Positions 1-37,117 of a stretch of 37,117 bases of DNA are shown here, one piece after another. The position numbers and the translations under genes are program-made. Under the pieces are notes generated by a model, which was given only the letters and a program-made list of their open reading frames with translations, was not told where the DNA came from and searched no databases. Each line of letters begins with the position of its first letter. The stretch's first letter is position 1. Location: assembly GCF_020253525.1 (NCBI RefSeq), contig NZ_JADCBK010000132.1:1-37117 (forward strand), in the 5' to 3' direction. The stretch is from Aquidulcibacter sp. (GTDB lineage Bacteria > Pseudomonadota > Alphaproteobacteria > Caulobacterales > Aquidulcibacteraceae).

Positions 1-9
1 CCCTTTTCC

Positions 10-1284
10 TTGAGCCTCTATAAGAGTGCGACCCAGCTTCTGGCGCGTTTCATGCCGGGCGTTTTGGCGAGGCGGGCCGCACGGGGGCGCGAAGACCCAA
101 CCCGGATTGCAGAGCGCTTGGGCACAGCCCCAGCTGCGCGACCTAAGGGCATATTGGTTTGGATTCATGGGGCCAGCGTCGGGGAATCCCTTGTTGGCCA
201 TGCGTTGGCACAAGAGCTGCGCAAAGCCCATCCGGGTCTGACTTTCCTATTTACCAGCGGCACCAAGACGTCGGCTGATCTGATGGCGCGCAAGCTTTCA
301 GCCCCTGATGTGCACCGCTATGTGCCCGTCGATACGCCTATGGCGACCAAGACCTTTATCGCGGCGTGGCAGCCAGACTTGGCAGTTTTTGTCGAGGGCG
401 AGATTTGGCCGAACTTGTTGCTCGCCACCAAAGAGGCAGGGGTGCCTTTGGCCCTGGTCAATGCGCGCATGACGGCACGCTCGGTCAAGGGTTGGCGGGG
501 CAGGGCTAAGACGGCAGAGCTTTTATTCTCCCTGTTTGACGTGGCTATGCCCGCCGACACCCGCACATCTGAAGCCCTCAGCCTGTTTCGTACAGGCCCG
601 ATTGGCACGGTAGGTAATCTCAAGCTGGCAGCACCCCCACCCCTTGTGAATGCGAAGGAAGCCAAGCTTCTGGCAGGCAAGCTGGGTAATCGGCCGGTTT
701 GGCTGGCAGCCTCGACCCATGAGGGGGAGGAGACCGTCCTTCTGGCCGCCCATGCGGCCTTGCTCTTGGGTGCACCCGATGCGCTGTTGATTTTGGCCCC
801 GCGCCATCCAGAACGCGCGCAAGATGTAGAGATTGAATGCCGCAAACAGGGCCTCGTGCCGGTGCGCCGCTCAAACGGTCATGTGCCAGGGTCGAAGACC
901 TCTGTGTGGCTGTGGGATACGTTAGGTGAGCTTGGCCTTGCCATGCGTTTAGCCCCTGTCACCTTTGTTGCGGGCAGCCTAAAGCCCGGCATCGGGGGGC
1001 ATAATCCGGTTGAGCCCGTCCAGCTTGGCTCAACGGTGGTGAGCGCCAGTTTTGTTGGCAATTTTCTTGATCTCTATCATGCCTTGGAAGATCAGGATGG
1101 GGCGGTGATCCTGGATGATCATGCGTCTGACCGGATTGCCTTGACCTTGGCGGGCCTATTGGGGGACCCAGAGCGGCGTGAGCAATTGAATGCGGCGGCG
1201 CGCGACGTGATTGCCCAAGGCAGCCACGCCATGGCCGATACGGTTACAGCCCTTGTGAGCCTATTGGAGCGGGCCAAGCCATGA
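10..1284 (+). CDS. waaA: 3-deoxy-D-manno-octulosonic acid (Kdo) transferase
   Basis: GT30-family enzyme that transfers Kdo from CMP-Kdo to the lipid A precursor at the cytoplasmic face of the inner membrane. The 424-residue length is normal for the family. An N-terminal hydrophobic/basic stretch is followed by the GASVGE motif (Glu59, the position of the catalytic base in WaaA), EGEIWPN, ARMTARS, the linker GNLK, and the CMP-Kdo-binding C-terminal half with ILAPRHPERA and GSLKPGIGGHNPVEP. The start is TTG at position 10, with only nine bases visible before it, so an upstream start cannot be excluded, but the N-terminus aligns with what is usual. Its end overlaps lpxK by 4 bp (ATGA), so the two are almost certainly co-transcribed. 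Whether one or two Kdo residues are added cannot be read from sequence. Confidence 0.95.
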   Translation: MSLYKSATQLLARFMPGVLARRAARGREDPTRIAERLGTAPAARPKGILVWIHGASVGESLVGHALAQELRKAHPGLTFLFTSGTKTSADLMARKLSAPDVHRYVPVDTPMATKTFIAAWQPDLAVFVEGEIWPNLLLATKEAGVPLALVNARMTARSVKGWRGRAKTAELLFSLFDVAMPADTRTSEALSLFRTGPIGTVGNLKLAAPPPLVNAKEAKLLAGKLGNRPVWLAASTHEGEETVLLAAHAALLLGAPDALLILAPRHPERAQDVEIECRKQGLVPVRRSNGHVPGSKTSVWLWDTLGELGLAMRLAPVTFVAGSLKPGIGGHNPVEPVQLGSTVVSASFVGNFLDLYHALEDQDGAVILDDHASDRIALTLAGLLGDPERREQLNAAARDVIAQGSHAMADTVTALVSLLERAKP

Positions 1285-2282
1285 GAGCGCCCGCTTTCTG
1301 GACCATTCGTTATGGCCGCGATGCCGCACCAGTCCTGCGCTTGCTGCTATCGCCTCTTGGCGCGCTCTACGGGGCAAGTGTTGCCCGCCGGATCGCACAG
1401 GCAAGCCCAGTTGCTTTGCCCATCCCCGTTATCTCCATCGGCAATTTGACGGCTGGCGGTACGGGCAAAACGCCGTTTTCCCAGACTTTGCGGGCTTTGT
1501 TGGCAGAGGTTTTGGGTGGCCCGATTGGCATTGTCTCGCGCGGCTATGGCGGCAGGCTCGAAGGCCCTGTGGTGGTGGATAAGGCCCTGCACCGGGCAGA
1601 AGATGTTGGCGATGAGCCCTTGATGTTGGCCCAAGGCGGGCCTGTCTTTGTGGGGCGTGATCGGGCGGCGGCGGGCAGGCTTGCGGTACAAGAGGGCATG
1701 AAGGCCCTGATTTTGGATGATGGGCACCAGAACCCAGCCTTGGCAAAAACCATCTCGCTGGTGGTAGTCGATGGACAGACGGGCTTTGGCAATGGCCACC
1801 TCATTCCAGCAGGGCCGCTACGCGAAAAGCCCGCGATTGGCCTTGCCCGTGCGGAAGCAATCTTGGTGATGGGGCAAGCCAGCGAGGATACGCTCGAAGA
1901 TATTGCAGGCTTTAATGGCCCGATCTTTCACGCAAGCCTAAAGGCCAAGCCAGTTGCGATTGAAGGCCCTGTTTTGGGTTTTTGCGGCATTGGGCGGCCT
2001 GAGAAGTTTGATGCGACCCTGCGGGGCTTGGGCTTGAATGTCGTCGATCTATACCCATTTGCCGACCACCACCTCTATCGCGCAGATGAACTGCGCCGAC
2101 TGGAGGCAGATGCGCGCGCAGCAGGGGCAAGTTTGGTGACGACAGAAAAAGACCATGTCCGCCTGCCGCCTGATTTCGCAGCCAAAGTGCGGGTTGTGCC
2201 GATCGAAGCAGTTTTGGCCGATGAGGTGGGCTTTTTGGCCTTTCTGCGCGGCAAACTCGACAGCTATCTCGGGCAGGATTAG
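1281..2282 (+). CDS. lpxK: Tetraacyldisaccharide 4'-kinase
   Basis: Phosphorylates the 4' position of the tetraacyldisaccharide-1-phosphate lipid A precursor, the step before Kdo addition. It is 333 residues long. It opens with the typical APxFW start and a hydrophobic membrane-associating segment (residues about 15-35), then the P-loop within SIGNLTAGGTGKTP, the DDGHQN motif (family DDGxQ[HN]), and late FADHHLYRADEL and TTEKDHVRLP motifs. The start ATG lies inside the waaA stop region (ATGA overlap). The next gene, an LpxL-type acyltransferase, begins 9 bp after its stop, so the three genes form one lipid A operon. Confidence 0.95.
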   Translation: MRAPAFWTIRYGRDAAPVLRLLLSPLGALYGASVARRIAQASPVALPIPVISIGNLTAGGTGKTPFSQTLRALLAEVLGGPIGIVSRGYGGRLEGPVVVDKALHRAEDVGDEPLMLAQGGPVFVGRDRAAAGRLAVQEGMKALILDDGHQNPALAKTISLVVVDGQTGFGNGHLIPAGPLREKPAIGLARAEAILVMGQASEDTLEDIAGFNGPIFHASLKAKPVAIEGPVLGFCGIGRPEKFDATLRGLGLNVVDLYPFADHHLYRADELRRLEADARAAGASLVTTEKDHVRLPPDFAAKVRVVPIEAVLADEVGFLAFLRGKLDSYLGQD

Positions 2283-2291
2283 GATTTTTCC

Positions 2292-3212
2292 ATGACAGCA
2301 GGCCGTCGCGAGTCCTTCTTCAAGCGCATCGAATCTTGGGCGTTTCACACCTATTGGAACCGGATCAGCCGGATGTCCTTGGATGAGGCCTCTAATGCCG
2401 GCGCAGGCTTTGCCCGCACCCTTGGCCCGATCACCAGCGCGCATAAGACAGCCAAATATAATATGCGCTTGGCCTTTCCCCGCATTACCCCGGCTGAAGA
2501 GCGCGAGATGCTGGACGCGATGTGGGACAATTTAGGCCGTGTGGTGGGGGAGTTTCCGCATCTGTCTGCCATGGGCCTTTTCACCCCTGAAAGCCGGGCA
2601 GAGTTTCACGGGCTGGATATACTCGACCGCTATGTCGGCACGGGGCTGCCCGGCGTGTTTGTCTCAGGCCATTTTGCCAATTGGGAAGTCATGCCCGCAG
2701 CCATTGTGCGGCGCGGGGTGGATTGCCGCGTCACCTATCGGCCTGCCAACAACATCTGGGTCGATGATACGATTGTGAAGGCGCGGGCCGATTATGGCGT
2801 GCGCTTATTTGCCCCCAAAGGCCCGTCTGGCGGGGTCAGCCTGATGCGGATTTTGGCTAAGGGCGGCTCTGTCGCCATGATGAATGACCAGAAATATGAG
2901 ACGGGCGTAGAAGCCCCATTTTTTGGTCATCTCTGCAAGACGGCAGACGGGCCCTCGCGTCTGGCTTACCGCTTTAAAGCGCCCTTGCAGACCATGACGG
3001 TCAAGCGCTTGTCGGGCGCGAACTTCACGGTCGATATCCAAGAACCCATGATGATGGACTTTGACCTACCGGTGGATGAGGCCGTCCATGCTTCGGTCTT
3101 GCGGATCAATCAATTCATGGAAGAAAACATCCTGAAAGCGCCTGAACAATGGTTTTGGGTGCATGCGCGCTGGCCGAAAAAGGCTTGGATCGACGCGGGC
3201 GTGATGGATTGA
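2292..3212 (+). CDS. LpxL/HtrB-type lipid A (lysophospholipid) acyltransferase
   Basis: Membrane-bound acyltransferase of the Lip_A_acyltrans family, expected to add a secondary acyl chain to Kdo2-lipid IVA or a related lipid. It has 306 residues. The HX4E catalytic motif lies in SGHFANWEV (His127, Glu132), followed by TYRPANN, the FFGHLCKTADGPSRLA block and the closing WFWVHARWPKKAW, all typical of the family. It follows lpxK by 9 bp in the same direction, which favours a lipid A role. Which acyl chain and which position (LpxL or LpxM type) cannot be told from sequence, so no symbol is given. Confidence 0.9.
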   Translation: MTAGRRESFFKRIESWAFHTYWNRISRMSLDEASNAGAGFARTLGPITSAHKTAKYNMRLAFPRITPAEEREMLDAMWDNLGRVVGEFPHLSAMGLFTPESRAEFHGLDILDRYVGTGLPGVFVSGHFANWEVMPAAIVRRGVDCRVTYRPANNIWVDDTIVKARADYGVRLFAPKGPSGGVSLMRILAKGGSVAMMNDQKYETGVEAPFFGHLCKTADGPSRLAYRFKAPLQTMTVKRLSGANFTVDIQEPMMMDFDLPVDEAVHASVLRINQFMEENILKAPEQWFWVHARWPKKAWIDAGVMD

Positions 3213-3258
3213 TCACATTTTGATTGGCCAATCGGGCAGACAAGTCTAACTTAAGGCC

Positions 3259-4302
3259 ATGGACCGCATTGAAGCCTTAAAATATCGCGCGGGGGCCACG
3301 GCGAAACTGGCCTTTTATGCCGCCCATTATGGCCTGTCGCGGGCAACATCGGCCCCGTTTGATCGGCCGGGGGAAGCGCCCTTTAGCTCAGATAAGCCCA
3401 AGCCTGATCTAGCCCGGATGCGGCAAGCCTATATGGCAGCCTTCAATCAAGATATGGCCCATATTGATGCGGGGCTTTACCTCGCCCCACTGGCCAAAAC
3501 CGAACTGGCCCAGACGCGCAAAAGTCTTGCATATCTGCGCGATGTAAAGGCGATTGATCAGCGTCGCTTGGCCAAAAATGGGGTTGAAGTGCGCGAAGAA
3601 GGCTTAGGCGAGGGGTTTCCCGCCTATTTCCGGCAGAATTTTCACTGGCAGAGCGGTGGCTGGCTGACGCCTGAAAGTGCAGATTTGTACGACTTCCAAG
3701 TCGAGACGATTTTTACCGGTTCTGCCGGGGCCATGCGGCGGGCCACTGCTTTAGCCCTTCTTGCCAAAAGCCTAAAAGGCTTGGATCAACGCACCACAAC
3801 TTGTGTCGAGCTTGCCTGTGGCCCAGGCCAATTGGCCCGTGAAGTCATGCGCAATTTCCCGCGCCTGCGCTTAACCGCCCTTGATATGAGCCCGCCCTAT
3901 GCCGCCGCAGCGGCCAAAGCGCTGACCCCCTATCGCCGTGCGACCGCCATCAGTGGCGCAGCAGAAGCAACACCCTTTGAGACCGAAAGCGTGGACCGGG
4001 TCTTATGCGTCTATCTGTTCCACGAATTGCCACCCAAAATCCGCAAAGCGGTGGTGGCGGAGGCCGCCCGCATTTTAAAGCCCGGCGGGATACTTGTGCT
4101 GGCCGATGCGCTGCAGACCGGGGATGATCCCAATCTCGACCGCCTGTTGGACGCTTTTCCCGTAGGCTTCCACGAGCCGTTTTTCACCTCTTATCTGACA
4201 ACGGATATGAAAGCCTTGTTTGAGGCCGAGGGCTTTGACTTTATCGAAGGCGCACAAGCGTTTTTGACCAAGGGGTGGATGTTTCAAAAGCGCATTGGGT
4301 GA
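3259..4302 (+). CDS. Class I SAM-dependent methyltransferase, substrate unknown
   Basis: A 347-residue protein with a Rossmann methyltransferase domain in its C-terminal half: motif I CVELACGPGQLA (about residue 180-195), motif II LTALDMSPPY, motif IV RVLCVYLFHELP and post-motif LKPGGILVLADAL. The N-terminal 150 residues are charged and helical and not recognised. It lies 46 bp downstream of the lipid A operon; that gap holds a perfect 12-bp palindrome (GATTGGCCAATC, 3222-3233), so it may have its own promoter or read through. The architecture resembles methyltransferases acting on quinones or lipids, but no substrate is assigned. A repeat-like palindromic element follows the stop. Confidence 0.8.
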   Translation: MDRIEALKYRAGATAKLAFYAAHYGLSRATSAPFDRPGEAPFSSDKPKPDLARMRQAYMAAFNQDMAHIDAGLYLAPLAKTELAQTRKSLAYLRDVKAIDQRRLAKNGVEVREEGLGEGFPAYFRQNFHWQSGGWLTPESADLYDFQVETIFTGSAGAMRRATALALLAKSLKGLDQRTTTCVELACGPGQLAREVMRNFPRLRLTALDMSPPYAAAAAKALTPYRRATAISGAAEATPFETESVDRVLCVYLFHELPPKIRKAVVAEAARILKPGGILVLADALQTGDDPNLDRLLDAFPVGFHEPFFTSYLTTDMKALFEAEGFDFIEGAQAFLTKGWMFQKRIG

Positions 4303-4328
4303 GGGGTAAAGGCCCCTTCAACTCGCGC

Positions 4329-4378
4329 CCCCTCACCCCCGACCGTCGACCTATAGGTCGACCCCAAAGGGAGAGGGG
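4329..4378. repeat. Palindromic intergenic element (possible dispersed repeat or terminator)
   Basis: A perfect 18-bp palindrome, GTCGACCTATAGGTCGAC (4345-4362), lies between C-rich and G-rich outer arms (CCCCTC near 4329 and GAGGGG near 4373), so the whole 50 bp can fold as a stem on either strand. It sits in the 200-bp gap between the methyltransferase and the channel gene. There is no clean U-run, so it is a weaker terminator candidate than those at 24137 and 27940. The C-rich/G-rich boundaries resemble intergenic repeats common in alphaproteobacteria, but only one copy is visible here. Confidence 0.5.
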
Positions 4379-4502
4379 AGTTCTTCTTTGATCCCCCTTG
4401 AACCCCAAACCCCATGTGTGACCGAACGTCGCGCGACATTTGGGTGACGGGCCAAGCGCATGGCCCTATAGTGGCCCTTAACTTGGCAGCAGGCCAAGTG
4501 GA

Positions 4503-5006
4503 GTGCCGATCTTGGGCGTTGTGAATTTTATCACCGATATTTGGGATACTTTGGCGATTTCGTCCGTGATGGTGGCCGCCACCGTGACCATTCACTTCGT
4601 GGGTCTGGCGACCTTGATGTTGATGATACGGCAAAGACAACCCCTGGCAGATCCAGACACGCGACACATTTCGCTGCGGGTTTTGGCCATTTTATTTGTC
4701 GTTTTCGGCCTGTTTGCGGTGCATACCATTGAAATTTGGCTTTATGCCATGGTCTATTATTTTGGCCTGCATGCGTTTCAAGACTTTGAAACCGCACTTT
4801 ATTTTTCGACCGTCACCTTTGTGTCGCTGGGCTATGGCGATGTGATTTTGCCCCGCGATTGGCGCTTGGTGGGCGCGATTGAGGCGGCCAATGGCGTGAT
4901 CTTGCTTGGCTGGTCGACGGCGTTTTTGATCACCGTGATCGGCCGTCTGCGCGCGCTGGAGCATGAATGGCTGGATCCACGTCAGGACAAGACAGGGGGG
5001 CTTTAG
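4503..5006 (+). CDS. Small potassium-channel-like membrane protein (ion channel, Ion_trans_2 type)
   Basis: A 167-residue integral membrane protein. Hydrophobic helices lie at about 15-42, 57-85 and 124-147. A re-entrant pore loop before the last helix carries the potassium selectivity filter, residues 108-113, SLGYGD. One extra N-terminal helix precedes the two-helix pore module. There is no cyclic-nucleotide, RCK or voltage-sensor domain, only a short charged C-terminal tail, so any gating is not evident. The start used is GTG at 4503; no strong ribosome site is visible. The gene converges on the XRE regulator with a tail-to-tail overlap of the stop codons at 5003-5006. Confidence 0.8.
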   Translation: MPILGVVNFITDIWDTLAISSVMVAATVTIHFVGLATLMLMIRQRQPLADPDTRHISLRVLAILFVVFGLFAVHTIEIWLYAMVYYFGLHAFQDFETALYFSTVTFVSLGYGDVILPRDWRLVGAIEAANGVILLGWSTAFLITVIGRLRALEHEWLDPRQDKTGGL

Positions 5007-5206
5007 CCCTTTCGATGCGGGTTCACAAAGATTGCCTCGACCTCGGTCTCAAACAAAGCCGCCATTTTGAACGCAAGATCCAGCGACGGGTCGTGCTGGT
5101 CTGCTTCAATCGCAATAATAGCCTGTCGCGAAACCCCTAAAGCCTGCCCAAGATCGGCTTGGGTCAGGCCTTTGGCAGCCCGTAAGGCACGCACTTGGTT
5201 GATCAT
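5003..5206 (-). CDS. Small XRE-family transcriptional regulator
   Basis: A 67-residue protein that is nearly all Cro/CI-type helix-turn-helix (residues 4-58; the HTH is LTQADLGQALGVSRQAIIAIE, about 14-34), with a short C-terminal tail. There is no sensor domain. Its ATG overlaps the stop of the membrane-protein gene by 4 bp (5203-5206), so the two are translationally coupled, with the membrane protein first. This arrangement, a tiny HTH protein with a small multi-helix membrane protein, recurs widely in bacteria and usually implies autoregulation. The two matching palindromes upstream of the pair (5609-5657) are the likely binding sites. Confidence 0.9.
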   Translation of the reverse strand: MINQVRALRAAKGLTQADLGQALGVSRQAIIAIEADQHDPSLDLAFKMAALFETEVEAIFVNPHRKG

Positions 5207-5592
5207 TTTGTCGCCTTACGGGCAAAGGGGGCCACAAGGGCAAAACAGGCCCAAAACAGCGGGTAAATCATCCAGCCCGGCACATGGGCGGCCCCCGCAT
5301 AGCTTTCGGCAAAGCCCCAAGCTGAGAAAAGTGCCATAGCGATACCTGCGGCCAGAATGAATTGTCGCGCCAAAAAGGCCCCGATGAATTCGTCACTATC
5401 GCGGATCATCACCAAGGTTGCCCAAATCTGCCCAGCAATCGGCAGACTAACCAAAGCCGTCAAACCCCAGCGGGCAGGGGCGGGCAGGCCATCCATCAAG
5501 CCCGCAATCGCCCCAGCATTGATTAGGACATAGAGGCCCATGAACACCATGGTGCGGATGATATAGGTCTTGGCTTGGGGTGTCTGTTCCAT
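5203..5592 (-). CDS. Four-helix membrane protein of the XRE/membrane-protein pair
   Basis: A 129-residue membrane protein of unknown function. Hydrophobic segments lie at about 10-32, 40-65, 77-98 and 103-122, and the tail is basic (FARKATK). The start is the ATG at 5592, because AGGAGG (5601-5606) sits at ideal distance before it; an ATG at 5628 would add 12 residues but falls inside the putative operator. It is the first gene of a two-gene unit, ending in an ATGA overlap with the XRE regulator. By analogy with similar pairs it may be the target or partner of the regulator, but no activity can be inferred. Confidence 0.75.
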   Translation of the reverse strand: MEQTPQAKTYIIRTMVFMGLYVLINAGAIAGLMDGLPAPARWGLTALVSLPIAGQIWATLVMIRDSDEFIGAFLARQFILAAGIAMALFSAWGFAESYAGAAHVPGWMIYPLFWACFALVAPFARKATK

Positions 5593-5608
5593 GGCAATTG
5601 CCTCCTGA

Positions 5609-5657
5609 ATGTCAGGTATACCTAACATCCGCGAAATGTCAGGTCAAGCTGACATTT
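5609..5657 (-). promoter_or_regulatory. Promoter with two matching palindromic operators, XRE/membrane-protein unit
   Basis: Two inverted repeats share the half-site ATGTCAG. The distal one (5634-5657) has perfect 9-bp arms, AAATGTCAG and CTGACATTT, around a 6-bp spacer. The proximal one (5609-5628) is an almost perfect 20-bp palindrome centred on GGTATACC. Their centres are 27 bp apart. Read on the minus strand, TTGACC (5642-5647) and TAGGTA (5619-5624) are 17 bp apart and could be the -35 and -10, each inside one palindrome, so binding would block the promoter. The -10 is a weak match. The natural ligand would be the XRE protein encoded in the same unit. Confidence 0.65.
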
Positions 5658-5705
5658 GCGATTTCTTGCACCTCTCCAGACCCTGCAAAGTTGCATCGCG
5701 CGCGA

Positions 5706-5741
5706 TTGCCCTCTAACCAGTTCCCGACATAATAAAGTCGG
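5706..5741 (+). promoter_or_regulatory. Putative pccA promoter with inverted repeat
   Basis: TTGCCC (5706-5711) and TAATAA (5730-5735) are 18 bp apart on the plus strand, about 45 bp before the pccA ATG. A short inverted repeat, CCGAC (5724-5728) and GTCGG (5737-5741), encloses the -10 and could be a regulator site. It is separated from the XRE operators by about 50 bp, so the divergent promoters do not overlap. Assigned by eye only. Confidence 0.35.
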
Positions 5742-5778
5742 TAATACGGCTGACAGTTCTAGGGGCACACGGACCAAG

Positions 5779-7797
5779 ATGTTTGATAAGATTCTGATTG
5801 CCAATCGCGGCGAAGTCGCTGTCCGCATCATCAAGACCTGTCGGCGTATGGGCGTGAAAACCGTCATCGTGTTTTCAGAGGCCGACCGCGATTCTATGGC
5901 CGTTGAGATGGCCGACGAAAAGGTCTTTATCGGCCCGGCCCCGGCCTCAGAATCCTATTTGGTAATCGATAAGATTATCGCCGCTGTTAAAGAAACGGGT
6001 GCGCAGGCCGTCCACCCAGGCTTTGGCTTTTTGTCGGAAAAGGTTGAATTTGCTCAGCGCTGTGCCGATGAAGGGATCGTTTTTATCGGCCCGAACCCAC
6101 ATGCGATTCACGCCATGGGCGACAAGATCGAAAGTAAGAAGACCGCCGCTGCTGCTGGCGTCTCCTGTGTGCCCGGCCATATTGGCGAGATTGCCGACAC
6201 CGCCCATGCGGTCGCGATTTCCGAAGAGATCGGCTATCCGGTCATGATTAAGGCCTCTGCCGGCGGTGGCGGCAAGGGCATCCGCGTTGCCTATGACCGC
6301 AAGGATGTCGAAGAGGGCTTTCCTGCCGTGCGCGCCGAAGCCAAGAATGCCTTTGGTGATGACCGCATCTTTATCGAGAAATTCATTCTGGCCCCGCGCC
6401 ATATCGAAATCCAAGTCTTGGGCGATAAACACGGTAATGTGGTGCATTTGTTTGAGCGCGAGTGCTCGATCCAGCGCCGCAACCAGAAAGTCATTGAAGA
6501 AGCGCCAAGCCCGCTGCTCGACGATGAAACCCGCGCCGCCATGGGGGCCCAAGCCGTCGCTTTGGCCAAAGCCGTGGGCTATGATAGCGCCGGGACCGTG
6601 GAATTTGTGGCCTCTGGCAAGGATAAGAGCTTCTATTTCTTGGAAATGAATACCCGCCTGCAGGTGGAACACCCGGTTTCAGAGGCCATCACGGGCCTTG
6701 ATCTGGTGGAGCAAATGTTGCGCGTGGCCTCGGGCGAGGCCTTGTCCTTTAAGCAATCAGACCTTGCGATCAACGGCTGGGCGATTGAAAGCCGGATTTA
6801 TGCAGAAGACCCTTACCGCAACTTCCTACCCTCCATTGGCCGCCTCAAGCGTTATTTGCCACCCGTGGAAGGCGATTTTGGCACCCATAAAGTGCGCAAT
6901 GATGCAGGTGTGCGCGAGGGCGATGAGATCTCGATGTTCTATGATCCGATGATCTCCAAGCTTGTGACCTGGGCTCCAACCCGTTTGGCCGCGATTGACG
7001 CCCAAGCCGCAGCCCTTGATACTTTTGCCATCGAAGGCATTCAGGATAATATTCCTTTCCTAGCCGCCGTGATGGAAGAAGCCCGCTTCCGCTCCGGCGA
7101 TATCACCACCGCCTATATCAAGGATGAATTCCCCGAAGGCTTTAAGGGGGCACCCTTAACCGACAAGATTTTGCGCCTGATGGCGGGCGTTGGGGCCTTG
7201 GTGCATATGCGCAAACTGGCTCGGGATGCCCAGATCAGCGGCCGCATGACCCCGCATAAGCCGATCCGTAGCGATTGGGTGGTGCGCATTGAGGGCACCT
7301 ATCACCCCCTCCATGTCGAGATCACAGAGGGCGGTGCGCATATCCGCTTTGAAAGTGGTGATACGATCGACATTACCAGCGACTTTAAGCCCGGTGACCG
7401 TTTGATTACGGGCGTGGCGCACGCGGCGGGCGTGTTTGAGAATGAGGGCTTTGCAGTCAAGTTTAAGGACCGCACGCAAGGCTATGAGTTCCAATATCGC
7501 GGCGCAAAGGCTGTGGTGATTGTCGCTACGCCACGCGATGCCGAGCTTCACGCCAAGTTGCCGGAAAAGGTCGCAGCCGATACTTCGCGCATGATTATCT
7601 CGCCCATGCCGGGCCTTGTTGTCTCCATCGAAGTGGTAGAAGGCCAAGAGATTAAGTCGGGCGAGGCGATTGCCATTGTCGAAGCCATGAAGATGCAAAA
7701 CATCATTCGCGCTGAACGCGACGGGAAAGTCGCCAAAGTCCATGTTGGAGCCGGGGCAGCCGTGGCCGCCGACGAAATCATGGTGGAATTGGGCTGA
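5779..7797 (+). CDS. pccA: Propionyl-CoA carboxylase alpha subunit (biotin carboxylase plus biotin carrier)
   Basis: ATP-dependent carboxylation of its own biotin, passed to propionyl-CoA by the PccB subunit to give methylmalonyl-CoA. It has 672 residues from the ATG at 5779; the open frame runs further upstream, but MFDKILIANRGEVAVRI is the standard family start. Domains: biotin carboxylase N-domain (1-110), ATP-grasp (about 115-320, glycine loop ASAGGGGKGIR, EMNTRLQVEHPV), biotin carboxylase C-domain (335-445), a PCC-type BT domain (about 500-600, PHKPIRSDWVVRIEG), and biotinyl domain with AMKMQN (Lys638). The BT domain and AMKMQN favour PccA over methylcrotonyl- or acetyl-CoA carboxylases. 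pccB is not in this window. The gene converges on the Hsp70-like gene, 11 bp away. Confidence 0.92.
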   Translation: MFDKILIANRGEVAVRIIKTCRRMGVKTVIVFSEADRDSMAVEMADEKVFIGPAPASESYLVIDKIIAAVKETGAQAVHPGFGFLSEKVEFAQRCADEGIVFIGPNPHAIHAMGDKIESKKTAAAAGVSCVPGHIGEIADTAHAVAISEEIGYPVMIKASAGGGGKGIRVAYDRKDVEEGFPAVRAEAKNAFGDDRIFIEKFILAPRHIEIQVLGDKHGNVVHLFERECSIQRRNQKVIEEAPSPLLDDETRAAMGAQAVALAKAVGYDSAGTVEFVASGKDKSFYFLEMNTRLQVEHPVSEAITGLDLVEQMLRVASGEALSFKQSDLAINGWAIESRIYAEDPYRNFLPSIGRLKRYLPPVEGDFGTHKVRNDAGVREGDEISMFYDPMISKLVTWAPTRLAAIDAQAAALDTFAIEGIQDNIPFLAAVMEEARFRSGDITTAYIKDEFPEGFKGAPLTDKILRLMAGVGALVHMRKLARDAQISGRMTPHKPIRSDWVVRIEGTYHPLHVEITEGGAHIRFESGDTIDITSDFKPGDRLITGVAHAAGVFENEGFAVKFKDRTQGYEFQYRGAKAVVIVATPRDAELHAKLPEKVAADTSRMIISPMPGLVVSIEVVEGQEIKSGEAIAIVEAMKMQNIIRAERDGKVAKVHVGAGAAVAADEIMVELG

Positions 7798-7808
7798 TCT
7801 GAGCCGCT

Positions 7809-9098
7809 TTAGGCCAACCAGGGGCTGGGGTCGTCTTCTTGGGCGATCAGCGAAAGCCCGTGGGCGATAGAAACAAATTGGTCGCCGGTCTCTACTTTCT
7901 GGGCCCCAAATCGGGTCTCAAACTGCGCTTTGACGGCGGGCACAAAGCTCGACCCGCCGGTTAAAAACACCCGATCAATCCCGCCTTCATCAAGGCCAGC
8001 TGCGGTCAGCGCATCGCTGACACAGGCGTCGATCTGGCCAAGGTCTTCGGCAATCCAGGCTTCAAAGTCAGCGCGGGTCAGCGATTTGACCAAATCTGTC
8101 CCGGCAAAGGAAAGCTTAAAGCTTGCTTCTTCGGCGTGGCTTAAGGTCGTTTTGACCGCGGCAATCGCGCGATAAAGGTGATAGCTGGCTTCGGCATCTA
8201 AAAAGTCCAAAAAGGCTTGAATTTTTTCAGGGTTCAGCGCCTGTTTGGCGAGCTTTTGTAAGTCTTGATAGTCGCGCGTGTGGCGCATGATCGACAATTG
8301 GTTCCATTGCGAAAACCGGCCGTAATAGGCCAAAGGCACCGGCAGAACTTTACCATCACTGGCATAGTGAGAGCCTTTGCCAAAGAGTGGCGAGACCAGA
8401 TGGTCAATGATGCGCTGGTCGAAACTATCGCCTGCTATGCCCACACCGCGATGGGCGAGTGCTTCTGCCGATTGGGTCTTTTGCCCGCGCTTAAAGCGGA
8501 TGATGGAAAAGTCGCTGGTGCCACCGCCAAAGTCGGCCACCAAAATCGTGGCGTCTTGGGTCAGGCGCTGGGCAAAGAAGAAGGCCGCCGCCACGGGCTC
8601 ATAGACATGGGCGATATCTTCAAAGCCTGCTTTGGTGAGGGCTGCTTGATAGCGGGTGCGGGCTAAATCTTCGTCCGACCGGCTGCCAGCAAATCGCACG
8701 GGCCGACCCACCAGCACGCGCTTGGGGAAGGGCTCGCTTGCCCGCTCACTCAAGCGGCGCAAGAAAGCCGCCAACAAATCCTCAAACCGCCACGCCTTAT
8801 TCTGGATGACGGTGCTGGTGAATAAAGGGCTGGCGGCAAAGGTCTTGAAAGATTGGATGAAACGACAATCCCCGCCGAGCTCTAAGAAGCGGTCAATCGC
8901 CCATGGACCCACCTCCATCATCGCCTTGGCGCGGTGGTCATCTTCCTCATGCCAAAAACAGAGAACCGACCGACAGGCTTGGACCAAGTCCTGTTCATGC
9001 GAAAACTGGATCGCACGACTTTTGCCCCGCCCATCGGGCAAGGTCGCAACGCTATTGGTCGTCCCGAAATCGAGACCAAGGGTAGGGGTATGGGCCAT
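7809..9098 (-). CDS. Hsp70-family ATPase-domain protein (YegD-like)
   Basis: A 429-residue protein consisting only of an actin/Hsp70-type nucleotide-binding domain. Phosphate 1 is GLDFGTTNSVA near the N-terminus, phosphate 2 is VADFGGGTSDFSII in the middle, and the adenosine motif is VFLTGGSSFVPAV near the C-terminus. There is no DnaK-type substrate-binding domain or lid, and the length fits the YegD group. In E. coli YegD is an Hsp70 relative of unclear function, so chaperone activity is not assured. No DnaJ or GrpE partner lies nearby. Upstream (9137-9149) is a short GC-rich hairpin and then the repeat island. Confidence 0.88.
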   Translation of the reverse strand: MAHTPTLGLDFGTTNSVATLPDGRGKSRAIQFSHEQDLVQACRSVLCFWHEEDDHRAKAMMEVGPWAIDRFLELGGDCRFIQSFKTFAASPLFTSTVIQNKAWRFEDLLAAFLRRLSERASEPFPKRVLVGRPVRFAGSRSDEDLARTRYQAALTKAGFEDIAHVYEPVAAAFFFAQRLTQDATILVADFGGGTSDFSIIRFKRGQKTQSAEALAHRGVGIAGDSFDQRIIDHLVSPLFGKGSHYASDGKVLPVPLAYYGRFSQWNQLSIMRHTRDYQDLQKLAKQALNPEKIQAFLDFLDAEASYHLYRAIAAVKTTLSHAEEASFKLSFAGTDLVKSLTRADFEAWIAEDLGQIDACVSDALTAAGLDEGGIDRVFLTGGSSFVPAVKAQFETRFGAQKVETGDQFVSIAHGLSLIAQEDDPSPWLA

Positions 9099-9156
9099 GG
9101 GGGCGCTGGGCTTAACGGTCTGGCGGTGGGTTGTCTAGGGGCCTTCCCCTTAAGTG

Positions 9157-9250
9157 TGTCATCCCCGCCGGAGCGTCAGCGGAGAGCGGGGATCCCGTGG
9201 GACTTTGCGGCAGGAGACCTGGGACTCGGCTAACGCCGTCCGGGATGAAA
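9157..9250. repeat. Palindromic MITE/REP-like element, copy A
   Basis: About 94 bp bounded by inverted ends TGTCATCCC and GGGATGAAA (ideal GGGATGACA). The left half holds a CCCCGC...GCGGGG hairpin. The right half holds a second hairpin of the form TCCCGGA...TCCGGGA with inner CGGC/GCCG, here imperfect. Copy B (9641-9731) has the same layout and near-identical blocks. It lies just upstream of the GIY-YIG gene. The sequence is degenerate relative to copy B, so A is probably older. Confidence 0.75.
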
Positions 9251-9322
9251 TCAATTTATGGATAGACATTTATTGTTTTATATTTAAGGTAATTATTCTG
9301 ATTTCCGGTTTGATATAGAAAG

Positions 9323-9634
9323 ATGGATGCATCTGAGCCAGAGGACAGATTTTTCGTTTACCTCGTGACTAATCGCCCACGAGGTGTTTTCTATGTCGGG
9401 ATTACAAGCGATCTCGTGAAGCGGGTTTGGCAACATCGAACCCATCAACTCAAACGAAGTTTCACAGATAGGTACAATCTAGAGCGGCTGGTTTGGGTCG
9501 AACAATACCGCGATGTAAATGTTGCAATTCAGCGGGAAAAATTGATCAAGCGCTGGCGTCGAGAATGGAAAATCCAATTAGTGGAAAAGAGCAACCCCGA
9601 GTGGCGAGACTTGTGGGAAGAAATTTCCTTTTAG
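9323..9634 (+). CDS. GIY-YIG nuclease-family protein
   Basis: A 103-residue single-domain protein. The GIY-YIG core is visible as VYLV (Tyr13) and FYVG (Tyr24-Gly26), followed by Arg34 in LVKRVWQHR, the metal-binding Glu72 in QREKLIKRW, and a C-terminal NPEWRDLW segment, the layout of stand-alone family members (COG2827 type). All expected catalytic positions are present. It lies alone in an island flanked by copies of a palindromic element. The gene and the 70 bp before it are visibly richer in A+T than the neighbours, which suggests acquisition by transfer. The ribosome site is weak (AGAAAG). The biological target is unknown; a link to the flanking repeats is only a hypothesis. Confidence 0.88.
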   Translation: MDASEPEDRFFVYLVTNRPRGVFYVGITSDLVKRVWQHRTHQLKRSFTDRYNLERLVWVEQYRDVNVAIQREKLIKRWRREWKIQLVEKSNPEWRDLWEEISF

Positions 9635-9640
9635 AATGCC

Positions 9641-9731
9641 TGTCATCCCCGCCGAAGCGAAGCGGAGAGCGGGGACCTTGGTGAAGTTACGGCAGGAGGT
9701 CCCGGATCGGCTGACGCCGTCCGGGATGACA
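9641..9731. repeat. Palindromic MITE/REP-like element, copy B
   Basis: A 91-bp element beginning 6 bp after the GIY-YIG stop codon. Perfect 9-bp inverted ends are TGTCATCCC (9641-9649) and GGGATGACA (9723-9731). The left hairpin uses CCCCGC/GCGGGG. The right hairpin (9700-9726) pairs TCCCGGA with TCCGGGA and CGGC with GCCG around TGAC, about 11 bp of stem. It has the same orientation as copy A, so the nuclease gene lies between direct copies. Confidence 0.8.
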
Positions 9732-9750
9732 TCGCACTTAAAATGGGGCC

Positions 9751-9795
9751 TTGCGGCACAAGGTCCCGGATCGGCTGACGCCGTCCGGGATGACA
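9751..9795. repeat. Palindromic element, partial copy C (right half only)
   Basis: Matches the right half of copy B from the GCGGCA block to the GGGATGACA end (9787-9795), including the full hairpin at 9764-9790. The left half is missing. It lies 20 bp after copy B in the same orientation, as expected from a partial tandem duplication or a truncated insertion. Confidence 0.75.
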
Positions 9796-9810
9796 TTCAA
9801 GTTTTTGACT

Positions 9811-9844
9811 TTACCCCACAGACCCCGCTCGGTCGCGGCCTTGA
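9811..9844. repeat. 34-bp dispersed repeat, copy 1
   Basis: Identical over 34 bp to 11694-11727. It begins TTACCCCACAGACCCC and ends CGCGGCCTTGA. It lies 16 bp after the partial copy C, so several repeat families cluster here. The second copy forms the 3' end of the aldo/keto reductase gene. Confidence 0.85.
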
Positions 9845-9978
9845 TTGGGTCACTTGAACCGTCCTTTACCCCAGAGGCAGCGTCGCGTGTGTGCATCACG
9901 TCACGCGGCAAAACGCTATCAATTGTCAGTCACAGGACTGCATGTGCCTCTTTGCGCATCGGATCGAACCAAGGATGC

Positions 9979-10006
9979 TTGACAAAAATTAGATATCTAA
10001 TATTTT
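9979..10006 (+). promoter_or_regulatory. marR-type promoter with internal palindromic operator (leaderless)
   Basis: TTGACA (9979-9984) and TATTTT (10001-10006) are 16 bp apart. Between them is a perfect 12-bp palindrome, TTAGATATCTAA (9989-10000), extended by A/T pairs on both sides with one mismatch. Repressor bound there would cover the spacer and block polymerase. The -10 ends 6 bp before the marR-type ATG at 10013, so the transcript would start at or within a base or two of the ATG and lack a leader. The tract is AT-rich against GC-rich surroundings. Confidence 0.65.
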
Positions 10007-10012
10007 GTACGG

Positions 10013-10456
10013 ATGGAAATTCTATTTCATCCGATCCTTCATGCCGCACATTTGATTGAAGCCCATTTGCGCGGCGCTTTGGCTGAGACGGGGCTACAAC
10101 CACGCCAGGCGCGCGTGCTGATGGCGATTGCTGAATTTGGGCCTATCAAACAGGTGCAACTGGCCCAGGCTTTTGATTTGGCACCACCCACCATGACGGT
10201 GATGCTCACGCGGTTGGAGCGAGACGGGCTGGTCAATCGACATAGTAAGGCTGGCGATAAGCAGACCTCCATTGCTTTGACGCCAGCAGGCCTGGCGCTT
10301 TTGCCTAAGATTGAGCGGGCTTGGCTATCGGTCGATGGCTTCATCCGCCAGAGCTTCGGTGCCGCAGAGGCCGAGGCCTTTAGTCGAGCAGCTTGTCTTT
10401 TGCGCGACGCCTTAGGCGGAAAGCCGCCCCATTACCTTAAAGGAGACCACCCATGA
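10013..10456 (+). CDS. MarR-family transcriptional regulator
   Basis: A 147-residue winged-helix regulator. The dimerisation helices are at both ends, and the DNA-binding domain spans about residues 30-100: helix-turn-helix IKQVQLAQAFDLAPPTMTVMLTRLERDGLV, then the wing NRHSKAGDKQTSIALT with the family's Asp/Arg-type turn. No cysteine pair typical of OhrR oxidation sensing stands out, so the ligand is unknown. The ATG at 10013 has no ribosome site because the promoter lies directly against it (leaderless). It overlaps the downstream DUF1566 gene by 4 bp (ATGA). The palindrome at 9989-10000 suggests autoregulation of this two-gene unit. Confidence 0.9.
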   Translation: MEILFHPILHAAHLIEAHLRGALAETGLQPRQARVLMAIAEFGPIKQVQLAQAFDLAPPTMTVMLTRLERDGLVNRHSKAGDKQTSIALTPAGLALLPKIERAWLSVDGFIRQSFGAAEAEAFSRAACLLRDALGGKPPHYLKGDHP

Positions 10457-11688
10457 GCCCATTGGCAAAGTTTCGGCTTGGTCTAGGTTTGCTGGTTCTA
10501 TGCTTGTTGCAAGTTCCGGCATCGGCTGGCGTACCACGGGCGGCAGGCAATTATCAGATTGTCAGCACGGGCCAAGATCGCTGTTACGATGTTGCCGGAC
10601 CTGTTTTGCCGTGTCCGGCTCCTGGCCTGCCGCTTTCGGGGCAGAATGCGCAGCATCCAGGTAAGGCAGCTTCCTACAGGGTCGAGGCCAATAATCTTGT
10701 TGTGGATGAGATTACTGGCTTGATGTGGGCCAAAACACCCAGTGCGCCCATGACCTTTAAGGAGTTAGCTTCTTATGCCCGTGCCAGCCGTTTAGGCGGT
10801 TATGATGACTGGCGCGTTCCCACAATCAAAGAACTCTACTCCTTGATTGATTATCGTGGTGGCTATACCGGCGATCCGGCAACATCGCGCCCCTATATTG
10901 ATACCAAATACTTTGACTTTGCTTATGGGGATGGCAAGGGCCTCGGCGATGCCGCCCATGGTCGGCGACCTATCGATGTGCAGGAGTGGAGCGCCACACC
11001 CTATGTTGGTAAGACAATGGGCCGAGATGATACTGTGTTTGGCGTAAACTTCGCAGATGGTCGGATTAAGGGCTATCCTGTGATGGATCCAGCCAACCGG
11101 ATGCAAACGCCTAATCGTTTGGCGGTCCGCTTGGTGCGTGGAAATCCCTATGGCCAAAATGCTTTTAAGGCGCGCCCAGATGTTGTTGAAGATCACGCGA
11201 CTGGCCTGATGTGGCAGCGCAAAAACGATGGGACCGCAAAGTCGTGGTCGGCGGCGCTTTCCTATTGCACGCATCTAAGCTTGGCCGGCTATTCAGATTG
11301 GCGGTTGCCCCATGCCAAGGAATTACATTCTTTGGTGGATTACAACCGCATACCTGCCATTGATCCGCTGTTTCAACTCAGCGATCAAACTGCCTATCTC
11401 TGGTCCTCGACAACCCATTTGGAAGGCCCCCCTCCCGCGCAAGAACAGGGGCGCGCGTTTAGCCAAACGGGAGAACTCGCCGTGTATGCCGCAATTGGCA
11501 AGGCGCAAGGATTTATGGAAGTTCCCCCTGGCTCTGGCCAAAGGCGCTGGCTCGATGTGCATGGCGCTGGGGCCATGCGCAGTGACCCGAAAACCGCCTC
11601 ACCTGGCAGCTTTCCTGAGGGTTTTGGCCCACAAGGCGATGATATTCGCGGGCACAATTATGTGCTGTGTGTCCGCGATCTTCGGTAA
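10453..11688 (+). CDS. Secreted protein with two DUF1566 (Lcl C-terminal-like) modules
   Basis: A 411-residue exported protein. A signal peptide covers residues 1-25 (hydrophobic LGLGLLVLCLL, cleavage after ASA). Two similar modules follow. The first is at about 84-235, with EITGLMWAKT, GGYDDWRVPTIKELYSLIDY and VRLVRG. The second is at about 243-410, with HATGLMWQRK, AGYSDWRLPHAKELHSLVDY and the closing CVRDLR. These TGLMW, DWRxP and KEL motifs define the DUF1566/Lcl C-terminal fold, related to C-type lectin-like domains and often found in bacterial surface proteins. Binding partner unknown. Translationally coupled to the MarR regulator (ATGA), so its expression probably responds to that regulator's ligand. 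It ends 5 bp before the stop of the convergent aldo/keto reductase. Confidence 0.82.
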   Translation: MSPLAKFRLGLGLLVLCLLQVPASAGVPRAAGNYQIVSTGQDRCYDVAGPVLPCPAPGLPLSGQNAQHPGKAASYRVEANNLVVDEITGLMWAKTPSAPMTFKELASYARASRLGGYDDWRVPTIKELYSLIDYRGGYTGDPATSRPYIDTKYFDFAYGDGKGLGDAAHGRRPIDVQEWSATPYVGKTMGRDDTVFGVNFADGRIKGYPVMDPANRMQTPNRLAVRLVRGNPYGQNAFKARPDVVEDHATGLMWQRKNDGTAKSWSAALSYCTHLSLAGYSDWRLPHAKELHSLVDYNRIPAIDPLFQLSDQTAYLWSSTTHLEGPPPAQEQGRAFSQTGELAVYAAIGKAQGFMEVPPGSGQRRWLDVHGAGAMRSDPKTASPGSFPEGFGPQGDDIRGHNYVLCVRDLR

Positions 11689-11693
11689 AGTTC

Positions 11694-11727
11694 TTACCCC
11701 ACAGACCCCGCTCGGTCGCGGCCTTGA
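11694..11727. repeat. 34-bp dispersed repeat, copy 2 (inside the aldo/keto reductase 3' end)
   Basis: Identical to 9811-9844. On the minus strand it supplies the stop codon and the last ten codons or so of the aldo/keto reductase (tail VQGRDRAGSVG), and it begins 5 bp after the stop of the convergent DUF1566 gene. Confidence 0.85.
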
Positions 11728-12779
11728 ACGGGGAACATCCAGCCGGGATATTCCGATGGCAGGGCGGAGACTTTGTCCAAAACAGCCAGGTCTTCAGCGG
11801 TCAGTTTCACGTCCACGGCTTTGAGATTATCGGTCAATTGGTCGTCGGTCTTGGCCCCGATAATGACACTGGTCACCCAAGGGCGGTGCAAGAGCCAAGC
11901 AAGGGCAATTTGGGCGACGCTGACGCCATGGGCGGCGGCAATCGGCTCCATCGCTTCGACGCAATCATAAACCCGGTCCTTATTGACGGGCGGGAAGTCA
12001 AAGCTGGCGCGGCGGGCATTGTTGGGCCCTGCTTGATCGCGCTTGAACTTGCCGGACAAAAGGCCGCCAGCGAGTGGACTCCATGGCAAGATGGCAAGGC
12101 CTTCGCTTTGCGCCAGGGGCACGACTTCGCGTTCGAGGTCGCGCGAGGCCAAAGTGTAATACATTTGCATGGAGTCAAAGCGGGCATAATTCTTCCGCTC
12201 GGCAATGCCATTGGCTTTGGCGGTTTCCCACGCGGCGCGGTTGCACAGGCCGATATAGCGCACCCGGCCAGAGCGCACGATGTCATTCAACGTGTCCATC
12301 ACTTCATCCAGCGAGGTGAGGGGGTCGTAGCCGTGGATTTGATAGAGATCGACATGATCCATATTGAGGCGCTTTAAGCTTGCATCTATGGCGTCAAACA
12401 AATGCTTGCGTGAGAGGCCAGAGATATTGCGTGCGGTTTGGCGGCGGGTCGCTTCAGCTTGCGCATGGGGGCTGGCGTCAGGCGGCAAAAGGTCCTGCAC
12501 GCGGCCATGGGCTTTGGTGGCAATGACAATTTCGTCACGCCGCAGGCCCTTCTCGCGAATGGCATGGCCCAACATCTGCTCTGACAGGCCATTGGCATAG
12601 ACGTCGGCGGTGTCAAAGAAATTCACGCCTGCATCAAAGGCTTGGCGCACGAGACTGCTAGCAACCTCCTGATCTTGGCCGCCAATCACGGTCCAAAATC
12701 CATCCCCGCCGAAGGTCATGGTGCCGAGGCAGATTTCAGAAACAACAAGGCCGGTCCGGCCCAAGGTCTTATATTTCAT
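11694..12779 (-). CDS. Aldo/keto reductase
   Basis: A 361-residue NAD(P)H-dependent TIM-barrel oxidoreductase. The catalytic tetrad is present: Asp56 in FFDTADVYANG, Tyr61, Lys89 in IATKAHG and His149 in YQIHGYDP. The start MKYKTLGRTGLVVSEICLGTMTFGG is typical, as are the late LAWLLHRPWVTSVIIGAKTDDQL cofactor motifs. Substrate unknown; it resembles the broad YajO/IolS/Gfo-like group. The C-terminal dozen residues are encoded by a dispersed 34-bp repeat, so the natural end of the protein was probably altered by insertion. Divergent from the HI0933 flavoprotein, with about 100 bp between the two starts. Confidence 0.92.
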   Translation of the reverse strand: MKYKTLGRTGLVVSEICLGTMTFGGDGFWTVIGGQDQEVASSLVRQAFDAGVNFFDTADVYANGLSEQMLGHAIREKGLRRDEIVIATKAHGRVQDLLPPDASPHAQAEATRRQTARNISGLSRKHLFDAIDASLKRLNMDHVDLYQIHGYDPLTSLDEVMDTLNDIVRSGRVRYIGLCNRAAWETAKANGIAERKNYARFDSMQMYYTLASRDLEREVVPLAQSEGLAILPWSPLAGGLLSGKFKRDQAGPNNARRASFDFPPVNKDRVYDCVEAMEPIAAAHGVSVAQIALAWLLHRPWVTSVIIGAKTDDQLTDNLKAVDVKLTAEDLAVLDKVSALPSEYPGWMFPVQGRDRAGSVG

Positions 12780-12879
12780 TGCGTGCTCCCAAGATTTTTT
12801 TGATGTGGTTGGCCCAAGGCTACACCTGCTGCTGCGTCCTTGGCTATCTCTAAATTGAACTTCGGCTTAAGTGCGCAGC

Positions 12880-14067
12880 ATGCGTGAACACTATGATGTC
12901 ATCATTCTTGGGGCAGGGGCGGCGGGCTTGATGGCGGCGGCACGCGCGGGCCAGCGTGGTCGCAAGGTCCTATTGTTAGAGCATACCGAGAATGTGGGGG
13001 CCAAAATCCTGATTTCAGGCGGTGGGCGATGTAATTTCACCAATATGGAGATTAAGCCCGACCGCTTTATCTCGGCTAATCCCCATTTTGCCCGCTCGGC
13101 GCTTGCCCGTTACACTCAATATGATTTCATCGCGCTGGTTCAAGCCTATCATATTCCCTTTTATGAAAAGACCTTGGGGCAGTTATTCTGCGAAGGGGCA
13201 GGGGCGGCGCGCCTCATTGTCGATATGTTGCTAGCTGAATGCACCAAGGGCGGGGTCACAATTGCAACTGATGTGCAGGTCCAAGACGTGGAGCGGTCGG
13301 GCGAGACCTATGTCGTCACCACCCAAGTGGGTCGGGCACTCGCGCCCAGTCTCATCATCGCCACGGGCGGCCCGTCTATCCCGAAACTCGGCGCAACGGG
13401 ATTTGCTTATGAGATTGCCCGCCAGTTTGAGGTGGCCGTAATAGAGCCCAAGCCTGCGCTTGTGCCTTTGGTATTTGGGATCAAGGATATTGAATTGATG
13501 CGGCCCTTGGCAGGTGTGTCGCTTGAAGGGGTAGCAGCCAAAGGCAAGACAGCTTTTCGCGAAGGCATGGTCTTTACCCATCGTGGCCTATCAGGGCCTG
13601 CCATCCTGCAGATCAGTTCTTATTGGACTAAGGGTGAGAGCATTTATCTCAACCTCTTACCCGATATCAAAGCTGATCAGTGGCTGATCGAGGCCAAGAC
13701 CACCCGCCCACGCGCCCAAGCCGCCACCATTCTGGCCGAACGTTTACCCCAGCGCCTGGCCCATGCCTTGGCCGAAAAAGCGGGGCTGGACCGACCCATG
13801 GCAGACTTAAAAGACGCACAGCTGCGAAGCTTGTCAGAGACCCTGCACCATTGGGACCTGACGCCTGTGGGTGATGAGGGCTATGCCAAAGCCGAAGTGA
13901 CCAAGGGCGGGATTGATACCGCCGCCCTCAATCAAAAGACGATGGAAGTTAAAGCTGTCCCAGGCCTTTATTTCATCGGAGAAGCGGTCGACGTCACGGG
14001 TTGGCTTGGCGGCTATAATTTCCAATGGGCGTGGTCGAGTGGGGTGGCAGCTGGAGAGGCGGTCTAA
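12880..14067 (+). CDS. HI0933-family FAD-dependent oxidoreductase (BaiN/RdsA-like)
   Basis: A flavoprotein of about 395 residues. The N-terminal FAD-binding Rossmann motif is YDVIILGAGAAGLMAA with the following Glu in VLLLEHTENVGAKILISGGGRCNFTN, diagnostic of the HI0933 family. The middle HRGLSGPAILQISSYW and the C-terminal VTKGGI...GLYFIGEAVDVTGWLGGYNFQWAWSSG are also signature motifs. Some homologues reduce bile-acid intermediates, but for most the substrate is unknown and no metabolic context is seen here. The ATG at 12880 is preferred; a GTG at 12871 would add three residues. Neither has an obvious ribosome site. The stop codon overlaps that of mprF tail to tail. Confidence 0.9.
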   Translation: MREHYDVIILGAGAAGLMAAARAGQRGRKVLLLEHTENVGAKILISGGGRCNFTNMEIKPDRFISANPHFARSALARYTQYDFIALVQAYHIPFYEKTLGQLFCEGAGAARLIVDMLLAECTKGGVTIATDVQVQDVERSGETYVVTTQVGRALAPSLIIATGGPSIPKLGATGFAYEIARQFEVAVIEPKPALVPLVFGIKDIELMRPLAGVSLEGVAAKGKTAFREGMVFTHRGLSGPAILQISSYWTKGESIYLNLLPDIKADQWLIEAKTTRPRAQAATILAERLPQRLAHALAEKAGLDRPMADLKDAQLRSLSETLHHWDLTPVGDEGYAKAEVTKGGIDTAALNQKTMEVKAVPGLYFIGEAVDVTGWLGGYNFQWAWSSGVAAGEAV

Positions 14068-16805
14068 CCACTGCCCTTCAACATGGCGCGCAGGCCACCG
14101 CTGGTCAGGGCTGCCACATCAAGAAGGGCCGCTGGCAACATCACATCGGGCGGCGCACAGAGATAGAGCGGCTTCCAAGTGGGGTTGAACTTGTCCTTAA
14201 AGCGACGAAGCCCCCGGAAGCCATAAACTTCCTCGCCCTCTTCAAACACAATCGCCCCAAGCCGGACGAGGAAGGGCGCGCCCTTAAGGTCAGAAAGACC
14301 AGATAAGGGGGCCATGGCCAAATCAAAGCGGCGATAATTCTGCTCTTTGGCCCAGAGGGCGATTTCCACAAACAAATAATCCATCACCCCATGCGGCGCG
14401 CTGGGGCTGTGGCGCATCAGATCAATCGCAATTTCTTCGCCATCGGGTGTGGTCCACAGGCTTGCAAAGGCAATCATCGCGCCTGTCTTGTCGCGCACAT
14501 AAGCGGTTGGGAAGCGGCTTAGATAGGTGCGGTCAAAGGTGCCGAGCGAGAAGGTTTTTTCCCCGCCATGATGGGCGCGCAGCCATGCCCGCGAGATGGG
14601 CTCCATTTCATCCAAAAGGCCCGCAGTCTCTGAAGCCGGACTAAAGAAAAAGCGCACATCTTCGCGCGCCATTTTATTGCGCGAGGTGCGCAGGTTTTGC
14701 GCGTCCTTGCCGATCAGGGTGAAGGTCTCCAGATCGACAATGGCGGTCTCGCCAATCTTGCGGACGACATAGCCGCTCTCGGCAAAATCAGGCACTAACT
14801 CGCGCGAGACGGCATAGTAAATGGGTCGCGCACCGGCTTGATCGGCTGCATCGCGCACCTGTCGAAGCAAGGCTTGCCGCTCGCTCGTAAGGCCAATGGG
14901 ATCGCCATAAATGATCCAGCGATTGCCGCGCGCGCGATACATCACAAAGCTCTCGCCGCTTTCGGAAAACAAAAAGAGCTTATCGCCCAAAAAGGCGAGA
15001 TTGGCGTCGGCGCGTGGGTTCTGAGCCCGCTCCAAAATTGCTTGCGCACGGGCCATATCTGCCGGGTCTGACGTGCGCTTTAGGCTGGCGCGCCACGGCG
15101 TAAACAGCGCCCAAACAGCGACAAACAAGGTCATGACACATGCTGCAGTCAAGGCCCTGAGACTGCGCGCGGCGTCATTGTCGCGCACAAAGTCCCACCA
15201 CAGCTCAGCCCGGAATTCCACATTCTGATAGGCAAATAGGCTGAGCCATCCGGCTGCAGCAACCGCACCCGCAAGGGCTGCGATCCAAGCAGGCGATAAG
15301 AGATTGGGGCCAAGGGCGGATTTGCGGGTAAAGGCGGCCCGACAGGGCAGGGCCAAGCCCAGCACAATGGCAAGGATGGTGGCCTCCTCCCAATCTAGGC
15401 CTTTGGCGAGGGAAAAAATGATCCCGCCACTCAATAGTAAAATCGCCCCGCCCCAAGCAGCCGTCACTTTGCGCCACAGGCCAGCGGCGATCAGCAAGAG
15501 GAGCACGCCGACGATCGAGGCGGCAAAGTGGGAGAGGTCCGATATCGCCCGCAAATCCCACGCATCAATCGCCTGCATACGCGCTGAGAGCGCGGGCGTG
15601 GCAACCGAGCTTAAGAGGACAAGGCCCGCCATAAACACCAAGGTCGATAAGATGCGCGGCGAAAGCTCTAAGGTGGCTTCCCCCAATGTCATGCCGAGGC
15701 GGGCACTGATGCGCGCGCCTAGACTAGTGCCCATGGTCCGTGCGGCTTTGGCGGCAGGCCTTGCTGCTGGGGCTGCATGGTCTAGGCCCAAAATGATCGT
15801 GCCGATCACCAAAGGAATGAAGGTATAGATCAAGCGGTAAACAACCAGTGCCACCGCAGCGCCCGGCGTATCTTGGGTTACGGGGGCTAAAGTCAAAATC
15901 GCCGCTTCGAAAATCCCAAAGCCACCGGGCGTACCCGATAGGGCCCCCAATAATCCTGCCAGCACATAGACGGCCAAAAAGGCAGGATAAGACCAACCAC
16001 CATGGTCGGGCAGCAGGAAATAGAGCACACCCGCCGCACACATCCATTCCAATACGGTGATCGCAAGTTGGGTGAAGGCTTTGCCAAATTCGGGTCGGTG
16101 GATCACGGCCTCGCCAATGCGGGATTGGGCCGACCCAAAGCGCGCATAGACCAGCCACAAGGCACCTGGAACCAACAGGAAGAGACCCAGACTATACCAA
16201 ACCAAGGCGTGAAACTGGCCATGAAGCGCAATCTCGGGGGCGGCATATAAAAGGCCAAGGGCCGCCGCCGTCAGACCGCCCACTTGAACCGCAGACCCTG
16301 TCAGGAACGACAGGGTGCCAATTTCGGCAGGCTGTAAGCCCCATTTGCGGTAAAGCCGCAGCCGCGCGGTACCCGCCGTCACCCAGGAATAGCCAAGGCT
16401 ATTGGCCAAAGCATAGGCGGCGATGCTGGCGCGCGCGGTGCGGGCGCGCGGCAGGCTTTTGCCCAGCATGGTCAAAGCAAATCGATCATTGAAAGTAAGG
16501 GCTGCATAGGCAAGGCCGACACAGGCGACGGCACCCAGCAAGCTCCACGGATTAACTGCTTCAAAAGCGACCTTCAAATCCTGCGGACTATGGCGCGTCA
16601 TCTCCTCATTGATGAAAATCAGCGCAACGATAAAGACGCCAAGGCTGATCGCGGCTGTAAGCAACGGATGGGTAAGGCTGCCGCGTGCGCGACCCCAAAC
16701 AGCACCCAGCATCGTGCGCCAAGCTGCCGTGCGGGCCTCTTCTTCCTCAAATTGTTCAATAGGGTCGTGGTTGGGTTCAGTCACAGAAATGCATGTTGCC
16801 CGCAT
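14064..16805 (-). CDS. mprF: Phosphatidylglycerol aminoacyltransferase/flippase MprF
   Basis: A bifunctional inner-membrane protein that uses aminoacyl-tRNA to aminoacylate phosphatidylglycerol and flips the product outward, lowering surface charge and raising resistance to cationic peptides. It has 913 residues from the ATG at 16805; a GTG at 16784 (VTEPNHDP) is an alternative and neither has a clear ribosome site. The N-terminal two thirds contains about 14 hydrophobic helices, including the flippase block (GYSWVTAGTARLRLYRKWG; GALSGTPGGFGIFEAAILTL). The C-terminal third (about 580-900) is the soluble DUF2156 synthase domain, with MYRARGNRWIIYGDP and YRRFDLAMAPLSGL. Lysine or alanine specificity cannot be read. 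A small unrecognised gene lies 54 bp upstream on the same strand. Confidence 0.92.
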   Translation of the reverse strand: MRATCISVTEPNHDPIEQFEEEEARTAAWRTMLGAVWGRARGSLTHPLLTAAISLGVFIVALIFINEEMTRHSPQDLKVAFEAVNPWSLLGAVACVGLAYAALTFNDRFALTMLGKSLPRARTARASIAAYALANSLGYSWVTAGTARLRLYRKWGLQPAEIGTLSFLTGSAVQVGGLTAAALGLLYAAPEIALHGQFHALVWYSLGLFLLVPGALWLVYARFGSAQSRIGEAVIHRPEFGKAFTQLAITVLEWMCAAGVLYFLLPDHGGWSYPAFLAVYVLAGLLGALSGTPGGFGIFEAAILTLAPVTQDTPGAAVALVVYRLIYTFIPLVIGTIILGLDHAAPAARPAAKAARTMGTSLGARISARLGMTLGEATLELSPRILSTLVFMAGLVLLSSVATPALSARMQAIDAWDLRAISDLSHFAASIVGVLLLLIAAGLWRKVTAAWGGAILLLSGGIIFSLAKGLDWEEATILAIVLGLALPCRAAFTRKSALGPNLLSPAWIAALAGAVAAAGWLSLFAYQNVEFRAELWWDFVRDNDAARSLRALTAACVMTLFVAVWALFTPWRASLKRTSDPADMARAQAILERAQNPRADANLAFLGDKLFLFSESGESFVMYRARGNRWIIYGDPIGLTSERQALLRQVRDAADQAGARPIYYAVSRELVPDFAESGYVVRKIGETAIVDLETFTLIGKDAQNLRTSRNKMAREDVRFFFSPASETAGLLDEMEPISRAWLRAHHGGEKTFSLGTFDRTYLSRFPTAYVRDKTGAMIAFASLWTTPDGEEIAIDLMRHSPSAPHGVMDYLFVEIALWAKEQNYRRFDLAMAPLSGLSDLKGAPFLVRLGAIVFEEGEEVYGFRGLRRFKDKFNPTWKPLYLCAPPDVMLPAALLDVAALTSGGLRAMLKGSG

Positions 16806-16859
16806 TAGGCGGGCAAAACAATCGCGTGACTGTGACGGTAAGGTGTAAGTTGGGTGTGC

Positions 16860-17339
16860 TTAAGCCGCGATGTCGCGCACTTTGGCCCGGAATAGGTCGC
16901 GAGCTAGGCCCTTGCCAAAGATGGCCAAGGCTTGGCCCCCAGCAAAATCCCGCACACCAGCCACGCGGGCAAAGCCTTCAAAGGTCACAAAGGTCTCGTG
17001 CAGGGCTTCGGGTGCATGGGTCACAATGGCTGCATCATAGCTGGCCAATTGGTCTTTCGACAAAGAGGTGGTCACGCCATCAGGTGCCCAAAGGATGCGA
17101 ATGGATTCTTCACAACGCGTGGCCTCATGGCTCAATTCAAAATGCACGCCGGGGAATTGGCGGGCGAGAAGCGCGACATGGGCGCCAGCATCGGTTGCCA
17201 TCACTTCGATCACATGGGCGCAAGACAAGTCTAACGTCGTATGGACACGCTGCAACAAGGCCCAAGAGGCGCGCTGTGCACGCCGTTGCGCCATTTGGCT
17301 TTCAGATTCAATTAATTGTTTTTCTTCCGCACGCGCCAC
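16860..17339 (-). CDS. Unrecognised protein, possible degenerate methyltransferase fold
   Basis: A 159-residue soluble protein I do not recognise. The GTG start at 17339 is supported by AGGAGA (17346-17351). The N-terminal 30 residues are charged, helical and coiled-coil-like. Residues about 43-75 (HVIEVMATDAGAHVALLARQFP, then VHFELSHEA) look like strand 1, motif I and strand 2 of a SAM-binding Rossmann fold, but the usual glycine-rich loop is altered (MATDAG). Residues about 103-112 (YDAAIVTHAP) fit the motif IV position. The chain ends after about 159 residues, short for a full methyltransferase. It is 54 bp upstream of mprF on the same strand and may be co-transcribed with it. Confidence 0.55.
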   Translation of the reverse strand: MARAEEKQLIESESQMAQRRAQRASWALLQRVHTTLDLSCAHVIEVMATDAGAHVALLARQFPGVHFELSHEATRCEESIRILWAPDGVTTSLSKDQLASYDAAIVTHAPEALHETFVTFEGFARVAGVRDFAGGQALAIFGKGLARDLFRAKVRDIAA

Positions 17340-17750
17340 AAGCGTCTCCTAATTTCTAGCCTCAGTGTGAATCGCGTTGGTAAACGAGACGTTAGGACGG
17401 AAAAAAATTACAGCATCCGGTGTTTTTTCTCTGTGGAGCGATTGCATTCTTGGTGCTGAGGTCCGTCCCAAGCTTGTTATTCCCGCCGGAGCGTGAGCGG
17501 CATCCGCCACCAGTTGGGCTATTCCGCTTCCCTGTTTACGGGGAAGCTGTCCCGAAGGGACTGAAGCGGTGCTTGCTTTCTTTCACTGAGACCTGGCTTG
17601 GTGATCGCCGCGCTTCACCAAAGCGGGTCTAGACGAAAATAGGCTTTCAATCACCATGATGATTTACGCTGCCTCCCACATGAAGCGGGCAGGTAAGCAC
17701 ACTGGGCGAAGTGGCTGGACCTGATTGGGGTGAGCCTTTAGCGTGAGGGG
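17340..17750. other. Non-coding gap with repeat remnants and structured segment
   Basis: About 410 bp with no convincing gene. It includes the upstream region of the unrecognised gene, a degenerate left-half copy of the palindromic element (17476-17500, three mismatches to copy A), and a foldable segment (17524-17569). In that segment CCGCTTC/GAAGCGG outer arms compete with the inner hairpins GCTTCCC/GGGAAGC and GTCCC/GGGAC. Further on, TTGGTGA and TCACCAA form another inverted repeat near 17600. It looks like an accumulation of repeat debris rather than a gene. Confidence 0.5.
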
Positions 17751-18164
17751 ATGAGCCCAGATGAGATCAATCAGTTTTTAGCCCAAGCCTTTAGCGGTGG
17801 CACGCCCCCCTTGGTCGAAGCAGCAGATGGTGAAACGGCGCGCTGTCGCATCGCTTTCAGCCCCAATCAGATCCGGCCCGGTGGCACTTTATCTGGGCCG
17901 ACCATGATGGCTTTGGCCGATACAGCAGCCTATGCCTTGGTTTTATCCGCCATTGGGTTTGAGCCTTTGGCCGTGACAACCAATCTCTCCATCCAATTCA
18001 TGCGCAAACCCAAGCCCAAGGATTTGATTGCCGACGTGCGCATGATGAAGCTGGGCAAGACCATGGCAGTGATGGAGGCGGGCATTAGGTCTGATGGCGA
18101 AACCGATTTGGTTGCCCATGCCGTGATCACCTATGCCATTCCACCCAAAAAGGTGTCCGCATGA
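17751..18164 (+). CDS. PaaI-family hotdog thioesterase
   Basis: A 137-residue hotdog-fold acyl-CoA thioesterase of the PaaI/YbgC-like group. Motifs are NQIRPGGTLSGPTMMALADTAAY, where the Gly-rich turn leads into the central helix with its catalytic Asp, and VTTNLSIQFMRKP, the typical central strands. The C-terminal strand is AHAVITYAIPP. It starts a tightly packed gene run: its stop overlaps the DUF423 gene by 4 bp. Substrate unknown; the neighbours (an epoxide-hydrolase-like enzyme, a peptidase) do not define a pathway. Confidence 0.88.
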   Translation: MSPDEINQFLAQAFSGGTPPLVEAADGETARCRIAFSPNQIRPGGTLSGPTMMALADTAAYALVLSAIGFEPLAVTTNLSIQFMRKPKPKDLIADVRMMKLGKTMAVMEAGIRSDGETDLVAHAVITYAIPPKKVSA

Positions 18165-18544
18165 AGCAGAAGACAGTTTTGGGCCTGATTTGCCTTTCGG
18201 GCTTTTTGGCGGTGGCGATCGGGGCATTTGGGGCCCATGGCCTGACAAGCCCGCAAGCCAAAGCTTGGGTCGAGACGGGTAGTGGCCAACATATGGCCCA
18301 CACTTTAGTGCTGTTTGTCTGTGTGTGGCTCCAAACCCAAGGCTATCCCAAGGCACGCTTTGCGATCCCGCTGTTTGGCCTTGGCATGATCCTCTTTGCC
18401 GGATCGCTCTATGCCTTAGCTTTGGGCGCACCGCGCGCTGTGGCCATGGCCGCACCCTTGGGTGGCCTTAGTTTACTTGCAGGATGGATTTGCCTTGCCT
18501 GGGCCTGTTTCAGCCGAAAGGAAACCTTACATGAACCCGATTGA
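18161..18544 (+). CDS. DUF423 membrane protein
   Basis: A 127-residue membrane protein with four hydrophobic segments (about 7-27, 44-62, 68-86 and 94-118). The signature GFLAVAIGAFGAHGL at the first helix and a conserved QHMAHTLVLF identify the DUF423 (YgdD-like) family, whose function is not established. Its start overlaps the thioesterase stop (ATGA), and its 3' end contains the start of the next gene (14-bp overlap), so translation is probably coupled. Confidence 0.9.
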   Translation: MKQKTVLGLICLSGFLAVAIGAFGAHGLTSPQAKAWVETGSGQHMAHTLVLFVCVWLQTQGYPKARFAIPLFGLGMILFAGSLYALALGAPRAVAMAAPLGGLSLLAGWICLAWACFSRKETLHEPD

Positions 18545-19535
18545 TTGGGCCCAGTTTGGCTTGTTTGCCCCAGAGATTTTGCCCGTCAATGGCATTGAGA
18601 TGGCGGTTTGGGACACGGGCACACCATCGGAGCTGCCGCCTGTGGTTTTGTGCCATGGCTATCCAGAGCTTGCGTTTTCGTGGCGGCATCAAGTGGTGGG
18701 GCTGCCCAAAGCAGGCATTCGCGCCATAGCTCCGGATTTGCGCGGCTATGGCCTAACCTCGGCACCCGAGGCGATTGAGGCCTATGATCTCGATACGCTA
18801 ACTGGCGATCTGGCCGCTTTGCTTGATGCCAAAGGGATCGAAAAGGCCGTCTTTTGTGGGCATGATTGGGGCGGGCTGATCGTCTGGGCGATGGCGACCC
18901 GTAGGCCCGACCGGGTAGCAGGCGTGATTGGCGTCAATACGCCTTATACGAAACGCCCCTCGATTGATCCGATTGCCCTTTATGAGCAGCGCTTCGGCCC
19001 TGATCATTACATCATCTTCTTCCAAAAGCCTGGCGCGATGGAAGCGATTTTGGAAGAAGATATCGACAAGACCTTCCGCTTTTACATGCGCCGCTCATCT
19101 GTCACGCCACTCGAATTTGATGCCCGCCCGGAAGGCAAGCGCAACCATGCCTTTCAACTGGCTTTGCAAAGTTTCGACAAAAGCAAGGCGACCTATCCTT
19201 TGCTGAGTGAGGCAGAGCATCAAGTCTATGTGGAGACCTTCACCCGCACTGGTTTTCGCGGTGGCATCAATTGGTATCGGAATTTTACCCGCAATTGGCT
19301 CGACAGTGCCGATATTCCAGACCTGGTGGTTCAGCCCAGCTTGATGATTATGGCTGAAAATGATGTGGTTTTGCCGCCTTCTGCGGCCGATGGGATGGAA
19401 AAATATGTGCCAGACCTCGACCGTGTGCTGATTAAGGGCTGTGGCCACTGGACCCAGCAAGAAAAGCCTGAAGAGACCACTCAAGCCATTGCCGACTGGA
19501 TGCATAAGCGCTTTGGCGGCTTGCGCACGTCGTGA
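18531..19535 (+). CDS. Epoxide-hydrolase-like alpha/beta hydrolase
   Basis: A 334-residue alpha/beta hydrolase from the ATG at 18531, supported by AAGGAAA upstream; the open frame extends 23 codons further into the DUF423 gene without a better start. The HGYPE oxyanion-hole motif (42-46) and GHDWGG with nucleophile Asp112 are characteristic of soluble epoxide hydrolases. A lid tyrosine is likely in GGINWYRNF, the acid Asp in MIMAENDVVLP and the base His in GCGHWTQQEKPEE. An aspartate nucleophile rules out ordinary serine esterases; haloalkane dehalogenase is a less likely alternative because the lid tyrosines fit epoxide hydrolases. Confidence 0.88.
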   Translation: MNPIDWAQFGLFAPEILPVNGIEMAVWDTGTPSELPPVVLCHGYPELAFSWRHQVVGLPKAGIRAIAPDLRGYGLTSAPEAIEAYDLDTLTGDLAALLDAKGIEKAVFCGHDWGGLIVWAMATRRPDRVAGVIGVNTPYTKRPSIDPIALYEQRFGPDHYIIFFQKPGAMEAILEEDIDKTFRFYMRRSSVTPLEFDARPEGKRNHAFQLALQSFDKSKATYPLLSEAEHQVYVETFTRTGFRGGINWYRNFTRNWLDSADIPDLVVQPSLMIMAENDVVLPPSAADGMEKYVPDLDRVLIKGCGHWTQQEKPEETTQAIADWMHKRFGGLRTS

Positions 19536-19607
19536 ACGGCCCAGCCTTACCCACCTTGAACGCCTCTGCGACCCGCTCTAAGCCCTGTTGGGACAAGAAG
19601 GACCCTA

Positions 19608-20600
19608 ATGCCCGATTCTGCCTCTATTCGCCGTGCACTCTATCCCCAGATTGAGCCGTTTCAGACGGGGCGGCTAGCCGTCAGCGACTTACACACCCTC
19701 TATTTTGAACAAGCCGGCACGCCCGAGGGCATCCCTGTCATTTGTCTGCATGGCGGCCCCGGTGGGGGCATGAGCCCGGATATGCGGCGCTTCTTTCATC
19801 CCAAGAAGTGGCACATTGTTGGCTTTGACCAGCGCGGCTGTGGCAATTCCACCCCGCACGCCGAAACCCGCGACAATACAACGTGGGACTTGGTCGCCGA
19901 TATCGAGAAGTTGCGCGCGCATTTGGGCATTGAGGCTTGGGCGGTATTTGGCGGCTCATGGGGGTCAACTCTGGCCTTGGCCTATGCGATCAAGCATCCA
20001 GACCGGGTCTTGAGCCTGACTTTGCGGGGCATTTTCCTGATCAGCCAAGCCGAAATTGCGTGGTTCTATCAATCAGGGGCCAGCAACATCTTCCCTGACG
20101 CCTTTGACCGCTATGTCAGCGTGATTCCAGAGGAAGAGCGGCACGATATCGTTGGGGCTTTCCACAAGCGCTTGTTTAGCGAGGATCGCGATACGCGTAT
20201 TTTGGCCGCCCGGGCTTGGGCGCGCTGGGAGGGCGATTGTTTGTCCATGAAGGGGCCGGATGCGCGCCCCGGGCGCTTTGAGGAAGACCGCTTTGTAGAG
20301 GCCTTCGCCCGGATCGAGAACCATTACTTTGTCCATAAAGGCTTTTTTGAAACCGATAGCTGGCTACTCGACCATGCGTCTGTGCTGAAATCCATCCCGA
20401 TCCAAATCGTTCATGGCCGCTATGACGTGCTGACGCCTTTATCCTCGGCATGGGCGCTGAAAAAGGTCGTGCCCCATGCCCAGTTGGAAATCATTGCCGA
20501 TGCGGGCCATGCAAGCTTAGAGCCCGGCATTGTCGATGCATTGGTACGCTTTACCGATGATTTGGCGACAGGGTTTGAACAAAGGCACAAGCGGCCTTAA
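19608..20600 (+). CDS. pip: Proline iminopeptidase
   Basis: A 330-residue S33 serine peptidase that releases N-terminal proline. Signatures are HGGPGGG (oxyanion hole, 48-54), FDQRGCGNSTPH, and GGSWGSTLALAYA with nucleophile Ser117. The catalytic Asp is in HGRYDVLTP and the His in DAGHASLEPG. The length and the PIP-specific cap region with WARWEGDCLS match the family closely. It starts 72 bp after the hydrolase gene, with AAGAAGGA as ribosome site, and is followed 9 bp later by the YgfZ-like gene, so it probably belongs to the same transcript. Confidence 0.93.
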   Translation: MPDSASIRRALYPQIEPFQTGRLAVSDLHTLYFEQAGTPEGIPVICLHGGPGGGMSPDMRRFFHPKKWHIVGFDQRGCGNSTPHAETRDNTTWDLVADIEKLRAHLGIEAWAVFGGSWGSTLALAYAIKHPDRVLSLTLRGIFLISQAEIAWFYQSGASNIFPDAFDRYVSVIPEEERHDIVGAFHKRLFSEDRDTRILAARAWARWEGDCLSMKGPDARPGRFEEDRFVEAFARIENHYFVHKGFFETDSWLLDHASVLKSIPIQIVHGRYDVLTPLSSAWALKKVVPHAQLEIIADAGHASLEPGIVDALVRFTDDLATGFEQRHKRP

Positions 20601-20609
20601 GTATAGGCG

Positions 20610-21449
20610 ATGGCTGATTTTGTTTCCTTTCCCAAGCGTGGTCTTGTGTGCGTATCGGGCCCCGATGCGGCAACCCTGTTGGACGGGCTTTTGACCCAAA
20701 ATGTGGAAGCCGCAAGCCCTGAGGCTTGCGTCTATGCGGCCATGCTAACCCCGCAAGGCAAGTTCTTGTTTGAACTATTCATTCTCGCACCCGAGGCGGG
20801 CACTTTTTGGATGGATGTGTCTGACCCCGCCGCCTTTGCTAAGCGCTTGAGCCTTTATCGTCTGCGCTCAAAGGTGACGATTGAGGACAACAGTGCGGGC
20901 TATGTTGTGGGCGCTGTGTGGAACCAGGAAGCTTTGCCGAAGTCGGCCATATCCTATCCCGACCCCCGTAACGCGGGCTTGCCGCGGCGCTTTATTGCCC
21001 CACGGGCTGATCTGACCTTAGGCGAGGATGCAGCCACCTTTACAGCCTATGAGCAAGCGCGCTTAGGCCTTGGTGTGCCAGACCTTGCGGCAGACCTCTT
21101 GGTTGAAAAGGACTTTATCCTCGAAGGCCTGATGGATGAAATGGGCGGGGTGGATTTTCATAAGGGCTGCTATGTCGGCCAAGAAATGACCAGCCGGATG
21201 AAGCGGCGCACCACGGTTAAGACCAAGCTTTGTCGCATCGGCTTTGACGGACCCGCGCCGGCTTTTGAAACCCCAATCCTGGCCGATGGGTGGGAAGTGG
21301 GCCGGATGCGCAGCGCAGGTCACGGGGTTGGCCTCGCGCTCATCCGCTTTGATCGCGCGCAAAAGGCTTTGGCAGAAGGCCATGGGCTGCGGGCAGGCGA
21401 TCAGGCAATTAGGCTCGACCCACCAAGCTGGATGCAAGTGCCTGCCTAA
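20610..21449 (+). CDS. ygfZ: Folate-binding YgfZ/CAF17-family protein
   Basis: A 279-residue relative of the glycine-cleavage T-protein that helps assembly or repair of certain iron-sulfur proteins in a tetrahydrofolate-dependent way. The diagnostic KGCYVGQE motif is present with Cys187. The N-terminal part has FPKRGLVCVSGPDAATLLDGLLTQNV and AAMLTPQGKFLFELFIL, both typical. It is 9 bp downstream of pip, on the same strand. Its stop codon overlaps the stop of the AEC transporter on the other strand (21446-21449). Confidence 0.92.
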   Translation: MADFVSFPKRGLVCVSGPDAATLLDGLLTQNVEAASPEACVYAAMLTPQGKFLFELFILAPEAGTFWMDVSDPAAFAKRLSLYRLRSKVTIEDNSAGYVVGAVWNQEALPKSAISYPDPRNAGLPRRFIAPRADLTLGEDAATFTAYEQARLGLGVPDLAADLLVEKDFILEGLMDEMGGVDFHKGCYVGQEMTSRMKRRTTVKTKLCRIGFDGPAPAFETPILADGWEVGRMRSAGHGVGLALIRFDRAQKALAEGHGLRAGDQAIRLDPPSWMQVPA

Positions 21450-22372
21450 ACAGCCAAACTGGCAGCTAAGCTCAACGTCACGATCGACACGCAGGTCGTC
21501 AGAAATACGGCGCGCGCCGCTGTATCGCCCCAGACTTCGGCCTGCTGGGCTTGGATAAATACATTCACCGCGCTGGGGCAGGCGGCAAGGATCGTCGCAG
21601 CTAAGGCAAGGTCGCGTGGCGCGCCAATCAGGGCCATGCCCCCCGCCATCATCAGGGGGAGCGCGATGCATTTAACCGCCACCACTAAGCCCAGATCGCG
21701 CCCCGACTGGCTCTGGGTGGGGGGCAGGCTGGTTGCCATCACAATCCCCAGTGCGACAAGCCCTGCTGGGCTGGCCGCAGCCCCCAGCATGTCTAACGGT
21801 CGCATCAAAGCTGGGGGAACCTGCAAACCCGTCAGCGCGATCACAAAGCCAATCAGGGCCCCCATGCTGACCGGATTGGTAAGCCCACCCAGCATAGCCC
21901 GGCGCGCTGCTGTTGCGTCTGGCGCGGGCTTGGCCAGATAGAGCCCCGCAACGCCTAGGCCCACGATCAGGATATTTTCCAAGGCAACAAAGGCCGCAGC
22001 CATGGCCAGCACCTCTGGCCCAAACAGGCTGGCGAGGATGGCTGTGCCCAAAAAGGCTGTATTGCCACTGGACGCTGCAAATCCCACACCAGCCTGACTG
22101 ACTTTTGAGAGCCCAAAGCCAAGGCCTGCGATGCGGGCCAACAGATGGCCTGCCAGCAAAACCCCCACCCAAACCAACAGGACAGAGCCTTGTGTGAGGT
22201 TGGGCACCGGCGCTTTGGCCATGGAGGTCAAAAGCAGGGAGGGGAAGGCGAGCCAGAATACAAAGCGCGACAGGCCAGATGCGGTTGCCCCGTCAAACAA
22301 GCCAGCCTTGGCCCCCGCCCAGCCAAGCGCGACAAGGCCAAAGATCGGCAATGTGATCCATAAGACGTCCAC
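21446..22372 (-). CDS. AEC-family (auxin efflux carrier-like) transporter
   Basis: A 308-residue inner-membrane transporter with about ten hydrophobic helices in two halves. The first helix carries FGLVALGWAGAKAGLFD, typical of the family. Later come ASSGNTAFLGTAILASLFG, the conserved NTAFLG region, and a C-terminal ATILAACPSAVNVFIQAQ motif. Bacterial members export or import small organic acids such as malate or malonate; the substrate is not determinable here. It lies 40 bp downstream of the crotonase gene on the same strand, so they may form an operon. Confidence 0.88.
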   Translation of the reverse strand: MDVLWITLPIFGLVALGWAGAKAGLFDGATASGLSRFVFWLAFPSLLLTSMAKAPVPNLTQGSVLLVWVGVLLAGHLLARIAGLGFGLSKVSQAGVGFAASSGNTAFLGTAILASLFGPEVLAMAAAFVALENILIVGLGVAGLYLAKPAPDATAARRAMLGGLTNPVSMGALIGFVIALTGLQVPPALMRPLDMLGAAASPAGLVALGIVMATSLPPTQSQSGRDLGLVVAVKCIALPLMMAGGMALIGAPRDLALAATILAACPSAVNVFIQAQQAEVWGDTAARAVFLTTCVSIVTLSLAASLAV

Positions 22373-22412
22373 GCGCGGTCCTCTGATCGTCTGGCCCGCT
22401 GCGGGCGCTCGC

Positions 22413-23213
22413 CTATCGGCCGGTGAATTGCGCCACTTGCTTGGACAAGAAGGCCATCACGCCAATGCGGAAATCCTTGGTGCGGCCCGCATCGCGCTGC
22501 AAGTCGCGCTCTAAAGCTAATTGCGAATTCCAGTCATTATCCAAACTTGCCCAAGCCGCTTTCCGGATCATGGACAAGGTCTTAGTGGGGCCGCTGGCAA
22601 GGCTGTGCGCGAGGGCTTTTGCCTCATCCATCAGCGTATCGGCTGGGGTTACACGGTTAATTAGGCCCCAGTCGAGGGCTTGGGCGGCGGGGATTTTCTC
22701 ACCCAGCAACATCATTTCCATTGCACGGGCGCGGCCAACCGCGCGCGCCAACATATAGGTGGAACCGCCATCGGGTACGAGGCCAATGCGGCGGAAGGCT
22801 TGCAAGAAATAGGCATTCTCTGACGCCAGAATGATGTCGCCCAACAGCGCAAACGAACAGCCAATGCCCGCTGCCGCGCCATTAATCGCGGTCACCACAG
22901 GAACGGGTAAGTCCCGGATCGTCGTCACCAGCGGATTATAAATGCTTTCAAGTGCGGCCCCGGCATCCATGTGTTCAGGGTCTTGTGCGTCATTCATGTT
23001 CGAGGCGGTGGAGCCCAAATTCGCACCAGAGCAAAAACCTCTGCCGGTGCCCGTCAGAATAATCGCGCGCGCCTCGCCAGCAGCCCGTTCAAACGCGCGT
23101 GTCATGTCTTGGGCCATATCCAGGCCGCAAGCATTCATGGTGGCGGGGTCATTCAACGTCAGGATGGCAACATCGCCATCGCGTTCATAAAGGACTTTTG
23201 TACCCTCAGACAT
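22413..23213 (-). CDS. Enoyl-CoA hydratase/isomerase (crotonase) family protein
   Basis: A 266-residue crotonase-fold protein acting on acyl-CoAs. Oxyanion-hole segments are GRGFCSGANLG and AAGIGCSFALLGDIILAS. The active-site stretch GLVPDGGSTYMLARAVGRARAMEMMLLGE has Asp after Pro, as in PaaG-type isomerases, rather than the Glu/Gly pattern of classical hydratases. An isomerase or PaaG-like role is therefore as likely as hydration. The start at 23213 is chosen because GGGAG lies 6 bp before it; upstream in-frame starts at 23219 and 23255 lack such a site. It precedes the AEC gene on the same strand. Confidence 0.88.
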   Translation of the reverse strand: MSEGTKVLYERDGDVAILTLNDPATMNACGLDMAQDMTRAFERAAGEARAIILTGTGRGFCSGANLGSTASNMNDAQDPEHMDAGAALESIYNPLVTTIRDLPVPVVTAINGAAAGIGCSFALLGDIILASENAYFLQAFRRIGLVPDGGSTYMLARAVGRARAMEMMLLGEKIPAAQALDWGLINRVTPADTLMDEAKALAHSLASGPTKTLSMIRKAAWASLDNDWNSQLALERDLQRDAGRTKDFRIGVMAFLSKQVAQFTGR

Positions 23214-23330
23214 GGTCATCTCCCAAAGCTTGAGCTGTTCTGTGGCAGCTTTCATCCAAACCCTAGTCTGGATTGGAGACAGAGGGAAGGAGGTCGCCTT
23301 AGGGCAAGGAGTGTAAAATGTGATCGCAGC

Positions 23331-23909
23331 TTAATTGCTGGCGAGCCTTTGCATTTGACGGGCCTCGCAGCGGCGCAGCTGACCGTCATAAATGGCGGCT
23401 TGGCTGCTTACCCGGCTTGCCACTTCACCCAGCCAAGGCTTGGACGAAAACGTGCGGCGCTGAAAGCCGGTCGGGCCTTCATGATAGGCCAGATAGAGAT
23501 TGCGGGCGTCCGTTTTGGAAAGCCCCGTCCGGCGTGAGATTTGGTCAATATACCAGCCAATGAAGTCAGCTGAATCGCCAAAATTCTTGCGCTTAGCCCC
23601 GCCGCGGGCACGCTCATAATCGGCCCAAGTCCCGTCTAAAGCTTGCGAATAGCCATAAGCGCTGGACAACAAGCGGCCATTGCGATCCTTCGGCCGCGCA
23701 TCGCGGCGGAAGCTGCTTTCTTGCCGGATAAAGGCGAGAATGATGCCGGGTGATACTTGCCACTCGCGCGCGGCATCAAAGACATGATCTTCCCAACGGC
23801 TCTTCTCGTCGAGAATGGCGCAGGCATCTGCAATGTTAGAGGGCGGCGCCGAGGAGGCACAGCCCGCCAAAATCACGGCGGTACAGGCAAAAAGAATGTG
23901 TTTCTTCAT
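23331..23909 (-). CDS. Lipoprotein lytic transglycosylase (SLT domain)
   Basis: A 192-residue predicted outer-membrane lipoprotein that cleaves peptidoglycan glycan strands. The signal peptide ends in the lipobox LAGC (lipidated Cys17). The SLT-type domain (about 45-180) has the catalytic Glu64 in RQESSFRRDA, followed by SSAYGYSQALDGTW, the GYxQ-type motif, and a C-terminal YLAYHEGPTGFQRR, typical of the family. No LysM or other binding domain. It stands alone, separated from the crotonase gene by about 120 bp. Confidence 0.87.
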   Translation of the reverse strand: MKKHILFACTAVILAGCASSAPPSNIADACAILDEKSRWEDHVFDAAREWQVSPGIILAFIRQESSFRRDARPKDRNGRLLSSAYGYSQALDGTWADYERARGGAKRKNFGDSADFIGWYIDQISRRTGLSKTDARNLYLAYHEGPTGFQRRTFSSKPWLGEVASRVSSQAAIYDGQLRRCEARQMQRLASN

Positions 23910-24136
23910 TCCAACCCCTCCCTCAAGCCCTAAGGCTACCGAGGGTAGATTGGCAGAAACTGGTTACAAAACCGAAAACGGGGAAAAAAGAAGCGAAGAT
24001 TAGCATGACGCACAGAGCTAATCTTCACTTCAAAGGGCGGATCAGTTGGCGCCACAAAAGGAGAATGGGCACCATTGCGGCAAGTCAATCCCAGATTATT
24101 TAAAATTGTATGAATTGACTTAGGACTGTTGAAAGC

Positions 24137-24162
24137 AAAAAAGCCCGGCGTTGCCGGGCTTT
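24137..24162 (-). terminator. Intrinsic terminator of glnA
   Basis: On the minus strand a 10-bp stem, AAAGCCCGGC paired with GCCGGGCTTT (24140-24162), with a 3-base loop, is followed by a run of T. It lies 22 bp after the glnA stop and is a textbook Rho-independent terminator. Confidence 0.92.
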
Positions 24163-24183
24163 CCGCTTAAGCTGAAGGTCAGC

Positions 24184-25593
24184 TTACATTTTGTAATACA
24201 TGTCGAACTCGACAGGGTGTGGGTGCATGTTCAAACGCTCACACTCTTCGCGCTTCAGTTCGATATAGGCGTCGATCATGTCGTTATCGAACACGCCGCC
24301 CTTTTTCAAGAAGTCGCGGTCGGCGCTCAAGGAGTCGAGGGCTTCGTCCAAGGACTTGGCCACAGTTGGCACGCCTTCCAACTCTTCTGGCGGCAAGGAA
24401 TAGAGGTCCTTGTCGAATGGGTCGCCTGGGTGGATCTTGTTTTCAATCCCATCGAGGCCCGCCATCAACAGGGCTGCGAAGGTCAGATACATATTGCCAA
24501 TTGGGTCTGGGAAGCGGGCTTCCAAACGCTTGGCCTTTGGCGAGGTGGTGTAAGGAATGCGGATCGAAGCCGAGCGATTGCGCGCCGAATAGGCCAGCAT
24601 GACGGGGGCTTCATAGCCTGGGACCAAACGCTTGTAGGAATTGGTCGAAGAGTTTGAGAAGGCATTGATCGCACGGGCGTGCTTGATGATGCCGCCGATA
24701 TAATACAAGCAATTCTCAGACAGATCAGCATATTGGTCGCCAGCAAACAAAGGCTTGCCACCTTTCCAGATCGACTGGTGCACGTGCATCCCGCTGCCAT
24801 TGTCCTTGAAATAGGGCTTTGGCATGAAGGTCGCCGACTTGCCATAAGCGGCCGCGACATTCTGGATGACGTATTTATACAGGTTCATATAGTCGGCCAT
24901 TTTGGTCAAAGTTTGGAACTTCAAACCAAGCTCATGTTGAGCGGGGGCCACTTCGTGGTGATGCTTCTCAGGCTCAAGACCCAATTCCTTCATCACTTGC
25001 AGCATTTCGCCGCGCAGGTCTTGTGCGGAATCGATTGGGCCTACTGGGAAATAGCCGCCCTTTGGACCGGGGCGATGGCCCATGTTGCCGCCTTCATAGA
25101 CCTTGCCGGTGTTGTAAGGCAGTTCGGTCGAGTCAAAGCTATAGCCAGTGTTGTTGGGGTCGGTGTTCCAGCGCACATCGTCAAAGACGAAGAATTCAGC
25201 TTCTGGGCCGAAATAGGCGGTGTCGCCCACGCCGCTCGACTTCAAATAGGATTCAGCGCGCTTGCCGATGCCGCGTGGGCAGCGGTTGTAGGACTTCAAC
25301 GTGCCGGGCACGACCACGTCGCAGACGATGGCGAGGGTGGTTTGCTGGTAGAAGGGGTCCAAGGTCACGCTGTCTGGGTCTGGCAGCATGATCATGTCGG
25401 AATCATTGATGGCTTTCCAGCCCGCAATGGACGATCCGTCAAAGGCTACGCCTTCTTCCAACAGGTCGATATCAACCATGTCGACGTCAAAAGTCACGTG
25501 CTGCATCTTGCCGCGCGGATCGGTGAACCGAAAATCTACATATTGGACTTCATCGTCCTTGATCTGCTGCATGACCTTGTCAAACTTCGACAT
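24184..25593 (-). CDS. glnA: Type I glutamine synthetase
   Basis: ATP-dependent synthesis of glutamine from glutamate and ammonia by a cytoplasmic dodecamer. It has 469 residues, the normal GSI length. Motifs: [10 protein letters not shown] (51-60), the metal-binding [11 protein letters not shown] (128-138), the [11 protein letters not shown] loop (213-223), [16 protein letters not shown] (259-274), and the adenylylation site Tyr398 in [11 protein letters not shown], so activity is likely regulated by GlnE. The start is supported by AGGAGA. It follows glnB by 65 bp, and the pair ends in a clear terminator. Confidence 0.98.
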
Positions 25594-25658
25594 CGGTTCT
25601 CTCCTGAAAAGCCAGTTAGGTTGTATGTTCAGTCAATAGAGTTTCTGAGGGCAGGCGG

Positions 25659-26009
<351 letters not shown>

Positions 26010-26252
26010 CTAGTGTGATGCCGCGAGCGCCTTGGGTGAGGCAAATAGGACCCGTACATGAGTTCTGCGTTGGGCATAGTCCCTTCAGCGAAAGGGCGCG
26101 ACCTCGGCACCTGCCGCTATAGGCTGCTTGCCACACATTGCCTAGACGATAGGCACACTTTGATGCTTTTTTAGGCGCCTCGACTTGGCGGCAAAATGGT
26201 CTTATCTGCGTGACCCAGACAAACAAACAACAAGAGATGCAGGGAGCTTAAG

Positions 26253-27806
26253 TTGATCGATCCAAACACGCCTGTCCTGATTGGCGGGGGCCAATTCACC
26301 TATCGCGGTGCCCCGGAAGCTTGTCCGCCACCGATTGGCTTGTGCGCGCGCGCCGCTGAGGCAGCGGTGGCAGATTCAGGCCTAAACCGCGAGGTTTTAA
26401 GCCAAATTGATGGATTGGCCGTGGTTGGCTTTACGATTGATGCCGGTGGCAATCTAAGCCGGATGCCGATTCCCAAAGCCAAGAACCCGCCTAAAGCGCT
26501 CGCCAAGGCATTGGGGGCGGCCCCTGCGTGGCAAACCTATACACATGTCGGCGGCAATACGCCGCAAGCCTTAGTCAATGAAGCCGCCGAACGCATTGCT
26601 AAAGGTGACAACAAGTTGGTTCTCTTGGCGGGCGCTGAGTTTTTAGGCTCCATGATGAAGCTGGTCCAAGCTGGCAATTTTGGCCCGCTTTCTGCCTATC
26701 AAGTCGATGATGAGGAAGCCCCGGCCATGTTTGGCGATGGCCGCGATGGTTGTTCGCCCTATGAAGCGCGGCACGGGCTAGAGTTTCCGACCAATGTCTA
26801 TCCCATGTTTGAAAATGCCTATCGGGCAAAATTGGGCCGCAGCTTAGAGGCCCACTCGGCGGCTTTGGGGGCCTTGTTTGCACCTTTCACCGAAGTAGCT
26901 GCCCAAAACCCCTATGCATGGTTTCCCCAAGCCCAGACGGCAGAGGCTTTGGTAACCCCCAGCGCCAGCAACCGCATGGTGGGCTTTCCATATCCCAAGC
27001 GCCTCAATGCCATCATCCAAGTCGACCAATCAGCAGCGGTCCTGTTGGCAAGCTATGCCCATGCCAAGAGCCTTGGTGTGGCCGATGCCCATATGGTGTT
27101 CCTGCACGGCTGTGCCGATACGATTGAAAAATGGAATGTGCTCGACCGGGTGGATTATCATTCGAGCCCCGCCATGCGGGTGGGCGCGCGCGAAGCGTTC
27201 GCGATGGCGGGCAAGACCTTGGCCGACATGGCCTTCTTTGACCTCTATTCCTGCTTCCCCGTGGCGGTAGAAATTGCGGCCCAAGAAATGGGCCTTGCAA
27301 CTGATGATCCGCGCGGGCTGACATTGACCGGCGGCTTGCCCTATTTTGGTGGCCCCGGAAACAATTATTCCATGCATGGCATTGTGGAGATGATCCATCG
27401 CTGCCGCAAAGAGCCCAAAGCGTTTGGCTTCTTAAATGCCAATGGCTGGTTCCTCACCAAGCATGCGTTTGGGATTTATTCGTGCCAGCCAACCACAGGC
27501 GCGTGGTCGCGGCCTTCCAAGAAAGCCTATCAGGCTGAAATCGACGTCATGGCTTCACCTGAGGTGACCGAGACCCCTGCAGGGGCTGCGACGATTGAAA
27601 CCTATACCGTGATCCATGCTCGCGAAGGCATGCGCATGGGCATTGTGATTGGGCGCGATGAAGCCGGGCGGCGCTTTGTTGCCAATACACCAAAAGGCGA
27701 TACGGCGATTATGGCCGATCTGGAAAGCCGCGAGGGCGTGGGGCGCAAGGGGCGGGTCGTCCAAGATGGCGAGCGCAATATCTTCACCCCGCAAGAATTT
27801 TTGTGA
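26253..27806 (+). CDS. Thiolase-like protein (acetyl-CoA acetyltransferase annotation group) lacking usual catalytic motifs
   Basis: A 517-residue thiolase-fold protein starting at TTG 26253, with GGGAG upstream. The N-terminal fold is clear (TPVLIGGGQF, then AAEAAVADSGL). The nucleophile region reads HVGGNTPQALVNEAAERI: the usual VCASG cysteine position is glycine (about Gly100). Near residue 350 the GHP histidine motif is replaced by TGGLPYFGGPGNNY. About 110 extra C-terminal residues (from about 405), with TIETYTVIHAREGMRMGIVIGRDEAGRRFVA, look like an added beta-rich domain. This matches thiolase-like proteins described in mycobacteria (TLP-type) more than true thiolases, so acetyl transfer is doubtful. 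A strong terminator lies 134 bp downstream. Confidence 0.8.
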   Translation: MIDPNTPVLIGGGQFTYRGAPEACPPPIGLCARAAEAAVADSGLNREVLSQIDGLAVVGFTIDAGGNLSRMPIPKAKNPPKALAKALGAAPAWQTYTHVGGNTPQALVNEAAERIAKGDNKLVLLAGAEFLGSMMKLVQAGNFGPLSAYQVDDEEAPAMFGDGRDGCSPYEARHGLEFPTNVYPMFENAYRAKLGRSLEAHSAALGALFAPFTEVAAQNPYAWFPQAQTAEALVTPSASNRMVGFPYPKRLNAIIQVDQSAAVLLASYAHAKSLGVADAHMVFLHGCADTIEKWNVLDRVDYHSSPAMRVGAREAFAMAGKTLADMAFFDLYSCFPVAVEIAAQEMGLATDDPRGLTLTGGLPYFGGPGNNYSMHGIVEMIHRCRKEPKAFGFLNANGWFLTKHAFGIYSCQPTTGAWSRPSKKAYQAEIDVMASPEVTETPAGAATIETYTVIHAREGMRMGIVIGRDEAGRRFVANTPKGDTAIMADLESREGVGRKGRVVQDGERNIFTPQEFL

Positions 27807-27939
27807 AGAAAGGATAGGTCGCGATTCTGTTCAGCTTGCGTTCAATCAGGCCCGGTTAGAACAGGGGCGTGGCTCACGGCAGACCATCCCGTCCCTCGCG
27901 TTTGACGTGAACCATTGCTTCACACGGAGCACACCCTCC

Positions 27940-27977
27940 GGCCCCAATAGAGCAATCTATTGGGGCCTTTTCCTTTT
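27940..27977 (+). terminator. Strong intrinsic terminator
   Basis: A perfect 12-bp stem, GGCCCCAATAGA (27940-27951) with TCTATTGGGGCC (27956-27967), closed by the tetraloop GCAA and followed by TTTTCCTTTT. It serves the thiolase-like gene, or a short RNA transcribed from the 130-bp stretch between that gene and this stem. Confidence 0.93.
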
Positions 27978-28086
27978 GGGGCCCGCCCACCAAGGCCTTA
28001 TCCCGCTATGTTGATCGCATTGACCGCATGATCTGCGATGATAACCTGCCTGCATTGATTTGAATTTTGCACTGGGTGGGTTTGCC

Positions 28087-28983
28087 ATGACACATTTGAT
28101 TTCCAAGAAAGCGTTGGGCTTGGTCGCTATGGGTTTGGCGGCTTGGGTGCCGCTCGCTTCAGCTCAAGCCGATCCAGCAGGGCAGGGCAGACTTGTCACT
28201 GCAATCCAAACCTATCAAGGCGCAACCAATGAAGGTCGCGCCATGGCGGCAATTGAGCTTCGCCGTGCTTTGGCTGCGGGCAAAAGTGCGCCTGCCGCAA
28301 CTCGCGCCGAGGCGACCTTCTTATTGAGCGATTACGCCATGCGTGAGCGCAAAAAGGACTTGGCTTTGAAGCAAGCCGAAGAGGGCTTAAAGCTTCTGGG
28401 CGGCCTCCAAGCCGGAGAAGCCGCTGCCGTACGTGCCTTGGGTGCCCGGGTTAAGGCCCAAGCCCTTTTGGCTAAGCAAGAGCGTTTGGCCGCGTTAAAG
28501 CTCATGGTCGACGCGCGATTGGCCTATGGCGCGCAAAAGCCGCAAGCCAATGCCAAATGGGACAAGGTTTGGGATGAATTGTTTCTCTGGGTCTATATTG
28601 CGTATGCTGAGTTACGCGGTAGCGAAAAGAAAGAGGGGACAGATCTTTTGAATGCCCGCCAGGCCGAGTTTGACCTGATCGGCAAAATGGAAGGGTCGTG
28701 CGAGAACCAGAATGATCCGCTTATAATCGTCAACCGGGAGTCTAATCTGCCCGCCTATCCCATCGCACCGATGTTTGAAGGCCAAGCAGGCGGCGTGTTT
28801 CTGCGCCTGTCGCTCAATCCAGAAGGTGGGGTGACGCAGGCGACTGCAACAGCCTTTAGCACATCAGAGGATTTTGCCATTCTCGCGGAACGGGCGGCAG
28901 CGAATTGGGTTGCTACGGGCAAAGGTCTTGAACAACCAGCCTGCCGAGCCGAGCGACCAGCTTTGGTCGTCTTCAAATATTAG
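28087..28983 (+). CDS. Periplasmic protein with TonB C-terminal-like domain
   Basis: A 298-residue exported protein of unknown function. The ATG at 28087 is preferred over TTG 28060 because it opens a standard signal peptide (KKALGLVAMGLAAWVPLASAQA) and has GGTGG at suitable distance. Residues about 30-190 are helical and alanine-rich, TPR-like in look (TRAEATFLLSDYAMRERKKDLALKQAEEGL), but no repeat is certain. Residues about 210-298 resemble the TonB C-terminal fold: ESNLPAYPIAPMFEGQAGGVFLRLSLNPEGGVTQATATAFS, then FAILAERAAANW. There is no proline-rich linker as in TonB itself and no ExbBD nearby. It converges on the acyltransferase gene. Confidence 0.65.
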   Translation: MTHLISKKALGLVAMGLAAWVPLASAQADPAGQGRLVTAIQTYQGATNEGRAMAAIELRRALAAGKSAPAATRAEATFLLSDYAMRERKKDLALKQAEEGLKLLGGLQAGEAAAVRALGARVKAQALLAKQERLAALKLMVDARLAYGAQKPQANAKWDKVWDELFLWVYIAYAELRGSEKKEGTDLLNARQAEFDLIGKMEGSCENQNDPLIIVNRESNLPAYPIAPMFEGQAGGVFLRLSLNPEGGVTQATATAFSTSEDFAILAERAAANWVATGKGLEQPACRAERPALVVFKY

Positions 28984-29001
28984 GCCTCACCCATAGGCAG
29001 C

Positions 29002-30159
29002 CTAAGCCGTTGCCAATGTCTCAACCGGCTTACCGCCAAAGCGTTTGCGCAGGCCAAAGAGGGGGCGTTCGACGGCGTAATAGCTGGCACAAGCGCAGGC
29101 AAAGCTCAAAGCAACAGCGATCCCCATGCCCAGGGGCGACAAGCGCTCAAGGCTATTAGCATCGCCCAGCATGACTTGGCGCACAATCCAGATAATCGGC
29201 ACATGCCAGAGATAGAGCGAGTAAGAGAGCCGCCCGATCCAGCGCATCGGCTTCAACTCTAAGAGGTCGATTGAAAAGCGCATGGAGCGCAGCGCATAGA
29301 GGTTTAGGACCAACAGGAAGAGGGCGGCCCCTTGGATTGAATAGCGCAAGGTCTCGCGGAAAACCTCGTCGCGATACACCAAAGTCGCAAGGATCGCACC
29401 CAAAGCCAGAACGACCCAGTGCCAGCCAACCAGCCAAGCCAAACGGGCTTTGGTGCGGGGGGCACCGTCGAGCAAGATGGCGAGCAAACAGCCCCAGGCA
29501 ATGTTTTCAAGCCGACTATCGGTGGTGTAATAGGTATGCTCATGGGGCAGGCCCAGGCCCAGCACCGCATAAGCCCGCCAGATGGCGCAGACCACAATGC
29601 TGATCACAATCAGGCGCAAGCGCGCCTGATGGGTTTTGCCAAATAAAGCGAGGGCTGCCGGGAAGAGGAGGTAGAAATGCTCTTCCACCGCCAAGGACCA
29701 CAAATGGCCCCAAGGAATCGTCCGCTCTGACCAGCCAAACCATTCGCGGACCACATCGTAATAATTGATGAAATAAAAGACCGCCGCCAAAACATGGCCC
29801 GCGTCCACCTTCACCCCAAACGGGACCAGCATCAGCCAAGAGCCGAGTAAAAACACCAAGAGCGCCGGGGCCAAGCGCAGGAAACGACGCAGATAAAAGC
29901 CGGGCAAATCAATCGCGCCAGCCTGTTGATTCTGTTCGGCGACCAGAATACGGGTAATCAGAAAGCCCGAGACGAAGAAGAAAACCGTAACCCCAAGGCC
30001 ACCCGGGATCAGATTTTCAAACCCCACATGGGCAATCACCACAATCAGAATTGAAATTGCCCGCAAGCCATCCAAACCCGGCATATAGCCACCATCGGCT
30101 TTGAACGGGATGGCACCGGTAAAACTGCGTTCTTGCCGGATCGGGGAGGTATCGCTCAC
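29002..30159 (-). CDS. Acyltransferase-3 (OafA/YrhL-type) membrane O-acyltransferase
   Basis: A 385-residue integral membrane acyltransferase with about ten helices. The N-terminal catalytic motif region is GLDGLRAISILIVVIAHVG (His in the first helix), and HLWSLAVEEHFYLLFP is the second signature. Members O-acetylate or otherwise acylate sugars of exopolysaccharide, LPS or peptidoglycan, or antibiotics. There is no C-terminal SGNH domain. Its start overlaps the GH5 gene stop by 4 bp (ATGA at 30156-30159), so both are made together and probably act on the same polysaccharide. Confidence 0.88.
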   Translation of the reverse strand: MSDTSPIRQERSFTGAIPFKADGGYMPGLDGLRAISILIVVIAHVGFENLIPGGLGVTVFFFVSGFLITRILVAEQNQQAGAIDLPGFYLRRFLRLAPALLVFLLGSWLMLVPFGVKVDAGHVLAAVFYFINYYDVVREWFGWSERTIPWGHLWSLAVEEHFYLLFPAALALFGKTHQARLRLIVISIVVCAIWRAYAVLGLGLPHEHTYYTTDSRLENIAWGCLLAILLDGAPRTKARLAWLVGWHWVVLALGAILATLVYRDEVFRETLRYSIQGAALFLLVLNLYALRSMRFSIDLLELKPMRWIGRLSYSLYLWHVPIIWIVRQVMLGDANSLERLSPLGMGIAVALSFACACASYYAVERPLFGLRKRFGGKPVETLATA

Positions 30160-31229
30160 TTGGGCCTCAATTGCAGTGCTTCAAGCAAGGGGGCGTGCCA
30201 CTGCTCGACCGTGCGGTCATAGGTGTCAAACCCGCCGGTGAAGTTGAAATAGCAGGCAGGCATGTTGATTTCCTTAAAGGCACTGGTCATGGCGCGCGTC
30301 CAATCGGCCCGCAAGCGCATGGGCACTTCCACGCCCACGCCATATTCGCCCAAAAGCACCGGGGCCTTAATCCGCTCGCGGAAGGCAGCAATTTGGGCCA
30401 AATCTTTTTGAAGCTCGCGCGTTTCCCCCGGTCTGGGCCAAATACGGCCGGCCGGTGGCGGATTGTCCATCCAGCTTGCCCCCGAATGGGTGAATTCAAA
30501 TGGCTGATAATAATGCACCGTGCCAACGACATAGGGGTCGTCGGGCAATTCTAGATTGTCCATCCCATTGATATTGCCCCAATTGTCACCGGCAAAAATC
30601 ACGGTGCGGGTGGGGTTGGTTTTGCGGATGATGGTTAGAACTTCAGCTTGGACTTTATTGACGCGCGGGCCAGAAAACGCCTCTTGCGGCTCATTGATGA
30701 TCTCAAACATCACTTTGGCCGGCGTGTTTTGATAGCGCGCCGCAATTTGCGCCCATAGCGCGACCAGCCGACGCTCATGCACATCGGGATTTTCAAACAA
30801 TTCGGTATAGTGGCAGAGGTTCAGGATAATGGTCAGATCATTTCGAAGCGCCCAGCGCACCACTTCATCAATCCGTGCCATAAAGGCTGGGTCCAATGTA
30901 TAGGGGGCCTGTTCCATCGCATGGGCGGAGAATTTGATGGGTACACGAATGGTATCAAAGCCAGCCGCACGGATGGTTCGAAAGTCACGCTCGCGGATCT
31001 TATAGCCCCAGTCACCCTCGTTCGGGGCTTCAAGGGCACCAGCCACATTGATGCAGCGCTCAACTGGAAAAGGTGCGCGCGCGACCGTCGCGATTTGTGT
31101 GCGCGTGGGGGCTTTGGTGACTTGCCACACGCCTTGGGCCACCGCCACGCCAACGCCTGACCCGATCAAAATCGTCCCCAGCGCGCAGACAAGACCTGAG
31201 CGACGACAGAATGATCGTAAGCGTTCCAT
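30156..31229 (-). CDS. Exported glycoside hydrolase family 5 (endoglucanase-like)
   Basis: A retaining glycosidase of 357 residues from the ATG at 31229, supported by AGGAAGG. The open frame runs 48 codons further upstream, but that part lacks a signal and looks non-coding. A signal peptide or anchor covers residues 1-33 (LVCALGTILIGSGVGVAVAQG). The GH5 barrel has RVPIKFS (95-101), NLCHYTEL (137-144), the acid/base Glu180 in EIINEPQEA, HYYQPFEFTHSG (239-250) and the nucleophile Glu295 in VLLGEYGVGVE. Cellulase or another beta-glucanase is likely; specificity is not certain. Translationally coupled to the membrane acyltransferase. Confidence 0.88.
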   Translation of the reverse strand: MERLRSFCRRSGLVCALGTILIGSGVGVAVAQGVWQVTKAPTRTQIATVARAPFPVERCINVAGALEAPNEGDWGYKIRERDFRTIRAAGFDTIRVPIKFSAHAMEQAPYTLDPAFMARIDEVVRWALRNDLTIILNLCHYTELFENPDVHERRLVALWAQIAARYQNTPAKVMFEIINEPQEAFSGPRVNKVQAEVLTIIRKTNPTRTVIFAGDNWGNINGMDNLELPDDPYVVGTVHYYQPFEFTHSGASWMDNPPPAGRIWPRPGETRELQKDLAQIAAFRERIKAPVLLGEYGVGVEVPMRLRADWTRAMTSAFKEINMPACYFNFTGGFDTYDRTVEQWHAPLLEALQLRPK

Positions 31230-31546
31230 GTTTGGCCTTCCTAAAGCTTTCGATTGGCTGCTGCAAAGCTTATGCCGTCTTGGCCAGATCGGCATGCCTT
31301 TTTTTGATGTTTCCAAAAGTAGATGTCTTTTATGGCTTTGATTTGCCAAAAAATACCAGAATAAACCAGTCAAAACGAAATTTTATTCAATCAATACTGA
31401 TGTAAGCTAAAGACATGGCCGTTATGTGTTCTTTTACAAAAGCTCGCTAGAAACAGGGCTCAATCCTGCGCGGCACGTGTTTCAAATTTTGGCCCCTGCT
31501 TTGGAGCTGATGAGAGTCCAAGCGCGCATCTTTTTGGAACCCGATT
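31230..31546. other. AT-rich divergent intergenic region
   Basis: About 317 bp between the divergent GH5 and methyltransferase genes. The stretch 31310-31430 is clearly richer in A+T than its surroundings and probably holds promoters, but no -35/-10 pair stood out with good spacing. A short frame starting at 31414 (ATG GCC GTT ATG) stops after about a dozen codons and is not called. No repeat or structured RNA was seen. Confidence 0.4.
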
Positions 31547-32233
31547 TTGATCAAGTCCTTCCTGCGCGACATCTCTGCCAAAGCCCGCGCCCGCCGTGGT
31601 GAGCAGTTTTTGACTTTGATGGGTGTAGAGCCGCATCACCGTATCCTCGACCTTGGCGGTGGTAATGGCAGCCATTTTCATTCAATCGCGCCCGATCACA
31701 AGAATGTCTTGATCGCAGACCATTGGGCCCCGGATCTTGAGCAGGCCAAAGCCACGTATGGCTATGAGACCATGCTGCTGGATGGCTCGAAAGAGGCCTT
31801 ACCCTTCGAAGATCGCGCCTTTGATATCGTGTTTTGCTCCTCGGTGATTGAGCATGTGACCGGGCCAAAACAGGCCATGCTCGACATGGATGACAATAAA
31901 GCGTTTGAGGCCGTAGCCATTGTGCACCAACAGCGCTTTGCCGATGAGTTGCGCCGCATCACCGATGGCTATTTTGTCCAAACCCCCAATGTCGATTTCC
32001 CCTTGGAACAGCATTCCATGTTGCCCCAGCCAATTATTTTTCTCCCGCGCCCGCTGCAGCGGCAAATTATGAAAACGGTTGGCAAATTCTGGGTATCCAA
32101 TGTTCAGCCTGACTGGCGTTTGTTGAACGAGGCCGACATGAGAGGCTTCTTCCCAGACGCTGAAATGGTGCTGGAAAAGGTGGCGGGCTTTACCAAGTCC
32201 ATCACCGCTGTGCGCAAGCGCACTGGCCAATAG
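31547..32233 (+). CDS. Class I SAM-dependent methyltransferase
   Basis: A 228-residue methyltransferase, probably starting at TTG 31547 (MIKSFLRDISAKARARRGEQF), where the beginning resembles that of related proteins; no strong ribosome site is visible. Motif I is RILDLGGGNGSHF, motif II is NVLIADHW, motif III/IV is ALPFEDRAFDIVFCSSVIEHV. The C-terminal part (YFVQTPNVDFPLEQHSM, KSITAVRK) resembles methyltransferases linked to surface polysaccharide clusters. Substrate unknown. Divergent from the GH5/acyltransferase pair, so a polysaccharide link is possible but unproven. Confidence 0.82.
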   Translation: MIKSFLRDISAKARARRGEQFLTLMGVEPHHRILDLGGGNGSHFHSIAPDHKNVLIADHWAPDLEQAKATYGYETMLLDGSKEALPFEDRAFDIVFCSSVIEHVTGPKQAMLDMDDNKAFEAVAIVHQQRFADELRRITDGYFVQTPNVDFPLEQHSMLPQPIIFLPRPLQRQIMKTVGKFWVSNVQPDWRLLNEADMRGFFPDAEMVLEKVAGFTKSITAVRKRTGQ

Positions 32234-32357
32234 TGCCAAGCCCGCGCCCACCCCATAGGCGCTCTACAGGAATTGCCACCCCTTTGTGTCCCTAAGTGCT
32301 CGACAAAGCTTCAAGCCTTGCTAAACACGGGCGAACAAACCCGAAGGGCGTAAAGCA

Positions 32358-33062
32358 GTGACCACCATTTATCCCAATGCGGCAGCCGCACTTGAAGGCC
32401 TGACCTTCGACGGCATGACCGTGATGTCCGGCGGCTTTGGCTTGTGCGGCATTCCCGAAAACCTGATCCTGGCGCTGCGCGACAGCGGCGTGAAGGGCAT
32501 TAGTGTGATCTCTAACAATGCCGGGGTCGATGGCTTTGGCTTGGGTCTGCTGCTCGAGACCAAGCAGATTGCCAAGATGATCTCGTCCTATGTGGGCGAG
32601 AATAAAGAGTTTGAGCGGCAATATCTCTCCGGTGAGTTGCAGCTGGAGTTTAATCCTCAAGGCACGCTGGCAGAGCGCATTCGCGCCGGTGGGGCCGGTA
32701 TTCCGGGCTTTTATACCAAGACTGGCGTCGGCACGAAGATTGCCGAAGGCAAAGAGCATAAGGATTTCGATGGCGAAACCTATATTCTCGAAACCGGCCT
32801 CAAGGCTGATTTGTCGCTGGTGAAGGCTTGGAAGGCCGATACGGCGGGCAATTTGATCTACCGCAAAACGGCGCGCAATTTTAATCCGATGATGGCCACG
32901 GCTGGGAAAATCTGCGTCGCCGAAGTCGAAGAAATTGTGCCCGTTGGGACGCTTGACCCCGACCACATCCATACCCCCGGCATTTATGTGAAGCGCTTGG
33001 TGCAAGGCAGCTTCGAAAAGCGCATCGAACAGCGCACTGTGACCAAGAGGGAGGCTGTCTGA
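32358..33062 (+). CDS. scoA: 3-oxoacid CoA-transferase subunit A
   Basis: A 234-residue alpha subunit of succinyl-CoA:3-ketoacid CoA-transferase, which moves CoA from succinyl-CoA to acetoacetate so it can enter central metabolism. GTG start with GAAGGG upstream. Signatures: [15 protein letters not shown] (29-43), the [15 protein letters not shown] stretch, [23 protein letters not shown], and [20 protein letters not shown], all typical of this subunit. The stop overlaps scoB by one base (TGATG), so the two are coupled. The substrate could also be another 3-oxoacid, but the motifs match the SCOT type best. Confidence 0.93.
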
Positions 33063-33703
33063 TGCCCTGGACCCGCGATGATCTCGCCGCACGCGCCGCC
33101 AAAGAATTGCGCGATGGCTTTTACGTCAATCTTGGCATTGGCATCCCAACCTTGGTTGCCAATCATATCCCCGAAGGCATGACTGTGACGCTGCAAAGCG
33201 AAAATGGCATGTTGGGCATGGGGCCTTTCCCGTTTGAGGGGGAGGAGGATGCCGATCTGATCAATGCCGGCAAGCAGACCATTACCGAATTGCCGCAAAC
33301 CTCGTTTTTCTCCTCAGCCGATAGCTTTGCCATGATCCGGGGCGGCCATATCGATTTGTCGATTTTGGGCGCGATGGAAGTCTCTGAGACTGGCGACCTC
33401 GCCAATTGGATGGTGCCCGGCAAAATGGTCAAAGGCATGGGCGGGGCCATGGATTTGGTGGCAGGCGTGCGCCGCTGCGTCGTCGTGATGGAACATACCG
33501 CGAAAGACGGCGCGCCAAAGCTCCTGCACAAGTGCCATCTGCCACTGACAGGTCTGAAAGTCGTCGATCTGGTCATCACCGATCTGGCGGTCTTTTCGAT
33601 TGACCGTCGGGCAGGGGGGATGTCGCTGATCGAATTGGCGACGGGTGTGACCTTGGATGAGGTGAAAGCCAAGACCGAGGCGACCTTTGAAGTCCGCCTC
33701 TAA
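33062..33703 (+). CDS. scoB: 3-oxoacid CoA-transferase subunit B
   Basis: A 213-residue beta subunit holding the catalytic glutamate (Glu47 in the [10 protein letters not shown] motif) that forms the glutamyl-CoA thioester. Other signatures are [57 protein letters not shown], and [13 protein letters not shown], each diagnostic. Its ATG overlaps the scoA stop. A hairpin 10 bp after the stop serves as terminator toward the convergent greA. Confidence 0.95.
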
Positions 33704-33712
33704 CACAGAAAG

Positions 33713-33734
33713 CGGGCCCCTAAGCAGGGGCCCG
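33713..33734. terminator. Bidirectional hairpin terminator between scoB and greA
   Basis: A perfect 9-bp stem, CGGGCCCCT with AGGGGCCCG, loop AAGC, lies between the convergent genes. The plus strand continues TTCTAATCT and the minus strand CTTTCTGTG, so it can work in both directions, though the U-tracts are short. Confidence 0.8.
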
Positions 33735-33766
33735 TTCTAATCTGCCTGACGAGAAGATGTTACGCC

Positions 33767-34240
33767 TTAGGCCCAGGTGACCGAGACGATCTCGTAGCTT
33801 TTAGAGCCGCCAGGAGCTGCCACTTCCACCACATCGCCTTCTTCTTTGCCAATCATGGCGCGCGCGATGGGTGAGGTGATTGAGATTTTGCCAAGCTTCA
33901 CATCGGCTTCATCTTCGCCCACGATTTTGTAGACAGCCTTATGGTCGGTGTCTTCGTCAATGACGGTCACCGTGGCACCAAACTTCACATTCGTGCCCGA
34001 CAGTTTCGACACGTCGATCACTTGGGCGCGTGCCAATTTGTCTTCCAGCTCAGCGATGCGGCCCTCAATATAGGATTGCCGCTCTTTGGCTGCGTGATAT
34101 TCCGCATTCTCAGACAGGTCGCCATGCGAGCGCGCTTCTGAGATCGCGCCAATCACCGATGGGCGCTCGTCAGTCTTCAAACGTTTGAGTTCTGCATCGA
34201 GCGCCGCATGGCCCTCTGCAGTCATAGGGATCTTTTCCAT
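33767..34240 (-). CDS. greA: Transcription elongation factor GreA
   Basis: A 157-residue factor that rescues backtracked RNA polymerase by stimulating transcript cleavage. The N-terminal coiled coil (residues 1-75) carries the tip motif [20 protein letters not shown] with its acidic Asp and Glu. The C-terminal FKBP-like domain ends in [25 protein letters not shown]. Length and all motifs are standard. It lies 53 bp downstream of carB on the same strand, an arrangement common in this class, so it may be co-transcribed with carAB. Confidence 0.97.
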
Positions 34241-34293
34241 TAGGGGGATTCCACAAAAAGGGGCTTATAGAGTGGTGTTCAGAACGTCTTTCG

Positions 34294-37117
34294 TCAAGCG
34301 TATGCTTGCAGTGGCTTAACTTGCAGGGTTTCTCCCTCGGCCGCTTCAATGGCCGTGGCAGCCGCACGCGCCCCTGCGATGGTGGTGTAGTAAGAGATAT
34401 TAGACACCAAAGCAGTCCGTCGGATAGAATAGCTGTCGGCGAGTGATTGCGCGCCTTCGGTGGTATTGACGACCAATTGAATGTCGCCATTGATCATCGC
34501 GTCCACGATATGGGGACGGCCTTCCATCACCTTATTGACGCGCTCCACCGGCACGCCAGCCTCGCGCAGGACTTTGGCACAGCCCTCTGTCGCGACCAGT
34601 TTGAAACCTAAGCGGACAAAGTTGCGACCGAGTTCGGCAAGCGCGGGCTTATGGCTATCTTTCACCGACAAGAAGGCGGTGCCGCCGGTAGGCAAACGCA
34701 TGCCAGCGCCCAATTGCGACTTTAAGAACGCATGACCAAAGTCTGCATCAATGCCCATGCATTCGCCGGTTGAGCGCATTTCAGGGCCCAAAATGGGGTC
34801 CACACCCGCAAAACGAGCAAAGGGGAAAACCGCTTCTTTTACAGCAACATGGTTGAGTTTCTTCTGCTTTAGTCCAAAGCTTGCAAGGCTTTCACCCGCC
34901 TGAAGCTTGGCCGCAATCCGGGCAACTGGAATACCCACGGCTTTGGCCACAAAGGGGGCCGTCCGCGAGGCGCGTGGGTTTGCTTCCAACACATAGATTG
35001 TGTCGTCCTTAATGGCATATTGGATATTGATCAGGCCCACCACATTTAGGCCCTTGGCCATGGCAATGGTCTGGGCTTCGATCTTGGCGATAATCTCATC
35101 GGGTAGGGTATAGGGGGGAAGCGCACAGGCGCTGTCGCCGGAGTGAATACCCGCTTCTTCGATATGTTCCATGATGCCTGCCACGAACACATCCTTGCCG
35201 TCGGACAAAGCATCTACGTCGACTTCGATGGCATCGCGCAAATATTGGTCGATCAGGACGGGGTTATCGCCCGACACAATCACCGCTTCGCGCACATAGC
35301 GCTCGAGGCTTGCCTGATCATAGACAATCTCCATGCCCCGGCCGCCCAACACATAGGATGGGCGCAGCACAACGGGATAACCCACAGCCTGTGCCCCCAG
35401 AATTGCTTCGGCTTCGGTGCGGGCAATCGCATTGCGGGGTTGGAGCATATTGAGCTCATTGAGCAGCGCCTTAAAGCGCTCGCGGTCTTCGGCAATATCA
35501 ATGGCGTCCACACTGGTGCCCAGGATGGGCACACCGGCTTGTTCCAGTGGGTGGGCAAGCTTCAGCGGGGTTTGGCCACCAAACTGCACGATGACGCCGA
35601 GCAGGGTTCCGCTTTGCTTTTCGGTCTCGATGATTTCCAGCACGTCTTCCGCAGTCAAAGGCTCAAAATACAGCCGGTCTGAGGTGTCATAATCGGTTGA
35701 GACCGTCTCTGGGTTACAATTGACCATGATGCTTTCAATGCCCAGCTCTTCGCAGGCAAAGGCTGCGTGGCAGCAGCAATAGTCAAACTCAATGCCTTGG
35801 CCGATGCGGTTTGGCCCACCGCCCAGAATGATGATTTTCTTGGCAGAGCTGGGTGCGGCTTCGCATTCGGTTTCATAGGTCGAATACATATAGGGCGTGG
35901 GCGAGGCAAATTCGGCCGCACAGGTGTCGATGCGCTTATAGGATGGGCGCACGCCCGCAGCACGGCGCGCGGCCCGCACATCAAGCTCGCTCTTGCCAGC
36001 GATTTTGGCCAAGCGCTTATCGGAGAAGCCTTGGGCTTTGACATAGCGCCAATCGGCGGGGGCTTGGGGAAGGCCAAGGGTCTCCAGCTTCTTTTCCGTC
36101 GCGATCAAGTCGGCGAATTGGTCGAGGAACCAGGGGTCGATCTTGCTGGCGGCATGGACTTCTTCCACGCTCATGCCCATGCGCAGGGCCTGGCCAACCA
36201 CCAAAATACGGGTTGGGGTCGGGATTGTCAGCGCTTGATGCAGCGCTTCCTTATCATTGCCGACCTCTAAGAAGGGATCAAAGCCATCGAGGCCCGTTTC
36301 CAGCGAGCGCAGGGCCTTTTGGAAGCTTTCCTGAAACGTCCGGCCAATCGCCATGGCTTCGCCCACCGACTTCATCGACGTGGTCAAAGTTGTGTCGGCA
36401 CCCTTATACTTTTCAAAGGCAAAGCGGGGGATTTTGGTGACGACATAGTCAATCGAGGGCTCAAACGAGGCAGGGGTCGCCCCGCCCGTAATGTCGTTGG
36501 CGATTTCATCGAGCGTGTAGCCGATGGCAAGCTTGGCCGCGACCTTGGCAATTGGGAAGCCTGTTGCTTTGGACGCTAAGGCAGAGGAGCGCGACACACG
36601 CGGGTTCATCTCAATCACCGTCATCCGGCCATCGGCGGGATTGAGGGCAAATTGCACGTTAGAGCCACCGGTCTCCACCCCAATCTCGCGCAAGACGGCA
36701 ATCGAGGCATCGCGCATGCGCTGATATTCTTTATCGGTCAGGGTAAGTGCAGGGGCAACGGTGATGGAATCGCCCGTGTGAACGCCCATGGGGTCAATAT
36801 TTTCGATGGAGCAGATGATGATGCAATTGTCCGCTTTGTCGCGAACCACTTCCATCTCATATTCTTTCCAGCCCAAAACGCTTTCTTCAACCAAGACTTC
36901 ACCGACAGGGCTTGCGGCAATGCCATTGGCGCAGATGCGCTTAAACTCATCGACATTATAGGCGATGCCACCGCCCGTGCCGCCAAGGGTAAAGCTGGGG
37001 CGAATAATAGCAGGCAGGCCGACGAAGGGCAGGGCGGCCATGGCCTCTTCAACCGTGTGGGCGATCTTGGACTTGGGGCTTTCAAGGCCGATCTTGTCCA
37101 TGGCGTCGCGGAACTTC
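34294..37117 (-). CDS. carB: Carbamoyl-phosphate synthase large subunit (partial, 5' end beyond window)
   Basis: ATP-dependent synthesis of carbamoyl phosphate from bicarbonate and ammonia supplied by CarA, feeding arginine and pyrimidine synthesis. About 940 C-terminal residues are visible. The frame stays open to the last base ([12 protein letters not shown]), so roughly 140 N-terminal residues lie outside. Visible parts are the first ATP-grasp ([30 protein letters not shown]), the oligomerisation domain, the second half from [19 protein letters not shown] with its ATP-grasp ([33 protein letters not shown]), and the C-terminal MGS-like regulatory domain (from about SVKDSHKP). It precedes greA. 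Confidence 0.97.

Follow-up and report, generated by a model that had tools for sequence, protein, structure and literature searches.

A GIY-YIG nuclease gene between CGTC/TGTC-tagged repeats as the probable partner enzyme of a repeat family thought to have none

Known repeat systems and the window locus

One enzyme paired with one palindrome is the signature behind the RAYT/REP hypothesis, and RAYTs provide GTAG REPs with the kind of dedicated enzyme that CGTC REPs are thought to lack. For the CGTC superfamily, in which the tag is often TGTC and head-to-head dimers occur mostly in alphaproteobacteria, Di Nocera et al. 2013 (PMC3733652) wrote that the repeats "lack a dedicated transposase" or "seem lacking a dedicated transposase", and proposed an extinct enzyme or the shared use of many transposases. 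The four families described there have an 8-9 bp stem and a 4-5 nt loop, and dRS3 of Neisseria (ATTCCC-N8-GGGAAT) was placed in CGTC-1 (PMC3733652).

Here, we analyzed a window of 37,117 nucleotides from Aquidulcibacter sp., which is part of a 3.49-Mb, 167-contig assembly (G000). The following features, all on the forward strand, are needed to follow the comparison:

9157..9248, +, upstream CGTC/TGTC-tagged REP dimer, REPIN-like and slightly decayed (92 bp, 83% identity to the downstream copy)
9249..9322, +, A+T-rich leader that separates the nuclease gene from the upstream dimer (base composition)
9323..9634, +, GIY-YIG nuclease gene (103 aa, stop codon TAG at 9632-9634, PF01541 with E 5e-12)
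9641..9731, +, downstream REP dimer (91 bp, perfect 9-bp inverted ends TGTCATCCC...GGGATGACA)
9751..9795, +, half copy comprising one tagged hairpin and part of the spacer (93% identity over 45 bp)
17470..17500, +, remnant of one REP arm (TGTTATTCCCGCCGGAGCGTGAGCGG; 84% over 31 nt)

We consider it likely that the gene and its flanking dimers constitute a small mobile unit, a "CGTC REPtron", in which one family of CGTC/TGTC-tagged hairpins has an Slx1-like GIY-YIG nuclease as its dedicated partner. The nuclease probably fills the place of the partner enzyme that a large repeat family had seemed to lack.

The original prediction had described a 91-bp element with perfect inverted ends 6 bp past the nuclease stop codon, a slightly decayed copy in the same orientation about 70 bp upstream (the distance to the ATG is ~74 bp), a third half-copy, a remnant at 17476, and an AT-rich gene and leader in a GC-rich surround (G+C is 43-47% versus 54-60%), and it was right in every detail that we checked. 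The upstream dimer ends in GATGAAAT where GATGACAT would be expected, and the half copy is missing from the sister genome G023 (compared locus L061). When folded as single-stranded DNA, the downstream dimer was better than 200 of 200 shuffles (z -3.6), and this was not so for the decayed upstream dimer. No sigma-70-like site was found in the leader. The nuclease subfamily has only this one gene in the genome.

The full element is not one palindrome. It is a REPIN-like, head-to-head pair of two different tagged hairpins with the tags outward, which read TGTC-ATCCCCGC..GCGGGGA and TCCCGGAT..GTCCGGGAT-GACA in the downstream dimer; on the other strand, the second hairpin reads TGTC-ATCCCGGAC...GTCCGGGA. 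The downstream dimer (9641-9731) carries TGTC-ATCCC at each of its outer ends, the upstream dimer (9157-9248) at its left end. The superfamily is recognised by an unpaired tag (CGTC, TGTC or CCTC) and a stem after it that opens with A-T; the window repeats satisfy this criterion, and they share with the published CGTC REPs (PMC3733652) the head-to-head dimers and the alphaproteobacterial predominance. Their outer stems are 7-8 bp, with loops of about 15 nt or containing an inner hairpin, so that they fail the stem and loop criterion of families 1-4; because of the longer loops, we call them a variant, not members of those families. Short loops do occur in the repeats of other homologues, such as CGTCATCCTCGGGCTTGACCCGAGGATCCA.

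The genome-wide copy count proposed in the original prediction gave ~46 matches to the 91-mer, mostly full dimers, which satisfies the criterion of dispersed head-to-head dimers. At this copy number, two full copies less than 100 bp from one gene are not expected by chance. The pattern YGTCATYCCSG had 114 matches in the genome and its reversed control had 1. A single fixed tag pattern undercounts, as YGTC patterns miss the GCTC-tagged elements of one clade. In the window's genome, many REP dimers lie less than 200 bp from contig ends (e.g., C24:8, C58:10, C23:46 and C133:83), inside longer mosaic repeats (CACCAAAGCGCGTC..., TTTGGTGGAAACGCTGTTTCACC). Since the assembly breaks at such places, the copy number is probably underestimated.

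Association of the gene with tagged hairpins

A profile of homologues was used to collect 80 loci in named genomes, which are the best-scoring matches, nearest to the window protein, and not a random sample. The homologues come from alpha-, beta- and gammaproteobacteria, plus records labelled as other phyla; some phylum labels belong to short metagenome-bin contigs and could be wrong. In three Sphingobium plasmids (AP027312, AP027319 and AP027322), homologues are annotated as "excinuclease ABC subunit C", which is misleading for a single-domain family.

We then scored CGTC-type REPs, defined for this purpose as a tag plus a stem of 8 bp or longer, no further than 300 bp from the gene. Among the 71 homologues with full flanks in this best-scoring set, 64 had a tagged hairpin within that distance and 42 had tagged hairpins on both sides. 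The corresponding counts for control ORFs in the same loci were 103/788 (either side) and 9/788 (both sides), giving a Fisher p of 3e-43 for two-sided flanking. The tag also emerged de novo, with GTCATCC and GTCATTC as the top enriched 7-mers near homologues. Hairpins sought without regard to the tag occurred at 4.3/kb in the first 100 bp from the genes versus 0.85/kb beyond 2 kb. The outermost tags of the unit face outward in 52 of 80 cases (p 6e-14), and in 14 of 80 the gene lies between two direct copies of the whole dimer ("+- G +-"). For about 10% of the homologues, the automatic test detected no tagged hairpin inside the 300-bp limit, in some cases owing to a variant tag or stem.

Some paralogues depart from this pattern. 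One deep pair, L178 (G016) and L188 (G130), has a single TGTCACCCCAGCC... hairpin about 118 bp past the gene. No tagged hairpin was seen at the paralogues L179, L182, L187, L189, L191 and L192, which may be a repeat-free subfamily.

The original prediction had left room for a chance association in a repeat hotspot, in which genes in busy intergenic regions simply collect REPs. Intergenic spacers in this genus do turn over quickly and carry other repeats too. However, when the controls were restricted to 147 ORFs bordered both upstream and downstream by 100 bp or more of intergenic sequence, 22 had a tagged hairpin on either side and 5 on both, and the two-sided excess of the homologues remained (42/71; p 3e-20). 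A hotspot would also leave unexplained why repeat types follow the enzyme phylogeny or differ between paralogues of the same genome. The association is not due to chance, and we regard the hotspot account as barely conceivable.

Nor is the association a general property of GIY-YIG or REP-related genes of the same order: CGTC REPs flanked none of 15 genes for UvrC, a housekeeping GIY-YIG protein, and none of 20 genes for RAYT-type Y1 HUH proteins (PF01797). No PF01797 gene was found in eight sampled genomes of the genus, the window's genome included. Two memberships could thus be rejected: the locus is not a RAYT/REPIN system, as the gene belongs to PF01541 and the 20 PF01797 genes have no CGTC flanks, and the repeats are not GTAG REPs, as the tag is TGTC/CGTC. 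The nuclease family fits the vacancy for a dedicated transposase of CGTC REPs.

Two outcomes were to count against the original prediction, namely no enrichment near homologues and elements common in genomes without the gene. The first is clearly false given the counts above. The second holds weakly, as elements do occur in gene-less genomes of the order, with a median of 38 pattern hits versus 59 in genomes with the gene, and some gene-less genomes have many (169 in G059 and 149 in G017). Such elements would be expected if dependants outlive the enzyme, and other models predict them as well. At the level of the order, gene and element co-occur (p 3.6e-6). This figure takes no account of kinship, and the co-occurrence serves as support only; RAYT presence shows a weak correlation there too.

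Enzyme, repeat type and mobility of the unit

The repeats on the two sides of a gene resemble each other closely. Of 80 genes that have a repeat both upstream and downstream, 74 show agreement between the two at 13 or more of their first 14 positions, whereas shuffling of partners under the same upstream/downstream match gave a mean of 7 and a maximum of 18 of 80. Protein similarity predicts repeat similarity (Mantel r 0.28, none of 2000 permutations as high): a repeat is common to both members in 81% of protein pairs at least 70% identical and in 6-9% of those at 40-60% identity. Within single genomes, only 1 of 16 paralogue pairs has a common repeat. For example, G121 has five paralogues with different repeats (CGTCATCCTCGGGCTTGACCCGAGGATCG; CGTCATTCCGGGG...; CGTCATCCCGGAA...GGGACCGC; CGTCATCCTAGGCCTTGTGCCTAGGATCCA; and GCTCATCCCCGCGGAGGCGGGGACCCA), and dimers of the first three are also dispersed through the ~600 kb of this genome that was sampled. 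Spacers of REPINs were also compared with the coding unit for signs of deletion derivatives, and one suggestive match only was found (ACCGCCCAGAACACC, type C of G121). When mapped onto a tree of 125 enzymes, the repeat tags change 35 times, compared with 63.9 for shuffled labels (0/200); many forks of this tree are unresolved, and the result supports clustering only. Judged by these comparisons, the repeat type follows the enzyme, not the genome. Specificity between enzyme and hairpin is supported by the one-enzyme/one-repeat pairing inside genomes and by the clustering of repeat types on the enzyme tree, and recognition of the repeat by its sequence is an inference from this co-variation.

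Presence and absence of the unit were compared at syntenic sites. The gene is patchy, being found in four of eight sampled genomes of the genus, and it can be present in up to six paralogues. Within the genus, it occupies the window locus only in G000 and G023. Four other genomes (G003, G072, G048 and G013) have the Hsp70-like and MarR neighbours with a short spacer between them and neither the gene nor a REP of the window type, and two of these (G048 and G013) have the nuclease gene at other loci. The G023 copy (L061:1501-1809) contains an in-frame TGA at codon 94 or 95, directly behind W94 and about nine residues before the end, showing that copies decay, a sign of a non-essential gene.

Similar cases were found elsewhere. 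Azospirillum lipoferum 4B has, between sufB and sufC, a dimer-gene-dimer unit some half a kilobase long, and A. ramasamyi, A. oryzae and strain B510, which are 95-98% identical around the site, have no unit there. In Shinella, the unit is present on three plasmids and absent from the sites of relatives. The original prediction had suggested that the unit may move as a composite and had proposed a search for empty sites. Such sites exist at the window locus, in Azospirillum and in Shinella, and the presence or absence of the whole repeat-gene-repeat unit supports composite movement, as far as genome comparison can establish it.

Single dimers were also followed at six REPIN sites of the window's genome by a concatenated-flank search in the genus, and three sites were aligned. 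At the first, the dimer is present in G000 and G013 and absent from G003, G062 and G150; G023 and G072 have other sequence instead. No target-site duplication or exact junction could be read at the three aligned sites, in Azospirillum or in Shinella, because the intergenic spacers are too diverged and their turnover is high.

Two other repeats were noticed near the window locus. A 39-bp direct repeat (95%) at 9811-9849 and 11694-11732 brackets the MarR gene and the next, DUF1566-like gene; as G023 lacks both genes and keeps one 39-bp repeat, this looks like a deletion between the copies. In addition, the empty site of G003 (L173) has a different palindromic repeat (GGGGAAGCTGTCCCGAAGGGACTGAAG...), which also occurs beside the REP remnant of the window at about 17520-17570.

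These data bear on two other explanations. The GIY-YIG gene could be a free-standing, homing-type endonuclease that cleaves REPs spread by something else, inserts into or between them and tracks its target sequence. A target-tracking nuclease would also show co-variation of enzyme and repeat, the "+- G +-" geometry looks like entry of a gene into a pre-existing REP site, and elements are present in gene-less genomes. However, the empty sites at the window locus and at sufB-sufC have no REP of that type, so that repeats and gene appear together; a homing gene interrupts its own site, leaving the carrier allele uncut, whereas intact repeats remain here on both sides; no other dedicated mobiliser of CGTC REPs is known; and RAYT-type genes are not flanked by them. 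We regard homing as rather unlikely, though it deserves to be kept in mind.

Alternatively, the protein might be an Slx1-like repair nuclease of the host that resolves REP hairpins or cruciforms, with the flanking REPs serving as terminators or autoregulatory sites and no mobilisation involved. Its nearest folds, Slx1 and HIGLE, do process branched DNA, and REPs often lie behind genes and can work as RNA elements (PMC3733652). A housekeeping enzyme would nevertheless be expected to be inherited vertically at a fixed locus, not to be patchy, in differing loci of sister species, in up to six paralogues and in decay. Regulation would need neither two-sided repeats nor an exact match to a paralogue-specific repeat. 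This possibility seems quite improbable to us, and the reading of the locus as a mobile unit with a dedicated nuclease is preferred.

The nuclease, a possible mechanism and its meaning

The window protein is almost wholly one GIY-YIG domain of the Slx1/UPF0213-like, single-domain kind. Across alignments, Y13, Y24, H38, E72 and N91 are invariant and R34 is near-invariant (window protein numbering), all being catalytic-type residues; with the conserved Tyr, Tyr, Arg, His and Glu and the GIY-YIG fold, the superfamily criterion is met. Among solved structures, the best sequence matches are the UPF0213 proteins 1zg2 (E 2.5e-8) and 1ywl (E 2.9e-5), followed by UvrC (0.05) and HIGLE (0.11). An AlphaFold2 model (pLDDT 93) has Slx1, HIGLE and UPF0213 as its closest fold neighbours (Z 6.8-7.3), then I-TevI (5.8) and UvrC (5.3), and it aligns over nearly its full length with Slx1 and with HIGLE, a plant resolvase of the Slx1 lineage. 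These Z values are modest (below 8) and indicate fold kinship only. By sequence and predicted fold, the protein is a stand-alone minimal domain nearest to Slx1 and UPF0213 and meets the criterion of this group. Dunin-Horkawicz et al. (PMC1564403) assigned 1zg2 and 1ywl to the bacterial Slx1 family and proposed the absence of a C-terminal Asn for the Slx1 lineage. N91 is invariant in the window family, and its correspondence to the Asn of UvrC and homing endonucleases is not resolved. Branched DNA is the substrate of Slx1-lineage enzymes, and HIGLE needs no partner to cut it (PMC9071465). A reading of the gene as part of a defence system was rejected, as there was no PADLOC match.

The system behaves as a REPtron would, with an enzyme of a different class at its core. 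It shares with RAYT REPtrons a small enzyme gene flanked by tagged palindromes, one enzyme per repeat family, dispersed head-to-head dimers, several pairs per genome and a patchy distribution. It differs in having a GIY-YIG hydrolase instead of a Y1 HUH transposase, CGTC/TGTC instead of GTAG, and flanking dimers that are often in direct orientation around the gene. Other known systems are more distant. The UPF0213 proteins 1zg2 and 1ywl are likewise stand-alone minimal domains, but their structures have no known function, and no repeat partner was found reported for them in open-access papers. The I-TevI-type homing endonucleases share the GIY-YIG catalytic domain and mobile behaviour; the window protein, in contrast, has no NUMOD or other DNA-binding domain and no intron, its own palindromes flank the gene, and its fold is closer to Slx1. 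MITEs and their parent transposons resemble the system in that dispersed non-coding elements share their ends with a coding unit, whereas here the ends are tagged hairpins, there is no DDE transposase and no target-site duplication was resolved. A search of the open-access literature, bioRxiv not included, found no paper linking GIY-YIG genes to REPs, which is weak evidence and does not exclude an earlier report.

Comparison across genomes demonstrates the pairing of gene and repeat and the mobility of the unit, with mostly two-sided and tight pairing, specificity that extends to paralogues of the same genome, presence or absence of the unit, and dispersed copies in the same genome. Activity of the enzyme itself on the hairpins is inferred without biochemistry, and cleavage, cut site and repair route have not been shown. 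The suggestion of the original prediction that the nuclease processes or mobilises the hairpins is borne out as regards the specificity of pairing (74/80 genes; 1/16 paralogue pairs), and catalysis on the hairpin is no more than inferred.

GIY-YIG enzymes are hydrolases that form no covalent DNA intermediate, and spread of the repeats would accordingly depend on the host to repair or recombine the cut DNA, in place of HUH-type strand transfer. A likely course of events can be inferred. The tagged hairpins would extrude in single-stranded or supercoiled DNA; the enzyme, a fold relative of the structure-selective Slx1, would recognise hairpin and tag and incise near the base of the stem (YGTC/AT); and host repair would then copy or insert the liberated or template DNA elsewhere. 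Dispersed REP dimers would be non-autonomous derivatives that need the enzyme in the way that GTAG REPs are believed to need RAYTs.

Homologues also occur beside previously described or other repeats. One homologue, in a Neisseria gonorrhoeae chromosome that is recorded as a plasmid, lies among 16 dRS3 matches, a single case that is illustrative only since Neisseria genomes are rich in dRS3. The plasmid collection holds two such 2.17-Mb records of this species (NZ_CP119140.1 and NZ_CP119142.1), which, judged by size, are chromosomes filed as plasmids. In Planktothrix, TGTCATTCTGAGTGAAACGAAGAATCTC repeats surround the homologue.

On balance, we lean towards a more general hypothesis: CGTC REPs, dRS3 of Neisseria included, may be mobilised by Slx1-like GIY-YIG nucleases, a second and independently evolved class of REP-mobilising enzymes that would act by hydrolytic hairpin cleavage and host repair and sustain tens to hundreds of dependent REPs per genome. 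Few bacterial repeats are as widespread as CGTC REPs, and the question of their origin has stood since 2013. As one small enzyme family matches them type by type in alpha-, beta- and gammaproteobacteria, a direct test is possible with a protein of ~100 residues and a hairpin of ~30 nt. If the hypothesis is true, many genes now labelled "GIY-YIG nuclease family protein" or "excinuclease ABC subunit C" might be reinterpreted as REP partners. If the enzyme moves REPs, this would be a new role for GIY-YIG nucleases and would give REP biology a second, convergent mobility system.
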